Shown one piece after another: positions 1 through 64,000 of a stretch of DNA of 64,000 nt. Source of the DNA: Candidatus Goldiibacteriota bacterium (GTDB taxonomy: Bacteria; Oederibacteriota; PGYV01; DSYL01). The first letter of the stretch is position 1. The number at the start of each line of letters is the position of its first letter. The translations under genes and the position numbers were made by a program. Where the stretch lies: NCBI GenBank assembly GCA_018000835.1, contig JAGNJD010000008.1:469-64468 (forward strand). The letters run 5' to 3'. The notes beneath the pieces were generated by a model, which saw only the letters and a list, made by a program, of their open reading frames with translations, did no database searches and was not told where the DNA came from.

Positions 1-861
1 ATCTGCATCCATTACATAGATTTCTCCGTTACCATCTCTATAACTTTCAAATGCTATCTTGCTCCCATCTGGCGACCACTCTGGATTCCCATCATACTCG
101 CTGTTATTTGTTAACCTTATCTGATTGCTTCCATCTGCATCCATTACATAGATTTCATAGTTACCATCTCTATAACTTACAAACGCTATCTTGCTCCCAT
201 CTGGCGACCAAACTGGATTATAATTACCAGCGCTGTTATTTGTTAACCTTATCTGATTGCTTCCATCTGCATCCATTACATAGATTTCTCCGTTACCATC
301 TCTATAACTTTCAAATGCTATCTTGCTCCCATCTGGCGACCACTCTGGATTCCCATCATACTCGCTGTTATTTGTTAACCTTATCTGATTGTTTCCATCT
401 GCATCCATTACATAGATTTCATTGTTATCATCTCTATAACTTTCAAACGCTATCTTGCTCCCATCTGGCGACCAAACTGGATTATAATCATCACCGCTGT
501 TATTTGTTAAATTTACCTGATTGCTTCCATTTGCATCCATTACATAGATTTCAGTGTTACCATCCCTATTACTTATAAACGCTATCTTGCTCCCATCTGG
601 CGACAATGTAGGATTCCAATCATCAGCGCTGTTATTTGTTAACCTTGTCTGATTACTTCCATTTGCATCCATTACATAGATTTCATAGTTACCATCTCTA
701 TCGCTTATAAACGCTATCTTGCCTTGTCCTCCTATTGGCGTTGGAGTGTTTACCGGTTGCTGGCTACCTGTCGGTGTCTCTTTTTTACTGCATGACATCA
801 TCGTTACTATTGCTACTAACATCATAACTACTAACCATATTGCCTTTCCTTTGTTTCTCAT
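1..861 (-). CDS. TolB-like beta-propeller lipoprotein (3' end beyond window)
   Basis: The reading frame is open from an ATG at 861 to the window edge, 287 codons with no stop. It starts with a lipoprotein signal (hydrophobic stretch ending MMSC, Cys24) and a Thr/Pro/Gln-rich linker. After that come perfectly phased 44-residue repeats (132 bp; landmarks at 61, 193, 325, 457, 589), each with KIAF, a YRDGN-type turn, EIYVMDA, LTNN and WSPDGS. These are the PD40/WD40-like repeats of TolB and related propellers. Alternate units are nearly identical at DNA level. It probably acts as a lipid-anchored periplasmic or outer-membrane binding protein; the ligand is unknown. A good Shine-Dalgarno (AAGGAGG, 872-878) fixes the start. 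The size is not known because the 3' end is missing. The family call is firm and the function is not. Confidence 0.85.
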
Positions 862-903
862 CTATCTTTTTCCTCCTTGATTTTTTTTATTCTTCCTCTT
901 TAA

Positions 904-931
904 ATTTTACCCTATCTCTGTCATATTTCAA
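904..931 (-). promoter_or_regulatory. Sigma-70-type promoter for the TolB-like gene
   Basis: On the minus strand TTGAAA (931-926) is followed after 16 bp by TAAAAT (909-904). This would start transcription about 35 bp before the ATG at 861. It is a pattern match only. Confidence 0.55.
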
Positions 932-1261
932 GTATTTTTTGAATAGTAGTTAGGGCAAAACAAATTGCAGGTTTTATTGCACAACACCCAAAATTTCACA
1001 TGTTTTTTGTAAGAAAACAACTTGTTATATTATCTTCCATCTTTCGCTTTTCTTTAATTGTTTGTATTTCCCATTCTTTGTGTCATACTTATCTGGTCCC
1101 ATCGTTTCACTTCTGTGTTTGATGTTTTTCTTACAATCTACATTTTAATACATTTGAACGATTGACTTTCTACTTGATGCACTTCATTTTACAATCTTTA
1201 ATTCCCGGATGCCTTGCTTAAACGACTTGCATTTTTTTATTTTATGTGTAAAATGCAAAAT
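932..1261. other. Intergenic region between divergent genes
   Basis: This AT-rich stretch separates the TolB-like gene from the trehalose operon. I see no ORF, RNA gene or strong hairpin. A TTGACT at 1162-1167 and a TACAAT at 1190-1195 are too far apart (22 bp) for a confident promoter of the trehalose operon. Confidence 0.4.
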
Positions 1262-3472
1262 ATGAGATTATTAATTGTTTCCAACAGACTGCCTTTTACG
1301 GCATGCTATGAAGAATACAAAATAAAATTCACCGAAAGTTCCGGGGGACTTGTATCTGGTCTCAGCACATATCTCGATTCGTTAAAAAATTCAAAATTAT
1401 CAGATTCATCCCATGTATGGGTCGGGTGGCCCGGACTTACAATTAAAGATGAGGACAAAGAGAATTTTGAAAAAGAAATACAAGAAAAATTCAATTCAAT
1501 CCCTATCTTTATTTCAGAAGAAGAAATGGAAAATTTTTATCAGGGTTTCTGCAATAAAACCATCTGGCCACTTTTTCATTATTTCCCGTCTTATGCTACT
1601 TTTAAAGATGAATATTGGAACTGTTATAAAAACGTAAACAAATATTTTTGTGACAAAATTTCACAGATTTTAAAATCCGACGACGTTGTCTGGATACATG
1701 ATTATCACTTAATGTTACTCCCTTCCATGTTAAAAAAAAATTTTCCGGACATTTCAACAGGATTTTTTCTTCACATTCCATTTCCGTCTTTTGAAATTTT
1801 CCGTTTGCTACCAAAACTATGGAGGGAAGAAATATTAAAAGGGCTTCTGGGCGCGGATTTGATCGGATTTCATACGCACGAATATAATCAGTATTTTCTC
1901 AGAAATTTATTGCGTATGCTGGGGCTGGAACACAATCTCGGCAGAATAATTTATAATGACAGGATTATCAAATCTGATACGTTCCCGATGGGCATTGATT
2001 TTGACAAATTTAACAACTCCATCAACTTAACTGAAACACAAAAAGAAATGAACGAATACAAAAAAACGATAGACGATAAAAAAGTCGTCCTGTCCATTGA
2101 CCGCCTTGATTATACGAAAGGAATTATAAACAGATTGCAGGGATTTAATCTGTTTCTTGAAAAATATCCCCAATACAATAAAAAAGTAATTTTTATATTA
2201 ATTATTGTCCCTTCCAGAATAGGAATCAATGATTATCAGAACATGAAAAGCAAAATTGACGAAATGGTCAGCAACATAAACGGTAAATTCGGGGACATTG
2301 ACTGGACCCCTGTAATTTACCAATACAGACACATTCCATTTACCACTTTATCTGCTTTGTATAACCTTGCCGACGTTGCCCTCATCACCCCTTTACGTGA
2401 CGGAATGAATCTGGTGGCAAAAGAATACGTAGCAGCAAAGGCAAATTGTGACGGCGTTCTAATTTTAAGCGAAATGGCCGGCGCTGCAAAAGAACTCGGT
2501 GAAGCAATCATAATAAATCCAAACGACGTATTGGAAATATCCGAATCGTTAAAAATTTCGTTTGAAATGCCGATTGAAGAAAAAATGAGAAAAAACAAAA
2601 TAATGCAGGAAAGGTTAAAAACGTATAATGTTAATTCATGGGCAAACGATTTTATAAACGAATTACTTCTGTTGAGAAAAGAACAATCAAAAATAAAAGC
2701 AAGAATTTTAAATTCTGACATGGAAAATGTAATCATAAAAAATTTCTGCTCATCCGGCCGGAAAATAATTATTCTCGACTACGATGGTACTCTTACGGGT
2801 TTTAAAGTCCAACCCATCATGGCAAAACCTGACGTAGAATTACTGGATATACTCAATAATATTTCAAAAAATACGGAATTGGTAATATTAAGCGGCAGAG
2901 ACAGGAATACACTTTCCGAGTGGTTTGGTAACTTGCACATAAATCTTGTAGCAGAGCACGGCGTATGGATAAAAGAGAAAAAAAACGAGTGGCAACTTTT
3001 AAAACCAATAACGGCTGACTGGAAAAAAGAAATATTAAACATTTTTAAATTATATGCTGACCGTCTGCCCGGCGCTTTTATAGAGGAAAAAGATTTTTCA
3101 ATCGTGTTTCATTATCGCAATGCCGACCCTGAAATGGCTAACGTCCGCATAAACGAATTAAAAGAAGATATGATTTATTTTACCGCAAACGTTGACGTTC
3201 AGGTTATGGATGGCAATAAAGCTCTGGAAGTAAGAAACGCAGGAATTAATAAAGGAACCGCATGCCTTTATTTCCTGTCAAAAAACGATTTTGACTTTAT
3301 CCTGGCAGCGGGTGACGACGTAACCGACGAAGACATGTTTAAAATTCTTCCCAAAAATGCATACTCAATAAAAATCGGGATACAGCCGACAGCTGCAAAA
3401 TTCAATCTGTTTAATTTTTATAACTTACGTAATCTGTTAAAAAAACTCGTTCAGAACAATGAAAAAGAATGA
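1262..3472 (+). CDS. Bifunctional trehalose-6-phosphate synthase/phosphatase (OtsA-OtsB fusion)
   Basis: This makes trehalose-6-phosphate from a nucleotide-glucose and glucose-6-phosphate, then removes the phosphate. Residues 1 to about 490 are a GT20 synthase: VSNRLPF near the N-terminus, WVGWPG, the HDYHL segment near 145, RLDYTKG near 280 and DGMNLVAKEY near 379. Residues from about 500 are a HAD-type trehalose-phosphatase: LDYDGTL near 504 and GDDVTDEDM near 683. Both active sites look intact. The frame is open upstream (TTG 1214, ATG 1244, ATG 1253). I chose 1262 because MRLLIVSNRLPF matches where GT20 proteins begin, but no clear ribosome site supports any of these. The next gene overlaps the stop (ATGA), so the genes form an operon. 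Separate otsA and otsB are common; the fused form is known in some bacteria and eukaryotes. Confidence 0.93.
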   Translation: MRLLIVSNRLPFTACYEEYKIKFTESSGGLVSGLSTYLDSLKNSKLSDSSHVWVGWPGLTIKDEDKENFEKEIQEKFNSIPIFISEEEMENFYQGFCNKTIWPLFHYFPSYATFKDEYWNCYKNVNKYFCDKISQILKSDDVVWIHDYHLMLLPSMLKKNFPDISTGFFLHIPFPSFEIFRLLPKLWREEILKGLLGADLIGFHTHEYNQYFLRNLLRMLGLEHNLGRIIYNDRIIKSDTFPMGIDFDKFNNSINLTETQKEMNEYKKTIDDKKVVLSIDRLDYTKGIINRLQGFNLFLEKYPQYNKKVIFILIIVPSRIGINDYQNMKSKIDEMVSNINGKFGDIDWTPVIYQYRHIPFTTLSALYNLADVALITPLRDGMNLVAKEYVAAKANCDGVLILSEMAGAAKELGEAIIINPNDVLEISESLKISFEMPIEEKMRKNKIMQERLKTYNVNSWANDFINELLLLRKEQSKIKARILNSDMENVIIKNFCSSGRKIIILDYDGTLTGFKVQPIMAKPDVELLDILNNISKNTELVILSGRDRNTLSEWFGNLHINLVAEHGVWIKEKKNEWQLLKPITADWKKEILNIFKLYADRLPGAFIEEKDFSIVFHYRNADPEMANVRINELKEDMIYFTANVDVQVMDGNKALEVRNAGINKGTACLYFLSKNDFDFILAAGDDVTDEDMFKILPKNAYSIKIGIQPTAAKFNLFNFYNLRNLLKKLVQNNEKE

Positions 3473-4119
3473 TTATGGAACCTTTTATTTTTAATACAAG
3501 ATTACATTTAACGATAATTCTCGGTAAAAAGGCGGTAAATCTCGTTGAATTACTGGAAGGCATAAAAACGGTTCCGGGTTCGTGCATATATTACCACACG
3601 CATAAATTTTTGCAGCAACACCATTATCTGTCTCCTGAACCGCCAAATGATTTTGCTTTCTGGATAACAAACATACTTCAGGAAAAAATACTCGGCGAGC
3701 AATTTGCTGCGGTTGACATAATCCAGTACAAATCCATAGCGGAATTAAGGAAAAAATTCATTGACCTGCTTGAAGATTATCTGAAATATCACAAACAACA
3801 AAGGGAATCTCCGCCCGGAAGTGAGTTTCAGTTTTTAAAATCAGAAAGTTTTGTATTAACAACTAATCATGTGGCAAATAATCTAAAGGAATTTTACGAA
3901 ATATTCAAAGACATAAGCATAAACTCACTTTATTTTCACATGTTTGAAGCGCGACTTCGGCTTGAAAAACCAGCAAACGATTTTTCGTTATGGCTCGAAT
4001 CAATTGGTGAAAACAAACTGGCAGAAAAAATTGCCGGATTTGACCCTTATACAATGACTTTAAACGACTTAAAAAACAAGATAACAAAATTACTGGAGAA
4101 AAGATTAAATGACGGTTAA
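3469..4119 (+). CDS. DUF5752 family protein with internal duplication
   Basis: This 216-residue soluble protein has no signal peptide. I recognise it as DUF5752-like, a family I associate with trehalose and glycosyltransferase loci; that association is from memory. It consists of two similar halves: PPNDFAFWI (about 60) aligns with PANDFSLWL (about 165), and CIYYHTH (about 40) with SLYFHMF (about 145). Each half ends in a Leu/Lys-rich helix. The start overlaps the otsA-otsB stop (ATGA), with an alternative ATG at 3475, and its own 3' end overlaps the next gene by 11 bp, so translation is probably coupled. It sits between two trehalose-forming enzymes. A structural or regulatory role in trehalose synthesis is inference; no catalytic motif is visible. 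Confidence 0.72.
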   Translation: MIMEPFIFNTRLHLTIILGKKAVNLVELLEGIKTVPGSCIYYHTHKFLQQHHYLSPEPPNDFAFWITNILQEKILGEQFAAVDIIQYKSIAELRKKFIDLLEDYLKYHKQQRESPPGSEFQFLKSESFVLTTNHVANNLKEFYEIFKDISINSLYFHMFEARLRLEKPANDFSLWLESIGENKLAEKIAGFDPYTMTLNDLKNKITKLLEKRLNDG

Positions 4120-5332
4120 TATCAGAGATTATGAAAAAATAGTAGGAAAAGTTACCATAGACGAATTATATATGATAGCAGAAAAGTTAAAAGGAAAAAC
4201 TATCCAAAACATTAACTCTACCGCAGTAGGCGGTGGCGTGGCAGAAATACTAAACAGGATGATCCCGCTTTTGCGTGACCTGGGCGTTGATGCACACTGG
4301 GACGTAATAAAAGGCGGGGATAAATTTTTTAACGTAACCAAAAAAATACATAATGGCTTGCATGGCGTTAACGTTACCTTAACCGACGACGAAATTGAAA
4401 ATTTCCTTGAAACAAACAGACAAAATGCACGGGAACTGAATTTATATGGTGACGTTATGTTCATTCACGACCCGCAGCCGATTGCCTTAATTGAAAAGAA
4501 ACAGGAAATCGGCAGAAAATGGTTGTGGCGCTGTCATATTGATTTTTCACAGCCGGTGGAACAGATATGGCTCTTTTTAAAAAATTACATTGAACTATAC
4601 GACGCTTCCGTCTTTTCTGCCCCATCGTTTGCAAAGGAACTTAAGATAAAACAAATTTTAATATCGCCGTCCATTGACCCTTTAAGCGACAAAAACAGGG
4701 AACTCACGGATGATGAGATAAAATCAGTTTTTGCAAAATTTAAAATTGACATGGAACGACCGGTAATAACACAGATTTCAAGGTTTGACTATTTAAAAGA
4801 CCCTATAGGAGTAATAAAAGCATACAAACTCGTAAAAAAATACATTGACTGTCAGCTTGTGCTGGCTGGCGGTGGTGCCACGGACGACCCGGAAGGTGAA
4901 AAAGTTTTAAACGAAGTAAGACAGGAAGCAGCAGGTAATGCGGACATATTTGTTTTGCTTCTTCCACCGGGAAGCGACATTGAAATAAACGCTTTGCAAC
5001 GCGGGTCCACCGTTATATTACAGAAATCACTGAAAGAAGGTTTTGGTTTAACCGTTGCAGAAGCATTATGGAAGGCAAAGCCGGTTATCGCAGGTGCAGT
5101 TGGCGGGATTCCACTGCAAATAACGCACAAATATTCCGGAATATTGACAAATACGATTGACGGCACGGCATACTGGTTAAAACAACTGTTGCAGTCGCCT
5201 GATTACGCAAAAAAACTCGGAGAAAACGGAAGAGAACATATAAAAAATAATTTTCTGATAACGAGACACATAAAGGACTACATACTTTCCTTCCTGTCTT
5301 TATATTATACTGATGACATTATTTATCTGTGA
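4109..5332 (+). CDS. treT: Trehalose synthase, TreT-like GT4 glycosyltransferase
   Basis: TreT-type enzymes join a nucleotide-glucose (ADP- or UDP-glucose) and free glucose into trehalose, reversibly. The 407-residue protein has the TreT N-terminal pattern: INSTAVGGGVAEIL near 37-48 and HWDVIKGG near 70. It also has the GT4 C-terminal signature, with EGFGLTVAEALWKAKPV around 309-325 and then AGAVGGIP. The length is normal. It overlaps the preceding gene by 11 bp and is the third gene of the trehalose operon. The cell therefore has two routes: OtsA-OtsB (from glucose-6-phosphate) and TreT (from glucose). Other GT4 enzymes acting on sucrose or glucosylglycerate are possible but fit less well. 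Donor specificity cannot be read from the sequence. Confidence 0.85.
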   Translation: MTVNIRDYEKIVGKVTIDELYMIAEKLKGKTIQNINSTAVGGGVAEILNRMIPLLRDLGVDAHWDVIKGGDKFFNVTKKIHNGLHGVNVTLTDDEIENFLETNRQNARELNLYGDVMFIHDPQPIALIEKKQEIGRKWLWRCHIDFSQPVEQIWLFLKNYIELYDASVFSAPSFAKELKIKQILISPSIDPLSDKNRELTDDEIKSVFAKFKIDMERPVITQISRFDYLKDPIGVIKAYKLVKKYIDCQLVLAGGGATDDPEGEKVLNEVRQEAAGNADIFVLLLPPGSDIEINALQRGSTVILQKSLKEGFGLTVAEALWKAKPVIAGAVGGIPLQITHKYSGILTNTIDGTAYWLKQLLQSPDYAKKLGENGREHIKNNFLITRHIKDYILSFLSLYYTDDIIYL

Positions 5333-5550
5333 TTTTTGATAATTACGATTAACATGACTTTTTTTTCTTTTTACCCGTACTTTATAATTGCAAATATTTT
5401 TCTAAATTAAAAATTTTTATTCATATTTTTTCACCTTCATTTTATATTAGCAACCCCCGTGACAGAAAAAATATAGAATAATTTTGATTTTTTATAACAG
5501 GTTCAAAACGAGGGATATAAAAAATCAGGGAAACTCCGGTTAAGAACATA

Positions 5551-5586
5551 TTGAAAAAAACGTTATAAAATGGTAAATTATATAAT
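5551..5586 (+). promoter_or_regulatory. Candidate promoter of the restriction-modification genes
   Basis: TTGAAA (5551-5556) is followed after 17 bp by TAAATT (5574-5579); a TATAAT lies at 5581-5586. A Shine-Dalgarno (CAGGAGCG) precedes the ATG at 5605. The rest of the 272 bp gap from 5333 shows nothing I can name. Confidence 0.45.
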
Positions 5587-5604
5587 AATAACAGGAGCGA
5601 TAAT

Positions 5605-6732
5605 ATGAATAAGTGTATTGAAAAAAACTCCGGTAAATTATCAAAATCAGATCCCAGAATTAAAGAAATTCAAAATACAATTATTCTGGGAAATTGTATT
5701 GATATTTTGAAAACAATTCCGGAAAATTCCATAGATTTGATATTTGCAGACCCGCCGTATAATTTACAGTTGCAAAAAGAATTATGGAGACCAAATCAGA
5801 CAAAAGTAGATGCAGTAAACGATAAATGGGATAAATTCAGCAGTTTTGATGAGTATGATAATTTTTGTCATAAGTGGCTTTCCGGATGTCACCGGGTCCT
5901 GAAAAAAAATGGAACTATCTGGGTAATAGGCAGTTATCATAATATATTTCGTATAGGTAAATTACTGCAGGATATCGGATTCTGGATTCTAAACGATATC
6001 ATCTGGATTAAAACAAATCCAATGCCAAATTTTAACGGAACCCGGTTTAATAATGCACACGAGACGCTGATATGGGCTGCAAAAAGCAAAGATTCTAAAT
6101 TTACTTTTAACTATAAAACGATGAAAAGTTTTAACGATGATGTTCAATTAAGAAGTGACTGGCTAATACCAATCTGTAATGGTAACGAACGTCTTAAAGT
6201 CAACGGTAAAAAAGCTCATTCAACGCAAAAACCAGAAGCATTACTTTATCGGATTATTACGGCAACGTCCAACCCTGATGATGTTATATTAGACCCGTTT
6301 TCAGGCAGCGGCACGACGGCTGCAGTGGCAAAAAAACTGGGCAGAAGATACATTGGCATTGAAAAAGAAAAAGAATACGTAGAAATTTCAAATAAAAGAA
6401 TAAATGCAACAGAGCCTGTGCAACTGGAATTACTCGGATATCCTCTGGAAATAAAAAAACCCAGGGTATCTTTTGGAATGTTAATTGAAAATAATTATTT
6501 AAAAATTGGCGAACTACTTTATTCCAGCGATAAAAAACACACAGCAAAAATTTTGGCAAATTCTAATGTTATTTCAGGTGAATTTGCAGGTTCCATACAC
6601 AAAGTGAGTGCCCATATATCAAACAAAATTTCAAATAATGGATGGACTTTCTGGTTTGTTGAAAGAAATAATAAATTAATAAGTATAGATGAGTTAAGGA
6701 ACAAGTTCATAAAAGAGAAAAATATAAAATGA
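5605..6732 (+). CDS. Adenine DNA methyltransferase, HinfI/CcrM-like (predicted GANTC)
   Basis: This transfers a methyl group from S-adenosylmethionine to adenine in DNA. The order of motifs is that of the beta class: catalytic DPPYN at residues 49-53 first, and the SAM-binding DPFSGSG at 230-236 later. Between them the sequence follows CcrM/M.HinfI closely, for example KVDAV, VIGSYHNIFR, GFWILNDI, NPMPNF and AHETLIWA. A C-terminal domain (about 285-370; VSFGMLI, FAGSIHKVSA, NGWTFW) corresponds to the extra DNA-reading domain of CcrM. GANTC specificity is inferred from this resemblance. CcrM in alphaproteobacteria is a solitary cell-cycle enzyme. Here the gene overlaps a predicted nuclease gene by ATGA, so it is more likely the protecting half of a restriction-modification pair. 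Its A-rich codon use suggests horizontal transfer. Confidence 0.9.
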   Translation: MNKCIEKNSGKLSKSDPRIKEIQNTIILGNCIDILKTIPENSIDLIFADPPYNLQLQKELWRPNQTKVDAVNDKWDKFSSFDEYDNFCHKWLSGCHRVLKKNGTIWVIGSYHNIFRIGKLLQDIGFWILNDIIWIKTNPMPNFNGTRFNNAHETLIWAAKSKDSKFTFNYKTMKSFNDDVQLRSDWLIPICNGNERLKVNGKKAHSTQKPEALLYRIITATSNPDDVILDPFSGSGTTAAVAKKLGRRYIGIEKEKEYVEISNKRINATEPVQLELLGYPLEIKKPRVSFGMLIENNYLKIGELLYSSDKKHTAKILANSNVISGEFAGSIHKVSAHISNKISNNGWTFWFVERNNKLISIDELRNKFIKEKNIK

Positions 6733-7592
6733 TAATGGATTATAAAAAATTTAAAAAAATTTTTAACTTTGAAATTTTTGAAGAATCAAAAGCAGAATTA
6801 ATAGAAAAAATAGCCAAAAATCCAGAAAGATATATCGGATTATTCAGACCAACAAAACCCAGAGCAAAAATATTACAAAATCTGTTACAGTCACATGAAA
6901 TAAGATTTGGTGATGCTTTTGAAATATTAATAGAAGAATATCTAAAAATTTTTGATTTTAAAATACTAAATAAAAATTATGCTACAGAAGACGGGGAAAA
7001 GTTAGATATTGATCAATGTTTTGAAAAAAGAGGACAGATATATTTTATAGAACAAAAAATACGGGATGACCATGATTCTACAAAAAAACGAGGACAGATA
7101 CAAAATTTTGAAAAAAAATTAAATGAAATGATAAAACAACATGGAGAAAAAAAATTAATCGGAATATTTTACTTTATTGACCCAGATTTAGTTAAAAATA
7201 AAAAATATTATAATACGGAGTTAAAAAGGATGGCAGAAGCTTATGGAGTCAGATTATATTTATTCTATGGTGAGGAATTATTCGTTTTTTTAAAACATAA
7301 AGAAATCTGGAAAGAAATCATAATTTATCTTAAAAAATGGAAAAAGGAAATACCCGAATTACCGCAAACAAATTTTGATATTAATCCTGAAACAAGTTTT
7401 GAAGAAATCAGGGATTTAAATCCTACATGGTTCAGAAGTATCTTTGAAAATGATGAAATTTTTAACAACATTATAATTACGATTTTCCCTCAAAGAAAGA
7501 CATTAGTGCTTTTAAAAAAATATTTTAAATCAAAACAGTCGGAACAGACAATTTATAAAACACTTACAAAATTATTGGAATCCAGATGTTAA
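6729..7592 (+). CDS. Type II restriction endonuclease, HinfI-like
   Basis: This is predicted to cut unmethylated DNA at the site protected by the upstream methyltransferase (probably GANTC). The 287-residue protein (285 if the ATG at 6735 is used) has a PD-(D/E)XK-like core. LDIDQCF near 92-98 supplies an acidic residue, and FIEQK at 106-110 supplies the ExK pair, followed by RDDHDSTKKRGQ. The length is close to that of R.HinfI, and the core seems similar to it from memory. It overlaps the methyltransferase by 4 bp, which is usual for restriction-modification pairs. The gene is very rich in AAA and ATA codons compared with the trehalose genes, fitting a mobile defence cassette. The endonuclease call rests on both motif and context. 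The exact cut site is inference. Confidence 0.78.
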   Translation: MIMDYKKFKKIFNFEIFEESKAELIEKIAKNPERYIGLFRPTKPRAKILQNLLQSHEIRFGDAFEILIEEYLKIFDFKILNKNYATEDGEKLDIDQCFEKRGQIYFIEQKIRDDHDSTKKRGQIQNFEKKLNEMIKQHGEKKLIGIFYFIDPDLVKNKKYYNTELKRMAEAYGVRLYLFYGEELFVFLKHKEIWKEIIIYLKKWKKEIPELPQTNFDINPETSFEEIRDLNPTWFRSIFENDEIFNNIIITIFPQRKTLVLLKKYFKSKQSEQTIYKTLTKLLESRC

Positions 7593-7655
7593 CCGATAAT
7601 ATCTTAATACCATTAAACTAAATATAACAAAAAATTAAATTTTTCCACAGATTAA

Positions 7656-8045
7656 TTATATTTTATCTTTTTTCCTTACAATCATGAAAATTATAATTAC
7701 CAACAATAAAACGTCTGTTATTGAAAGAAACAATATGAATCTCATCTGCCGTTGCTGGTTTTTTTCCATGTCAATGATTTTGCTTATGATTGCGTCAATT
7801 ATCTCGCCCTCCATCTTTGGATTCTCTGCAATTTTTTTCAGTTCTTTTGTATCATTTTTTATCCGCTTATCCGTCTTTAAAATGTAAACCCCCTGCTGCG
7901 TCGTTGGAACTACGTCTTTTGCCGTTTCCGTATTTACGTCTTCTTCGCCTTCCACTATTACCCTTATCTTTTTTTCTTCTGCTGAGCAAAAAACGAAGTA
8001 AAAGAAAAAAAACAAAGTAAGCAACGTAAAATTTTTTGTTTTCAT
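7656..8045 (-). CDS. Small secreted/membrane protein of unknown function
   Basis: This 129-residue protein has a cleavable-looking signal peptide (KTKN then a Phe/Leu-rich core ending FCSAEE). A charged middle part of about 75 residues is predicted to be helical, and a C-terminal membrane segment (about 101-122) is followed by RKKDK. The topology would leave the middle part in the periplasm and the C-terminus in the cytoplasm. I recognise no family. It is the last gene of the minus-strand tonB/ABC transporter run, 4 bp after the methyltransferase stop, and is probably cotranscribed with it. It converges with the restriction gene ending at 7592; no clear terminator is visible in the gap. Confidence 0.65.
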   Translation of the reverse strand: MKTKNFTLLTLFFFFYFVFCSAEEKKIRVIVEGEEDVNTETAKDVVPTTQQGVYILKTDKRIKNDTKELKKIAENPKMEGEIIDAIISKIIDMEKNQQRQMRFILFLSITDVLLLVIIIFMIVRKKDKI

Positions 8046-8049
8046 CGTT

Positions 8050-8676
8050 TCACCTGCCTGATTTGTAATTGCCGTTTTTTACTGCCTTTAAAAAATAATG
8101 TCCCCTGTTTTCATATTTTTTTATTGCAAACCCGTTTTTCACCAACATTTTAAACATTTCTCCGCGGTTCGGCAAGAAGTTTTTTTTCATGTTAAAGCCT
8201 GCGTTTTTATGTATGCGGTTTATTTTCTCACCGGGCAGGTCATGTGTGATGATTAAAAGCCCGCCGTCTTTTAATACCCTGTAAAATTCTTTTATAAATT
8301 TTTCCTTTGGGAAAAAATGAGGAAAAGAATTAAATGCAACTACTGCATCCATTTCGTTATCCTTTACCGGCATATTAGAAGCACAGCAATTGTAAAATTT
8401 TACGTTTTTATGATTTTTTAAATTTTCCTTTGCGTGCTTTAACATCTTATCTGAAACGTCAATTGCATAAACAACCCCGCCTTTCCCGGTTTTTTTTAAT
8501 ATAAAAGGCGTGAATTCCCCCATGCCGCAGCCTGGTTCTACGACTTTCATTCCCTTTTTTAATCCAAAATTTCTTACGATTTTTTCAATGCGTTTTTTTC
8601 CTTTTTTGTCTTTTCTCCAGCAGTTTTCGTATGACTCCGACAGTTTATTAAAAATTTTTACGTTTTCATTCTCCAT
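8050..8676 (-). CDS. Class I SAM-dependent methyltransferase
   Basis: This 208-residue protein has a Rossmann-type methyltransferase fold: motif I VVEPGCGMGEF near 45-55, an acidic end of strand 2 (YAIDVSDKM) near 71-79, motif II-like MDAVVAFNSF near 107-116, and FYRVLKDGGLLIITH near 131-145. This is the UbiE/Methyltransf_11 pattern. The substrate is unknown. Its start overlaps the permease gene by 11 bp, so it belongs to the transporter operon. It might modify or release the transported compound, but that is inference from position only. Confidence 0.82.
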   Translation of the reverse strand: MENENVKIFNKLSESYENCWRKDKKGKKRIEKIVRNFGLKKGMKVVEPGCGMGEFTPFILKKTGKGGVVYAIDVSDKMLKHAKENLKNHKNVKFYNCCASNMPVKDNEMDAVVAFNSFPHFFPKEKFIKEFYRVLKDGGLLIITHDLPGEKINRIHKNAGFNMKKNFLPNRGEMFKMLVKNGFAIKKYENRGHYFLKAVKNGNYKSGR

Positions 8677-9466
8677 ATTTTGCCCTTTTGGGTGAAATAA
8701 AAGCAGAAATAAAAAATAAAATTGAAATGAAAATTACCACGGTTGCACTCACGGGAAAATTAAATGCAAATGAAATAATGACTCCGCCTATGCCGCCAAG
8801 TGCGCCGGTAAGTGCAGAAATAACGAAAAATTTTTTTAAATCAAAAGTCCACTGATATGCTATTGCAGGCGGAGTAATTATGAGTGCAAAAAGCATAAGT
8901 CCGCCGATTATATCAAGATTCAGCGTAACTATTACTCCTATCAAAAATAAAATAAAATACAAAATAAAGTTTACGTTTACCCCAAGGGTTGCTGCTATTT
9001 CCCTGTTAAAAAGAAAAACTGAAAAATCCCTGAAATTAATGAAAATAAAAAGAATTACAACTATCAAAACGGCGGTCTGTAAAAGTATGCCTTTCCAGCC
9101 GGATAAAAGGATGTTACCCCAGAGAAAATTTGTTACGAGTTGATTCTTCCCTTCAAGCAGTCCTACGCCAAAAAAAGCAATTCCCATGACAAAAGAAAAT
9201 ATTATGCTTAATGAAACGTTTGGATTCGTTTTTGCCCTGTCAGTAACGGGGCCTATGAAAATTGCAGTAAAAAAAGAAACGAGAATTGCAAGCAGTTTTG
9301 AAGGTAAATTAAAAATTATAGCCCAGATACCGCCGGCCATTGCAGAATGTGCAATTGCAACTCCTATAAAAGGTATGTTAAGCAGAAAAATAAAAACTCC
9401 TATCAGGCCGCAGCCAAAACCGGCAATTGATGCGGTTATTATTGCCTTTGCAAATAATTCATCCAT
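8666..9466 (-). CDS. ABC-3 family (ZnuB/MntB-type) permease
   Basis: This is an integral membrane subunit of a metal-type ABC importer. The 266 residues form about eight hydrophobic segments. The ABC-3 family hallmarks are present: AHSAMAGG near 38-45, and the late segment with LDIIGGLMLFALIITPPAIAY around 185-205. It overlaps the ATPase gene by 8 bp and the methyltransferase gene by 11 bp. Family members usually import zinc, manganese or iron. The unusual binding protein in this operon makes the substrate uncertain. Confidence 0.9.
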   Translation of the reverse strand: MDELFAKAIITASIAGFGCGLIGVFIFLLNIPFIGVAIAHSAMAGGIWAIIFNLPSKLLAILVSFFTAIFIGPVTDRAKTNPNVSLSIIFSFVMGIAFFGVGLLEGKNQLVTNFLWGNILLSGWKGILLQTAVLIVVILFIFINFRDFSVFLFNREIAATLGVNVNFILYFILFLIGVIVTLNLDIIGGLMLFALIITPPAIAYQWTFDLKKFFVISALTGALGGIGGVIISFAFNFPVSATVVIFISILFFISAFISPKRAKYGE

Positions 9467-10139
9467 AAATAAGATCCACCATGTCTTTTCTTTTTAATAT
9501 TTTCCGGGGTGCATCATTAAAAACAATTTGTCCGTCTTTTAATACGACGATTTTATTTGCGGTATCCGGAATACTGCTTATCAGATGCGTTACCATTATT
9601 ATAGTAAGCCCGAATTCCTTTTTTACCTTTTCCACGCATTTCAAAAAATCCTTGTAAGCAGTAACGTCAAGGTTTAAATTTGGTTCATCCAGAAAAAGTA
9701 TAACGGGTTTTCCGGCAAGTGCCATGGTGAGAAGGATTTTTTGTCTCTCCCCGCCGGATAAAAGTCCAAACGGTTTTTTGACGATGTTTTTAATTTTTAA
9801 TTCATCCGTAAGGTGACGTAAAAAATCTTTTTCCGGCCTGCCGAAATTAATAATCTGTTCTGCAATTATGGGGAAATATCTGTCAACGTCGAGCCGCTGC
9901 GGCACATAACCGCATTTTTTTCTTATATTACCGGCCCCTCCATCGTCATAAAAAGAAATTTTTCCGGAATTTATTTTCATCATTCCAAGAATGGATTTTA
10001 ATAACGTCGTTTTTCCTGAGCCATTTGGTCCAAGGAGAATTATGAAATCCTCCTTATTTACGGTTAAATTTACGTTTTTTAAAATCTGCTTTTTTCCTAT
10101 AAAAACGTTTATCTTTTCTACGCTTAAAATTCTTTTCAT
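9459..10139 (-). CDS. ABC transporter ATP-binding protein (ZnuC/MntA-type)
   Basis: This powers the importer formed with the adjacent permease. The 226 residues contain Walker A GPNGSGKTT near 38-46, a Q-loop (YVPQRLDV) near 77-84, the signature LLSGGERQK near 124-132, Walker B VILFLDEPN near 143-151 and the switch His in VTHLI near 182. All look functional. The ATG overlaps the stop of the binding-protein gene (ATGA), which indicates translational coupling. The genes on both sides place it in a ZnuABC-like set. Confidence 0.92.
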   Translation of the reverse strand: MKRILSVEKINVFIGKKQILKNVNLTVNKEDFIILLGPNGSGKTTLLKSILGMMKINSGKISFYDDGGAGNIRKKCGYVPQRLDVDRYFPIIAEQIINFGRPEKDFLRHLTDELKIKNIVKKPFGLLSGGERQKILLTMALAGKPVILFLDEPNLNLDVTAYKDFLKCVEKVKKEFGLTIIMVTHLISSIPDTANKIVVLKDGQIVFNDAPRKILKRKDMVDLIYG

Positions 10140-10939
10140 TTTACAACCGTTTTTATCTGTTCCAGATTATAATTGTATGCATTGAAAAACCAGGAATCCT
10201 GGCTTTCTTCTGCGGGGAAATACATAAAAGTAAGTTTTTTCGTTTTTAATTCCCCGTTTAAAATGTCTGCGGTCGTATCATCGTCGCCTGTCAGATTGCT
10301 TATTATAAGTTGAACTTTTTCCTTTTTTGCCAGTTTAATTATATCTGCCAGATCTTTAGGCTTTAGCGAATCAGGACCTGAAAAAACAGAAACGACTTTT
10401 AATCCGAGATAATTGCAGAATCCCTGCTGATGGCTACTTGCAATTACTTTTATATTTTTATTCGATATGGTTTTAACAAGCATTGCATCGTCGGTGATTC
10501 TTTGTTTTATTTTTGAAACCGTATTTTCCTTATTCATTGCATATTGCTGTTTCTTTTCAGGGAAAATTTCCATTAAAAATTTTTCAACTTCGTCCAGTCC
10601 GTTAATGTATCCGCCGGGACTATTTAAATCAGATAGATCCACATATATAACCCTGATGTTTTTATTAATTTTAATAATCTTATCCAGCAGATATTTCTGA
10701 AATGGGTGGATTATTAAAATTTTTGAATTTATTATTTTTTTTGCATCATCTGGTTTTAAATCGTATGACCCGGGACAGACAAGATGAGGCACAAGCGTTT
10801 TTACGTTATTATCTCCGGTTATGTCCCTTACCATGGAAGATATTACGGACGTCCCGCATAAAATTACTTTTTCTGATTCTTTCTGTCCGCAACCAGTCAG
10901 AAAAATCAGGACAAAAAATAAAACTGAAATTTTTTTCAT
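10136..10939 (-). CDS. ZnuA-like substrate-binding lipoprotein with altered metal-binding site
   Basis: This is the periplasmic binding component of the ABC-3 importer. The 267-residue protein begins with a lipoprotein signal (LTGC, Cys17). It then shows the two-lobe cluster A-I pattern: CPGSYDLKPDDA at 55-66, SPGGYING at 107-114 and SSHQQGF at 168-174. In ZnuA and MntA-type proteins the first two places carry metal-binding His residues; here they are Gly/Ser. Only His170 remains at its expected place, with His52 and His78 as possible substitutes. The ligand may thus be a chelated metal or something else. It overlaps the ATPase gene and follows the TonB receptor gene by about 50 bp. Family assignment is firm; zinc as substrate is not. 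Confidence 0.85.
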   Translation of the reverse strand: MKKISVLFFVLIFLTGCGQKESEKVILCGTSVISSMVRDITGDNNVKTLVPHLVCPGSYDLKPDDAKKIINSKILIIHPFQKYLLDKIIKINKNIRVIYVDLSDLNSPGGYINGLDEVEKFLMEIFPEKKQQYAMNKENTVSKIKQRITDDAMLVKTISNKNIKVIASSHQQGFCNYLGLKVVSVFSGPDSLKPKDLADIIKLAKKEKVQLIISNLTGDDDTTADILNGELKTKKLTFMYFPAEESQDSWFFNAYNYNLEQIKTVVK

Positions 10940-10990
10940 TTTATTCTCTTTCTAAATATTTTTTATCCGGCATCTGACAACCAACACCTG

Positions 10991-12850
10991 TCATAATTTA
11001 ATTAACATCCCGCCTTTTATCAAAAATCCTGCAGCAGGATATCCTTTTACGACTTCATACTTTGTATCAGTGATGTTATCGCATTCAACGTAAAATCCTG
11101 AATCTATGCCTGATATCATCGTATTGTAATTTATTGAAAAATTATAAATTAAATAATCGTCCAGTTTATCTTTTTTTTCATTTTCTGCAAATCTGTCCTT
11201 TGCAAATTCTGCCTCTGCTTTAAATTCCAGTCGGTTATCAAGCAGTGCAAAATTTACGTAGGATTTACCGGTTAAATAGGAAAAATTTTTTGTTTTGTCT
11301 TTTGGGTCTGTATACGAAGCATTTGCTCCTATTGTCAATAAATCAAAAAGTTTTAAATCAACACCGCCCTCAACTCCCCTGAACAAAACAAAACCCGTAT
11401 TTTTTAATGAATTATCAACCGGGTCAACCTGCAATAAATTGCTCCCTTCCGTCTGATATACCGATGCCCTGTAGGTTAAAAGTTTAAAAACCTTATGCTC
11501 AAGTCCGATTTCATACTGATAATAACTTTCTGGTTTTAAACTGCCTTCATAATCATTAAAAATCACCTGCCCCATTGCAGGCGTTTTATACCCCTTTGAC
11601 ACGTTTAGATAAATCTTATGCCCTTCCCATAAAGACATTGAAAGCCCAGCCTGAGGTATCCATTCATCTTCCCATGCCGTATTTATTCCGTATCTTAATC
11701 CGAGCATTACTGAAAACATTCCCACGATCTGTGTAATTGTAAAATACGGAGCATAATCATTTTCATACCTTTCCTCTGCTTTTTTAAACGCAGGATTCGG
11801 CGGATAATTTTCAAATCTGCCGCCAAAATACTGCCAGTCGAAACCAATTCTTGTTAAATTGCCGGGGGCTATTACCATATCGTGCATTAAACGAAATCCG
11901 TAATTTTCAAACCTGTTATCGCTGCCGGGAATTGTGACCGGCATTGGCACTGAATAGTTCACTGCATTTTCCTTAAAATCGTTAAAACCCGAATCCACAT
12001 AAAATATGACCTTTGTTTTGGTTTCATCCATGTCTCTTATAAACCGTATGTCGCCGGATGCCTGTTTCATGTCGCATGCTTCAAGGTATCTGTCCCAAAA
12101 AGAGCCAACCGGGCCGGGGTTAAAAAGTATTGCATTATTATAACCGCCGTTTGCCTCGAAACGGATTTCCCGGCTTAAATCATATCCTATTTTTGCAGAA
12201 TAATTCTGCTGATATGAATCAGAATTATTTCTCTTACCCGCGGTTGATTTATATCCTGCGTTTAATGAATAATCAAACTGTCCGGATTTTAAAACGTTAT
12301 TTATGTAATAATCCTGGGTGGAGTAATTACCAATGGCGGTTGATATCGTAGTTTTCATTCCTTCTTCCTTTGGCCTTTTTGTCGTTACGTTTATGACGCC
12401 TGCAACTGCCTGATTGCCTGATGAAACAGAATCAGGTCCTTTTATTATTTCTATTCTTTCTACGTTATCAAGGGGTAGAGTATCAAATAACTGATGTCTG
12501 AAAATCGCCATTGATTGTGGTCTGTCGTCAACGACAACAAGAATTCCGGAATTTGGCATGTCTCCAATGCCCCGCAGTTTGAATACGGACGGTGCCATTG
12601 TTCCTGCATTAAAATTAATAATACCTGCCTTTGAAAAATAAACGCCCGGGACGTCTTTTAAAACGTCTGCAACGTTACCCTTGCCATTTAGTTCCAGCGT
12701 CCTTCCTGTAAATGAAACAAAAGACCTGGCTGAATCATTTATGCCTATGACGCATTGGTTTTCATTTATGACTACGTTGCCAAGGTCGTATATAAATGAA
12801 AAACCTGAAATTGGTATTAATAAAAACATACAAATAAAAATTTTTTTCAT
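10991..12850 (-). CDS. TonB-dependent outer-membrane receptor
   Basis: This is an energy-driven outer-membrane gate. The 619-residue precursor has a signal peptide (about 1-18). Its plug domain runs from about 50 to 160: DVLKDVPGVYFSK, FKLRGIGDMPN, ILVVVDDRP, NVERIEIIKGPDS, AGVINVTTKRP. A roughly 450-residue beta-barrel of alternating aromatic strands follows, ending in a family-typical aromatic/Leu C-terminus (KGGMLIKL). It is shorter than siderophore receptors (about 700) and close to the size of vitamin-B12/zinc (BtuB/ZnuD) receptors. It lies between tonB and the ABC-3 transporter, so the three likely form one route from outside to cytoplasm. A -10 box and a LacI-type palindrome precede the gene. 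The Shine-Dalgarno is CCGGAGGA. The substrate is unknown. Confidence 0.93.
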   Translation of the reverse strand: MKKIFICMFLLIPISGFSFIYDLGNVVINENQCVIGINDSARSFVSFTGRTLELNGKGNVADVLKDVPGVYFSKAGIINFNAGTMAPSVFKLRGIGDMPNSGILVVVDDRPQSMAIFRHQLFDTLPLDNVERIEIIKGPDSVSSGNQAVAGVINVTTKRPKEEGMKTTISTAIGNYSTQDYYINNVLKSGQFDYSLNAGYKSTAGKRNNSDSYQQNYSAKIGYDLSREIRFEANGGYNNAILFNPGPVGSFWDRYLEACDMKQASGDIRFIRDMDETKTKVIFYVDSGFNDFKENAVNYSVPMPVTIPGSDNRFENYGFRLMHDMVIAPGNLTRIGFDWQYFGGRFENYPPNPAFKKAEERYENDYAPYFTITQIVGMFSVMLGLRYGINTAWEDEWIPQAGLSMSLWEGHKIYLNVSKGYKTPAMGQVIFNDYEGSLKPESYYQYEIGLEHKVFKLLTYRASVYQTEGSNLLQVDPVDNSLKNTGFVLFRGVEGGVDLKLFDLLTIGANASYTDPKDKTKNFSYLTGKSYVNFALLDNRLEFKAEAEFAKDRFAENEKKDKLDDYLIYNFSINYNTMISGIDSGFYVECDNITDTKYEVVKGYPAAGFLIKGGMLIKL

Positions 12851-12890
12851 AAAAAAATCCTCCGGATTAATTTTTATTCTATCTTTTCGC

Positions 12891-12904
12891 TGTAAACGTT
12901 TACA
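12891..12904. promoter_or_regulatory. Perfect 14-bp palindrome, LacI-family operator candidate
   Basis: TGTAAACGTTTACA is a perfect palindrome that matches the LacI/GalR/CcpA operator pattern TGNAANCGNTTNCA. It lies in the 93-bp gap between tonB and the receptor gene. A minus-strand TATAAT lies just upstream (12924-12919), so the palindrome would fall at or just after the transcription start, a typical repressor position. No LacI-type regulator gene is in this window. Confidence 0.55.
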
Positions 12905-12943
12905 TAAGATACTAAACCATTATAAAAAACGTTGCGAAAATAT

Positions 12944-13537
12944 TTATTCCATTTTATATACCATTTTTAACTTCAGTTGCAGACATTCCGCATTTAACCT
13001 CTCCGGTATGCAGGGGTACGGGGCCGCACGTTTTATGGTTGAAAGTGCTTCTTCATCCAGAACGTTGTATCCTGAGCCATTGACGATTTTTACGTCCTTT
13101 AACGTGCCGTTTTTGACAATTGAAAACTGGACTTCAACCGTTCCTTCCATGTTTTCTATTTTTGCCCGATAGGGATATTTTTTATTTTCCTGTATTTTTC
13201 TCTTTACGTAATCATAAAAAACAATCGCCTCACTGTCATCCGCTTCATTACCGATATAGGAACCGGGATTGTTTTCATTGTTTATTGCTTCTTCCTCTTT
13301 TATGATTTCTTTTGGTTTGTTTGTTGTTTTTTTTATCTTTGTTTTGTCTCCGATTATCCTGATATCCGGCAGCATTGATGCCTCTATTGTAAAAACCTGA
13401 TCTGAATTTTTCGGGGTGGCCTTTTCTGTTTTTCCGTATTTTGCATAATACAGGTATGCCGGGACGGAAAAAATCATACCATGGAAAAATACGGAAATAA
13501 TCAGTGCTGCCATGCCCGTAATTTTTTTGTTTTTCAT
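12944..13537 (-). CDS. tonB: TonB family energy-transducing protein
   Basis: This transmits inner-membrane proton-motive energy to the neighbouring outer-membrane receptor. The 197 residues comprise a short cytoplasmic start, one membrane anchor (about 9-28), a Lys/Glu/Asn-rich periplasmic spacer with little Pro, and the TonB C-terminal domain (about 105-197). That domain contains YPYRAKI, GTVEVQFSI, VVKNGTLKD-like and GYNVLDEEALSTIKRAAPYP. The usual X-Pro repeats are missing, as in many non-enterobacterial TonBs. exbB and exbD are not in this window, so the motor must come from elsewhere. It is the first gene of the minus-strand uptake run and has a near-consensus promoter. Confidence 0.92.
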   Translation of the reverse strand: MKNKKITGMAALIISVFFHGMIFSVPAYLYYAKYGKTEKATPKNSDQVFTIEASMLPDIRIIGDKTKIKKTTNKPKEIIKEEEAINNENNPGSYIGNEADDSEAIVFYDYVKRKIQENKKYPYRAKIENMEGTVEVQFSIVKNGTLKDVKIVNGSGYNVLDEEALSTIKRAAPYPCIPERLNAECLQLKLKMVYKME

Positions 13538-13572
13538 TTTTTTTCCATTTTATCGTGTTACGTTTTTTAAAA

Positions 13573-13600
13573 ATCGTAGCACATATTAAAATTATGTCAA
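13573..13600 (-). promoter_or_regulatory. Promoter of tonB and the uptake operon
   Basis: On the minus strand a perfect TTGACA (13600-13595) is followed after 16 bp by TACGAT (13578-13573), which is preceded by TGC as in extended -10 promoters. The ATG of tonB is about 36 bp downstream of the -10. Confidence 0.7.
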
Positions 13601-13616
13601 GGATATTTTGCGGCGC

Positions 13617-13633
13617 CGTTATGTAGCATAACG
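13617..13633. promoter_or_regulatory. 17-bp inverted repeat upstream of the tonB promoter
   Basis: CGTTATG-TAG-CATAACG is a perfect 7-bp inverted repeat with a 3-bp spacer. It is 16 bp upstream of the tonB -35 box and lies in the divergent region before the TPR gene. It resembles Fur/Zur-type metalloregulator sites in its GTTAT/ATAAC arms. Control of metal uptake is an inference. Confidence 0.45.
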
Positions 13634-13718
13634 CATTTTTTAAATTACATCAATAATGAAATATTCATTTCCTTTTATGGAACAGAACGGACAATACCGG
13701 TTTCGTAAATAATAAATT

Positions 13719-13747
13719 TTGACTTTTTTATGCATATAAAATATAAT
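13719..13747 (+). promoter_or_regulatory. Promoter of the TPR protein gene
   Basis: TTGACT (13719-13724), 17 bp, then a perfect TATAAT (13742-13747). A GAGGTG ribosome site at 13757-13762 sits 8 bp before the ATG at 13771. Confidence 0.75.
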
Positions 13748-13770
13748 TGTATTTTTGAGGTGATAATATT

Positions 13771-14496
13771 ATGAAAAAGTTTTTTATATTTCTTATAATG
13801 ACGTCCTGTTTAATGGTTAATTTATATGCCAGAAATTCTTTTGACGAAGGCAATAAATTATATTTAAACGGTAAATATGACGATGCATTAAAAGAATATT
13901 CTGATTTCATAAATAAAAACAAGGATTATTATGAAGGTTATTATAATGCCGGAAATGCATATTTCCGTCTTGGCGATTATCAAAAAGCACTTGAAATGTA
14001 TAAAAAGGCCTATGAATTAAACAGTAAAGACGAAGACGTAACGCATAACATGAAAATTGCAGAGGAAAAACTGAAAAAACAGCAGTCGCAGTGTGACAAT
14101 AAAAACCAGCAGAATAAAAATCAGGATAACAAGTCGCAGGGAAGCAGTCAGGGACAGCAGTCGCAGTCACAGCAAAATCAGCAGGGACAGCAAAGCCAGC
14201 AGAAGCAGGCAGAAAATAACAATAGCCAGCAGCAAAATCAAAATCAGCAGCAATATTCAGGAATGACAGATGACGAAGTTCAGGCTATATTAAACATGAA
14301 AAAAAAGCAGGAGCAGAAGTTAAAGCAGTATTTTGGGAACCAGCAGAGAAAAAACAACAGAAACGACGATTTCCCCGATTTCTTTAACATGTCTCCCGAC
14401 GAAATAATGAGATACATGGAACAGCGAATGATGAACCCATTTGAAGAACCGGAAAGAAAAAGCGGCGGCGGAAGCGGGGATAAAAAGGACTGGTAA
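13771..14496 (+). CDS. Secreted TPR protein with Gln/Asn-rich region, BatC-like
   Basis: The 241-residue protein has a signal peptide (about 1-21). Two to three TPR units follow (about 24-110; YNAGNAYFRLGDYQKALEMYKKAY is the clearest), then a low-complexity Gln/Asn/Ser-rich stretch (about 112-165). The C-terminus is charged, with a MTDDEVQAILN segment near 168 and a Gly/Ser-rich tail. The layout resembles the BatC proteins of 'aerotolerance' (Bat) operons. The usual partners (MoxR ATPase, BatA/B/D) are absent here, so the assignment is tentative. It is expressed alone from a good promoter. It would act in the periplasm as a scaffold; no enzyme motif is present. Confidence 0.75.
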   Translation: MKKFFIFLIMTSCLMVNLYARNSFDEGNKLYLNGKYDDALKEYSDFINKNKDYYEGYYNAGNAYFRLGDYQKALEMYKKAYELNSKDEDVTHNMKIAEEKLKKQQSQCDNKNQQNKNQDNKSQGSSQGQQSQSQQNQQGQQSQQKQAENNNSQQQNQNQQQYSGMTDDEVQAILNMKKKQEQKLKQYFGNQQRKNNRNDDFPDFFNMSPDEIMRYMEQRMMNPFEEPERKSGGGSGDKKDW

Positions 14497-15090
14497 ATTA
14501 AGTTAATAACTGCGATGCCGGTTTCAAATTTCCGATAACTACTTTACAGATTTTTTCCATTCTCCGGTTTTTACTCCCTGTTTCAACTCATTCCTATCCG
14601 ATAAAAAATTATATTTCGATTGTTTATTTTTTTGAGGAATTCATTCGAGCCTTTCTGTTGAGGGACGTGGCGGTTTTATACTGCTTCATTACCTTGCTTG
14701 TTCTTTGCATGCGTTTTTGAAATTCATTAGTCGGATGGACGTCTGTTAAAATAAAAAGAGATTGCACAAACCACACAAAACAGGTAAACTGGAACCTGAT
14801 GGAAATATGCAAATAATTTATTAACCGAACAACAATGGTTTCTACTTTCTCCCAAAGGCACTTGGCATCTGCCATTTATCATTAATTTAAAATTCCTGCT
14901 TTAAGTTTACCGGATATCAATAAATTTTACTTTTATAAAAAAACAATACTGTAACCATAGGTTTGATACAAATGCATCCCCGTTATGATCATTTGAAATC
15001 AAATAACTATATAAAAAAAATCCAGAAAATATTATAATCAATTATGTTTATTCTGGTAAGCGGGTATATTGTTAAAATAGGCATTAATAC
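14497..15090. other. Gene-poor intergenic region with repeat remnants
   Basis: A minus-strand frame (14624-14875, 83 codons) has no recognisable motif. Its two ends coincide with dispersed repeats: 14628-14645 is the core of the 49-bp repeat also found at 30850 and 55974, and 14857-14880 resembles the GGCA-rich repeats of 27.4 and 38.4 kb. I see no RNA gene. A TCCAGAA/TTCTGG pair (15021-15056) could form a weak hairpin. Confidence 0.4.
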
Positions 15091-15106
15091 AGGAGGACGC
15101 TAAAAA

Positions 15107-15142
15107 ATGAAAAAAATATTTTTTTTAAAGGTAAAAAATTGA
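15107..15142 (+). CDS. 11-codon leader frame with slippery heptamer before the UbiA gene
   Basis: An ATG at 15107 has an ideal Shine-Dalgarno (AGGAGG, 15091-15096) and encodes MKKIFFLKVKN, then a TGA that overlaps the TTG of the UbiA frame. The run of eight T at 15119-15126 followed by A contains an in-frame T_TTT_TTA, a classical -1 slippery heptamer. A -1 slip, or one more T, would fuse MKKIFFLKGKK directly to the UbiA protein. It may be a frameshift site, a phase-variable tract, a coupled leader peptide, or a sequencing error in the T run. Confidence 0.5.
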   Translation: MKKIFFLKVKN

Positions 15143-16053
15143 CTTTATCTGAAATTTTTTTTCTGACAGCAGGAATAATTTTATTTTTTATTATTTTTTT
15201 CATAATAAAAAATTTTCGCGGTTTTTTTTACGATTCAAGACCATCCCGGTTTATATATTATTCGGTTATATTCGGCTGTGGCTTTTTTCTTGGAATAATA
15301 AAGTCCGGCGCTTTATCAGGAATATCTCTGTGGGTAAATTTTTTATCGGGTTTATTCCTTATAAACGTTCTGTTTCTTTCAAGCACAATATTAAACAACG
15401 TATATGACAAGGACATTGACAGATACAATAAAAAACCCAATCCTCTTATCGGCACAATCAGTAAAAAAGATTACATGAAAATATACTACATCTGCTTTTT
15501 TTCCTCTTTACTCGTTTCCCTCTCATTAAATATAACATCATTTTTTATAACGCTTATAATTCTTGTGACTGCTTTTATATATTCCTGCCCGCCTTTAAGA
15601 GTTAAAAGATTTTTCCCTTTTAACATTATATTAATTGGCTTTTCATCCGTCCTTGCTTTATTTCTCGGTTTTGCATCTTCAAACGAATTTAAAATAATTT
15701 ATGATTTCCCTTACCGTCTGGGAATAGCAATGCTCATCGTGCTATCTCTCGCATTTAACGTAAAAGACATAAACGATTATAAAGGAGATAAAAAATACAA
15801 AATAAAAACCATAATGACGCTTTTCGGTTATAAAAAAGGAAAAATAATAACGGCATTACTTGCTTTTTCCGGTTACGTCCTTCTTCCTGTATTACTGGAT
15901 TTTAAAGTAATGCTTTTTTATAGTTTTATATTCGGAGCCCTTACTTTCATCATAATTATAAAATCAAAAAATGTGGTCAACGAATCTGTAGTATTTTCCG
16001 TTTTTTTTATTTATCTTTTTATTTTTATTCTTCACAAACCGGCTTTATTCTGA
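15139..16053 (+). CDS. UbiA-family prenyltransferase
   Basis: This is a membrane-embedded enzyme that attaches a prenyl chain to an aromatic or polar acceptor. The roughly 300 residues contain about eight membrane segments and both Asp-rich motifs of the family: NNVYDKDIDRYNKKPNP near 94-110 (first NDxxD-type motif) and DINDYKGDKKYKIKT near 212-226 (second). The in-frame start is a TTG at 15139 with only a weak AAAGG upstream. The strong ribosome site belongs to the leader frame at 15107, so the true N-terminus may be MKKIFFLKGKK after a -1 shift. Quinone, heme or lipid substrates are all possible. It is followed at 35 bp by an Lgt-like membrane protein. Confidence 0.85.
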   Translation: MTLSEIFFLTAGIILFFIIFFIIKNFRGFFYDSRPSRFIYYSVIFGCGFFLGIIKSGALSGISLWVNFLSGLFLINVLFLSSTILNNVYDKDIDRYNKKPNPLIGTISKKDYMKIYYICFFSSLLVSLSLNITSFFITLIILVTAFIYSCPPLRVKRFFPFNIILIGFSSVLALFLGFASSNEFKIIYDFPYRLGIAMLIVLSLAFNVKDINDYKGDKKYKIKTIMTLFGYKKGKIITALLAFSGYVLLPVLLDFKVMLFYSFIFGALTFIIIIKSKNVVNESVVFSVFFIYLFIFILHKPALF

Positions 16054-16088
16054 TAAATTAATTCATATTGAAAAAAGGTGACAATTTT

Positions 16089-16862
16089 ATGTTTCCTTAC
16101 GTTTATGCAGGCGATATTGAAATAAGCACTCATTTAATAATGATAATTGCAGGAATTTTATCCGGTTTTCTGCTTTTGTTATACAATATAAAAGATATGG
16201 ACTATAAAACAAAAAAATCCGTTTTATTATTTGCAATTTTGATATTCCTTCCTTTTTTCTTTGGTGGATGGCTAGGACACGTAATTGAAAATTTTATAAG
16301 TAATAAAAGTGCATGCGTTACAAAAAACAATTTATTCTGGTCTTTTTCACTGGTTTGGGGTTTTGCCCTGTCTGTTATTATTGCTTTCCCGTTAACAGGA
16401 TTACTTAAATTAAACATCTGGACTGCAGGAGACATTTTTTCAATGTCAATTGCAATAGGCGGCTTTTTTGCAAAACTTGGTTGTTTTTTTGACGGCTGCT
16501 GCTTTGGTATCCCTTCACCTGAAAATTTCCCATTTGGTATTTTTTATCCTTATGGTTCATATCCACAAACCCTTTTTGGCGACGTAAAATTATACCCGTC
16601 CCAGTTATTTGAATCATTCGCCTGGCTTATTATTTTTATTATTCTGATTTTAAGAAAAAAATATAAATCGTTTGACGGCGAATTAATTATTTTATTGTCT
16701 TTTCTTTTTGGTTTATTCAGATTTTTTATTGAATTTACGCGTTTTCACGTTGTAAAATCATTTTTATCAGAAGGTCAGATTTTTTCTTTAATATTCATAA
16801 TAATTGCACTAATTTGCTATATATTAAAACGCAAACCTTACAAAAAACTTGACAAAATATAA
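16089..16862 (+). CDS. Prolipoprotein diacylglyceryl transferase-like membrane protein
   Basis: The protein has about seven membrane segments and matches the Lgt family: MFPYVYAGDIEISTH at the start, a central LGCFFDGCCFG (near 132-142), YPSQLFESFAW near 176-186, and FRFFIEFTRFH near 215-225. In true Lgt the centre reads like GRxxNFxNGE with an essential Arg; here the place is AKLGCFF, with Lys. The His-Gly of the substrate loop is also not evident (FSLVWGFA). It thus belongs to the GCFxxGCC-type Lgt-like subgroup, whose reaction I do not know. I use the ATG at 16089 because AAAGGTGA precedes it; a TTG at 16068 is in frame. It is probably cotranscribed with the UbiA gene. Confidence 0.75.
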   Translation: MFPYVYAGDIEISTHLIMIIAGILSGFLLLLYNIKDMDYKTKKSVLLFAILIFLPFFFGGWLGHVIENFISNKSACVTKNNLFWSFSLVWGFALSVIIAFPLTGLLKLNIWTAGDIFSMSIAIGGFFAKLGCFFDGCCFGIPSPENFPFGIFYPYGSYPQTLFGDVKLYPSQLFESFAWLIIFIILILRKKYKSFDGELIILLSFLFGLFRFFIEFTRFHVVKSFLSEGQIFSLIFIIIALICYILKRKPYKKLDKI

Positions 16863-16877
16863 TTTTAAATGTATATT
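16849..16877 (+). promoter_or_regulatory. Promoter of the pilin-like cluster
   Basis: A perfect TTGACA (16849-16854), 17 bp, then TATATT (16872-16877). The -35 lies inside the last codons of the Lgt-like gene. The ATG of the pilin-like gene is at 16915 behind GAAGGA. Confidence 0.7.
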
Positions 16878-16914
16878 TACTATGAAATTATTATATTAAT
16901 TGAAGGATATTGTT

Positions 16915-19548
16915 ATGAAGTCAAAAAATAAAAAGAAAAATAAAGGGTTTACATTTATTGAAACAATGATTGTTTCAGTAATAATTGCATTTGTCATAAC
17001 TGCATCTGTAGACCTGATTTCACGGGTTTACAGGGGAATTACCATGAATCAGTTAAAAACTTATTCAGCCAACATTGCTTCTGAAAATCTCGAATTATTA
17101 AAAGACATTGGTTTTAATTCACTTAACGTAACCCCTGATGAATGTCTTCCTGACCCGCTTTCAAAACTTGAAACTTCCAATTGTCCTTCAAATCCATATC
17201 CGGTTGAAAACGTTTTTTTAAATTCAAAACCATTTAAAGTATACAAATACGTCCAGTATGCAAATGAAGACGAAGAAGGAAACATAGTTCCAAGAAAACT
17301 TGTAGAGTTAGGCGCCGGCTCTGACATGAATACAAAGCAGATTACAGTAGTCGTTGCTTATGAAGCAGATGGCATGACAAAAACAACAAAAACAACAGGA
17401 TTATTAACTTATAAGGAAGTCCCGCTTGCAGGTTCAACAATATCAGGTAGGATTATGAAAAAACTACCTGATGACTCCATTGTAAATCCGGGGCTTGGTT
17501 CAAATGCAACGGTTTATTTTACGGGATTCCCAGGATATACGACTACAATAAGTGACGACGATGGTCGTTATTCAGTGAGCGGCGTTATGCCTGGTTCTTA
17601 CGTTTTATATGCTTCAGGTCTTGGGTTTAATACTACCTATTATGCTTCAAATCCACTAATAGTTACAAAGGCAGGCTCAACAATAACGGACGTAAATTTT
17701 ATATGCCAGGCAATACAAGGAGCAGAAATAGGCGGCCATGTTTACATCCATATAACTATGGCACCTTCATCAACACCAACTGTAACTTTTACACCGGTAA
17801 TCCAGCCAACCAACACGCCAATTACAGGAACGATAATTTTAAATGCAAAAGGCTCAATGTCAGGCAAATCATCAACATGGAATAATCCATCAAATATACA
17901 GATAAACGACGGTCAGTCTGCATATGGAGATAATACAAATGACCTTCTATACACTGAATTTCAGGATGATAATATTGAAAACAGTACCATAACAGCCGTA
18001 AGAATAAAAGGATTAATTTATTCTCTTGCTTTATTGGGCGTCACAAATGGCATCAGAATACACCTGACAAAAGACAGCGGCGCACACTGGGCTGATACTT
18101 CTGTGCCAAACGGCTGGACAGGATCAATTACAACTGTTTATGCATCATGGAATTATCCAAGCATTTTTTCAGGATATGTTACAAGGCAAACAGATATAAC
18201 AAATTTATATACAACATGGGACTGGACAAAAGTCAATAGTCTTGGTGCTTGTTTTAGACACAATACAACCAGTACAGGATATATTGACTATGCATATCTC
18301 GAAGTTGATTACCGCATTGCAACACCTACCCCAACACCTGCTGAACCAACTTTTACTTATACTCCTACAATCGAGCCTACAGATACGCCCATTCCATGCG
18401 CAGATGGTTCCATAGTAAAATCAATGGATGGCCTTTCCCTTCCAACCGTATCTGCTGCATGCAATTACGTAATTCAGAACATAGACCCTACTTATGGATT
18501 TACGTCCGTATCTGCAACTTTTTATTATGGCGGAAAATCGTATTATAAATATCTGACAGGCGTCCCCGTTGCAGTTGCAACGAGAACTTATCTTGATATA
18601 TGGCTTGAAGAATCAACAGGCGTTCCTACAATTAATGGCTTTGTCTACGATGCGGTAAACAGGACTTTACCAGTAGTGAACGCGTCCGTTTATCTTTCTG
18701 ACCCGATTGACGTAACCGCAACTACGTCAGGCGGAGGTATGTATACAATAATGCCGGTAACTCCAGGTTCCTGGCAGTTATGGGCTTCTGCTCCGGGATA
18801 TAAGGTTGAAAACGTAATTAATATAACCGTATTGCAGGGCATCAATAATGCTCCCAATCTTTACCTTTATCCGATTGGAAACGTATCCGGCTGGGTTACG
18901 GATGATATTTCAGGTGAGCCTGTTTCAGGCATAACCGTGCAGTTATATAACAGTGCCCATACTCTGATAGGAAGTTCTTATACCGATGTTGACGGCTCCT
19001 ATTCAATAAAAGAAGTTCCTGCTGGTTCAAATTATAAATTATCCTTATCACTTACAAGTAATTATGAGTGCACATTTCCTGCATCCGGATACATTTACCC
19101 CGTTTCTGTCATAAAAAGTGCAACGACTGCAAACCAGAATTTCAGGATTAAACAGACATATGGAACAATAGAAGGCAAAATACAGATTGACGGGGTTGAT
19201 ATCACGGAAGGCATCCTTGTAGTTGCATACCCGTCGTCAGTAACGTATTATGCACATAACTATACCATGACTTCATCGCAGGATTATCTGCAGGGATATA
19301 CAGGCAGAATGAAAAATTTTTATCCTTCTTACGGCGTTATTTCCCAAAGGGATGCCAATTTTAAAATAAGCGTTCCGCTTGGGCAGACATATAACGTATA
19401 TGCTTATTATTCTTATTTAAGTTATACAGGCACAGTTGACAATCCCGTAAAAACACTGAAAAAATATTATAAAAAATTAACAGATATAAATCCAGAAACC
19501 GTAAATAATAACATAACCGGTCCGTTAAATTCCTGGACCGAGTATTAA
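16915..19548 (+). CDS. Very large type IV pilin-like protein with carboxypeptidase-regulatory-like repeats
   Basis: The 877-residue protein starts with a basic leader and a prepilin peptidase site (KGFTFIE, residues 10-16; cleavage after Gly11), then a hydrophobic pilin helix. This is normally the mark of 150-200-residue pilins and pseudopilins. The rest is an extended ectodomain: an Ig-like carboxypeptidase-regulatory-like domain (about 173-265), a Thr/Pro linker (about 283-303), a roughly 165-residue beta domain ending YAYLEVDYR, a second Thr/Pro linker (about 468-494), a small beta domain, and two more regulatory-like domains (about 570-655 and 656-745). It is the first gene of a five-gene cluster and has its own promoter. 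Display at the tip of a pilus or type II secretion pseudopilus is likely; adhesion is inference. Confidence 0.85.
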   Translation: MKSKNKKKNKGFTFIETMIVSVIIAFVITASVDLISRVYRGITMNQLKTYSANIASENLELLKDIGFNSLNVTPDECLPDPLSKLETSNCPSNPYPVENVFLNSKPFKVYKYVQYANEDEEGNIVPRKLVELGAGSDMNTKQITVVVAYEADGMTKTTKTTGLLTYKEVPLAGSTISGRIMKKLPDDSIVNPGLGSNATVYFTGFPGYTTTISDDDGRYSVSGVMPGSYVLYASGLGFNTTYYASNPLIVTKAGSTITDVNFICQAIQGAEIGGHVYIHITMAPSSTPTVTFTPVIQPTNTPITGTIILNAKGSMSGKSSTWNNPSNIQINDGQSAYGDNTNDLLYTEFQDDNIENSTITAVRIKGLIYSLALLGVTNGIRIHLTKDSGAHWADTSVPNGWTGSITTVYASWNYPSIFSGYVTRQTDITNLYTTWDWTKVNSLGACFRHNTTSTGYIDYAYLEVDYRIATPTPTPAEPTFTYTPTIEPTDTPIPCADGSIVKSMDGLSLPTVSAACNYVIQNIDPTYGFTSVSATFYYGGKSYYKYLTGVPVAVATRTYLDIWLEESTGVPTINGFVYDAVNRTLPVVNASVYLSDPIDVTATTSGGGMYTIMPVTPGSWQLWASAPGYKVENVINITVLQGINNAPNLYLYPIGNVSGWVTDDISGEPVSGITVQLYNSAHTLIGSSYTDVDGSYSIKEVPAGSNYKLSLSLTSNYECTFPASGYIYPVSVIKSATTANQNFRIKQTYGTIEGKIQIDGVDITEGILVVAYPSSVTYYAHNYTMTSSQDYLQGYTGRMKNFYPSYGVISQRDANFKISVPLGQTYNVYAYYSYLSYTGTVDNPVKTLKKYYKKLTDINPETVNNNITGPLNSWTEY

Positions 19549-19558
19549 GGATTAAATT

Positions 19559-20221
19559 ATGCTTAAAATAAATAAAAGTAAAAAGGGTTTTACTCTTATA
19601 GAAGCAATGATTTCAGCTGCTATTATATCCATTGTCAGCATTGGCATGTATAATCTGCTGCGCGACGGGATGTATATGTGGAATTCAGGTCTTGCAAAAA
19701 TGACGTTAACGACAGAAGGAAAAATAACCATGACTATGATAAAAAAAGCCATTCAGCAGTGCCAGGGAACAACAATTCGTATTTCAAGATTTGATTCAAA
19801 CCAGCCGGCAAATAGTTATATATCTATGGTTTTAACAGAACCGATTTTTGTCAAAACTACCGTCCAGAGATGCGGTTGCGGTTCAACATCTGATGCAATT
19901 ACGGTTGGTGCTGTCGGTGCGCCGGTTGAAATATACCAGTATAATAATTATCTGCGTGTTGTTTATCCTGAGATAAAACCTGGAACAGACCTTGGAGATT
20001 CAGAAGCAGTACAGGCAAATACATATTACAAGACGCTTACTATTTCTGCAAACGTAGAATCTATAATGTTTTCTTTTGTTGATTCAAAGAAAGGCAAAGC
20101 AATAAATACTGCCGGAAGATTTTCCAAATTTGTATGGAATAACAAAAGTCCGGTTTCAATTTTTCTAAAAGAAACAGTAATTGTGAAACGTATGCATAGT
20201 GCCGGATATTTTCACAATTAA
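19559..20221 (+). CDS. Pseudopilin / minor pilin (PilW/GspJ-like)
   Basis: The 220-residue protein has a class III signal: SKKGFTLIEAM at residues 6-16 with cleavage after Gly9, then a hydrophobic helix and a soluble domain of about 180 residues. The order after the leader (WNSGLAKM, then GKITMTMIKKAIQQ) resembles GspJ/PilW minor pilins, which seed or cap pilus assembly. A Cys-Gly-Cys-Gly stretch (RCGCGS near 101-106) is uncommon and may form a disulfide. It follows the large pilin-like gene by 10 bp and precedes the next by 16 bp, so it is in the same operon. No assembly ATPase or secretin is nearby. Confidence 0.85.
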   Translation: MLKINKSKKGFTLIEAMISAAIISIVSIGMYNLLRDGMYMWNSGLAKMTLTTEGKITMTMIKKAIQQCQGTTIRISRFDSNQPANSYISMVLTEPIFVKTTVQRCGCGSTSDAITVGAVGAPVEIYQYNNYLRVVYPEIKPGTDLGDSEAVQANTYYKTLTISANVESIMFSFVDSKKGKAINTAGRFSKFVWNNKSPVSIFLKETVIVKRMHSAGYFHN

Positions 20222-20237
20222 TTTACAGGAGTAAAAA

Positions 20238-21803
20238 ATGAAAAAGAAAAAAGCACAGGCTCTGCCATTTGTAATTGTAGTGGCTGCTGTTTTTTCCCTG
20301 CTAAGTCTTGCTCTTCTTGATTTATTCAGCATTGAGACAAAACAATTGGTAAGAACAAGTTGTATAATGCAAAAACAGGAACTCGCATCTCTTGCACTGG
20401 AACATGCCATCATGAAGTTACAGCAGGGCACAAACTGGTATAACGTCAGTTCGCTTACAAATTTAAGGGGATACTCAAAAGAATTTGAATCCCCGATAGG
20501 TAAATATGCAATACACATCGCAGATGGAAATTTATTTTTTAGCAATCTCACCGACTCAAATTCCCGTCAGGCAAAAGACGAATACAAAACAATAGGCATA
20601 AAAGTAAAATCAAAAATTCTTGATTGCACCGGTGAATATTATGCAGTCGTACAGAGAAAAATGCTTGGAGGACCTTTGATTTCAAAAGGTAAAATTGATC
20701 TTCCGTGCACTGATGCAAAAATAGATGACTCCAATTTTTACTGGGGTGACATATTTTCTGCAAATACAAACAATGGTTATTGCAGACTTCCCCGCGTTGA
20801 AGTCGCAAAAGGAAGTCCGACACAATACTGGCTGCCAAAAGTATATTCAGCAGCTGATATATATACCTCCGTTGGTTATACAGGTGGCAGGTCAGGACCT
20901 AATTATACTTTTGCATCAACCTACGATGATATGAGTCCGACTGCCCATTGTCATCCATTTTCACAATATGCAACTGCACCTGATATTGATTTTGATTATT
21001 TTAAAGGACTGGCAAAGGAAAACAAGGCATATTATGGTCCTGCCAATATACCAGGGATAGGACCAAATCCATATTATAACGCCGACCAGGATATCAGTAA
21101 GGTCTCCCAGGCAAATATTGTTACAATTATGGCTAAATTAAAATCACCTTCCTCTGTTTTATTTATTGACACAACAGACGGATTGCCAGTAAGATATTCA
21201 CCATGTAATACGTATTCAGGCAGCGTTTCAGTAACTGCAAACTTAGCCACAGATAAAACTTTGCGATTTTACGTTAACAACTCAAATCAATATATGACCT
21301 ATGGTCAGATGTTTATTATGGGACCACTGATATTTATAGGAGATTCTCCTTCCAATATCTCTAATACCTATGGATATACATGGGGTTACGGTTTTTATAC
21401 AGGAAACGACATTGATGACGTTGGAAAAGTTAAGCATCCTGATAATAATTATTTTCCACAGTTAAGTGATAATAATCATTATGTCAGAAATCTTATTGAT
21501 GATTCTCAATCCCGGCTTACAAATACAAAACATGCAGGATTAATTTATGTAAACGGGGAACTGAGAATCGGGGGGCAGCGTTCCGGTAGTTCCAATTATT
21601 CAAATATATGCATATATGGGACTATTTTTCTTGGAGAAAAGGGACGTCTTGATATGGATACCACAAATGACAACCCGTATCTTTATGTATATTACGATAA
21701 AAATCTTAATCTTTTTGGTTTTAATGGAATGTCTGTGGATACTGTATCATTTGGTGAGATAACATATCTTGTCCCAACTCCTGAACCGCAATACCCATTT
21801 TAG
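20238..21803 (+). CDS. Pilus-assembly-like protein, PilX/GspK-type N-terminus
   Basis: The 521-residue protein begins KKKKAQALPFVIVVAAVFSLLSLALLDL. This is a basic leader and hydrophobic helix like PilX and GspK minor pilins, but without the usual Phe-Thr-Leu-Ile-Glu core, so prepilin cleavage is not certain. After residue 60 it is a long, Tyr/Asn/Ser-rich, probably beta-structured domain with no motif I recognise. It ends in a Pro-rich tail (LVPTPEPQYPF). A good ribosome site (CAGGAG) sets the start. Its position after two pilin-like genes supports a role as a minor pilin or exported cargo. Confidence 0.7.
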   Translation: MKKKKAQALPFVIVVAAVFSLLSLALLDLFSIETKQLVRTSCIMQKQELASLALEHAIMKLQQGTNWYNVSSLTNLRGYSKEFESPIGKYAIHIADGNLFFSNLTDSNSRQAKDEYKTIGIKVKSKILDCTGEYYAVVQRKMLGGPLISKGKIDLPCTDAKIDDSNFYWGDIFSANTNNGYCRLPRVEVAKGSPTQYWLPKVYSAADIYTSVGYTGGRSGPNYTFASTYDDMSPTAHCHPFSQYATAPDIDFDYFKGLAKENKAYYGPANIPGIGPNPYYNADQDISKVSQANIVTIMAKLKSPSSVLFIDTTDGLPVRYSPCNTYSGSVSVTANLATDKTLRFYVNNSNQYMTYGQMFIMGPLIFIGDSPSNISNTYGYTWGYGFYTGNDIDDVGKVKHPDNNYFPQLSDNNHYVRNLIDDSQSRLTNTKHAGLIYVNGELRIGGQRSGSSNYSNICIYGTIFLGEKGRLDMDTTNDNPYLYVYYDKNLNLFGFNGMSVDTVSFGEITYLVPTPEPQYPF

Positions 21804-21811
21804 TTTCTGTA

Positions 21812-23581
21812 ATGAAATTAAATAAAATTTTTATAAATTCTGCCATTATATTTTTATTATTAATTTCTATTATATTTAATAATGTATTTTATGATTCCTA
21901 TCAGGCACCAAAGGCATCTGGTTTTCTTATTACATCATTTTTTATCTTTATTTTGCTTCTCTTTTATAAAAAGAAGGTTAATATTGACCCTGCTGTTATA
22001 TGTGCATTATGTTTATATTATTATTTCTTTATTCAGGTTCTTTTTTACAATAATAACGCTCCTTTTTATTATGTTTTTGTTTTCTTATCCCCTGCTGTCT
22101 TTTTTATTCCGTTATTCCATAAAATTGATAAACCAGAATTTTCATTATTTTTAAATTTTTTGCTTTTTCTTTCATTAATATATGGTTTGTATCAGTTTGC
22201 GTTTCTTGATATAAAAAGGCCGTATTCCTTTTTTGGGAATCCTATCTTTTTTGGAGAATTTATTTGTATTTTGTTTCCTGTCGCCGTTTTTAATTTAACT
22301 GATAAAAATTTTAAAATATTTTCTGTCATTAATATTTCGCTGTCATTAATTGTTTTATTTTTGTGCCAGTCACGTGGAGTTTTATTTTCATTTCTTGTTT
22401 CTATGGTTATATTAATATTCATGCTGATAAAATCAAAAAAACAATATTTATTTGATTTAAAAAATATAATTTATATTTTAATAATCATCGGCTTTGTTGT
22501 TATATTGAAACCAGAAATATTTAAAACAGCCGGAATTTTTATGGATAAAATAAAATCAACCTTTTCACCGGGTAATCAGGAAATATCAGAAAGAATTATG
22601 CTCGGCAAATCATCTTTAAAAATTTTTATGGATAAACCTGTATATGGTGCAGGACCCGGAAGTATAAAAAAATTATTACAATTAAAAGAATCTGATTTTT
22701 TGCGTGAAAATGATTCTTTGAAATTTATTAATTCATCCTATGCACATAATGATTATCTGCAAATAATCAGTGAAACAGGAGTAATCGGGATATTATTGTT
22801 TATCTTTCTAATATTACTTGTTTCTTATATGGTTGAAAAAGAAATTGTTTATTATAATGATAAAGAATATATTTTTACTTTATGTGTTTTTTCTTCTGTA
22901 CTATTTATATTAATTGAATCGTATTTTAATTTTCCATTATTTGTTTTTCCATCATGCATGCTTTTTTATTTTTTTCTTGGATTGTTGTATGGCGACGTAT
23001 CTTCGGATAAAAAGAAATCTGTTTTTTCCTTTCAGCCGGAAATTTTGATAATTCTGATCCTTTTACCGCTTTTTGTTTTTTTTATAAAAGATATAAAAAA
23101 AATAACTTCAAATATTTATTTATCGTCCGCAATAAAACAGACATATTCTGATATAGAAAAGGCAGAAATATTTTTTAAAAAATGCATACTGCTTGATTCT
23201 GAAAATTTTTATAATTTAACAAATTTTGGAACGTTTTATTTTAACGTAAACAAATATGAACAGAGTTTACAAATCTTCAGATATGCACTGGATTTTTATC
23301 CGTATTCAGCTGATATATATTACAATATCGGAATGATTTATAATTTACATGGGCGATATAAAGAAGCAATAAATAATTATAAAATGGCTTTGCATTTATA
23401 CCCTGACTTTTCACAGGCAAATCTTGGTTTGTATGAAATATATTCCAGGATTATGCCTGATAACGAAAATGATTATCTTATATTTTTATACAAAGCAACC
23501 GGAAAGAACCCTGATATAATTAATCAGATGGAAATTAATCCTGTTTATTTAAAGGAGATTACTTTTGAAATTACCCGTTAA
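21812..23581 (+). CDS. O-antigen ligase/polymerase-like membrane protein (Wzy_C) with TPR tail
   Basis: The family transfers glycans from a lipid carrier to lipid A, to other glycans, or (PglL/PilO type) to Ser/Thr of pilins. The 589 residues contain about 12 membrane segments. The Wzy_C core includes LCQSRGVLFSFL near 185-196 (conserved Arg), and the large periplasmic loop contains VYGAGPGSIKKL near 278-289 and YAHNDYLQIISETGVIG near 310-326 (the conserved His-Asn region). After about residue 465 there are two to three TPR units. It lies directly behind three pilin-like genes (8 bp gap), which makes a pilin O-glycosylation role attractive. LPS ligase and polymerase remain possible; the sequence does not decide. 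Confidence 0.82.
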   Translation: MKLNKIFINSAIIFLLLISIIFNNVFYDSYQAPKASGFLITSFFIFILLLFYKKKVNIDPAVICALCLYYYFFIQVLFYNNNAPFYYVFVFLSPAVFFIPLFHKIDKPEFSLFLNFLLFLSLIYGLYQFAFLDIKRPYSFFGNPIFFGEFICILFPVAVFNLTDKNFKIFSVINISLSLIVLFLCQSRGVLFSFLVSMVILIFMLIKSKKQYLFDLKNIIYILIIIGFVVILKPEIFKTAGIFMDKIKSTFSPGNQEISERIMLGKSSLKIFMDKPVYGAGPGSIKKLLQLKESDFLRENDSLKFINSSYAHNDYLQIISETGVIGILLFIFLILLVSYMVEKEIVYYNDKEYIFTLCVFSSVLFILIESYFNFPLFVFPSCMLFYFFLGLLYGDVSSDKKKSVFSFQPEILIILILLPLFVFFIKDIKKITSNIYLSSAIKQTYSDIEKAEIFFKKCILLDSENFYNLTNFGTFYFNVNKYEQSLQIFRYALDFYPYSADIYYNIGMIYNLHGRYKEAINNYKMALHLYPDFSQANLGLYEIYSRIMPDNENDYLIFLYKATGKNPDIINQMEINPVYLKEITFEITR

Positions 23582-24812
23582 AAAAATGAACAACATTATA
23601 AAGAGTCTTGAAAACTACCATATAACTCCTTTTAATTTTTTTATTTTACTGCTTTCAATCTGTTTTATAAGAAATTTTCTTGAGGGATTTATTGGTTATT
23701 CGAAAACAATAGGAACAAACCAGGATATTAAGATAACAATTACCCAGATGGGGGCGCTTTTCAACCTTGAATGGATAACTCTATATCTTTTTATAGTTCT
23801 GCTTATATATTTTATAACAAAAACGAATATTATTTCTATTTTTAAGATATCACTTGTTTTTTATAACATAATAATAATAGTTCCTGTTCTTGATTTTTTT
23901 ATTTATTTCCCGTCAGGATGTAAAATTGATTATTTGTATACTGTAAGCGATTATATCAGTGCTCTATTGTATTTTTTTGTTCCGTTTAAGGACATTAAAG
24001 TGTGCTCCGGTATCAGAATAGAAGTGTTTTTTTCCTGTATTTTTATATTTATGTATATTTTCATAAAAACAGAAAATTTTATGAAATCACTGCTTGGTGC
24101 ATTGATACTTTATTTTCTTGCAATTTCTTCTATGGCCTACCCTGTGTTTATTCTGCTTGTTTTCCTGCCTGTATATCACGGGCAGTTTGATAATTTTGTA
24201 AACAATTTCTTTTTTACACCTTCTTTTCTTGGTTCTTTTTTAAACAAATTTTCAATCATGATTGTTTTCCTGCTTATCCCCCTGCTTTTAATAACTTATA
24301 AAATTTATTATAAAGATAAAAAATTTTTATTCATGATTAAACAAATATTTTCTGTTGATACTTTTATTATATTTTTTACTATTTTTGCAGGTTTTATATC
24401 CGGTTATGGATTTTCTAATTTGTTTACTTCGTTATTTAATATTATATTCCTGATTTTTATCTTTATTTTTTCCTTTACCTTAAATATCTGTCTGACAAAT
24501 AATTTTAAAATAGAAAAAGACATAAAAAAAATTTTATTTATACTGCTGCTGATTTTTGCTCTTTCAATATCTTTTAATAATTTTTTAATGATTGTCTTGT
24601 TATTTTCAGTATGGTATATTTTCAATATTTTTGAACCTTTTATTAAAAGTATATTTTTTGATTTGTTTTTTTATCTGTTTATATTCATTATTTTATTTAT
24701 ATCCAGTTATACAATTGCACCGTCAGAAATACAAATAAATCCGTTAAATTTATCGGTCATAATTTTATTTTCCCTAATTTACCTTTACAGACAAAAAAGG
24801 CATGGTAATTAA
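23565..24812 (+). CDS. Polytopic membrane protein of unknown function
   Basis: The 415-residue protein has about ten to eleven hydrophobic segments with very short loops and no motif I recognise. It overlaps the O-antigen-ligase-like gene by 17 bp. A TTG start at 23565 has a good ribosome site (AAGGAG, 23552-23557); an ATG at 23586 is the alternative. By position it may be a flippase or accessory protein for the same glycan pathway, which is inference only. The stop codon sits in the loop of the terminator at 24795-24832. Confidence 0.7.
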   Translation: MKLPVKKMNNIIKSLENYHITPFNFFILLLSICFIRNFLEGFIGYSKTIGTNQDIKITITQMGALFNLEWITLYLFIVLLIYFITKTNIISIFKISLVFYNIIIIVPVLDFFIYFPSGCKIDYLYTVSDYISALLYFFVPFKDIKVCSGIRIEVFFSCIFIFMYIFIKTENFMKSLLGALILYFLAISSMAYPVFILLVFLPVYHGQFDNFVNNFFFTPSFLGSFLNKFSIMIVFLLIPLLLITYKIYYKDKKFLFMIKQIFSVDTFIIFFTIFAGFISGYGFSNLFTSLFNIIFLIFIFIFSFTLNICLTNNFKIEKDIKKILFILLLIFALSISFNNFLMIVLLFSVWYIFNIFEPFIKSIFFDLFFYLFIFIILFISSYTIAPSEIQINPLNLSVIILFSLIYLYRQKRHGN

Positions 24813-24832
24813 TTATTATTACCATGCCTTTT
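24795..24832. terminator. Bidirectional rho-independent terminator
   Basis: A perfect 15-bp inverted repeat, AAAAGGCATGGTAAT (24795-24809) and ATTACCATGCCTTTT (24818-24832), with an 8-bp loop. The A-run and T-run give a terminator in both directions, matching its place between convergent genes. The TAA of the upstream gene is in the loop. Confidence 0.9.
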
Positions 24833-24855
24833 AATTTAATCTATAGATTTATAGA

Positions 24856-26640
24856 TTATACGAATATCCTTGCAATGACGTGTTCGGGATTTGTTCCAAG
24901 GACTCTCTGCACTATCTGATCTTCACGGACTATTTTTCTTACCATCTCCTTTGCCACGTCGTAATTTCTGTTCGTATATTTTATAATCGTATCCCTTACT
25001 TCCGTCGGCTCTGACTGTGCAACGTATTGAAGCAGTAATCTTACGTTATTTTCTATTGAATAAATGGTTGCATAGCGGAGCAAAACGTTTATTTTCCTTT
25101 TTGACATTTTAGGCGGCGGTCCTAACCCGTTGATGACGTTAAATACGAAATCCATGTAATTCTGGACTGCATCTTCCCTCGACGCAGCATCAACCAGTTC
25201 GGCAGACATGACAAGGTTCATCTTTTTCTGCTCACCCGTCCATTTTACCTGTGCTGATTTTTCTATTTTACCCGTATAATCCCCCATAAACGTTCCTTCA
25301 TTTATGTTTCCACGATAATCATATATGGGGTCTTTGGCAAGATATAAACCGACTGCTTTCATAACCTGGAAATCAACCGGGGTAAATGATACTTTTGCAC
25401 CTTTTTTCCCGGGTTCACCGGACACAATGCCCATTATAAACCTGTCGTCAAAAAAATCAACGAAGTTTCTAATTGGTTCTATTAAAATTGGGGGAATTAA
25501 GTAATTACCATCTTCATCCTTTGGAAAAGCATTTATATGAATTGATAAAATCTTTTTCAATGATTCTATGACGGTCTGTGGAGTTGCAATATAATTTTCG
25601 TTTGCTTTAGTAATATCCGGGATCTGTGCATTTACTAATATTCTCGTGCCGGAAAAAGGCACTCTGTTTGCACTTTTTTCAGATGCATTTACTATTATAG
25701 CATCAACTATGACTTTATCCCTTTTAATTAAATCAAGATGATCCGAAGTGTATGAATTAACCGTTGCGTTTGCTTCTGCTTCCACCATTGTTGAAACTTT
25801 GGAAAGTTCCATGTCCTTTTCTTTTATCTCATCTATGTTTTGTTTAAAAGCAACGAGGGATTCGTGCGCCCTGCCAAAAATTTCAGTATACAATTTTGTA
25901 AAATCAATCAGAACCTTGGCAATTGAATCTGACTTGCCCGCAAGCGAATCAATGTTTTTCTTATCTTCCGGGGATAATTTATGTCCTTTTTGTAAAACAT
26001 TAAAATACGAATTAAGTAAATCAAAATTCATTTTAAAACTTTTAAGCCGGTTGGGGTCAATGCTTGCTATTTTTTCTATCAATGGCTGGATGGTTCTTGA
26101 AATATTTGCACCTGCTTTTACTGCATCGTTTCTTTTCCATTCGAGGGCTGCTTTTAATTTCTTCGGGTCAACCTTGTCATCTTTTGACCTTTTTTTCTTT
26201 CCTGTTGTATCTATTAGTTCAATTTTTCCTTCTGCTATCATTTTCCATTTTTCAGTAACGGAAAAAACTACGTTTGAAAACTGACTTTCTTCCTTTTTAT
26301 CAAAATTCTCCAAAAGCCAGTTATAAATTCCCGTATCAAGAAGCTCTATAACCTTGCCATTATTTTCAACTTTGTCAGCAATTGCCCCGGTATTCAAAAA
26401 CAGCATCTGATGTCTGTTTAATTTGTTCATTCTTTCATTAATCAGGCAAGAAACGAGAGTGTTATAGGCATTTCTTAATTTGTTAACTTTTACGACGTCC
26501 TCTATTTTGTTTCCGCTATCCGATTTTTCCCTGGCATAAAACTCTATGGCGTCCAGAACCGTTTTCTGGACGTCCTGGTCTATTCCTTCAAAAACTTTGT
26601 TTATTGCCTCTCCCCGTGCAATCATTTCCGTATCAGCCAT
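24856..26640 (-). CDS. Large soluble protein of unknown function
   Basis: The 594-residue protein has no signal peptide or membrane segment. It is rich in Lys, Glu, Asn and Ile and looks mainly helical. A Lys/Asp-rich spacer near 150-165 (KKKRSKDDK) separates an N-terminal helical part from the rest. I recognise no catalytic motif or family. The start is well supported (GAGAAGGAGATAAAA before the ATG). The upstream neighbour on the same strand, 196 bp away, is a stand-alone cyclic-nucleotide-binding protein, a pairing that hints at a signal-dependent partner. Confidence 0.75.
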   Translation of the reverse strand: MADTEMIARGEAINKVFEGIDQDVQKTVLDAIEFYAREKSDSGNKIEDVVKVNKLRNAYNTLVSCLINERMNKLNRHQMLFLNTGAIADKVENNGKVIELLDTGIYNWLLENFDKKEESQFSNVVFSVTEKWKMIAEGKIELIDTTGKKKRSKDDKVDPKKLKAALEWKRNDAVKAGANISRTIQPLIEKIASIDPNRLKSFKMNFDLLNSYFNVLQKGHKLSPEDKKNIDSLAGKSDSIAKVLIDFTKLYTEIFGRAHESLVAFKQNIDEIKEKDMELSKVSTMVEAEANATVNSYTSDHLDLIKRDKVIVDAIIVNASEKSANRVPFSGTRILVNAQIPDITKANENYIATPQTVIESLKKILSIHINAFPKDEDGNYLIPPILIEPIRNFVDFFDDRFIMGIVSGEPGKKGAKVSFTPVDFQVMKAVGLYLAKDPIYDYRGNINEGTFMGDYTGKIEKSAQVKWTGEQKKMNLVMSAELVDAASREDAVQNYMDFVFNVINGLGPPPKMSKRKINVLLRYATIYSIENNVRLLLQYVAQSEPTEVRDTIIKYTNRNYDVAKEMVRKIVREDQIVQRVLGTNPEHVIARIFV

Positions 26641-26836
26641 TTTTATCTCCTTCTCGGGGTCTTTTTGCCCCAGTTAAAAATCCAACCCATTACCTGTCTA
26701 CTCTGCTTCTTTATCATACAGAGTTTTTGTCAACGTGATCCTGATTTTTATTATATCGTCTCTTTTTATAAAGATGTTTTATCATGTGAAACGTTCAAAT
26801 AGAAAAAAATTATATTTAAACGTCTCTTCTTTTTAA

Positions 26837-27277
26837 TTATTTTTTATTATCTGCAAATCTTTTTGAAAATGCTTCATTAATTATTAGAGATATTTTTGGA
26901 TTTTTCATTAATATTTTTTTAAAATCAACTTTATGAAGCACAAATAACTCTGTTGGTTCCTCGGCAATCACGGTTGCAGTTCTTGGTATGTCAGTTACAA
27001 GAGCCATTTCGCCAAAAAAATCGCCGGTGGATAACGTCGCTGCTTTTTTACCAGCACCAAAACCCTTTTTTATGTGAACCGATACTTCGCCGGAACCAAT
27101 TATGTAGAATTTGTCCCCAATTTCACCCTGTTTTATTATGATTTCACCTTGCTTTACTTTTCTTTTTTTTAATACTTTTATTAATTCGTCAAGTTCTCCA
27201 AAACTTAAATTATAGAAAAAATCAACTTTTTGTAATGCATTTCTTAACAGTGAAAAATCATCCTGCACATGTGCCAT
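26837..27277 (-). CDS. Single-domain cyclic-nucleotide-binding protein
   Basis: The 146-residue protein is almost entirely a cNMP-binding (CAP_ED) domain: VKQGEIIIKQGEIGDKFYII near 40-60 and the phosphate-binding cassette FGEMALVTDIPRTATVIA near 88-105. It retains the Glu and Arg that hold cyclic nucleotides. There is no helix-turn-helix, so it is not a CRP-type regulator but a sensor that would act through a partner. A near-consensus promoter precedes it. The following gene (unknown 594-residue protein) may be that partner. Confidence 0.9.
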   Translation of the reverse strand: MAHVQDDFSLLRNALQKVDFFYNLSFGELDELIKVLKKRKVKQGEIIIKQGEIGDKFYIIGSGEVSVHIKKGFGAGKKAATLSTGDFFGEMALVTDIPRTATVIAEEPTELFVLHKVDFKKILMKNPKISLIINEAFSKRFADNKK

Positions 27278-27302
27278 GTCCTCACCTCTTTAAATTACAT
27301 AT

Positions 27303-27331
27303 ATTTTAATATTTGTATATGGTTTTGTCAA
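27303..27331 (-). promoter_or_regulatory. Promoter of the cNMP-binding protein gene
   Basis: On the minus strand TTGACA (27331-27326), 17 bp, then TAAAAT (27308-27303), followed by GAGGTGAGG and the ATG at 27277. Confidence 0.7.
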
Positions 27332-27394
27332 TTAAAAATTTATATGGCAATTATATTTGCTGTCCGGCAAACTTAAAGAGATGATTAGACAACA

Positions 27395-27570
27395 AACGGC
27401 AGATAACAACAATGCCGGGTTATAAGTGCCGAATACCGGATGACTACAGTGCCAAGTGGCAAATATCATATGTAAAATAACGCACAGTTTTAATTAGTGG
27501 TTGTTTATTGCTGTTTAATAATTATATTATAGTATTTTGTTTTTCATTTGCACCGGGCACCTGCTACTAC
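27395..27570. repeat. Degenerate GGCA-rich dispersed repeat, copy 1
   Basis: The 300-bp gap before the helicase gene carries short stretches (TGCCAAGTGGCAAAT, TTTTTCATTTGC, GGCACCTGC) in the same order as at 38330-38440. The copies are strongly diverged. No ORF or RNA is seen here. Confidence 0.4.
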
Positions 27571-27581
27571 TTGTTATCTGT

Positions 27582-29750
27582 CTATATTTTTTCCAGTCCT
27601 GCATAATTTGCCGATAATACCTTTTTACCGTGTTTCTTAAATGCGATTGTAATTTTGAAATCGTTTCCATGCGGTTCTATTTTTAAAATAACCCCTTCCC
27701 CCATTATTTTATGTTTTACTTTCTCCCCTGGTTTATAAACCGGTGCTTCATCCATGTATTGCTCAAACTGCGGTTCCACATCCATCATAAAAGGTTCTTT
27801 ATTTACGTATTCTTTTAGCAACGTTTTGCCTTTTATCTCCAGCAACTGCTGTGGTATCTCATCTACGAACCTCGATACCGAACTTACATTTTTTGAACCA
27901 TATTGTCTGCGGAACAGCGTCGTAAACAAAAATAAACGTTTTCTTGCACGCGTCATCCCCACGTAACAAAGACGCCTTTCTTCCTCTATGCCTCCGGGTT
28001 CATCAATACAATTTTTATGAGGGAACAAACCTTCATTCATGCCTGCTATAAAAACGTTTTCAAATTCAAGTCCTTTTGCACTGTGAATTGTCATTAAAGT
28101 TATGGCATTGGCATTCCTGTCCATTTTGTCTATGTCCATTATCAATGCAACCCGACTTAAAAAATCTTCCAGGGTTGCTTCCGGTTGTTTTTCTTCAAAT
28201 TCAGAAATAGCGGATACGAGTTCTTTTACGTTTTCAATCCGTTCATCCGATTTTACAGACGTATTGCTCTGCCAGTAATCAATGTATCCGGTTTCAGACA
28301 AAATTTTCTTAACCACTTTCGTAATTGACAAATCCTTCCTGTTATCAGAAACGTTTTTTATCAGGTTATAAAACTGTGAAAGGGAATTTCTCGTGCTTTC
28401 TTTTATATCTGCAATGTCATTAATGTCTCTGATGGCTTCAAAAACGGGAATTTCTTTTTCCATTGCATATTCTTCCAGTTTTGCAATGGAAGCATCTCCT
28501 ATACCACGCGGGGGAACGTTAATGACTCTTTTAAAACTTATGACATCATTGGGATTTACAACAAGACGCAGATATGCAAGGACATCTTTAATTTCCATTC
28601 TGCCATAAAACTGAATCCCGCCTATCAATTTATACGGGACCCCGTTTCTCCTGAAACAATCTTCTATTGCGCGGGACTGTGCGTTTGTTCTGTAAAAAAC
28701 GGCCATGTCTTTTAAATTCGTATCCGTGGTTCTTAATAATCTGTCTGCCTCTGCTAAAATGGCTTCTGCTTCTTTTGTGGCATCTTCCGTATACGTCAGC
28801 GTAATCTTTTGTCCACTTTCGTTTTCAGTCCAGAGTTCCTTGTCTTTTCTGTCCTTATTGTTGAAAATAACGTTGTGCGCCGCTTTTAAGATGGATTTCG
28901 TTGAACGATAATTCTGGTCAAGACATATAACCCTGGAATTTGGATAATCATTTTCAAAATCAAGTATGTTTGTAATGTCCGCCCCCCTGAATCTGTAAAT
29001 TGACTGGTCATCGTCTCCCACAACGCATATATTTTTATATTTTTTTGCAAGAAAACTCACCAGAGTATACTGGGAATTATTTATGTCCTGATACTCATCA
29101 ATGAGAATGTATCTGAATTTTTCCTGATACATGGCAAGAATTTCCGGATTTTTCCGGAAAAGTTCTATCGGCTTTTTTATCAAGTCGTCAAAATCAAAAG
29201 CATTATTAAACTGCATCTTATTTTCGTAAATTTCATAAATTCTTGAAACAAGTTTTGAATCATAATCTTTTGCATATTCCATAAATTCGTCAGGCGTTAA
29301 CAACTGGTTTTTTATGTCTGAAATCTTTCTTATTACTAAGTAAGGTTTTATCTGTTTTTCGGTTATTTTAGTTTCGTGCATGCATTCTTTTACAAGCCGT
29401 TCCCTGTCATCCTCATCGTATATTGAAAAATTCCTGTTATATCCTATTTTTTCGCAATGGTTCATCAGTATCCTGCATCCAAATGAATGAAAAGTGGACA
29501 TCCATATTTTTTCTGCTTTTTTCCCGATAACTTTTTCTATCCTGCTTTTCATCTCATCCGCTGCCTTATTTGTAAAAGTTACCGCAAGTATATTTTCAGG
29601 CGGGACGTTATGAACCGAAATCAAATATGCTATCCTATAAGTAATTACACGCGTTTTTCCGCTGCCTGCACCTGCAAGTATCAGCAAAGGACCGTCTTTA
29701 TGCTTTACTGCTTCAAACTGATTCTTGTTAAGAATTTCCTCAAAATTCAT
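27582..29750 (-). CDS. UvrD/PcrA-type ATP-dependent DNA helicase
   Basis: This superfamily 1A 3'-5' DNA helicase is used in repair and in clearing recombination intermediates. The 722-residue protein is of usual length. It shows the Q-motif (LNKNQFEAVKH), Walker A GAGSGKTR near 27-34, motif Ia TFTNKAADEM, motif II DEYQDIN near 219-225, motif III GDDDQSIYRFRGA, motif IV/V QNYRST and TIHSAKGLEFENV, and motif VI YVGMTRARKRL near 600. The C-terminal Tudor-like tail (PGEKVKHKIMGEG) matches PcrA/UvrD. The Shine-Dalgarno is AAGGAG. It seems to be a single-gene unit with its own promoter. Confidence 0.95.
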   Translation of the reverse strand: MNFEEILNKNQFEAVKHKDGPLLILAGAGSGKTRVITYRIAYLISVHNVPPENILAVTFTNKAADEMKSRIEKVIGKKAEKIWMSTFHSFGCRILMNHCEKIGYNRNFSIYDEDDRERLVKECMHETKITEKQIKPYLVIRKISDIKNQLLTPDEFMEYAKDYDSKLVSRIYEIYENKMQFNNAFDFDDLIKKPIELFRKNPEILAMYQEKFRYILIDEYQDINNSQYTLVSFLAKKYKNICVVGDDDQSIYRFRGADITNILDFENDYPNSRVICLDQNYRSTKSILKAAHNVIFNNKDRKDKELWTENESGQKITLTYTEDATKEAEAILAEADRLLRTTDTNLKDMAVFYRTNAQSRAIEDCFRRNGVPYKLIGGIQFYGRMEIKDVLAYLRLVVNPNDVISFKRVINVPPRGIGDASIAKLEEYAMEKEIPVFEAIRDINDIADIKESTRNSLSQFYNLIKNVSDNRKDLSITKVVKKILSETGYIDYWQSNTSVKSDERIENVKELVSAISEFEEKQPEATLEDFLSRVALIMDIDKMDRNANAITLMTIHSAKGLEFENVFIAGMNEGLFPHKNCIDEPGGIEEERRLCYVGMTRARKRLFLFTTLFRRQYGSKNVSSVSRFVDEIPQQLLEIKGKTLLKEYVNKEPFMMDVEPQFEQYMDEAPVYKPGEKVKHKIMGEGVILKIEPHGNDFKITIAFKKHGKKVLSANYAGLEKI

Positions 29751-29859
29751 CCGTAAACTCCTTTTTATCTTTTATGCATCCTGCCCTTTCATCATATCTG
29801 CATTTTTTTCTTTAATAATGGGATTTATTATATTATTGTTCAGAAATGTTTATTTTTAC

Positions 29860-29888
29860 ATTTTATCAAATAATAATAATTTTATCAA
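29860..29888 (-). promoter_or_regulatory. Candidate promoter of the helicase gene
   Basis: On the minus strand TTGATA (29888-29883), 17 bp, then TAAAAT (29865-29860). The region is very AT-rich, so a chance match is possible. Confidence 0.45.
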
Positions 29889-29934
29889 TATTGCAAAGGA
29901 AAATAGAATGATTAATTAATTATAAATAAAAAAA

Positions 29935-30681
29935 TTATTTACCCGGCGCAATTTTTCTTAATAATTTTAAAGCCTTTTTTCTGTCGCGGATATAGATAAA
30001 AAAATTGCTTACTGCTGCAATCAAGGCACCAAATGCGTTGATTATCAAATCTGACATGGTATCTCTCAATCCACTCCCCTGATATGGCTTGCCGAGAATT
30101 ATCAGATTAGTATCTGGCGGCAGATCCCATTTCTGATTTGCAGTTCCGAAAAATACGTCAATCGTAAATTCAAACATTTCCCACAATACTCCCAGGCTCA
30201 CGGCAAAAGCAAAAGTAAAAACTGCGATAAGTCTGGGACTTAAATTCATGCTGTAACGCTTGTTTATAATGTAAATATAGATGGCGCCGATAAAACCAAT
30301 GATAATACCTGATGTTGCGTGTAAAAGGTCGTCCCACCAGAAAAAACGATAATAAAGGTCAAACCTGACGCTTAGAAAAATGGCACAATAAATAAAAATT
30401 ACAATTATAGTTTCAAAAATAATGGGAAGATGTATTTTAATCCGAGTATCAAGAAATTCCGGAAGAAAACAAAGAATAAGCGTAAGTATTGTCCATAGTT
30501 CAATTTCTACGTCCTTGCTGATTTGGTTATAAATATAAATACCGGAAGAATTTTTTGCATCTATAATGTTGAACGTTATCTTTGCAAGATTAAAAAGAAT
30601 TGAAATTATGAGTGATATCCGCAACACATAGACGATTGCAGGCATGTTTTTATGGTTGGCGTTTTTTTTCTTACTATTCAT
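29935..30681 (-). CDS. DUF2238/YjdF-like membrane protein
   Basis: The 248-residue protein has about seven membrane segments. Conserved-looking polar motifs inside the membrane are WWDDLLHATSGIIIG near 113-127, GVLWEMFEFTID near 163-174 and GLRDTMSDLIINAFGA near 203-218. These His, Glu and Asp motifs match the DUF2238 (YjdF) group of inner-membrane proteins, whose function is not known. It is alone on its strand segment, with gaps of 184 and 299 bp around it. Confidence 0.75.
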   Translation of the reverse strand: MNSKKKNANHKNMPAIVYVLRISLIISILFNLAKITFNIIDAKNSSGIYIYNQISKDVEIELWTILTLILCFLPEFLDTRIKIHLPIIFETIIVIFIYCAIFLSVRFDLYYRFFWWDDLLHATSGIIIGFIGAIYIYIINKRYSMNLSPRLIAVFTFAFAVSLGVLWEMFEFTIDVFFGTANQKWDLPPDTNLIILGKPYQGSGLRDTMSDLIINAFGALIAAVSNFFIYIRDRKKALKLLRKIAPGK

Positions 30682-30980
30682 GACAAATAACTACTAAAAA
30701 TTTTTTTAAACATAACTTACACCTGAAATTTTATATTTTTATTTGCCCATAAAATTTTAAAACTTTTAATTTTTCATAAATTAACACAAACGTGATTATT
30801 AGTAAAGAGATTTTTGTGCTGCAAAGCAACGGTTTAATTATACTCATGGAACTTATTGTAATGAATTCCTCAAAAAATGCAATCAACCACTCCATTCTGA
30901 CTTTATGCCTGTAAAAACATTTAATAAGGAATGAATCAAAATTTATACTTTTGCGGAAAGAATTGATTTAACGGACGTTA
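30682..30980. other. Intergenic region
   Basis: 299 bp without a gene. It holds the dispersed repeat at 30850-30898 and nothing else I can name. Confidence 0.5.
30850..30898 (+). repeat. 49-bp dispersed repeat, copy A
   Basis: 45 of 49 bases match the copy at 55974-56022, in the same orientation. The core TCCTCAAAAAA with GAATT also occurs inverted at 14628-14645. It may be the remnant of a mobile element or a small non-autonomous repeat. Confidence 0.7.
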
Positions 30981-31913
30981 TTAATTTGCCAGTTTTATGG
31001 TTTTTTGTATTTCTGCGAGGTCGTTCGTATTCAGGCATCTTTTACCGCTGTCCATTTTTTTTGCCATTCTTGATAAAAATGTCCCTGCACCAATTTCTAC
31101 AAAAGTATTTACCCCGTTTTTTAGCATCATCTCAAGGCACAAATCAATCCGTGAAGGTTTAAAAACATAATCCACGAATTTTTCTTTTATCTCCTGAACG
31201 CTTTCGTAATACTGTCCGGTCGTCTGACATAAAACCCTGTATCTGGGCTTGTCAATTTTTATTTTTAAAAATTCCTCTCTTAATTTATCCGCAACCGGCT
31301 GTAATATTGAAAAACAGGCATATTCTTCGTTTGGAAGATCAATTAAATTTGCATTTAACTTTTTGAATATATCAGTAATTACCTGATGTGCCTTTTTTTC
31401 ATACATTATTATTGAACTATCCTTACCATTATAGGAAACAATTTCAATTTTTATCCTTTTTTTCAGTTCTGAAACTAATTTTCCGGTTTCCGTAACAGGG
31501 ACCGAATTTACAAGGGCGTGATGAAAAAAATCCGTGCCAACTTCTTCCAGTATTATTTCCCTTTTCTTAAATAAAAAATCAATCGCATCTTCAAATGAAA
31601 TCGCTTCCGCTGACGCAAGTGCCATAATTTCCCCTGATTTGTATCCCATCATCTGCTCAGGTGTAACCCTGTATTCCTTTAATAAATCAAAAATTCCACG
31701 CTGGTAAACTCCGTTTATTATTATGCCGTTTTCTTCTTTTGACAGTTCTTCCTGCGGTCCGATAAAAGACAATTTATTTATCTTAAAATCCTGGTATTTT
31801 TTTTCAACTTTATCGTAATACTGCCGGACAATCCATGCCGAATCATACACTTTTTTTCCAAGGTTAACGTACTGATAACCGGCAGCCGTAAACAGATAAC
31901 CGATAACTGCCAT
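30981..31913 (-). CDS. FabD-like acyltransferase homologue with lost catalytic residues
   Basis: The 310-residue protein follows the malonyl-CoA:ACP acyltransferase fold from end to end: an N-terminal TAAGYQYVNLGK segment, EQMMGYKSGEIMALASAE (about 86-103) where FabD has GHSLGE, and a C-terminal VNTFVEIGAGTFLSRM. The nucleophile position reads Lys (Gly90-Tyr91-Lys92-Ser93) and the active His region reads ACFSILQP instead of FHS. Both catalytic residues therefore look absent, unless Ser93 acts in their place. It may bind an acyl carrier protein or regulate. It follows a methyltransferase gene directly (TAA then ATG). Real fabD must be elsewhere. Confidence 0.72.
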   Translation of the reverse strand: MAVIGYLFTAAGYQYVNLGKKVYDSAWIVRQYYDKVEKKYQDFKINKLSFIGPQEELSKEENGIIINGVYQRGIFDLLKEYRVTPEQMMGYKSGEIMALASAEAISFEDAIDFLFKKREIILEEVGTDFFHHALVNSVPVTETGKLVSELKKRIKIEIVSYNGKDSSIIMYEKKAHQVITDIFKKLNANLIDLPNEEYACFSILQPVADKLREEFLKIKIDKPRYRVLCQTTGQYYESVQEIKEKFVDYVFKPSRIDLCLEMMLKNGVNTFVEIGAGTFLSRMAKKMDSGKRCLNTNDLAEIQKTIKLAN

Positions 31914-32606
31914 TTAAAAAATACCTTCCTTTGCCTTTTTTATCACGAGCATGCCAAAATCTCCAAAAGGCAAATTTGTCTTTTCAAAAAAATTATCAAC
32001 GAAAGGAAACAAATATGCAATATTTAACGGCAGATAAAGTGTATAATAAATTTTAATTGAATACTCATCTTTTTTATCGCTTAATGCAATACTGACTATT
32101 TCTTTTAATTCCCTGCCACAAAGCGGCATTGCATCTTTGTAAACCTCTTTCCTTACGTTTACTTTAAAAAAGTTGGTTAAGGAATGTTTATTTAAAAATC
32201 CTATGCCTATTTTTTTTGACGCTATTCTGTATGCTTCTCTTACTGCCTGCACCTTATCGGGTGAAAAAGCAAAAGAATGCATAAAAATAACGTTTTCAAA
32301 ACTGTTGTCTCCTACGGGTATGTTTTCATACGGCCCTATTATTATCTGTTCTTTTTTTATTACTGATTTTTGTATTGCCTTTCTTGCCATCTCTTCCACG
32401 GGTTCTGTCCCCACAGCCTCAAGTTCCAGTTCGGTAAGATACTGGACATATCTGCCTGTTCCACAGCCGATTTCCAGAACGCGTTCCCCGCGTTTGAAAC
32501 GCATCGAATTGATCAATAATTCTTTTTCCTTTTCATCAACGTACATTCCAACCGGAGATAAAAACCATCTTTCATAATCTTTTACAATTTCAGGATTTGA
32601 TACCAT
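31914..32606 (-). CDS. Class I SAM-dependent methyltransferase
   Basis: The 230-residue protein has motif I VLEIGCGTGRYV near 43-54, AVGTEPVEEM near 64-73, the NSFENVIFMHSF segment near 97-108, and AYRIASKKIGIGFLN near 124-138. The substrate is unknown. It lies between the ThpR gene (2 bp upstream) and the FabD-like gene (directly downstream), so the three are probably cotranscribed. An AAGGGAT ribosome site supports the ATG at 32606. Confidence 0.82.
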   Translation of the reverse strand: MVSNPEIVKDYERWFLSPVGMYVDEKEKELLINSMRFKRGERVLEIGCGTGRYVQYLTELELEAVGTEPVEEMARKAIQKSVIKKEQIIIGPYENIPVGDNSFENVIFMHSFAFSPDKVQAVREAYRIASKKIGIGFLNKHSLTNFFKVNVRKEVYKDAMPLCGRELKEIVSIALSDKKDEYSIKIYYTLYLPLNIAYLFPFVDNFFEKTNLPFGDFGMLVIKKAKEGIF

Positions 32607-32608
32607 TT

Positions 32609-33136
32609 TTATCCCTTAAAATTATGTTCAAAAATTTTTGTGTAAAAAGGTCCGTCTGGTTTTAAATCACTTTTAAACAATACAATTGATTCTGCCGCGG
32701 AATTTATATCAAAATTTCTTAAATAATCCGTTATGTCAACTGCGTTTCTCGTTCTTGCAATCGTAATGTGCGGTATGTATTTTCTGTTCTCTTTTTGTAT
32801 TCCGGTCTTTTCAAGTTTATCTTCCAGTCTGTTATAAATTTTTTCTATTATTTTTGAGCCCTGAATTACGTTTACCCATATAACCTTTGCCGAAGTCAGC
32901 GATGGAAAAGACGACAACCTATTGCAGGATATTGCAAATTTCTCCACGCCATTTAAACTTTCACCGATAATCTCTTTTATTTTTTCAATTTTATCTTCTT
33001 TTATTTCCCCGAGAAATTTTACGGTTATATGCAGATTTTCCTTTTTCGTAAATTTTAAATCCTTAATCCTGGGATAAACTCCATATATTTCATTCTGGGT
33101 AGTGCTGTTTAAGGGTATGCCAATAAAACATCTCAT
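32609..33136 (-). CDS. thpR: RNA 2',3'-cyclic phosphodiesterase (ThpR/LigT)
   Basis: This 2H-phosphoesterase opens 2',3'-cyclic phosphates on RNA. The 175 residues contain both active-site HxT motifs: LHITVKFLGEI near 37-47 and HITIARTRN near 122-130. I chose the ATG at 33136, which overlaps the stop of the epimerase gene (ATGA) and gives the usual MRCFIGI beginning. A GTG at 33148 with GGAG upstream is also in frame. The size is typical. Confidence 0.9.
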   Translation of the reverse strand: MRCFIGIPLNSTTQNEIYGVYPRIKDLKFTKKENLHITVKFLGEIKEDKIEKIKEIIGESLNGVEKFAISCNRLSSFPSLTSAKVIWVNVIQGSKIIEKIYNRLEDKLEKTGIQKENRKYIPHITIARTRNAVDITDYLRNFDINSAAESIVLFKSDLKPDGPFYTKIFEHNFKG

Positions 33137-34095
33137 TCTTTTATCCACGTCTCCTTTGCCCAGGAAATAGTATCACCCATTCCATCCTCAAAGGAAATTT
33201 TTGGTTTCCAGCCAAGTAATTTTTTTGCCTTTGAAACGTCTGCCTGCATGTGTTTCTGGTCACCGGGACGTTCTTCTTTATAAATCACCCTATAATTTTT
33301 TCTGTTTCTGCCGAATTCCTTTAAAATGAAATCAACGAGATTATTTATTGAAATCCTCATTCCAGAACCTACGTTAAAAACCTCGCCGTATGACTTTTTA
33401 TTATCAATTGCTCCAATCCACGCATCTGCCACGTCTTTTATGTGCACATAATCCCTTGACTGTTCCCCATCGCCGAATATCGTTACCGGTTCTTCCCGAA
33501 GCACGTTTCCTATAAAAATGGAAACAACTCCCTGATATGGATTTGTAAGCGACTGCCTTCTACCATATACGTTAAACATACGTAAAGCAGTTACGTTTAA
33601 TTTAAAAGGCAGATCGTTTCGCAGACCCGTTGCAAGGCAGTAACGTTCCCCTGAGTATTTCGTTATTCCATAATAGGAAATCGGTCTCGTGCTCATCGTT
33701 TCCTTTATTGGAACTGCGTCCGGCTGCCCATAAGACGTCATTGACGAAGCGTATAAAAGCCTCGGAATTTTAAATTTAATTGCAGAATTTATTACGTTTA
33801 TGGTTCCCAGGACGTTCGTAAACAGGTCTGCTGCCGGGTCATGAAAAGATTTTATTGTGGATGCACATCCTGCAATGTGAAAAATGACGTCCACTTTTTT
33901 TCTGAAACATTTTTCAACGTCTTTTTTATTTCTGACATCTCCCTTGATAAAAGTCGCGTGAGGATTTAAGTTTTCCTTCAACCCCGTTGATAAATTGTCA
34001 ATTATCGTAACTTTATAACCTTTTTTTAAAAGTTCGTCCGAAAGATTACTTCCTATAAAACCAGCACCACCTGTTACAAGCACGTGTTTTACCAT
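33133..34095 (-). CDS. NAD-dependent sugar-nucleotide epimerase/dehydratase (GalE-like SDR)
   Basis: An extended short-chain dehydrogenase acting on a nucleotide-sugar. The 320 residues have the NAD-binding GGAGFIGSN near 9-17, IDNLSTG near 32-38, HIAGCAS near 73-79 and the catalytic YYGITK (Tyr-x-x-x-Lys) near 142-147. The C-terminal part has GDGEQSRDYVHIKDVADAW, which binds the sugar nucleotide. UDP-glucose 4-epimerase or a related epimerase is the best guess; substrate is not decided. A GGAGG site precedes the ATG. It neighbours a second SDR, a GT2 transferase and YfhO, consistent with surface glycan synthesis. Confidence 0.9.
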   Translation of the reverse strand: MVKHVLVTGGAGFIGSNLSDELLKKGYKVTIIDNLSTGLKENLNPHATFIKGDVRNKKDVEKCFRKKVDVIFHIAGCASTIKSFHDPAADLFTNVLGTINVINSAIKFKIPRLLYASSMTSYGQPDAVPIKETMSTRPISYYGITKYSGERYCLATGLRNDLPFKLNVTALRMFNVYGRRQSLTNPYQGVVSIFIGNVLREEPVTIFGDGEQSRDYVHIKDVADAWIGAIDNKKSYGEVFNVGSGMRISINNLVDFILKEFGRNRKNYRVIYKEERPGDQKHMQADVSKAKKLLGWKPKISFEDGMGDTISWAKETWIKE

Positions 34096-34142
34096 GTTAT
34101 CCTCCAGATTCTTCTGTTTTATTCATCAAATATGTTACGTTC

Positions 34143-34847
34143 TTATTTATTTATTCCCATCTTTAGTTTCCATACGACCATTGCAGCTTCAAACATCACT
34201 TTACGCGACATCTTTGAAGTACCGGAATGTCTGTCAACAAAAATAACCGGGATTTCTTTTATTTTAAATCCCTTTTTCCATGCCTTATAATGCATTTCAA
34301 TCTGAAATGCATACCCGTCAGAATAAATCTTATCAGGATTAATTGCTTCTATTACTTTTCTTCTGTAACATTTATAACCGCTCGTGCAGTCGGTTAGAGG
34401 AAGCCCTGTAATCAAACGCGTATAAAAACTGGCAAATTTTGAAAGAATCAGTCTGCTTATTGGCCAGTTAACAACGCTTACTCCGTTTAAATATCTTGAA
34501 CCAATAACCAGGTCATTACTTCTGATTTCCTTTAAAAAATCAGGTATGTATTTCGGGTCATGGGAAAAATCCGCATCCATTTCAAAAATAAAGTCGTAAT
34601 TTTCCTTTAATGCATATTTAAAACCTTCAACGTATGCCTTTCCCAGTCCGTATTTTCCGGGTCTTTGTAATAACTTTACGGTTTTATCTTTTCTCCTTAA
34701 ATTTGAGACAACGGATGCTGTTCCATCCGGAGAATTATCGTCAACGACAAGTATGTCAATTTTTTTGTTTATTTTCTTAATTGCTGGAATTAAATTTTTT
34801 ATGTTTTCTTTTTCATTATAGGTTGGTATTATTATCAGCGTTTTCAT
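34143..34847 (-). CDS. Polyprenol-phosphate mannosyl/glycosyltransferase (DPM1-like GT2)
   Basis: This transfers a sugar from a nucleotide donor to polyprenyl phosphate at the inner membrane. The 234 residues begin MKTLIIIPTYNEKENI. They contain the DXD-like DDNSPDGT near 38-45, EMDADFSHDPKYIP near 89-102, and the acceptor-side GSRYLNGVSV and CTSGYKCYRR segments typical of DPM1-like enzymes. No C-terminal membrane part is present. The frame is open upstream, but the ATG at 34847 overlaps the stop of the YfhO gene (TAATG) and has GAGG ahead of it. The neighbouring YfhO-type protein could use its product. Confidence 0.92.
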   Translation of the reverse strand: MKTLIIIPTYNEKENIKNLIPAIKKINKKIDILVVDDNSPDGTASVVSNLRRKDKTVKLLQRPGKYGLGKAYVEGFKYALKENYDFIFEMDADFSHDPKYIPDFLKEIRSNDLVIGSRYLNGVSVVNWPISRLILSKFASFYTRLITGLPLTDCTSGYKCYRRKVIEAINPDKIYSDGYAFQIEMHYKAWKKGFKIKEIPVIFVDRHSGTSKMSRKVMFEAAMVVWKLKMGINK

Positions 34848-37126
34848 TACTGCCTCTTTTTTATCATAAAGTGAAATTTGTCGCGGACTAAAATCAGAAT
34901 AAAAAACAAACACGACAAAACTGCAATGATAATTCCTGCATATATGTCTTTTTCATCGTAATAAAAAACGACCTTATGTTCCCCGGCCGGCACATAGGTG
35001 CCTGATGCATTATAATTTACCCTGTAAAGTTTATTCATTTTATCGTCTATTTTGACTTTCCAGTTCTTGTAATACGACGTTGAATTAACTATAAATGTTC
35101 CTTTTTGGGTTGATACTTCTGCCTCTATTTTTAACGGCTGGTATTCTTTTAAGGTAACTTCTCCTTTATCCATCTCGTTCTGGACAAAAAAATCGTGGAT
35201 TATTGCCTCTTTACCGGTGAAATCATCCGAGAGCATCATTTTTAACGCAATGTTATCGTTCATGACTTTTATAACCTTATCAGTTGCAAACATTCTCTGC
35301 ATTGCCTGCGTATCTTTATAAAGATATATGCCGCCAAATGAAAAAACCTTTAAAAAATCAGGGATATTTACTTCATTCTGTGTCAGATAATATTTAACGT
35401 TAAAAAATCTGTTTACGTTAAGTTTATTTAATCCTCCGTTTTGCAGAATTTCCATGAAATATCTTGGAGCGAGGCCATGCAGACCGCCTGCCATTTCTAT
35501 GCCGTAATATATTCCCCTGTTTGGACCGAATGCCTGGTCAAGGTTCATCACCCTGAAAGGTTCTTTGTCTTTTTTGATTTCGTCAATAATCGGATGTTTT
35601 TGAACGACAAAATTCTCAAAATAATCAAATTTCAGAAAATTTTTTTCTATTCTGAAATTATCCAGAAAATTTATTGAAATGAGAAGTAAAATAAAAATAA
35701 ATGCTGATTTTATTTTATTTTTTATGAATAAATACGTAATTGTCAGGACAGAGCCGGAAATCACAAAAAAGTATATTAAATCCTGTCTTATGCCTTCCAG
35801 TATCCTGTCAAGAATTTTATAATCAATGTTACCGCCCTTTATTTTATTAAAACCGGAAATTATAATGTCCTTTAATCCGCCGCTTACCAAAAATAAAAAT
35901 ACAATTACTATTATGACAATGGTTGTGCAGACGATTATTTTAAACCTTTTCATAATTTCCTTTTCTTCCACTGCTTTTTTTATTATGCTTTCAAGACCTA
36001 TGCATGAAAGCACGACGACAAAAAACGTAACCAGATATAAAAATCTCGATGGATTTCTGAACTGGTTAAAAACAGGAACGAAATAAAATATGTCGTATAA
36101 AATTCCGTATTTACCAAAAGATAAAATGGCAAACACAACCGACGATATGATAAGAAACACGGATAAACTTTTGTGCTGTCCGGAAAAAGAAAAAAACGGC
36201 ATAAGTAAAAAACACGTTATTCCAAAATAATATGTAGTTAAAACGAACGGCATAAATCCCCAGTAGGTCTCGTTATATAATCCGAAAAAATGCGGAAATA
36301 AAAACGTAATTAATTCCGGAGGAGGAAAAGACCATGAAACGAAATTCTCAAAGGAAAAATCGCCGCGCCAGGAATAATTCGTATAATTAAACGACGGCAG
36401 AAACTGCATTGCGGAAAAAAGCAGGATAAAAATGCACAATACAAAAAAACCCGTAACTGATTTTATCCTCACGTCACGGTCTTTTTCCGTAACAAGAAAA
36501 TAAACGAGATAAAAAAATATCCCGAGGATTGTATATGCCATAATCTGCATTCCGGTTGCAAGCATCTGCAAAGACAGGACAAACGCTGCTGCCAGAATAT
36601 ATTTTGTTTTTTTTCCAAAAAATGCCCTGTGGATAAAATAAAATACAAACGGAATCAGACATGCTGCCTTTACGTTGTTTATGTGACCTGCGTAAACGTA
36701 AGACAATATAAATCCGGACATCATAATGACTGATGAACCAAAATACGAAGTCAATCTGGATAAATTAATACTGCGTAAATAAAGATACATTCCCCATCCG
36801 GCAATAAAAAGATGGATAATTATGTCCAGGGTATAAACTTTATGGTAAGGGACGTTAAGCAGGATAAATATCAAATCTGTCGGGTAAAAAAAAAGCAGAC
36901 TCGACGATGCAATCATAGGCATGCCAAAATAAATGTCCGGAATCCAGGAAGGAAGGCAATGGTAGTTATGGACTACGTTTCTTGCAAATTCGTTAAAAGC
37001 GATGTAAATGTTTATTGCATCGTGGCCGAATACCATTTTTCCGTTTATTATTGCTTCCTTAAACAGGATAAAAATTCCTGCAACGAACATTAAAAATAAA
37101 ACTATTTTTTCTTTTTTATTTTTCAT
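34847..37126 (-). CDS. YfhO-family membrane glycosyltransferase-like protein
   Basis: The 759-residue protein has about 12 membrane segments, a C-terminal periplasmic domain (about 500-725) and a final membrane helix. The N-terminal GHDAINIYIAFNEF and SWIPDIYFGMPM segments match the YfhO family, which is GT-C-like and thought to add sugars from polyprenyl phosphate to cell-wall or lipid targets. It overlaps the SDR gene upstream by 11 bp and the DPM1-like gene downstream by 1 bp (TAATG), strongly suggesting that the latter supplies its polyprenyl-phosphate-sugar. The acceptor is not known. Confidence 0.85.
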   Translation of the reverse strand: MKNKKEKIVLFLMFVAGIFILFKEAIINGKMVFGHDAINIYIAFNEFARNVVHNYHCLPSWIPDIYFGMPMIASSSLLFFYPTDLIFILLNVPYHKVYTLDIIIHLFIAGWGMYLYLRSINLSRLTSYFGSSVIMMSGFILSYVYAGHINNVKAACLIPFVFYFIHRAFFGKKTKYILAAAFVLSLQMLATGMQIMAYTILGIFFYLVYFLVTEKDRDVRIKSVTGFFVLCIFILLFSAMQFLPSFNYTNYSWRGDFSFENFVSWSFPPPELITFLFPHFFGLYNETYWGFMPFVLTTYYFGITCFLLMPFFSFSGQHKSLSVFLIISSVVFAILSFGKYGILYDIFYFVPVFNQFRNPSRFLYLVTFFVVVLSCIGLESIIKKAVEEKEIMKRFKIIVCTTIVIIVIVFLFLVSGGLKDIIISGFNKIKGGNIDYKILDRILEGIRQDLIYFFVISGSVLTITYLFIKNKIKSAFIFILLLISINFLDNFRIEKNFLKFDYFENFVVQKHPIIDEIKKDKEPFRVMNLDQAFGPNRGIYYGIEMAGGLHGLAPRYFMEILQNGGLNKLNVNRFFNVKYYLTQNEVNIPDFLKVFSFGGIYLYKDTQAMQRMFATDKVIKVMNDNIALKMMLSDDFTGKEAIIHDFFVQNEMDKGEVTLKEYQPLKIEAEVSTQKGTFIVNSTSYYKNWKVKIDDKMNKLYRVNYNASGTYVPAGEHKVVFYYDEKDIYAGIIIAVLSCLFFILILVRDKFHFMIKKRQ

Positions 37127-38057
37127 TTTTAAACCATTCTATTGTTTTAACAAGCCCTTCTCTTAATTTTATTTCAGGGCTCCATTTTAAAATATTTTTT
37201 GCCTTCGTTATGTCGGGTTTTCTTCTTACCGGGTCGTCCTCCGGAAGAGGTTTATGAACTATTTTTGATTTTGAATTTGTAATATTTTTTATAATAAGCG
37301 CTGCTTCTTTTATCATAAATTCGTCAGGATTGCCGATGTTGATAATCTGATTTCTTGTCTCAGGCATAAACATGGCTTTTAACATGCCGTTAACCATGTC
37401 AGATACGTAACAAAAACTCCTTGTCTGCGTCCCGTCACCATATATGGTAATCGGTAGATTATTGAGTGCCTGATAAATAAAATTTGAAATAACCCTGCCA
37501 TCGTCTTTTTGCAATCTTGGACCGTATGTATTAAAAATCCTGATTATCCTTACGTTTGTCCTGAACTTTCTTGCGTATTCCATCGTCAATGCTTCTGCAA
37601 ATCTTTTTGCCTCATCGTAGCAGCTTCTGACGCCAACCGGATTTACGTTGCCCCAGTATTCTTCCTTTTGTGGATGAATTTTCGGGTCACCGTATACCTC
37701 GGAAGTTGAAGCAAGCAGAAATTTTGCATTGTTTTTCCTTGCTATTTTAAGTACGTTATTGGTGCCGACCGAATTCGTCATAAGCGTATCTATGGAATAT
37801 TTCTGGTAATAAGTCGGTGATGCATAAGATGAAAGATGGAAAACGTAATTTATTCTAACCGGAATTTTTACCGGTTCTGTAACGTCATGTTTTATAAATC
37901 TGAAATTTTTTTTCTTTAAAATGGAATTAAGATTTAAAAGTTTACCGGTTCCAAGATTATCAATGCATATTACACTAAAATTTTTGTTTATCAGTGCTTC
38001 GCATAAATGCGAACCTATAAATCCGGCTCCGCCGGTCACAAGGACTGTCTTGCTCAT
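37116..38057 (-). CDS. UDP-glucuronate decarboxylase-like SDR (UXS)
   Basis: UXS converts UDP-glucuronate to UDP-xylose. The 313 residues have GGAGFIGSHL near 8-17, the HLSSYASP segment near 73-80 (HLASPASP in UXS), STSEVYGDP near 113-121, and VGVRSCYDEAKRFAEAL around 135-150 with the catalytic Tyr and Lys. GDGTQTRSFCYVSDMVNG near 210-227 also matches UXS closely. The ATG at 38057 has AAGGAG ahead of it; the frame is open further upstream. It begins the glycan cluster that continues into the YfhO, DPM1-like and GalE-like genes. A related UDP-sugar decarboxylase is the alternative. Confidence 0.87.
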   Translation of the reverse strand: MSKTVLVTGGAGFIGSHLCEALINKNFSVICIDNLGTGKLLNLNSILKKKNFRFIKHDVTEPVKIPVRINYVFHLSSYASPTYYQKYSIDTLMTNSVGTNNVLKIARKNNAKFLLASTSEVYGDPKIHPQKEEYWGNVNPVGVRSCYDEAKRFAEALTMEYARKFRTNVRIIRIFNTYGPRLQKDDGRVISNFIYQALNNLPITIYGDGTQTRSFCYVSDMVNGMLKAMFMPETRNQIINIGNPDEFMIKEAALIIKNITNSKSKIVHKPLPEDDPVRRKPDITKAKNILKWSPEIKLREGLVKTIEWFKNEK

Positions 38058-38120
38058 TTTTTCTTCTCCTTTTAATACTTTGTCATGAATATGGCTGCTT
38101 ATTCTGCCTGTTTTTTTCAT

Positions 38121-38447
38121 TTTGTCGTTATAAGCAAGTGCTTATTTGTAGTTTTATATTTTATTTTGGGTTCATATACTTTCTTTCCCTCCATATTTTG
38201 TATTATATTAAAATATTTATTTAAAAAAAGCAAATATAAAACGAAAAAGAGGGGAAGCATGCCGGCAGTATCCGGTTTCAACGGCCTTTTGAAAAAATGC
38301 AAATTTGAATGAAAGGATTAATATAGAAAAGCGTCATATAACTACAATGGCAAATACCATGTGTAAAGTGAAAAAATGCCGGGATTAATTGCAGGTTGCT
38401 TGTTGTTTTTCATTTGCCATTAGGCACCTGCCGCCTGGAAAAATTTT
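38121..38447. other. Intergenic region with GGCA-rich repeat (copy 2 at 38330-38440)
   Basis: No gene is visible. The part 38330-38440 carries ATGGCAAATACCATGTGTAA, GTTGTTTTTCATTTGCC and GGCACCTGCC in the same order as 27395-27570. The region before 38330 shows nothing I can name. Confidence 0.45.
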
Positions 38448-39353
38448 CTATATTATTATTTTTTTCTTTGCGAAAAATCTGTCGTAAACAAAAATGATGA
38501 CGTTTAAAATAAGCAGGGATATCATACCGGAGAGACCTGTAATGCCGGTAGTCAGTTCATTCCCTCCTTTTATATATGCAATTGCAATGCCAGGCACTGC
38601 ATTTAAAACGCCGTGAAAAACTGCGGCAGCAATAACCGAATCCGTCTTATACACGACGTAGGTAAACAAGGGGGAAAGCAAAACAGTCCATAGCGTCATC
38701 ATAAAAATTCCTGCTATTCTGTATTGCCCGTAATTATGCCCCTGTATGACAACTGGTAAATGCCATATTCCCCAGACAATGCCCGTAATTATTGACGCCT
38801 TATAAAAACCTTTATCCTTTAACGAATTTAGCAGAAAGCCTCGCCAGCCGGCTTCTTCACCAAAACCAAATACGGCATTTATCGTTGCACCAAAAATTAT
38901 TGCATTTATCAGGCCCGTAATCAGATAAAAATATTCTGTTTTAAAATCGTTGCTCATCTGTTTCATCTGCTGTCTTGCTTTTTCCATCTGCTCCGGCTGC
39001 ATCATTCCTGAAAATTTATCCATGATAGAGGACATCTCCGGGTCCAGTTGCACCCCGGGCAATAGCAGGGCAATCAGAAAAGAAAGATAACCAAGAATAA
39101 CGGGAATTAAAACGGCGGCAAGATACCACCAGTTCCATTTGAATTTTAATCTGATATTTACAGATATTGATTCTTTGTAAACGAATTTTGAAAGAAAAAT
39201 GGAACATAATAAAGGAATAAACATGTAAAACGAAACGACCATCATTGACGTCGTGTTGCTGGTTGAATAAGGGACGATAAAATAAATCAGGGAATAAATC
39301 GCAGAAACCACGTAAACCGTAATGACGTAAGTTATTGCCTTATTTTTTATCAT
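38448..39353 (-). CDS. CPBP-family (CAAX-type) intramembrane metalloprotease
   Basis: The 301-residue protein has about eight membrane segments and the ABI/CPBP metalloprotease motifs: GEEAGWRGFL (EExxxR) near 177-186, WGIWHLPVVIQG near 206-217 (FxxxH-type His), and AAVFHGVLNA near 255-264 (HxxxN). The two Glu and two His residues expected at the metal site are all present. Members cleave prenylated or membrane peptides, or act in immunity to bacteriocins. The ATG at 39353 has AAGGAG upstream and overlaps the beta-helix gene by 14 bp, so they are coexpressed. The target is unknown. Confidence 0.87.
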   Translation of the reverse strand: MIKNKAITYVITVYVVSAIYSLIYFIVPYSTSNTTSMMVVSFYMFIPLLCSIFLSKFVYKESISVNIRLKFKWNWWYLAAVLIPVILGYLSFLIALLLPGVQLDPEMSSIMDKFSGMMQPEQMEKARQQMKQMSNDFKTEYFYLITGLINAIIFGATINAVFGFGEEAGWRGFLLNSLKDKGFYKASIITGIVWGIWHLPVVIQGHNYGQYRIAGIFMMTLWTVLLSPLFTYVVYKTDSVIAAAVFHGVLNAVPGIAIAYIKGGNELTTGITGLSGMISLLILNVIIFVYDRFFAKKKIII

Positions 39354-40737
39354 TTTCAGTCTCCTTTTTATATAATGATTCCGGAATGTCTTTGCTAATT
39401 CTGCCCTGACCGGATTCAACGTTGTCTTTTATGAATAAATTATTTCTGTCTGCCGGCGGGAATATCATAATTTTCCCGTTTTCAATTACGTTTCCTATTA
39501 TGTTCTGATAAAAAGTTTTGTCCCTCACAATAATGTTTTCATCCGTAACTGTGTTTTTGAATAAGGTATTTCCGGGGCCGCATGGTCCCCACCAGTCAGA
39601 AAATTCTATCTTGGCAACTTTGTTTCCTTCAAACAGGTTCATAAAAGGATAATGCCCGTGTATTGAAACGTCGCATATTACGGTTCCGGGCGTATTGTCA
39701 GATGTTGCATAAGGATGTTTTGATTCGTTATATCCAAACACGTTGCCATTGGCGCCAAGGTGCACCATCATTGAATGTCGCAAATGAAAAAACCTGTTAT
39801 TTTCAACGAGATTATTACATCCGTGATGCTTTATTTCAACGCCGTAACCATGACCACCGCCGCCATAATCATACGCATGATGAAAATACGAATTAAGCAC
39901 GCTGCATCTGTATGAACGCTCAATGCCGACATGCGTCCTTAGCACATATTCGCTTTCTACGTTTTTTACCCTGCAATAAGCACTGTTTATTATCGTTATG
40001 ACGTTGCCTTCACCTTTGTCAATCCGTTTAATGTAAAAATCTTCCAGACCCGCTCCGGTCAGCATGTATAAAACCCTGATTCTTGGTTTTAACCTGCTCT
40101 CAAAACTTATATGAAGCGGTTCGTCAATCGTTATTTTGTGTCCATCAACAGATAAAACCTGGAAAATCTGGCCAACTACGTTTTGAGCCCAGCTCTGATT
40201 CCACTCAGGACTTGTTAGCATTTTTTTGTCATCGTTTTCCTGCTCAATCTCTGCAAAAACCCCGGGTGCGAATAGCGTGCCGTCTTTTACTTCCAGAACC
40301 TTTGACCCTTTTTCAAAACCTGATAATACGTCCGTCCATTCGGTTTTTCCTTCCGGCCCTATCGTTATTGCATCTGTTGCAGGGTCACCTTTGAAATCAA
40401 AAATCAGTTTTGTTTTATTTATTCCTTCACCTTTTAAAACGATACTTTTATAAATTCTTATGGGGGATTTTATGACATAGATGCCTTCAGGAATAAAAAT
40501 CTCCGTGCCGGGACCGGCATCCATAATTGCCCTGATAAACGCAGCAGAATCGTCGGTTTTACCGTCACCGGTTGCACCAATATCCTTTATATTAATGATG
40601 CTTTTTATCTTTATTCTGTCATCCGGACAACCTGCGTTTGTCCAGTCAATTGATTGTCCTTCGGGGATAAAACTTCCAAAAACGTTATTAAACATCAGCA
40701 AAAAAACTCCGCCTAAAAAAATTTTATTAATCTTCAT
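39340..40737 (-). CDS. Secreted parallel beta-helix protein (pectate-lyase-superfamily type)
   Basis: The 465-residue precursor has a signal peptide (about 1-21, ending NVFGS). The opening motif of pectate-lyase-superfamily (GH28/tailspike-like) proteins follows: IKDIGATGDGKTDDSAAFIRAI near 49-70, then IFIPEGIYVI. Repeated Asn/Gly/Val rungs follow (FFHLRHSMM, NVFGYNESKH, NTLFKNTVTD), forming a beta-helix. Such proteins bind or cut polysaccharides outside the cytoplasm. No specific catalytic signature can be assigned. It overlaps the CAAX-protease gene by 14 bp. Confidence 0.82.
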   Translation of the reverse strand: MKINKIFLGGVFLLMFNNVFGSFIPEGQSIDWTNAGCPDDRIKIKSIINIKDIGATGDGKTDDSAAFIRAIMDAGPGTEIFIPEGIYVIKSPIRIYKSIVLKGEGINKTKLIFDFKGDPATDAITIGPEGKTEWTDVLSGFEKGSKVLEVKDGTLFAPGVFAEIEQENDDKKMLTSPEWNQSWAQNVVGQIFQVLSVDGHKITIDEPLHISFESRLKPRIRVLYMLTGAGLEDFYIKRIDKGEGNVITIINSAYCRVKNVESEYVLRTHVGIERSYRCSVLNSYFHHAYDYGGGGHGYGVEIKHHGCNNLVENNRFFHLRHSMMVHLGANGNVFGYNESKHPYATSDNTPGTVICDVSIHGHYPFMNLFEGNKVAKIEFSDWWGPCGPGNTLFKNTVTDENIIVRDKTFYQNIIGNVIENGKIMIFPPADRNNLFIKDNVESGQGRISKDIPESLYKKETENDKK

Positions 40738-40744
40738 TTTAATA

Positions 40745-41016
40745 TTATACCACCTTTTTTAACGGCATTAACTCATTTTTTATCGTTTCCCATGCCCATT
40801 GAGTATCTTGAAATATTCATGCAGCAAAACATCTCTCATTCCCGAAATATTATGCCATGGAATCTCTGTCTCTTTGCTTTTTTCTTCATCAGATATTTTT
40901 TTAACAACCTTGCCTATCTGGACAAGAAGTAAAATCACAGAACAAATTTTCTCTTTTTTACCCAGAAAATCCTTGTAATTATCTATTCCTTTTATTATGT
41001 TTTCATATAATTTTCT
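40745..41016 (-). pseudogene. Decayed HepT-like (DUF86) antitoxin/toxin gene
   Basis: Reading on directly after the comEC stop codon gives YENIIKGIDNYKDFLGKK, then IGKVVKKISDEEK, then IPWHNISGMRDVLLHEYF. The last part is the RX4HXY motif and the IPW segment typical of HepT. After HEYFK the frame must shift to continue as WAWETIKNELMPLKKVV and a stop at 40745, which fits the family C-terminus. No start codon is present and the N-terminus is missing, so it is a broken gene. The partner MNT nucleotidyltransferase is absent. It is an old remnant of a HepT/MNT toxin-antitoxin module. Confidence 0.72.
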
Positions 41017-43140
41017 TTAAAATTCAAAAATTTTTCCACCGTTTTTATTTATGTCCCATATATGCGGCGGAATTTTCGTTTTGTAATATCTTCCTGAAAT
41101 TGACGAATTTATGATGATCATATTTTCTTCCGGTTTAATGAATTTTAATTTTTTTACGTCGTAACAGCATGAAAAAATTATCCGGTCTTTTGAATTAAGC
41201 AATTCGTCATTTAAGTAACCGGAAAAAACAAAAGTTTTGTCTTTCACGTTTATTTCTGCATAACCATTGTAAAAAGACAGATAAGTATTTTTATCAACGT
41301 AAAAATTATCCCCACTGGATATTAACCTGACTTTTTTATCGTTAACGTATCTGTCAGATAATATGGTTTTAACAAAAAAATTATTCGTTACAATTTTATA
41401 ATTTTGTTCTGCATTGATGGAAAAAAGTACCAGATAATCCAGGATGTTTATCCCCTGCTTTTTTAAAAACAAAATTACGCTGTTACGGATTTCTTTTGCG
41501 TTATCTTCTTTATCGCATCCAATGAATAAAATCTTCTTATTGTTTTTCGTTTTTACAAAAGTTGCCGCCATGTTTTTAATGTCCGGAAAATATACGTAGG
41601 AATCATCCGCCGGAATGCATAGATGGAAAAAAAACATTACGCCGATAATAAATCCGGTTACTTTTTTTAACGAAACTTTTTTGATAAAAACGTCAACATC
41701 GTTGTGCGGCAGAACTATGAAAAATACGTAATATAAAAAAAGAAAAACGAAATTCATTGATTTTACAGATATTGCTGCAAAGGGTATTGTGGATAAAATT
41801 TTTACTATAACTATCATTATTTTTATCATAAACCATATTGTAGCCCCCAGGAAAACTGCAAATTTAACTGAAATGGAGCCAATAATCCATAAAACAAAAC
41901 CAAGTATGGTTATTATGCTTGAAATCGGAACTATAAAAAAATTTGCTATAAAAGAAATTACCGATACCTGATGAAAAGTATTTGCCATTACCGGGAAAAT
42001 AAAAATCTGTGACGTAAAAGTGGTAAGCAAGGTCTCTGACAACCACCCCGGTATGTGTGGAAATTTTTTGCTTGCGTATCCTCCATAATAAATAATACCA
42101 AAGGTGGCGAGAAACGACAGCTGAAAACTAACCATGAATAATTCAAAAGGATTTATCAGTAAAATAAAAAATCCTGCTATGGAAAGTGAATTCATAAGAT
42201 CACTGTCGTATTCTATTACGTATCCTATTAATACAACGTATGCCATAAAAGTTGCACGAACTATAGATGGGTCGGCTCCGGTTATGATTGCAAAAGCAGT
42301 AATGATGATAAGCGTTATTATGGCACTTATCTTTCTGGAAAAGTTAAGCAGTTTTAAAATCAGAAAAACAAGGAGGGCAATTAAGCCAACGTTCATTCCG
42401 GAAACTGCCAGAATGTGTGCAGTCCCGGTTCTTTTAAAATAATCGTTTATCTCTTCCGGCAATATCCTGTAATTGCCAAGCATTATGCCTTCCAGTACTT
42501 TTGCTTCCTCTTCCGGAAGCGTTAAGTATATGATATGAACGAGTTTTTCTTTCAGGTTATATGAAAATTTTAAAAAATAATTCGGCGTTTTTTCTCCGAG
42601 CTGTTCCACGTCTTTTTCTTTTGCGTATAAAGTATAATAAACCGATTTATATCTTAAAAACTTTTTATAATCAAAATCTCCCCTGCTTTTTGGTCCCATG
42701 GGTTCACGCAAAATGCCTTTTATTTTTAATACGTCGCCATACTTCACGTTTAAACCTATGTTTTTTACGATTGTTACCCTTATTTTGCCTTTTACGTTCG
42801 TTATTTTTTCCTTACTATTTTCTATTGAAATTAAATTACCGTCAAAATAAATTTTGTCCTCCGTTTCCTCAACCATTCCGGTTACGTAAACGATGAAATC
42901 CGCTCTTTCTTCAAAGTGCAGATTCTTTATGTGATTTTCCGGAAAATAATACGTCTTAAAAACAGCGTAAAAAAAACCGAGACAAAAAAATAATAAAAAA
43001 TAAACCAGGTCCTTTTTTTTCATAAAACGAAACGTAAAAAAAAGAAAAAATATAATTACAATTAAACCGGTTATTATGTATTCGCTGAAAAAAATGCCTG
43101 AAGCAAGCGAAACAAACAAAAAAATAAACGGCCTGTTCAT
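41017..43140 (-). CDS. comEC: ComEC/Rec2-like DNA-uptake channel with degenerate C-terminal domain
   Basis: ComEC is the inner-membrane channel for single-stranded DNA in natural transformation. The 707-residue protein has the N-terminal membrane anchor and OB-like part (about 1-180; KGKIRVTI, YGDVLKIKGILR). The Competence domain with about eight membrane segments contains GTAHILAVSGMNVGLIAL near 235-252 and GADPSIVRATFMA. The C-terminal third follows the metallo-beta-lactamase layout, but the HxHxDH site reads FSINAEQNYK and other metal ligands are missing. This suggests loss of nuclease activity. It lies 20 bp after comEA, forming a competence pair. Confidence 0.87.
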   Translation of the reverse strand: MNRPFIFLFVSLASGIFFSEYIITGLIVIIFFLFFTFRFMKKKDLVYFLLFFCLGFFYAVFKTYYFPENHIKNLHFEERADFIVYVTGMVEETEDKIYFDGNLISIENSKEKITNVKGKIRVTIVKNIGLNVKYGDVLKIKGILREPMGPKSRGDFDYKKFLRYKSVYYTLYAKEKDVEQLGEKTPNYFLKFSYNLKEKLVHIIYLTLPEEEAKVLEGIMLGNYRILPEEINDYFKRTGTAHILAVSGMNVGLIALLVFLILKLLNFSRKISAIITLIIITAFAIITGADPSIVRATFMAYVVLIGYVIEYDSDLMNSLSIAGFFILLINPFELFMVSFQLSFLATFGIIYYGGYASKKFPHIPGWLSETLLTTFTSQIFIFPVMANTFHQVSVISFIANFFIVPISSIITILGFVLWIIGSISVKFAVFLGATIWFMIKIMIVIVKILSTIPFAAISVKSMNFVFLFLYYVFFIVLPHNDVDVFIKKVSLKKVTGFIIGVMFFFHLCIPADDSYVYFPDIKNMAATFVKTKNNKKILFIGCDKEDNAKEIRNSVILFLKKQGINILDYLVLFSINAEQNYKIVTNNFFVKTILSDRYVNDKKVRLISSGDNFYVDKNTYLSFYNGYAEINVKDKTFVFSGYLNDELLNSKDRIIFSCCYDVKKLKFIKPEENMIIINSSISGRYYKTKIPPHIWDINKNGGKIFEF

Positions 43141-43160
43141 TGTGGTAAAACCCTTCCCCC

Positions 43161-43478
43161 TTATTCAGTTTTTACGTATTTTCTGATTTTTTCAAACTTT
43201 TTTTCAGTTATACCTTTTATTTTTTTTAGTTCTTCCGTATTTTTAAAACCATTGTTCTTTTCCCTGTATTCAATGATTCTTAACGATATAGTTTTCCCTA
43301 TGCCGGGAAGTTTATCTATTTCTTCCATTGATGCCGTATTAATGTTTATCTGTCCCTCTGCTTTATTTTCAACTTTTATTTTTTCCTTAAAGGAGGTAAA
43401 AAAATAAATGACACAACCGAGGATTAATGAAGTAAGGATTATCAAAAGGATTGTCTTTTCTTCTCTTGTTAATATCAT
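43161..43478 (-). CDS. comEA: ComEA-like helix-hairpin-helix DNA-binding protein
   Basis: The 105-residue protein has one N-terminal membrane anchor (about 9-27) and a C-terminal helix-hairpin-helix domain: ININTASMEEIDKLPGIGKT near 43-62 and the second hairpin LKKIKGITEKKFEKI near 83-97. This is the ComEA pattern for catching double-stranded DNA in the periplasm. It precedes comEC by 20 bp. Pilin-like genes elsewhere in the window may serve the same transformation system, but this cannot be shown. Confidence 0.9.
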   Translation of the reverse strand: MILTREEKTILLIILTSLILGCVIYFFTSFKEKIKVENKAEGQININTASMEEIDKLPGIGKTISLRIIEYREKNNGFKNTEELKKIKGITEKKFEKIRKYVKTE

Positions 43479-43521
43479 AATTACCCCTCTATATTTTACA
43501 TTTTCTTATTAAAATTTTATT

Positions 43522-44085
43522 TTACGCGTCTTTAAACCTGCCTGCTGCTTTTTCATAACCATACGTTATCCAGTTATAAACAAAATCCTTTATAACTGGA
43601 AATTTTTTTAAAAGAATTTCTTCTTCTTCTTTCGTAAATTTGTCAAGAACGTAATCAGTTTCCATTCCTTTTTCTTCCGGCTTTCCTATGCCTATTCTTA
43701 TCCTGCAGAAATTATTGTCGCCGAGTTCATCAGTTATAGATTTTATTCCCTTATGCCCCGCATCGCCGCCGCCTTTTTTTATTTTTATCTTTGCAAACGG
43801 AAGATCAATGTCGTCATGGATTATAAGAACGTCTGAAACGGATATGTTATGTTTTTTCACAAAAAAGTAAACTGCTTTCCCGGAAAGGTTCATATAAGTT
43901 GATGGTTTTAAAAACAGGACTTTTTCATTATTTATGTTTTTTTTGAAAAAAACCGACAATTTATTTTTTTCACGGGATTTTATGTTTAAATTGTCAGAAA
44001 AACAATCAAGAAAAATAAAACCTGCGTTGTGCCTTGTTTTATCATATTCTTTTCCCTTATTACCAAGGCCTGCTATGAGTTTCAT
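43522..44085 (-). CDS. pth: Peptidyl-tRNA hydrolase
   Basis: This releases peptides from prematurely dropped peptidyl-tRNA. The 187 residues show GLGNKGKEYDKTRHNAGF near 6-23 with the catalytic His20, KPSTYMNLSG near 61-70, IIHDDIDLPFAKIKIKKGG near 88-106 and GHKGIKSI near 110-117. All catalytic and binding residues (Asn, His, Asp) look present. It sits between rplY and comEA. The rplY-pth order is common in bacteria. Confidence 0.96.
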   Translation of the reverse strand: MKLIAGLGNKGKEYDKTRHNAGFIFLDCFSDNLNIKSREKNKLSVFFKKNINNEKVLFLKPSTYMNLSGKAVYFFVKKHNISVSDVLIIHDDIDLPFAKIKIKKGGGDAGHKGIKSITDELGDNNFCRIRIGIGKPEEKGMETDYVLDKFTKEEEEILLKKFPVIKDFVYNWITYGYEKAAGRFKDA

Positions 44086-44103
44086 TTAAACTTTCACTAA
44101 AAA

Positions 44104-44811
44104 TTACTTCTTTTCTTCTTTCTTTGCCGGTTCTTTTCCCTGTGCAGCTTCTTCTGTAACTTCTTCTTCTTTTCTTTCTTTCCTTATTAACTCAGGCTGT
44201 GCCGTCTCAGGCGCTACTGCTGCAGCTGCTTCTTCCGGTTTTACTTCTTCTACCTTGTGAGTTACTACTGCAAACAGCACTTTATTTTTATCATCCACCA
44301 CTTCCACGCCATCAGGTAATTTAACGTCGCCTATGGCTAAACTGTGCCCGATTTTTAATGCTGAAATGTCAACTTCTATTTTTGACGGCAGGTCCTTTGG
44401 CAGACATCTTAATTCAAGTTCTCTTAAACTATGTTCCAGGATGCCGCCCATTTTTACGCCTTCTGCAGTTCCAGTTGCAAATACAGGAACGCGGAAAATT
44501 GCTTTTTCATTTTCGGAAATCTGATGAAAATCAGCATGTATTATTTCGTCTGTTTTCGGGTCTCTTTGAACTTCTTTTATTACGACGGTTTTTTCTTCTT
44601 CTTTATCTTTTTCCTTTAACTTTAACGTAATAAGTAACGCACCTTCTTCAAGCGTCTTAACCGTCTTTTCAATGTCTTTTACTTTTATTTCTATTGGCAT
44701 TGATTTTGTCTGCTTTCCGTAAACAATTGCAGGAATTTTTCCTGTTTTTCTGAATTTTTTTGCTTCAACTTTTTTGTCTCTTAAAGTTGCTTCTAATTCA
44801 ACGCGATTCAT
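44104..44811 (-). CDS. rplY: 50S ribosomal protein L25/CTC family
   Basis: This binds 5S rRNA. The 235 residues have the L25 domain (about 1-90; ELEATLRDKK, KFRKTGKIPAIVYG, IHADFHQI) and the TL5/CTC C-terminal domain (about 95-185; GGILEHSLRELELRCLPKDL, VDISALKIGHSL). A Glu/Ala/Lys-rich tail of about 40 residues follows. The ATG at 44811 has a perfect AGGAGG at 44819-44824; a longer frame upstream is less likely. It is located between prs and pth, a classic arrangement. Confidence 0.95.
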   Translation of the reverse strand: MNRVELEATLRDKKVEAKKFRKTGKIPAIVYGKQTKSMPIEIKVKDIEKTVKTLEEGALLITLKLKEKDKEEEKTVVIKEVQRDPKTDEIIHADFHQISENEKAIFRVPVFATGTAEGVKMGGILEHSLRELELRCLPKDLPSKIEVDISALKIGHSLAIGDVKLPDGVEVVDDKNKVLFAVVTHKVEEVKPEEAAAAVAPETAQPELIRKERKEEEVTEEAAQGKEPAKKEEKK

Positions 44812-44877
44812 TTTAAAACCTCCTGTAAATAGTATAACCAAAATTCAAACAAAATATTTTAGGTAAACATTTTTATA

Positions 44878-45804
44878 TCATTTAAACAATTGGCTTATGG
44901 TTCTTTCTTCATGAATTCTCTTTATTGCTTCTCCAAATAACCATCCCACGGACAGGACTTTTATTTTCTTAATCTGGCTTCTGTCATACTGCGGAATTGT
45001 ATCCGTTACGACTATTTCCTCTATCGGAGCATCCTGTATTTTTTGTATTGCATTGCCGGAAAAAAGTCCATGCGTCATGCAGGCATATATTTTTAAAGCA
45101 CCCTGCGATTTGACAAATTTTGCTGCCTGGGCAAGAGTGCCTCCGGTTGCGAGCATGTCATCCGGTATTAAAATATTTTTGCCTTTTACATCTCCTATTA
45201 AATGCATGGCTTCAACCGCTTCAGGTCCGCGCCTTTTTTTATCAACAACGACCAGCGGCGTGTTTAGTTTCTCCGCAAAATACCAGGCAAGTTTTATACC
45301 GCCTATGTCTGCTGTTGCAACGACGAGATTTTTTATTTTTTTGTTCTTAAAATAATCAATAAAAACAGGAGCTGCGAGCAAATGGTCAACTGGTATGTCA
45401 AAAAAACCCTGAATCTGTCCCGCATGCAAATCCATCGTTAAAATTCTGTCTGCGCCTGCCTGCGTTAAAAGATTTGCAACGAGTTTTGCCGTGATTGGTA
45501 CCCTTGGCTGGTCTTTTCTGTCCTGTCTTGCGTATCCAAAAAAAGGAATAACGGCAGTTATTCTTTTTGCAGATGCCCTGCGTAATGCATCTATCATAAT
45601 CAACAATTCCATAAGGTTGTCGTTAACTGGCGGGCACGTGGACTGTATGACAAATACGTCTTTCCCGCGCACGTTGTCGTTTATTTTAACACTAATTTCA
45701 CCTTCCGGAAATTTATCAACAATGGCATCACCGAGTTTAATTCCTATCTCTTTCGCTATTTTTTTTGAAAGATCAATATTTGAATTACCAGAAAAAAGTA
45801 TCAT
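44878..45804 (-). CDS. prs: Ribose-phosphate pyrophosphokinase
   Basis: This makes PRPP from ribose-5-phosphate and ATP for nucleotide and His/Trp synthesis. The 308 residues have the flexible-loop part PFFGYARQDRK near 87-97, the metal-binding MDLHAGQIQGFFDIPVD near 124-140, and the PRPP loop IPDDMLATGGT near 212-222. The length is standard. Its ATG overlaps the glmU stop (ATGA), giving the widespread glmU-prs-rplY-pth order. Confidence 0.97.
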   Translation of the reverse strand: MILFSGNSNIDLSKKIAKEIGIKLGDAIVDKFPEGEISVKINDNVRGKDVFVIQSTCPPVNDNLMELLIMIDALRRASAKRITAVIPFFGYARQDRKDQPRVPITAKLVANLLTQAGADRILTMDLHAGQIQGFFDIPVDHLLAAPVFIDYFKNKKIKNLVVATADIGGIKLAWYFAEKLNTPLVVVDKKRRGPEAVEAMHLIGDVKGKNILIPDDMLATGGTLAQAAKFVKSQGALKIYACMTHGLFSGNAIQKIQDAPIEEIVVTDTIPQYDRSQIKKIKVLSVGWLFGEAIKRIHEERTISQLFK

Positions 45805-47078
45805 TTTTTATTACTCCTTCTCAACGTCCAGTTCTTTTTATTAATCTGCCGCTGTCTTGCTATTGCAAGTGAAGCTGACGGAACGTTTTCGGTTATTACC
45901 GAGCCCGCTCCTATTACTGCGTTGTCTCCTATTTTGACAGGAGCAACGAAAACGACGTTACTTCCAACGTAAACATTTTTTCCTATATATGTTTTATTCT
46001 TTTTCCTGCCGTCATAATTTGCAGTGATCGTTCCTGCGCCAATGTTTGTGCCGCTTCCTATTGTAGCATCGCCTATGTAACTCAGATGAGAAACGTGAAC
46101 GTTATCTCCTATTTTTGATTTTTTTATTTCAACGTAATTTCCAATTTTACAATTTCCGCCAATAACCGTATCAGATCTGATGTGAGTAAAAGGCCCGATA
46201 TTACAAAAAGGGCCTATTCTTGCAGGCCCTTTAATTATAGTAAACGGTTCAATAACCGTGTCTTTTCCTATTATGACGTTATCTTCAATAAATACTGTAT
46301 TAACATCCTTTATAGTTATACCATTTTTTAAATGCTTTTCAAGAATTTTTTTATTATTAATTGCCGCTGCCTCTGTAAGCTGCTGTCTGTCATTTATTCC
46401 TTTCATTTCCAACTCATCAACAAAAAATGGCTTTAAAATTTTCCCGGATTTAACCATTATGTCAACTAAATCAGTTAAATAATATTCGCCTTTTTTTGCG
46501 TTTCTTTTGATTTTAAAGATGTTTTCCGTCAAATCCTGTTTTTTAAAAAAATACAATCCGCCGTTTATTACGTCGATCTTCTTTTCCTCCGGAGTTGCGT
46601 CTTTTTCTTCTATTATGCTGGCGACGTTGCCGTCGTCATTTATTTTGATTCTGCCGTATCCAGAGGGATTTTTAACTTTTGAAACAGCAATTATACCATC
46701 ACATGCATATTTTGTAAACATATTTATTATATGCTTTAAGGTTTCAGGCGAAATCATGGGAACGTCGCCGTTTAATATCAAAATATAAGGATTTAACGCA
46801 ATTCCAGATTTTAATGCGGTGGAAACTGCATGTCCTGTCCCAAGAAGGTTCTTCTGCCTTATGATTTTTATGTTTTTATATTTACTTTTAACAAAATTCG
46901 TTACTTTATGAAAATTACTGCCTGCTACTATTACTATATCTTTTATGTCTGCTTTGATGACCGAATCAAGCACATAAGAAATCATCTCTTTACCGGATAT
47001 CTGATGCAATACCTTTGGAAAACAGGACTTCATTCTTGTGCCTTTTCCTGCTGCAAGTATTATTGCAGTAATTTTCAT
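45801..47078 (-). CDS. glmU: Bifunctional GlmU (GlcNAc-1-P uridylyltransferase / GlcN-1-P acetyltransferase)
   Basis: This makes UDP-GlcNAc for peptidoglycan and lipopolysaccharide. The N-terminal Rossmann part has LAAGKGTRMKS near 7-17, GTGHAVSTAL and LNGDVPMI near 96. The C-terminal left-handed beta-helix (about 225-425) shows hexapeptide repeats such as IGNYVEIKKSKIGDNVHVSHLSYIG, and GAGTITANYDG with the acetyl-CoA site residues. The 425 residues are slightly short compared with about 450. The ATG at 47078 is preceded by GGAGA; a longer upstream frame exists but would precede the family start. Confidence 0.96.
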   Translation of the reverse strand: MKITAIILAAGKGTRMKSCFPKVLHQISGKEMISYVLDSVIKADIKDIVIVAGSNFHKVTNFVKSKYKNIKIIRQKNLLGTGHAVSTALKSGIALNPYILILNGDVPMISPETLKHIINMFTKYACDGIIAVSKVKNPSGYGRIKINDDGNVASIIEEKDATPEEKKIDVINGGLYFFKKQDLTENIFKIKRNAKKGEYYLTDLVDIMVKSGKILKPFFVDELEMKGINDRQQLTEAAAINNKKILEKHLKNGITIKDVNTVFIEDNVIIGKDTVIEPFTIIKGPARIGPFCNIGPFTHIRSDTVIGGNCKIGNYVEIKKSKIGDNVHVSHLSYIGDATIGSGTNIGAGTITANYDGRKKNKTYIGKNVYVGSNVVFVAPVKIGDNAVIGAGSVITENVPSASLAIARQRQINKKNWTLRRSNKK

Positions 47079-47320
47079 GGTTTCTCCGCATGTTAAATTA
47101 TTCATTGCAGTCCGTAAAATTACCGGAATACTACAAATGTAAAATACCAATGGCAAGTGCAATATAATTACATAGTCATTTACCGTCTAAAAATATTTCT
47201 TTTCTATTTTCTCCTGTTTAATATCTTATAGGAACAATTCCAATTTTTCATTATCAATACTTTTTATGATTCATGTCTACATAACTACCATAAATTCCAA
47301 TAATTATCCGTTAAGCAACG

Positions 47321-47566
47321 TTATTCGTGGCTATGATTATTTGGACATTCTTCTGCTTTGCTGCAAGTTTCACACTCGGATGGCGGCACATCGGCTGAAT
47401 GGTCTTTTCTGCTGGTAGATTTCATTATAAAGCCCGCAGTATTTGTTACCATTCTTCTGATATTATTACCTTTGCATTTGGGGCAAACTTTATAGGCACC
47501 GTCAAGTATTGACTGCTTTGCTTCAAATTCACCGCAATTCTCACATTTATAAACGTAAGTTGGCAT
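47321..47566 (-). CDS. FmdB-family zinc-ribbon protein
   Basis: The 81-residue protein has the FmdB start MPTYVYKCENCGEFEAKQS with CxxC (Cys8, Cys11), then VCPKCKGNNIRRM giving the second CxxC of a zinc ribbon. A second Cys/His-rich tail (CETCSKAEECPNNHSHE) may bind another metal. Members are putative regulators with unproven roles. A strong AAGGAAGGAG site precedes the start. It begins a separate minus-strand gene about 240 bp downstream of glmU's start; that gap shows no feature. Confidence 0.88.
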   Translation of the reverse strand: MPTYVYKCENCGEFEAKQSILDGAYKVCPKCKGNNIRRMVTNTAGFIMKSTSRKDHSADVPPSECETCSKAEECPNNHSHE

Positions 47567-47610
47567 AAAAAACTCCTTCCTTTTTATGATTTTCCGTTTT
47601 CCACGGTTTT

Positions 47611-47769
47611 TTATTTATGCTCATACTCCCTGCACTCTTTTGCATTGGGTCGTTCCGGATTTGAACAGGTATTTGGATGATTAAACCTGCACGTATCGCA
47701 TATGAATCCATTGTCCATTTTTATCAGAAATTTCAAAAAATTATTTTTTATCTGTTGAAATAAATCCAT
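47611..47769 (-). CDS. Small Cys-rich protein (52 residues)
   Basis: A short reading frame, MDLFQQIKNNFLKFLIK followed by a Cys-rich part with CDTC near 24-27, Cys near 35 and Cys near 46. The CxxC...C...C spacing looks like a small metal-binding knuckle. It begins with GGGTGA a few bases before the ATG and follows the OB-fold protein gene by 14 bp, so it is likely the last gene of that operon. I recognise no family; short cysteine-rich proteins of this look are often annotated as hypothetical. Codon use and Cys spacing support it as real. Confidence 0.6.
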   Translation of the reverse strand: MDLFQQIKNNFLKFLIKMDNGFICDTCRFNHPNTCSNPERPNAKECREYEHK

Positions 47770-47783
47770 AAATCACCCAATAG

Positions 47784-48248
47784 TCAGTTTTTGTCCGAAA
47801 TTAATATCTGGTCAGGCGTTTTTAATATTATTTCAGGCCTGTTCTGATATTCTTTTATTCTTCCTTCCACCTTTATCCTTTTACCCAGATAATATTTCTC
47901 GGGTTTTTCAGGGAATTTTTTGTAATCAGAAGCAAATATCACCAGAGTAAGATATCCTTTGTAATCTTTATGAAAATTCAAAAAACAAACTCTGCCGTTA
48001 TTATACGACGATACTATCTCTCCTTCGGTTTCAACGTATTCACCTATGTATTTATTTGCATCTTTCCAGTTTATTGATTTTTTGTCTTTTGTCTTAAAAT
48101 CTTTATTTATAGTATTCGTCTGCATTACCTGCGGACTACCACTGTTTTTTACATTTTTTAATTCATCTATAATCAATATTTTTGTAAAAAAAAGAATGAT
48201 TACTATTGCAATAGTAACTGTAATTGTCTTTTTATAGAAATCCTTCAT
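47784..48248 (-). CDS. Membrane-anchored OB-fold protein
   Basis: The 154-residue protein has an N-terminal membrane anchor (about 8-26), a Lys/Asn-rich spacer, and an OB-fold domain (about 65-150; WKDANKYIGEYVETEGEIV, YKGYLTLVIFASDYKKFP, YLGKRIKVEGRIKEYQNRPEI). Such domains are common as single-strand nucleic-acid or ligand binders outside the membrane. The ATG overlaps the stop of the nuclease gene (TAATG). Extracytoplasmic processing of DNA together with that nuclease is plausible but not proven. Confidence 0.78.
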   Translation of the reverse strand: MKDFYKKTITVTIAIVIILFFTKILIIDELKNVKNSGSPQVMQTNTINKDFKTKDKKSINWKDANKYIGEYVETEGEIVSSYNNGRVCFLNFHKDYKGYLTLVIFASDYKKFPEKPEKYYLGKRIKVEGRIKEYQNRPEIILKTPDQILISDKN

Positions 48249-48754
48249 TATCTTTCCTTCCATATTCCTTTTTTAAATTGCCTTGCAACGCTCTCCAGTA
48301 TTAAAAATTCCTTCGTTTTGGAACACTCTTTATTTGTGTAAACGTATGCATAACCTGATTTTACCATCTCTGCATTTATCAGACAACCATTTAAATATAC
48401 ATAAGCAAGCAGCCTGTTATATACGTCATATGTTTCTTCGGTATTGTATGTAAGTTTTATTTTCCTGAATTCTATTTTTTGTCTGAGATATTTTTTTGCT
48501 TCATCGCCAAATTTCTGAACAGGATAATCAGGATGGTTCGTTTCAGGAGCGTCTATGCCAAGCAATCTTACCACCTGATTATTTTTGTCAATTATGATCG
48601 TGTCACCGTCTATTACTTTTGTTACGGTTGCTTCAAAACTTTTCCATCTGGATTTTTCAATAATGAATTTGATAAAAAAATTACCGGCTATTAGTAAAAT
48701 TATTATGACGGCAACGATAAATACGGTTTTTAAATAAAAATTTATTTTTTTCAA
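48248..48754 (-). CDS. Membrane-anchored thermonuclease (SNase family)
   Basis: The 168-residue protein has an N-terminal membrane anchor or signal (about 8-30) and a staphylococcal-nuclease fold. VIDGDTIII supplies the catalytic Asp near 48, RLLGIDAPET near 63-72 supplies Arg and Asp, and YDVYNRLLAYVYL near 108-120 carries the second Arg. These residues look complete, so it should cut DNA or RNA with calcium outside the cytoplasm. The start is a TTG at 48754 with GAGAGG just ahead. It follows the XerC/D gene with a 1-bp gap and is coupled to the OB-fold gene downstream. Confidence 0.88.
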   Translation of the reverse strand: MKKINFYLKTVFIVAVIIILLIAGNFFIKFIIEKSRWKSFEATVTKVIDGDTIIIDKNNQVVRLLGIDAPETNHPDYPVQKFGDEAKKYLRQKIEFRKIKLTYNTEETYDVYNRLLAYVYLNGCLINAEMVKSGYAYVYTNKECSKTKEFLILESVARQFKKGIWKER

Positions 48755-48755
48755 T

Positions 48756-49649
48756 TTATCCTCTCGGGTGAAACTGTTTATGTATTTTTTTTAACCTTGA
48801 TTTGTCCACATGGGTGTAAATCTGGGTTGTTGAAATATCGCTATGTCCGAGCATTTCCTGGACGCTGCGCAGGTCTGCTCCTCCGGCAAGAAGATGCGTT
48901 GCAAAACTATGCCTGAATATATGCGGATAAACGTCTTTTGAAATGCCGGTTTGTTTTGCATAATTTTTTACCAGTTTCCATATACCCATTCTCGTAAATT
49001 TGGTCCCGCGTCTTGTCAGAAACAAGTATTGACTAAAACCTTTTTTTACAAACGTGCCCCTGACGTCAAGATAATTTGATACGGCATCAGTCAGAAAATC
49101 TCCTATTGGAACTATCCTTTCTTTTGACCCCTTGCCAAAGCAACGGACAACTTTTTCATCAAGATTCAGGTCCGTTAATTCAAGATTTATAAGTTCAGAA
49201 ACTCTTACACCTGCTCCATAAAGCAATTCAAAAATGGCCCTGTCCCTTATCCCTTCTTTTGTAGCAGGGTCAGGAGCGTTTATTAATTTTTCAATATCTT
49301 CCTTTGATAAAACCTCAGGAATCTTTTTGTGGGTTTTAAAGGCATCCATATTTTCAAACGGACTTTTTAAAATTTTTTTCTCTCTGACAAGAAAAATATA
49401 AAAATTTCTTATGCTTACGAGAGCTCTTGCAATTGATGGTTCAGAATATTTTTTTGCTTTCATAAAAAAAATAAAATCTATCAGTTCGTCCTCTTCTACC
49501 CTGGATATCCTGTTCGTTTTTATAAAATCAATAAATATTTTCAAATCATTTTTATATGCAATGATTGAATTATCGGCAAGCCCTTTTTCAAAAGTAAGAA
49601 AATTTACGTATTTTTCAACGTTTTCATCAATCAGTTCAGCATCCGTCAT
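48756..49649 (-). CDS. Tyrosine recombinase XerC/XerD
   Basis: This resolves chromosome dimers at dif. The 297 residues have the SAM-like core-binding domain (about 10-95) and the catalytic domain. Arg in GAGVRVSEL near 153, Lys in GKGSKERIVP near 178, HIFRHSFATHLL near 243-254, GHSDISTTQIYTHV near 266-279 with the Tyr nucleophile. All six catalytic residues are visible. Length and the absence of phage or integron genes around it argue for the housekeeping XerC/D rather than a phage integrase. Whether it is XerC or XerD is not decided. Confidence 0.93.
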   Translation of the reverse strand: MTDAELIDENVEKYVNFLTFEKGLADNSIIAYKNDLKIFIDFIKTNRISRVEEDELIDFIFFMKAKKYSEPSIARALVSIRNFYIFLVREKKILKSPFENMDAFKTHKKIPEVLSKEDIEKLINAPDPATKEGIRDRAIFELLYGAGVRVSELINLELTDLNLDEKVVRCFGKGSKERIVPIGDFLTDAVSNYLDVRGTFVKKGFSQYLFLTRRGTKFTRMGIWKLVKNYAKQTGISKDVYPHIFRHSFATHLLAGGADLRSVQEMLGHSDISTTQIYTHVDKSRLKKIHKQFHPRG

Positions 49650-49661
49650 ATTTTACCTTCA

Positions 49662-50198
49662 TTATATTTTTAACTTTTTAACGTATTGTTTCTCTTTTAT
49701 TTTACCGGGTTCGTCCATATTACCAAACCGTAATATCTTTTTACATTTTACGTTATTGACCGCAAAAAAACTTTTTATTTCGCTTTCCGCAGGTTTGAAA
49801 TATTTTCTTTTATCTGCTCCTGCGGTTAGTATAATATATCCGGTTTTAGGTCGTTTTTTTAAGAGGCCTTTTTTGTATTTTTCCCACTGCTGCTGATTTC
49901 TGTCAATAAAATTTTTAAACTGCCCGGGAACACCCGTAAAATATATCGGGGAAGCAACGATTATTATTTTTGCCTCGTTTACAAAATTCATTATTTTCTC
50001 AAAATCGTCTTTTATGCAACATTTAAAATTTCTGCCGCAATTAAAACATGCTCTGCATGGTTTTATGTTAAAATCATTAACATTTATTATCGCCGGAGAC
50101 ATTGAGTTTATTTTTTCAGACAGTTTAATGGCAGCAAAAGCAGAATTTGATTTCTTTCTCGGGCTTGATATTATTATCAAAACTTCATTTTTTTTCAT
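49662..50198 (-). CDS. Flavodoxin-like NAD(P)H-dependent oxidoreductase
   Basis: The 178-residue protein follows the FMN reductase/flavodoxin-fold family: IIISSPRKKSNSA near 8-20 (FMN phosphate loop), a Cys-rich CRACFNCGRNFKCCIKDDF near 48-66, and ASPIYFTGVPGQFKNFIDR near 84-102. The Cys-x-x-C motif is common in iron-sulfur flavoprotein relatives. It may be an iron-sulfur flavoprotein or a quinone reductase. The ATG at 50198 overlaps the debranching-enzyme gene by 14 bp. Confidence 0.87.
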   Translation of the reverse strand: MKKNEVLIIISSPRKKSNSAFAAIKLSEKINSMSPAIINVNDFNIKPCRACFNCGRNFKCCIKDDFEKIMNFVNEAKIIIVASPIYFTGVPGQFKNFIDRNQQQWEKYKKGLLKKRPKTGYIILTAGADKRKYFKPAESEIKSFFAVNNVKCKKILRFGNMDEPGKIKEKQYVKKLKI

Positions 50199-52212
50199 TA
50201 TCCAACAGATAATCCTCAAAATATGAGCGAATTATTTCAGCAACTGCCAGTGCATGAGAAACCCTGCCTCGTGCATTATACGGTGAATTTCCGTCAAACA
50301 TTTCGGAAATTGTGCCGATACCAGCATTTTTTGTATGTTCAAAAAATGGTTCATAAACCGTCTCAACAAAAGATAAAATTTCTTTTGTTTTACCATACGT
50401 CCTTAAATAAGCCGTAACAAAAGGCCCTATAAGCCATGCCCATACAGTTCCCTGGTGCATTGCCCTGCTTTGAGAACCTGGGTCACCCGAGCAAGTTGGT
50501 TTATATGACGTTGACATGTAAGACAAAGTCCTTAATCCAAAAGAAGTATATAAATCTTTAATGACGGTATTTATCATTTTCTGCTTTTTCTCGGTATCTG
50601 AAATCAGTTCAAATGGCAGGCTGATTGCAAAAAGCTGATTTGGTCTTATTGAATCGTCCTTAAAATTTTCGTCAATGTAATCATATAAATATCCGCCATC
50701 TTCATACCAGAATTTTTCATTAAAGCTCTTGTATATCCTTTCCGCAAATTCTTTATAACCCTTTGCCATATCTTTTAAATTGTTCTTTTCACAAATATGC
50801 TGCATTATTCTTATTGCATTATACCAGAGAGCATTGATTTCAACTACTTTGCCAATTCTCGGCGTGATTGGAACACCGTTTAACATGGCATCCATCCATG
50901 TTAAAGCCATACCGGGTCCACCTGCATAAATCAAATCATCCTCGTCTTTATAAATTTTATAATCCGTTCCTTCAGAATATTTTTGTATGATAAACGTCAG
51001 TCTTTCAAAAATTTCACCACCCTTTGAAACAAATTTATAATCGTTTGTATACATTAAATATTTATACAAAGCATAAAAATACCATAAAGTCGTATCGGCA
51101 GATGCATATTTCATATCTTTTCCACTAACGGTCATGCTTAATGGAATTATTCCGTTTTTTTCAAATTGAATGGTGTTTTTTAAAAACTTCTTTGCAGTAT
51201 CAAATTTTTTAGGAACCAGCAGCAAGCCCGGAAGTGCAGCAAGCGCATCTCTGAACCATACCCGGAAATGCCATTGATATCCTGCAAGTATGACCGGATT
51301 GTCTTCCCTGTCTGTCATTTCAAATGAATCTGCAGTTTCAATTAATTGTCTGATATTTGTCCTGTAATCCTCGTCATCAACACATGCGCCAATGTCAATA
51401 CAGGTCTCTTTTATTTTTGAAAACTGTTTATAAAATTCTTTTTCTAATCCATTAATGTCCAGATTAGAAAATTTTTCAGTGGAGTAAACAATCGTTTTTG
51501 GATTATTATACTCCAAGTCAAATTTAATCGTTCCTATGTTGTACAAATCTTCCAGAGCATCATAACCTCCCTGATATTCGCGCAGATAGAAAAAATCCCT
51601 ATACCAGTATCCGTTTTTATTTATTTCAGCGCCTTCCGATAAATATATGTATGCGGGCGGAAAATTCATGTATGCCATTATTTCAATCTGGGAATTTTTT
51701 TCCACTTTTAAGGAAGGTGAAAAACCTGGTATTTCCTTTAATAATGTCTCTGCTTCTCTGAATGCAATGAACGGCTTTACGGATAATTTTAAATGACTGT
51801 CGGGAGTTAAAATTTCATAAGTTACAACGAGGGTATTTGAATCTTTCATCAAAAAAATTTTTTTCCTTAATCTGACGTTGTCTATCAGATACAAAAAAAC
51901 AGCCGTGTCGTCCTTTAAAGTAAAATTTTCAAGATATTTGTAGCCTTCCGGACTAACTATGTTATTTTTATAATTTTGCGTTGATATGCTGTAAATGTGG
52001 CCGGTTATGTCGACTTCTTCCTCACAGTTCGAAAATACCACTATTCTGCCGTCCGAATCATCAAATTTTGCAACAAGCAGCCCGTGATGCTTTCTTATGT
52101 TGGTTGAAATAATGGTAGAACTTGAATACGAACCCTTTCTATTCGTTATAATCCACTCTTTTTCTATTGCAAAATTAAAAATATTGCAAATGTGTCTGCC
52201 AAATGAAATCAT
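50185..52212 (-). CDS. Glycogen debranching enzyme (amylo-alpha-1,6-glucosidase type)
   Basis: This hydrolyses alpha-1,6 branches in glycogen or related glucans. The 675-residue protein has the N-terminal GDE domain (about 1-265; ITNRKGSYSSST, RKHHGLLVAKF) and an (alpha/alpha)6 catalytic domain with AGYQWHFRVWFRDALAALPG near 305-324, ADTTLWYFYALYKY near 366-379, RPNQLFAISLPF near 520-531, and GTVWAWLIGPF near 617. The length is typical. It lies between guaA (6 bp) and the flavoprotein gene. It links glucan turnover with the trehalose genes as a second carbon store; the two are about 45 kb apart. Confidence 0.93.
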   Translation of the reverse strand: MISFGRHICNIFNFAIEKEWIITNRKGSYSSSTIISTNIRKHHGLLVAKFDDSDGRIVVFSNCEEEVDITGHIYSISTQNYKNNIVSPEGYKYLENFTLKDDTAVFLYLIDNVRLRKKIFLMKDSNTLVVTYEILTPDSHLKLSVKPFIAFREAETLLKEIPGFSPSLKVEKNSQIEIMAYMNFPPAYIYLSEGAEINKNGYWYRDFFYLREYQGGYDALEDLYNIGTIKFDLEYNNPKTIVYSTEKFSNLDINGLEKEFYKQFSKIKETCIDIGACVDDEDYRTNIRQLIETADSFEMTDREDNPVILAGYQWHFRVWFRDALAALPGLLLVPKKFDTAKKFLKNTIQFEKNGIIPLSMTVSGKDMKYASADTTLWYFYALYKYLMYTNDYKFVSKGGEIFERLTFIIQKYSEGTDYKIYKDEDDLIYAGGPGMALTWMDAMLNGVPITPRIGKVVEINALWYNAIRIMQHICEKNNLKDMAKGYKEFAERIYKSFNEKFWYEDGGYLYDYIDENFKDDSIRPNQLFAISLPFELISDTEKKQKMINTVIKDLYTSFGLRTLSYMSTSYKPTCSGDPGSQSRAMHQGTVWAWLIGPFVTAYLRTYGKTKEILSFVETVYEPFFEHTKNAGIGTISEMFDGNSPYNARGRVSHALAVAEIIRSYFEDYLLDNEKK

Positions 52213-52218
52213 TTTTAT

Positions 52219-53763
52219 TTACTCCCATTCTATTGTTGCAGGCGGTTTGTTTGATATGTCATAAACCACCCTGTTTACATGTTCTACTTCGTTAATAACA
52301 CGGGAAGCAATTTTATTTAACAGGTTATACGGTAATCTTACCCATTCTGCAGTCATTCCGTCGTTGGAATGAACCGCCCGTAAGGCAATTACGTTTTCAT
52401 AAGTCCTTTTGTCACCCATAACGCCGACAGTTTTAACGGGTAATAATATTCCAAACGTCTGCCATATTTTATGATACAAACCGGCTTTTTTTATTTCATC
52501 AACTATAATATTATCCGCTTTTTTCAAAATATTCAAGCGTTCTCTGGTTATTTCACCAAGTATCCTTACTGCAAGGCCGGGTCCTGGAAAGGGCTGCCTG
52601 TTTATTACGTCATCAGGTAATCCGAGTTTTTTCCCTATAATCCGGACCTCGTCTTTAAACAAATATTTTAACGGCTCTATTAATTTTAATTTCATCTTCT
52701 CCGGCAGACCACCAACGTTATGATGGGATTTAATTGTCGCGGATGGACCTTTCACGGAAACGCTCTCAATTAAATCAGGGTATAACGTTCCCTGGGCAAG
52801 AAACGTAAATTTACCTTTCATTTTTGCAAAATTTTCAAAAACCTCTATAAAATAATGACCGATAATTTTTCTCTTTTTTTCAGGATCTGATACACCCTTT
52901 AATTTTTTTAAAAATCCATCTTCGGCATTTACGTAATTAATTTTAATTTTTAATTTTTTAAACGTTTCCACAACTCTTTTTTCTTCATTTAATCGCAACA
53001 ACCCGTTATTTACAAAAACAGGGACGAGTTTATCTCCAATTGCCTTGTGCATTAAAACCGCCGTTACCGTGGAATCCACGCCGCCTGAAACGGCACATAA
53101 AACTTTTTCGCCGTCCGTTTGCTGTTTTATGTCCCTGATGGCTTTATTAATGTATGATTCCGGGGTCCAGTCCTTTTTACATTGACAGATACGAACTGCA
53201 AAATTTTCCAGTATCTTTTTACCATTACGCGTATGAACAACCTCTGGATGAAACTGGACGGCAAAAATTTTTTTTCTTTTATTTTCAATGGCGGCATAAG
53301 GTGATTTATCGGTCCCTGCCAGTATTTTAAAACCTTTTGGCAATTTTGAAATCTTGTCACCATGACTCATCCATACGACCTCTTTGTCTTTTAATCCTGC
53401 CAGCAAACCAGTCCTGTCTTTTATGACAAGTTCAGCAAAACCATATTCCCTGTGAGTTGAATGCTTTTGTGTTCCTTCAACGCTACCTCCAAAATATTTT
53501 GATATTATCTGCATTCCGTAACATATTCCAAGAACCGGAATGCCGAGGTCAAAAATTTCTTTTGAACATAAAGGAGGTTTGCTGTCATAAATGGATGCCG
53601 GACCACCTGATAGTATTATGCCTTTTGGACTTAGTTTTTTTATTTCACTTATGGGATAATTGTATGGATATATTTCAGAATAAACATTAATTTCTCTTAT
53701 TCTTCTTGCAATGAGTTGCGTTACCTGAGAACCAAAATCAAGGACAATGATAATATTTTTCAT
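52219..53763 (-). CDS. guaA: GMP synthase (glutamine-hydrolysing)
   Basis: This converts XMP to GMP. The 514 residues have the class I glutaminase domain (GICYGMQ with catalytic Cys near 80-86, FHPEVVH near 169-175), the ATP-pyrophosphatase SGGVDST near 223-229, and the C-terminal dimer domain ending PPATIEWE. The length is standard. The order guaB then guaA, with a 5-bp gap, indicates a purine operon. Confidence 0.97.
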
Positions 53764-53768
53764 AATAA

Positions 53769-55308
<1,540 letters not shown>

Positions 55309-55466
55309 TTTTAAATATAAATACAATCTTTAGAATATAATATGGAAAATATAAAGTAGAAAATGTTCTTGTATTATTTTCGTCTGATAAACTTAATAAA
55401 AGTAGTATCTTACCACCATAATCCTGCATAATTTCATTTTTCCTGACGTCATTACTAAAAATTGAA

Positions 55467-55591
55467 TTATACACAGCATATCCACAAAAACAATGGATAA
55501 AAATGCCTTTATTTTAAATACTTTTTTAATTAATACGTTATTTATGAACAAAAACATTATTGTTTATTTATTGTTAACAACCTGTGAATAA
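55467..55591. other. Cluster of DnaA-box-like sites around AT-rich DNA
   Basis: TTATACACA (55467-55475) and TTATTCACA on the minus strand (55583-55591) match the DnaA box TTATNCACA exactly. ATATCCACA (55478-55486) differs by one base. The minus-strand site continues as TTATTCACAGGTTGTTAAC, the kind of arrangement seen in replication origins. An AT-rich stretch of about 80 bp lies between. No dnaA gene or strand-bias switch is next to it, so an origin is only a possibility. Confidence 0.4.
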
Positions 55592-55627
55592 ATAGTATAG
55601 CAATCCATCTTGTGCTGTCAGGTTAAT

Positions 55628-55663
55628 GTGGGACCCCCTCGGGCTAAAGCCCGAGGCTCCCAC
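55628..55663. repeat. GC-rich REP-like hairpin
   Basis: GTGGGA...TCCCAC arms (55628-55633 and 55658-55663) enclose CCTCGGGCTAAAGCCCGAGG, a near-perfect palindrome. It is far more GC-rich than its surroundings. Similar palindromes are known as dispersed repeats in many bacteria. A single copy is visible in this window. Confidence 0.65.
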
Positions 55664-55670
55664 AAAAAAT

Positions 55671-55774
55671 TCAATCAATTTGTCCCGTGGAAATTCTCTT
55701 TACGGGACATTGTTGATTGACCAGGGGACGAAGAATACCGGTGATATTCCGCAGCGACCCCGGAACCCTCCTGG
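55671..55774. other. Structured GC-rich segment, possible RNA or element remnant
   Basis: TCAATCAA (55671-55678) pairs with TTGATTGA (55723-55730), and inside it TGTCCCGT (55681-55688) pairs with ACGGGACA (55702-55709), giving a long interrupted stem. A third stem CCAGG (55731-55735) with CCTGG (55770-55774) follows. No reading frame of useful length exists. It may be a non-coding RNA or the end of a lost mobile element. Confidence 0.4.
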
Positions 55775-55973
55775 CAAAGTAGGTAAAACATTTTTAATGT
55801 GAGCATTCATAAAATTTTTATGTTTGGGGATTTCTAAACGCTATTTCAATAAATTGTCTGCTTACTTCCAGCAGGTTTTTTGTTTACCTGCTTTGCGCGG
55901 CTTTCGCAAACACCCTTTGTTTCCAATTATATCCGTGTCTCACGGTAATGCCTGTCCTTCTTCTGCTTCCTGT

Positions 55974-56022
55974 AACTTATTGCAATGAATTCCTCAAAAA
56001 ATGCAATCAATCCTTCCATTCT
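55974..56022 (+). repeat. 49-bp dispersed repeat, copy B
   Basis: This matches 30850-30898 at 45 of 49 bases in the same orientation. The surroundings differ completely, so only this segment was copied. Between 55775 and 55973 I see only a short stem (AGCAGGT 55870-55876 with ACCTGCT 55886-55892). Confidence 0.7.
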
Positions 56023-56214
56023 TATTGATGTTTACGCTATTAAAAACTATATAAAAATATATAATTTTCAATACTTTATGTTTAATTTATATTTTTTACC
56101 GGACAGCAATGCGAGATGTCCTGTTTTTATGTTTTTCTATGACTTCTTTTACATCTTACTTTAATGCCCTTCTGCCTTATCCTGTAAAGACATTTTTTTC
56201 ATTGTTATTTATTC

Positions 56215-56242
56215 TTGACAATACTGAATAAAAAAATATAAT
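56215..56242 (+). promoter_or_regulatory. Consensus promoter of the tRNA gene
   Basis: Perfect TTGACA (56215-56220), 16 bp, then perfect TATAAT (56237-56242). The mature tRNA begins at 56258. Confidence 0.85.
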
Positions 56243-56257
56243 AATATTTATTGTGTT

Positions 56258-56334
56258 GGGCCCTTAGCTCAGTTGGTCAGAGCAGTAGACTCATAATCTA
56301 TTGGCCGTAGGTTCAAGTCCTACAGGGCCCACCA
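56258..56334 (+). tRNA. tRNA-Ile (CAU anticodon, ileX type)
   Basis: A complete 77-nt cloverleaf with encoded CCA: acceptor arms GGGCCCT and AGGGCCC, D-loop AGCTCAGTTGGTCAGAGC, anticodon loop CTCATAA with anticodon CAT, and TPsiC loop GGTTCAAGTCC. The CAT anticodon could be Met or Ile2. The body (TTAGCTCAG, ATTGGCC before GGTTCAAGTCC) resembles bacterial tRNA-Ile2, which is read as Ile after lysidine modification by TilS. Elongator Met tRNAs look different in the variable and T arms. Ile2 is therefore preferred. Confidence 0.9.
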
Positions 56335-56338
56335 TTAT

Positions 56339-56965
56339 TTATTCCTCTTCTTTTAATATTTCAACCTTTACTTTACACTTGTTTTTAAACGTTTCCGCGT
56401 CTTTGGCAGAGCCGGTAATTATTCCATAATGCATTGGTATTACAACTAACGGCTTTATTAATTCTGCGGCCTTTGCTGCTTCATCTGCGCTCATGGTATA
56501 TACACCGCCGATTGGAAGCATTGCAACGGTAATGTTTTTCAGATTTTTCATCTCTTCTATTAAATCCGTATCACCTGCATGATAAATTCTGTTTCCGTCT
56601 ATCTCAAGCACGTATCCAACCTTATTATCTGATTTTTTATGAAAATTTTTATTGACGTTATACGCGGGAACAACCTCTACTTTTATATTGCCTACATTAA
56701 AAACGTCACCCTGTTTTACCTTTTTAATTTTGTATCCCGATAATTCACCAGCAATGTTATCAGGCAGAATTATCGTGGTTTTTTCATCTGCTATTGATTC
56801 AATATCGGACATGGAAAAATGGTCATAATGGTCATGTGTTATGAATATAAAATCTGCTTTTATTGGATTCTTTATTTTCCATGGATCAAAGTAAATTGTA
56901 ATATCGTTAATTTTGATTCTGAAACATGAGTGATGTATCCAGTGGATTGATTTTAATAAGTCCAT
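56339..56965 (-). CDS. Metallo-beta-lactamase-fold hydrolase (UlaG-like)
   Basis: The 208-residue protein has an intact dinuclear metal site: FITHDHYDH near 42-50, the HAGDTD motif near 132-137 and a late PMHYG near 178-182. The WIHHSCFRI start fits the UlaG/RNase Z-like branch of small hydrolases, often annotated as MBL-fold metal-dependent hydrolases or UPF0173. The substrate is unknown. I use the ATG at 56965 with GGTGAG upstream; a GTG at 56974 is in frame. It converges with the tRNA gene 4 bp away without a visible terminator. Confidence 0.88.
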   Translation of the reverse strand: MDLLKSIHWIHHSCFRIKINDITIYFDPWKIKNPIKADFIFITHDHYDHFSMSDIESIADEKTTIILPDNIAGELSGYKIKKVKQGDVFNVGNIKVEVVPAYNVNKNFHKKSDNKVGYVLEIDGNRIYHAGDTDLIEEMKNLKNITVAMLPIGGVYTMSADEAAKAAELIKPLVVIPMHYGIITGSAKDAETFKNKCKVKVEILKEEE

Positions 56966-57015
56966 GTTGCTCACCGCCTTTCTAAATTATAACATATTCT
57001 GCTTTCAGGCTATAT

Positions 57016-59214
57016 TTATTTTCCAAATAAATTTTCCATAAATTCTTTGCCTTTTTGTTCTATGTATTTTTTCCCTTCGTCTTCCACCTTTTTGGTTAAA
57101 TTCCTTTTTATATTTTCAATCATCCTTGGCTGGGAAAAATCATATTTTTTTTCCGTGAGTGTATTATAAAGCCTGAAATCAAAAGGAAGCCAGCCATCTT
57201 TGTTATATGCATAAGAAACGTCTTTTATACTTAAATTCCTTGCAAAATATTCTTCAAGCATCTTTGCAGATCTTGGGTTTATCTCTGTTTCAAGCCTGAA
57301 ATCAATTTTTTTATCAACGGTAACGTAACCACTGCCCCTTATCCTTATGTCGCCGTTTTCTCCATCAGGGCCATTATATATTTTCAAATTTTTTATATTT
57401 ATCTTTCCACCGTTCATTTTAAAATCGCCGTATAGAAGTGTAAATGGTATGTCCTGTCCCAGAAATTTTATTCCCAGTTTGCCTGCTAAATCCCTGCCAA
57501 TGTCAGTTGCCGCAATTTTTCCGTTTTTTACCATTAAATAACCGTTCCCGTTTATGGTATTTGCAACGTCCTTAAACGTATCGCCTGAAAATTCTGATTC
57601 CATGGAAATTTTTCCATAAACCTTATTTTTTATGTCGTCAAGTAATGTTTTTTTGTTTTGGTCTTTTCTGGGTATAACGCTTATGGAATCGTCTATTAAC
57701 TTATTAACTTCAACGGATGCAATGTTTGCAGTAACATTATAGGTTTCCTTATTAATATCTGCTATGAAATTACAGTTTATTTTTCCATTATAAGCATTGA
57801 TTGCCGTCTCTGAATATAATTTACCATCCATAAACCTTATGTTTGATATTGTTTTACCAATGGTAACGTCCTTGTAAAAAATAGAATCTGCCCGGAGAGT
57901 AACGTAAACGCCGGGAATATTTTTTATCTGTGCCTCTTTCTTTTTAGCAGGAGTTGCAATCTTTTTTGGCTGCTTTTCTGTTTTCTCCTTGTCTGCTTTT
58001 TTTTCCTTTTTTGGAAACAAAGCAAGTAAATATTCAACTGCAAATTTTGGCGAATAAATATCAAAGTTATATACACTGTCAACCGGTTTGTTTATTGACG
58101 TTCCATTTGTCGTTATTTTAACATCGTTTCCTACAAGTAAAAAATTAATATTACCTTTGTAATCAAATTTATCGGTAATAATTATTTTTGCTTTCAGATC
58201 TTCAATTATTTTTTTGTTTTTATAATTAATAACGCCGTTTGCCATCTTTAACGTATCATTAAAGGATAAAATCTTGTTCGTTAAATTAAAATTCAGTTCA
58301 TTATTGACGTCTATTGCGGCATTAAGTCCCAGGATTTTTTGTTTTAGATCCTCGGGTAAAATTTTTAATATTTCTCTTACATTTACCGTAGAATTTATTG
58401 CTCCGCTTATATCTTTAAAATTAATTATGTTTATCCTGCCTGTAGTATTTATTCCGGCACAGATAAAAGGATCAACATCTAATCTTAATTTTTTGTTTTT
58501 TATATCCGCCGTAAGATTAGATTTTAACGAAACAGGAATTTTAAATTTATCGTAATAAACGTCACAATCCATTTTTATTTCAACGGGTTTTACAATTGAT
58601 GAAATTATGTTGCCGGTATTAAAATTAAATTTTTCAATTTTTAAGGACGTAACTTTTGGCTTTGAATAATCAACGTAAACAAAAGTTCCATTTTTAACGG
58701 ATGCGCTTGTTATAACGATGTTTTTTATTATGCTGTCATTTTTCTTTTTTGTCTGTTTTGTTTCCCCGGTGGAAGTCGCCGGTTTGGATTGAGACGTCTG
58801 TTTTTTACCGGAAGAAAAATTTTCAACAATGTCAGAAAAATTATATCTGCCGTTTTTTTCCTTTATTACCTCTATGTAAGGTGATACCATTTCAAATTTA
58901 TTGATAACAAGTTCTCTTCCCAGTAAAGCAAACAAATTATATTTTAAAACTATTTTTTCGTCTTTAATAAAATCCCTGTTTCCGTATCTTTTTGATTCTT
59001 TTAATGAACAACCTTTTAACTCTATCCCCTTAAAAACATTAAAATTTACTTCTTTTATTATTATCTCTCTACCTGTTTTTTCGCTTAATTCATTAACGAC
59101 AAAATCTTTTACTTTTTCAACGGGGAACCACAAAGGTATCGTCACCAAGAAAATAAAAATTAGGATAAGCAATGTAACAAGCGTTATTAATATAATTTTT
59201 AACGGTTTTTTCAT
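57016..59214 (-). CDS. AsmA-family envelope protein
   Basis: The 732-residue protein has one N-terminal membrane helix (about 6-30) and a long beta-rich periplasmic part. The N-terminal block LSEKTGREIIIKEVNFNVFKG is the AsmA-type repeat that lines a lipid-transfer groove. The Lys-rich spacers (about 140-160 and 400-425) are low-complexity. The C-terminal LKIYNGPDGENGDIRIRGSGYV resembles other AsmA_2/DUF748 proteins. Such proteins move phospholipids to the outer membrane, supporting a diderm envelope. The ATG at 59214 is chosen; a GTG at 59220 is in frame. Confidence 0.82.
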   Translation of the reverse strand: MKKPLKIILITLVTLLILIFIFLVTIPLWFPVEKVKDFVVNELSEKTGREIIIKEVNFNVFKGIELKGCSLKESKRYGNRDFIKDEKIVLKYNLFALLGRELVINKFEMVSPYIEVIKEKNGRYNFSDIVENFSSGKKQTSQSKPATSTGETKQTKKKNDSIIKNIVITSASVKNGTFVYVDYSKPKVTSLKIEKFNFNTGNIISSIVKPVEIKMDCDVYYDKFKIPVSLKSNLTADIKNKKLRLDVDPFICAGINTTGRINIINFKDISGAINSTVNVREILKILPEDLKQKILGLNAAIDVNNELNFNLTNKILSFNDTLKMANGVINYKNKKIIEDLKAKIIITDKFDYKGNINFLLVGNDVKITTNGTSINKPVDSVYNFDIYSPKFAVEYLLALFPKKEKKADKEKTEKQPKKIATPAKKKEAQIKNIPGVYVTLRADSIFYKDVTIGKTISNIRFMDGKLYSETAINAYNGKINCNFIADINKETYNVTANIASVEVNKLIDDSISVIPRKDQNKKTLLDDIKNKVYGKISMESEFSGDTFKDVANTINGNGYLMVKNGKIAATDIGRDLAGKLGIKFLGQDIPFTLLYGDFKMNGGKINIKNLKIYNGPDGENGDIRIRGSGYVTVDKKIDFRLETEINPRSAKMLEEYFARNLSIKDVSYAYNKDGWLPFDFRLYNTLTEKKYDFSQPRMIENIKRNLTKKVEDEGKKYIEQKGKEFMENLFGK

Positions 59215-59338
59215 GTTCACACCATAATAATCGAATTTTAAAGAGTGTATTTATAATTCTTCTTATATTATAGCAGATAAATATGATTTTTCAATTACCG
59301 TCTTTACTGACAAATTTTTTGCCGGATATATTGGGTAA

Positions 59339-60247
59339 CTAATGAATAAGAATTGCAACCCATCCAGAAATCGTAAAAAAAGAAAGAATCGTGGTTATCG
59401 TTATTAATGCAGAACAGAGTTCCGTATCACCATCAAATTTTTTTATTAAAACATAATTTGAAAGAGCCGTTGGTAATGCAACGGTTAAAACCGCTATGTT
59501 GAAATTTTCTGTATTATCAAGAATTATAACATATTTGAATATAAGATAAGCAATCAACGGCATTAAGATTAATTTTAAAATAGTTACAATTATTATTGCG
59601 ATTTTGTCTGCTTTTATTGTATTTATCTTTAACCCGCTGCCGACTGCAATCAGCATAAGCGGAGAACCCATTGTAGAAAGCATTTCGATTGTATTATTAA
59701 TGAATACCGGTAATTTCAGATTAAAATATGAGAAAAGCAGGGAAACAACGGAAGTTATTATTAATGGATCTTTTAACACAAAAGGCAGAATGTTTTCTTT
59801 CCTTCTTTTACTTATAATATTTAAGTAAATAACTACTATGCTTACTACAAAAACGACAAGAAAACCTGTTAAAAAACTTAGTTTACCAAGTCCACGGGCA
59901 CCGTATAAACTGAATATAATCGGAAAACCTATGTATGCAGTATTTGATCTGAAGGCACAGATTGTCATACAGCCGCGTTTTGAATCCTTAAAAAAACCGG
60001 AAATAAACAAAGATAAAATAAAAGTAACTACAACCGTAACATACAGACCTGCTATCGCTGGTAAATTAAAAACTTCTTTAAATGGCATTTTTACAATGCT
60101 TGAAAATATAATGCATGGCAGAATAAGGTAATATGCAATACCATTAATAAAATTATCAACTGTTTCTGTAATAAAATTTCTGCTTTTAAGTAAATATCCT
60201 ATTGCTATTATTATAAATGTAGGAAAAATACTATTAATTATTGTCAT
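59339..60247 (-). CDS. AEC-family (auxin efflux carrier-type) transporter
   Basis: The 302-residue protein has about ten membrane segments with the typical inverted halves. Features include FIIIAIGYLLKSRNF at the start, YYLILPCIIFSSIV near 41-54, SNTAYIGFPIIFSLYG near 99-114 and LPTALSNYVLIKKFDGD near 262-278. The family exports or imports organic acids such as malate. Its ATG overlaps the stop of the HAD gene by 1 bp (TAATG). The substrate is not decided. Confidence 0.88.
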   Translation of the reverse strand: MTIINSIFPTFIIIAIGYLLKSRNFITETVDNFINGIAYYLILPCIIFSSIVKMPFKEVFNLPAIAGLYVTVVVTFILSLFISGFFKDSKRGCMTICAFRSNTAYIGFPIIFSLYGARGLGKLSFLTGFLVVFVVSIVVIYLNIISKRRKENILPFVLKDPLIITSVVSLLFSYFNLKLPVFINNTIEMLSTMGSPLMLIAVGSGLKINTIKADKIAIIIVTILKLILMPLIAYLIFKYVIILDNTENFNIAVLTVALPTALSNYVLIKKFDGDTELCSALITITTILSFFTISGWVAILIH

Positions 60248-60921
60248 TAATCAATTATATTTAATATATCAGAAAATTTTTTTCTAATATATGCCGGTTT
60301 AAATTTTTTTGTTTTCTTTTTATCGCCGTATCCATAATCCAGATAAAAAAAATCTATTTTTGAATTCGCTGCACATTCCGCATCATACTGGCTGTCTCCG
60401 ACAAGTAAAATGTTTTTCCTGTTTATTTTATATTTTTTTGAAAAATAATTTATTGCATACGGGTCCGGTTTGTCTTTTTTTAAATCCCCTCTGCCGATGA
60501 TTTCAATAAAAAATTTATCAATGTTAAAATATTTGCATAATTTTTTTATAAAATAAGATTTTTTGTTTGACAATATTACCATTTTTATTTTTTTTTGTTT
60601 AAGGATTTTAAGCGTCTGCCGGACGCCGGGAAACAATCTGGTTCCGTCGGCAGAATTTTTTTCGTATGTTGTTTCATAATCTTTTTTTATGGCTGTAAAT
60701 TTATGTTTATCAATGATATTTTTAAATATTTCGTTCAGAAAAATTTCAATTCCCATTCCAACTGCATTTTTTATTTTATTCATGGGAATGGACGACATTC
60801 CATATTTTTTTGCCATAATATTTGCAGTTTTGTAAATGCCCGGGATAGAATCGGCAAGCGTTCCGTCAAAATCAAATATTATCAGTTTATAATTCTTTTT
60901 TGTTTTTATTTTTTTCTTCAT
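60247..60921 (-). CDS. HAD-family phosphatase (phosphoglycolate phosphatase-like)
   Basis: The 224-residue protein has all four HAD motifs: IFDFDGTLADS near 15-25 (nucleophile Asp), VILSNK near 115-120, Lys in KKDKPDPYAI near 148-157, and LLVGDSQYDAECA near 172-184. The helical cap lies after motif I, as in Gph. The substrate may be phosphoglycolate or another small phosphate ester. It overlaps the upstream PHP gene by 35 bp. Confidence 0.9.
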   Translation of the reverse strand: MKKKIKTKKNYKLIIFDFDGTLADSIPGIYKTANIMAKKYGMSSIPMNKIKNAVGMGIEIFLNEIFKNIIDKHKFTAIKKDYETTYEKNSADGTRLFPGVRQTLKILKQKKIKMVILSNKKSYFIKKLCKYFNIDKFFIEIIGRGDLKKDKPDPYAINYFSKKYKINRKNILLVGDSQYDAECAANSKIDFFYLDYGYGDKKKTKKFKPAYIRKKFSDILNIID

Positions 60922-61723
60922 TTTTTAATTTTATCTTTTCAGGCTTTCTGTTTTTAAAAACTGTTATTTCTTTCAGCCCCATTTTATCGATAACTTCAAA
61001 CGTTTCTTTTATGTCATAAAAAATATCTTTTACTAAATGTGCATCTGAACCCACGGTAATGATATCGCCGCCCATGTTCATATATGCCTTTACAATATCA
61101 AAATCAGGCACAGGACTGTTTGCAAAATATCTTTTTCCTGACGTATTAATTTCAAGACCTATTTTTTTTGATATTAACAACTTTAATATATCATCTATTT
61201 CTTTTTTAAAGGAATTGTAATTAAAATCCCTGAAAAATTTTCCACCGGTTCTATGCATTAAAGTTATGTGAGCAGCAACGTCAAAACCGCCATATTTTAT
61301 TAATTTATATTCCTCTTCAAGGTATGCTTTATATGCATCCTTTATGTTTTTATATTGTTCAAAAAAATCGTCAAATACCGGATTATAATTACCAACCATG
61401 TGAACTGAACCAAGAACATAATCAAAATTTTTGCCTTCCATAAATTTATTAAATCTGTCGCGGTAAACGTGTATCTCTCCAATTTCAGCGCCTTTACAGA
61501 TATTGATTGAGTTTGATGCCTGCGCCTTTTTTATGGCTTCTGTATATCCGTCATAATTAAATTTCAGATAATTCTGTTTATGCTCATCCATAAAATCAAC
61601 GTGCTCGGTTATCCCAACATATCGGACGTTGTTTTTTTTCGCTTCCGCTGTTATTTCATCTATTGACATTTTCGCATCCCACGAAAACTGTGAATGAAGA
61701 TGTAAATCGCATAAATTATACAA
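60887..61723 (-). CDS. PHP-domain phosphatase (HisJ-like)
   Basis: The 278 residues match the histidinol-phosphatase/PHP family: CDLHLHSQFSWDAKMS near 5-20, ITEHVDF near 38-44, GAEIGEI near 79-85, GSVHMVG near 105-111, and GSDAHLVKDIFYDI near 224-237, with the metal-binding His, Glu and Asp residues. A Lys-rich tail (KNEEKNKNKKEL) ends the protein. It could be the HisK-type histidinol phosphatase, but no other his genes are nearby. It heads an operon with the HAD and AEC genes. Confidence 0.9.
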   Translation of the reverse strand: MYNLCDLHLHSQFSWDAKMSIDEITAEAKKNNVRYVGITEHVDFMDEHKQNYLKFNYDGYTEAIKKAQASNSINICKGAEIGEIHVYRDRFNKFMEGKNFDYVLGSVHMVGNYNPVFDDFFEQYKNIKDAYKAYLEEEYKLIKYGGFDVAAHITLMHRTGGKFFRDFNYNSFKKEIDDILKLLISKKIGLEINTSGKRYFANSPVPDFDIVKAYMNMGGDIITVGSDAHLVKDIFYDIKETFEVIDKMGLKEITVFKNRKPEKIKLKNEEKNKNKKEL

Positions 61724-61804
61724 TTTTATCTCCTAAACGTATGATTTTTTACGGAAATATTGCATGGATTACTCCTGTATTAATAAAAGGCAAAAATAAA
61801 AAGG

Positions 61805-62184
61805 TCGTAGCAGTGCTATAAGCCGGATTCTGTACCATAAATATATGGCGGTGATAATCAGTCTAAGCGACCAACCCTGGGCCATATGACAGAAGCAGTC
61901 AGGAAACGTTAAAACGTTCCACAGCCCTCTATTTGGTCTTGCTCCCGGATGGGTTTGCCTTGCAGTTCCAGTTACCCGGAACACGGTGGGCTCTTACCCC
62001 ACCTTTTCACTATCACCACGTTTCCGTCTTTCGGATTTACGTGGCTACCTGTTTTCTGTGGCACTTTCCGTATGCTGTTTTTAAACAGCATCCCGAATTT
62101 TCATTCGGAACCGCGCTTCATAGAGTCCGGACTTTCCTCTGAAAAACAACAAACATTTTTCAGTTACCACCCGCACTGCTACTA
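61805..62184 (-). ncRNA. rnpB: RNase P RNA (M1 RNA)
   Basis: The minus strand carries the universal rnpB blocks: GAGGAAAGTCCGGACTC near 62142-62125 close to the 5' end and ACAGAATCCGGCTTATAGC near 61837-61814 close to the 3' end. The P1 stem is formed by GTAGCAGTGC (62182-62173) and GCACTGCTAC (61816-61807), which sets the ends. Other stems are visible (for example GATGCTGTTT with AAACAGCAT). The T-rich run after P1 may act as terminator. The total of about 380 nt is normal for a type A RNA. The 5' part overlaps the end of the lemA-like gene by about 25 bp. Confidence 0.95.
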
Positions 62185-62834
62185 CCTTCTAATTTATTTA
62201 TTCTGAAAATTTTATCCTTACTGTATTCTTCCGTATCGCAATTTATTATCATTACAGTTCCGGTTTCTATGACAGGAACTTGTGTCAATTGTTTTTTTTC
62301 TGCAACGTTTTTAAAAGGAAATTTTTTTATTCTGTCGTTGTATATCATTGCCGATTCGGTATATTTCATTTTATACTCATTGTATTCGTCAATATAAGGG
62401 CCTGTAATCAGGCCCCATTCAATGTATCCAAACCGCATGTTTTTTAAATCCATCCTTGAATTATAATACTCAATTAAATTGTTTATCTTCTTTTCAAGTT
62501 CAGAAAGAATTCTGCATTTATCTTCCAGTTTATCGGCGCCTATCAACCGTGCTCTTACATCAAGAAGTTCGTCAATTACTGCCGTATCATATTTTACTTT
62601 ATCTTTATATAACATATTTTTGAGAACAACGGCCTGATCAACTATTCTGTTTGAATAATACTGGATTTTTGCCCAGTCTTCGTCTATATATTTTCTCAAC
62701 GTCAGAACGTATTCTCCAAAAAGCCAATTAAAGTAAGATAATCCTATAACAAGGCCAATAATAGCACCAATGCCGATAAAAACTACTATTTGAATTCCTG
62801 TAAAATCAGAACCCTTTTTTTCTTTTTTCACCAT
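62160..62834 (-). CDS. LemA-like membrane protein
   Basis: The 224-residue protein has one N-terminal membrane helix (about 14-38) and a long helical domain. The pattern matches LemA at IDEDWAKIQYYSNRIVDQAVVL near 50-71 and the late YNDRIKKFPFKNVAEKKQ near 166-183, which is usually followed by a hydrophobic tail. Here the tail is instead a short beta-like segment ending GSSSAGGN. LemA function is unknown. The last eight codons form the 5' strand of rnpB P1 on the same strand. The protein call is moderate because the sequence is diverged. Confidence 0.68.
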   Translation of the reverse strand: MVKKEKKGSDFTGIQIVVFIGIGAIIGLVIGLSYFNWLFGEYVLTLRKYIDEDWAKIQYYSNRIVDQAVVLKNMLYKDKVKYDTAVIDELLDVRARLIGADKLEDKCRILSELEKKINNLIEYYNSRMDLKNMRFGYIEWGLITGPYIDEYNEYKMKYTESAMIYNDRIKKFPFKNVAEKKQLTQVPVIETGTVMIINCDTEEYSKDKIFRINKLEGSSSAGGN

Positions 62835-63006
62835 TCCCTCCTCCTATTTAAATTTTTAATGTGTTGTAATTATAGCATAAGATAATATTATGTCAATATT
62901 TAATGCGGGTAAAAAAAGCAATCGTTCCTGTATCATCTCCTGAAATCATGCCTCATTTTATGAAAATCATAAATATATGCTTATAATTTTAATTAAAATA
63001 ATAAAT

Positions 63007-63778
63007 TTAATACATATAATAAATTCCATCCTTAACAAATAATTTTACGTTTGTATCAAAAAGAGCCGAGAGTATTTTTTCATTGAATATATCTTCCTTT
63101 TTTCCTGCCTTGAAAATCCTGCCTGATTTTAAAAGCACAACGTTTTTTATCTCCGGAATTATATCCTGCAATGTATGTGTGGCTATAATAAGAGTGACAC
63201 CCTTTTTTGCTATCTCTGACATTTTTGCCCTGAATTTTTTTATTGCACTTATATCCAGGGAATTTGTCGGTTCATCAAGCATGAGAGCCCTCGGAGCATG
63301 TGCGAGTGCCCTTGCAATAAAAACACGCCTTGCCTCGCCTGAAGATACTTCAGATATAAGATGGTCTTTTAAATGTGCTACGTCCATAAATTTCAGATAT
63401 CTCATTGTCTTTTGTGCAATCTGGTCATCTACTCTGGTATTATAAAGATTCATGGCACTATAAAATACGGATGCAACAATTTCAAAACACGTCTCGTCAG
63501 GATTTGCAAAAAGCGACATTGAATCAGATACAATTCCCATTTTCCACCGCAAACTTTTTACGTTCCAGTTATCTTCCATGAATATTCTGAAAACATGAGG
63601 TTCCATATTATATGGATATATTTCCCTTGTTAAAAGTTTTATTATGGTTGATTTACCGGAACCATTTGGACCCAATATAACCGTATTTTCGCCTGATGAT
63701 ATTGAAAGATCTATTGAATCGAGTATGCGGTTTCCTTTACGCAAAACACTTATGTTTTCAAACTCAATGAATTTCACG
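63007..63778 (-). CDS. ABC transporter ATP-binding protein (no permease nearby)
   Basis: The roughly 256-residue ATPase has Walker A LGPNGSGKST near 31-40, a Q-loop-like part GIVSDSM, the signature SSGEARRV near 148-155 (LSGGQ variant), Walker B ALMLDEPT near 170-177 and the switch His in ATHTLQD near 206. I prefer the GTG at 63778 because AGGAGA precedes it at a good distance; the open frame begins at 63801. No permease or binding protein gene follows or precedes it in the window, so the transporter role is uncertain. Resemblance to molybdate/iron-type ATPases is weak. Confidence 0.87.
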
Positions 63779-63856
63779 TATGTTTCTCCTGTTTTTTCCA
63801 TTTTTTATATTAATTGACAAATTTGTAGATATAACTTTGCATAAATAACGTTATAT

Positions 63857-64000
63857 TCATAATTCAACATTTCCACGTTTTTCTTGAAATTTTTTTGTTG
63901 TCGTTTTGCCATTAACCGGATTTTTCAGAACGTTAAGAACAACATTAATCTGTTCAATCAAATCCTTTTTAAGCCGCTCAATATCTATTTCAAAACCATT
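63857..64000 (-). CDS. C-terminal end of an unidentified protein (5' end beyond window)
   Basis: The minus strand is open from the window edge to a TGA at 63857-63859. The 47 visible residues include IDIERLKKDLIEQINVVLN and a Lys/Thr-rich tail ending KRGNVEL. It looks like a charged helical C-terminus. I do not recognise a family. It precedes the ABC ATPase gene by about 80 bp on the same strand. Confidence 0.5.
   Translation of the reverse strand, partial: NGFEIDIERLKKDLIEQINVVLNVLKNPVNGKTTTKKFQEKRGNVEL

Follow-up and report, generated by a model that had tools for sequence, protein, structure and literature searches.

A conserved Goldbacteria operon pairs a probable type IV pilus tip complex with a Wzy_C/TPR membrane enzyme

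The DNA that we analysed, a stretch of 64,000 nucleotides (hereafter, the window), comes from the genome of an uncultured member of the candidate phylum Goldbacteria. Positions 16915-24812 form a single co-directional unit of five forward-strand genes, which encode, in order, an 877-amino-acid giant pilin, a GspJ-like pilin, a 521-amino-acid GspK/ComZ-like pilin, a Wzy_C/TPR enzyme and a 415-amino-acid multi-pass protein. The first four genes are separated by gaps of only 8-16 bp. The unit is longer than first described: it runs to 24812 with the addition of the 415-amino-acid membrane protein (23565..24812, +), whose start overlaps the preceding gene. This protein, of unknown family, is present in 8 of 13 clusters and has the Shine-Dalgarno sequence AAAGGAG 5' of its TTG start. 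Directly 5' of the giant pilin gene, inside the 3' end of an Lgt-like gene, lies a candidate promoter (16849..16877, +), TTGACA-17-TATATT: it is the best between 14400 and 25000 and the sole sigma-70-like 11/12 site of the region, identified by consensus match only, and promoter-like sites over the whole region are not commoner than in shuffled sequence. A bidirectional terminator-like hairpin with a 15-bp stem (24795..24832, no strand assigned) closes the unit and separates it from a convergent gene at 24856-26640.

The first gene (16915..19548, +) encodes a giant modular minor pilin in the GspI/PilV/ComGE position. The protein begins with the prepilin signal MKSKNKKKNKG/FTFIET from an ATG start; an in-frame TTG at 16900 is the less likely alternative. 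Pfam detected N_methyl (PF07963; 26.6 bits, cut-off 21.2) and three stretches of CarboxypepD_reg (PF13620; 83.3 bits, over the cut-off), and the initial annotation's account of an 877-residue class III-signal protein with regulatory-like Ig domains and Thr/Pro linkers is upheld. In joining a class III signal to a non-pilin domain, the giant falls within the definition of modular pilins. Its orthologues match the NCBIfam models ComGE (10/12) and type_IV_pilV (7/12). The AlphaFold model shows a helix at residues 14-64 and, thereafter, stacked beta domains. The last of these, CarboxypepD_reg/CnaB-like stalk domains at residues 572-877 (18628..19548, +; PF13620, PF13715), gave Foldseek matches to the SdrD B repeats, PitA and SpaA. 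PF13620 is among the commonest modules of modular pilins, proteins presumed to be exposed at the tip, and the architecture of the giant is among the 15 commonest of that class, which includes Streptococcus sanguinis PilB and its relatives (PMC8179133). Unlike those proteins, however, the giant has several stacked CnaB-like domains and a mobile insert between Thr/Pro linkers, and its gene shares a tip operon with one for a Wzy_C enzyme.

The two linkers, at residues of about 280-308 (17752..17838, +) and 464-498 (18304..18408, +), vary among orthologues and are predicted to be disordered, with pLDDT below 50 at residues 280-301 and 471-492. They flank the insert domain (residues about 306-470; 17830..18324, +), a mobile module that three relatives also have as the N-terminal part of secreted, Thr-rich proteins. 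The initial annotation saw in these linkers the specific glycan acceptors of a dedicated PglL/PilO-type transferase. Seven of the 13 giants do carry the pair, and PglL enzymes favour disordered regions (PMC12645811). The linkers come and go with the insert, however, and are absent from the other six giants while the Wzy_C gene is constant, which weakens the proposal. In two of these six genomes the 521-amino-acid pilin has a Thr/Pro insert instead; the remaining four have no linker in either large pilin and yet keep the enzyme. Other surface proteins of the group commonly have Thr/Pro linkers too, PMT-type TMEM260-like enzymes, whose genes adjoin other Wzy_C genes, could be the modifier instead, and the Wzy_C enzyme lacks PglL_A (below). 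We therefore regard the linkers as very improbable dedicated acceptors.

The giant is followed, as the initial annotation had it, by two minor-pilin-like genes. The first (19559..20221, +) encodes a 220-amino-acid protein of the GspJ/PilW/ComGF type with the prepilin signal MLKINKSKKG/FTLIEA and an N_methyl match of 32.9 bits; GspJ is detected in 9/13 orthologues and ComGF in 8/13, the window member lying under the curated cut-off for all. The second (20238..21803, +) encodes the large, 521-amino-acid minor pilin of the GspK/PilX/ComZ type, a diverged prepilin (KKKKA/QALPFVIV) that lacks Glu5: none of the 13 orthologues has an acidic residue at position 5, and Q7 is invariant in all 13. This protein matched no Pfam family at E<=0.1, gave no detectable match to T2SSK/PilX and matched ComGG weakly. 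Its model has a long N-terminal helix (residues 8-62) and a large beta-rich domain, with a mean pLDDT of 62.

Along the three consecutive prepilin genes the family signals run I, J, K, with the K assignment the weakest. Judged from these sequence signals, the three proteins probably form an I-J-K (PilV-PilW-PilX)-like tip complex that caps type IV pili. The set resembles GspI-GspJ-GspK, PilV-PilW-PilX and ComGE-ComGF-ComGG in gene order and in the large K subunit without Glu5; unlike the GspI-J-K complexes, it has a giant modular pilin (680-913 amino acids) in the I position and a K subunit with no detectable T2SSK/PilX match. Elsewhere the genome encodes one set of PilB/PilT-like ATPases, PilC, PilM and a prepilin peptidase, as well as a separate class III major-type pilin. 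With a single machinery set and a separate major-type pilin, we read the trio as the tip of an ordinary type IV pilus rather than as part of the dedicated appendage that was first suggested. A search for PilY1 found no match, but the controls gave no signal either.

A tip complex of this kind could serve mainly for DNA uptake, with the effect of the enzyme secondary. ComZ of Thermus thermophilus is a DNA-binding pilin of the pilus tip with a beta-solenoid (PMC6561018), which in ComZ-type pilins is inserted in the pilin sheet, and the 521-amino-acid protein resembles ComZ as a minor pilin of large size that includes a beta-rich domain. When its model was compared with the PDB, the three ComZ chains (6qvi) were the top three fold matches, at a non-significant E of 0.03 and a TM-score below 0.2; a PDB sequence search with the 521-amino-acid alignment gave no match. 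ComEC is encoded in 11/14 genomes of the order, and in this window, but it is widespread in any case. In addition, the CnaB-like stalk suggests adhesion, and we identified no DNA-binding residues. DNA uptake as the main function is thus improbable.

The fourth gene (21812..23581, +) encodes a 589-amino-acid membrane enzyme with C-terminal TPRs that belongs to the O-antigen-ligase family, whose members attach sugar chains to lipids or proteins; a Wzy_C match of 66.7 bits (PF04932) and the TPR tail bear out the earlier description. Wzy_C was found in all 10 members examined. Residues R188, R261 and H312 are invariant and correspond by motif and spacing to R224, R298 and H349 of PglL (Neisseria meningitidis numbering), the spacing being that of PglL R298-P313-G316-G318-H349. 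This Arg/Arg/His set is common to WaaL and PglL. By hydropathy only, nine hydrophobic segments precede the His loop in this enzyme, and four follow it in all 10 members, against three in Escherichia coli WaaL. WaaL has 12 segments and a cytoplasmic C-terminus. The 13th segment places the TPR tail, by prediction, in the periplasm, where the catalytic His loop is likewise predicted to lie. PglL_A (PF15864) was found in 0/10 members at E<=1, and Wzy_C_2 (PF11846) in 3/10 (best E 0.0014), the window member scoring 18.4 bits, below the cut-off of 28.5, in a region that overlaps the TPRs. When the enzyme alignment was searched against PDB sequences, the matches listed were all TPR proteins. In a tree of Wzy_C proteins, which held no PglL or PilO sequence, the tip enzymes form one clade (support 100/99), separate from the genome's other Wzy_C proteins; they do not group with E. 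coli WaaL, which, like an enzyme from another pilin-linked family (f9) and the most divergent copies of the genome, sits on a branch of above 1.5 to 4 changes per site and cannot be placed.

The order of the first four genes is kept in all 13 carrying genomes of the order. Such recurrence, which the initial annotation had proposed to look for, puts the finding far from chance. In about 10 of the 13 genomes, however, the convergent gene at 24856 adjoins the cluster as well, so that conserved adjacency is by itself no strong proof of linkage here. A second Wzy_C/TPR lineage, separately conserved in the same genomes, also adjoins a pilin, which supports pilin-directed glycosylation but does not prove it. 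In family f9 (genomes G016 and G022) a pilin trio is followed, after its GspK-like pilin, by a PMT_2-like gene; in one of the two, G016, a Wzy_C gene comes next. Outside this order, the best of the distant Wzy_C/TPR relatives (L060-L066) have no pilin alongside, and so the pilin link is not general to all Wzy_C/TPR proteins. A tblastn search of plasmids with the enzyme gave no match.

The pilins may instead form a tip complex with which a surface-polysaccharide polymerase or ligase is merely co-expressed, the Wzy_C/TPR protein being inactive on them. The genome holds eight or nine Wzy_C domains, so that polysaccharide roles are needed, and PF04932 is shared by WaaL, Wzy and O-oligosaccharyltransferases, which simple similarity cannot separate (PMC3643930). 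The absence of PglL_A fits this alternative, as does the pace of evolution: between two genomes of the order (G000 and G001) the enzyme is 50% identical and its pilins 81-85%. Fast divergence is typical of polysaccharide polymerases and ligases. An attempt to rule out a WaaL function through missing lipid A failed: LpxC is present in 13/14 genomes of the order, and lipid A synthesis also favours the polysaccharide alternative. Against it, neither the window ORFs nor the neighbourhoods of relatives include a glycosyltransferase, Wzx flippase or O-antigen gene within the cluster; the neighbours are pilins, Lgt-like and UbiA genes and unknowns, not an LPS core/O-antigen locus. The enzyme shares with WaaL PF04932, the catalytic residues and the nine segments before the His loop, but differs in its 13th segment, its TPR tail and its location outside any LPS locus, and the genome encodes a better WaaL candidate, a TPR-less, 12-segment Wzy_C protein of 417 amino acids on another contig (C40). 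A polysaccharide role would also make two separate pilin-adjacent Wzy_C lineages a coincidence. We consider it a serious, if doubtful, possibility.

Known pilin-specific transferases act on major or ComP-type pilins, and the acceptor of TfpO and TfpM is the pilin's C-terminal Ser/Thr; PglL and PglS pass a lipid-linked glycan to Ser/Thr of a protein. A pilin-linked enzyme has precedents: the genes of TfpO, TfpM and PglS adjoin those of their pilins (PMC12645811), and 21/31 PglL homologues likewise lie next to pilins (PMC3643930). Like these enzymes and PilO, the protein described here is a Wzy_C membrane enzyme beside pilin genes (13/13 genomes), with Arg/Arg/His and a catalytic loop predicted to be periplasmic. 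Unlike PglL and PglS, it lacks PglL_A and has a predicted periplasmic TPR tail where they carry Wzy_C_2; unlike the whole set, its neighbours are tip pilins rather than a major pilin, and these have no C-terminal Ser/Thr. Of 12 aligned giants, 11 have Tyr as the last residue and one has a short tail that finishes with Pro; the J pilins end in Asn and the K pilins in Phe or Tyr. The enzyme therefore cannot be shown to belong to any of the known classes of pilin oligosaccharyltransferase: of the earlier suggestion, the link to pilins retains support, from the precedents, the second pilin-Wzy_C pair and f9, and the PglL/PilO-type assignment is not supported.

We tentatively favour, at a probability of roughly 0.4, the reading that the operon encodes the tip of a type IV pilus and an enzyme that glycosylates it. 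The giant, 220- and 521-amino-acid pilins would assemble into a tip or initiation complex resembling GspI-GspJ-GspK (PilV-PilW-PilX), to which the giant would contribute a stalk of CnaB/CarboxypepD_reg domains for adhesion, and the 521-amino-acid subunit a large beta-rich domain. The Wzy_C/TPR protein would take a lipid-linked glycan at the periplasmic face and transfer it to one or more tip pilins prior to assembly, with its TPR tail as the likely docking site. The sequences themselves show which genes are present, how the operon is laid out, its conservation across the order and the conserved catalytic residues; from these we infer the tip location, the decoration of the tip pilins by this enzyme, its acceptor and sugar, and what the TPRs do. 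It is rather unlikely, though conceivable, that Wzy_C proteins with a 13th segment and periplasmic TPRs are an unnamed class of pilin-directed O-oligosaccharyltransferase, this one dedicated to the tip complex and the other pilin-linked one serving a different pilin. The lack of PglL_A, the fast divergence of the enzyme, the adjacency of the convergent gene and the non-significant ComZ match were all counted against the tip-glycosylation reading.

Our literature search found no paper on Wzy_C/TPR proteins with pilins and no pilus work on the Goldbacteria phylum. If the transferase is tied to the tip complex, a glycan would be placed where the pilus touches its target, and the Wzy_C/TPR proteins, a large group that is poorly named, would acquire a function that can be tested. 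Goldbacteria have been recovered attached to cellulose particles (PMC7031533), which makes the pilus tip a plausible attachment device.

Two further genes adjoin the cluster upstream. The Lgt-like paralogue (16068..16862, +), present in 9/13 genomes, is possibly associated with it in function. The other gene (15139..16053, +) encodes a UbiA-family prenyltransferase, as judged by family match and neighbourhood comparison; in one relative (G008) a UbiA-family gene lies between the Wzy_C gene and the homologue of the 415-amino-acid protein.

We found all four open reading frames claimed by the initial annotation, as described: an 877-residue modular minor pilin (the giant pilin; window 16915-19548), a 220-residue pilin (19559-20221), a 521-residue pilin (20238-21803) and a 589-residue Wzy_C/TPR protein (21812-23581). 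The genes are separated by gaps of 8-16 bp. Recognisable ribosome sites precede the three pilin starts; the absence of one at the Wzy_C start suggests that translation of Wzy_C is coupled to that of the 521-residue pilin. The unit extends beyond Wzy_C into the gene for a 415-residue membrane protein (23565-24812), 3' of which a strong hairpin closes it. The GC content of these last two genes (21812-24812) is 24-25%, that of the adjacent pilin genes 36-39% and that of the window about 34%.

The 521-residue protein matched no family, and its start is prepilin-like (A|QALPF), with the Gln invariant in 13 orthologues. It lacks Glu5, as does GspK. AlphaFold gave a mediocre model of it (mean pLDDT 62), whose top three matches in the PDB are ComZ chains (E 0.03-0.15); for ComZ, both DNA binding and a place at the pilus tip have been argued (PMC6561018). 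The giant pilin carries a prepilin signal and N_methyl (PF07963) above cut-off, and the three Ig-like regulatory domains proposed for it were confirmed as PF13620 in three stretches, a frequent module of modular pilins (PMC8179133). Its AlphaFold model comprises a helix (14-64) and then a string of beta domains, which in structure comparison match SdrD B repeats, PitA and SpaA. Weak matches, in the N-terminal region, link 10 of 12 giant orthologues to ComGE and 7 to PilV, and 9 of 13 orthologues of the 220-residue protein, itself a class III pilin, to GspJ and 8 to ComGF. We regard the operon itself as solid, and the assignment of its three minor pilins to a pilus tip complex as likely.

Outside the tip operon, the genome of the window organism (2.32-Mb assembly, 94.5% complete) encodes a standard set of type IV pilus components, including several PilB/PilT-type ATPases and, on contig C20, PilC, a 156-residue pilin, a prepilin peptidase and PilM. 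N_methyl was matched by only four proteins genome-wide, two of them in the tip operon. A ComEC-type competence domain (window 41710-42483, minus strand; E 4.5e-58) is present in 11 of the 14 genomes of the order.

When relatives were searched for the cluster, the four genes were found in unchanged order in 13 genomes of the order (G000, the window's own, G001 and G003-G013); the one order genome that lacks them has a completeness of 61%. A contig end cuts the Wzy_C gene in G005 and G012, and in G010 the giant and Wzy_C genes are each broken up into a pair of ORFs. The 415-residue gene accompanies 8 of the 13 clusters and an Lgt-like gene 9. A convergent gene (24856) also lies nearby in about 10 genomes, and thus part of the conservation is general synteny. 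Outside the order, two genomes of another family of the phylum, f9, encode a distant GspK-like pilin (G016, E 3.6e-16; G022, E 1.9e-13), directly followed by a gene for a PMT_2-like protein with TPR (L081:8880-11417, L150:3486-5873), PMT_2 being above the Pfam cut-off in G022 only; in G016 a Wzy_C/TPR protein comes next.

The proposal that the Thr/Pro linkers are the glycan acceptors was not supported. Paired linkers, always enclosing an insert domain about 165 residues long, occur in the giant pilins of seven genomes (G000, G001, G006, G008, G010, G012, G013). Both are absent from the giant in G003 and G011, where the 521-residue pilin has a Thr/Pro insert, and neither large pilin has such a linker in G004, G005, G007 and G009. 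In G007, G008 and G011, large secreted Thr-rich proteins carry the insert domain at their N-terminus, which makes it a mobile module; Thr/Pro linkers are also found in other large surface proteins of G000. Given this variability and mobility, the linkers cannot be what retains the enzyme in the cluster, though they could be modified where present.

The fourth protein combines Wzy_C with TPR. Residues R188, R261 and H312 do not vary among 10 orthologues, and their spacing agrees with that of R/H residues whose importance in WaaL and PglL has been reported (PMC3643930). In nearly all of the enzyme's orthologues, hydropathy places nine segments ahead of the His loop and four behind it, compared with three behind it in E. 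coli WaaL; a periplasmic His loop would put the TPR tail in the periplasm too. PglL_A was absent from all 10 enzymes, and Wzy_C_2 gave a sub-threshold match, overlapping TPR, in three; these domains mark PglL/PglS but not TfpO/TfpM, whose acceptor is a C-terminal Ser/Thr (PMC12645811). None of the tip pilins has a C-terminal Ser/Thr. The enzyme thus falls outside the known classes, and the PglL/PilO-type assignment was not sustained.

The best single explanation is that the enzyme acts on the pilins, to which we give a probability of not more than about 0.42. Under the strongest competing explanation, it is a polymerase or ligase for a polysaccharide and is only co-expressed with them. In a Wzy_C tree the tip enzymes form one clade (support 100/99, for the clade only and not its deeper placement), and between two congeners they share 50% identity while the pilins share 81-85%. 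Such rapid divergence fits a co-expressed polymerase or ligase, or a transferase tracking a changing glycan. Each genome encodes eight or nine Wzy_C domains, which leaves room for both roles.

There is a second order-wide pilin-Wzy_C/TPR pair (L086:6665-9453 on contig C53 of G000; L113-L126). On C53, the gene for a 748-residue Wzy_C/TPR protein is immediately preceded by one for a 146-residue class III pilin and followed by nrdR. This enzyme (748-846 residues) has orthologues in 14 of 14 order genomes, with class III pilin(s) just upstream in at least nine; in several, a HAMP-domain membrane protein is encoded, often between or beside the two. For a genome of about 2,100 genes, 8 of them for Wzy_C proteins, we infer a chance near 2 in 10,000 that two of three pilin loci would touch a Wzy_C gene, a rough figure that ignores operon structure. 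Genes for TMEM260-like protein O-mannosyltransferases (PF11028; L085:11567-13762, L089:1376-5322) adjoin two other G000 Wzy_C/TPR genes; two were tested for PF11028, and the third ORF of L089 was assigned by similarity of its start.

The Lgt-like gene adjoining the cluster (window 16068-16862; 102.8 bits) is a paralogue with an invariant C-x4-GCC-x-G stretch; a canonical-looking Lgt elsewhere scores more strongly (G000:C63:10585-11313; 221.7 bits). In most genomes a UbiA-family gene (window 15139-16053) precedes the Lgt-like gene, and in G008 it (L073:4812-5753) sits between Wzy_C and the 415-residue homologue; this change of position within the cluster hints at a functional association. In several relatives a divergent gene near the cluster encodes a large secreted Thr/Pro-rich protein (L072:678-3626, L068:2286-5000, L076:13172-15808, L067:522-3767), and in G000 a similar gene adjoins another Wzy_C gene (L087:4036-7317).
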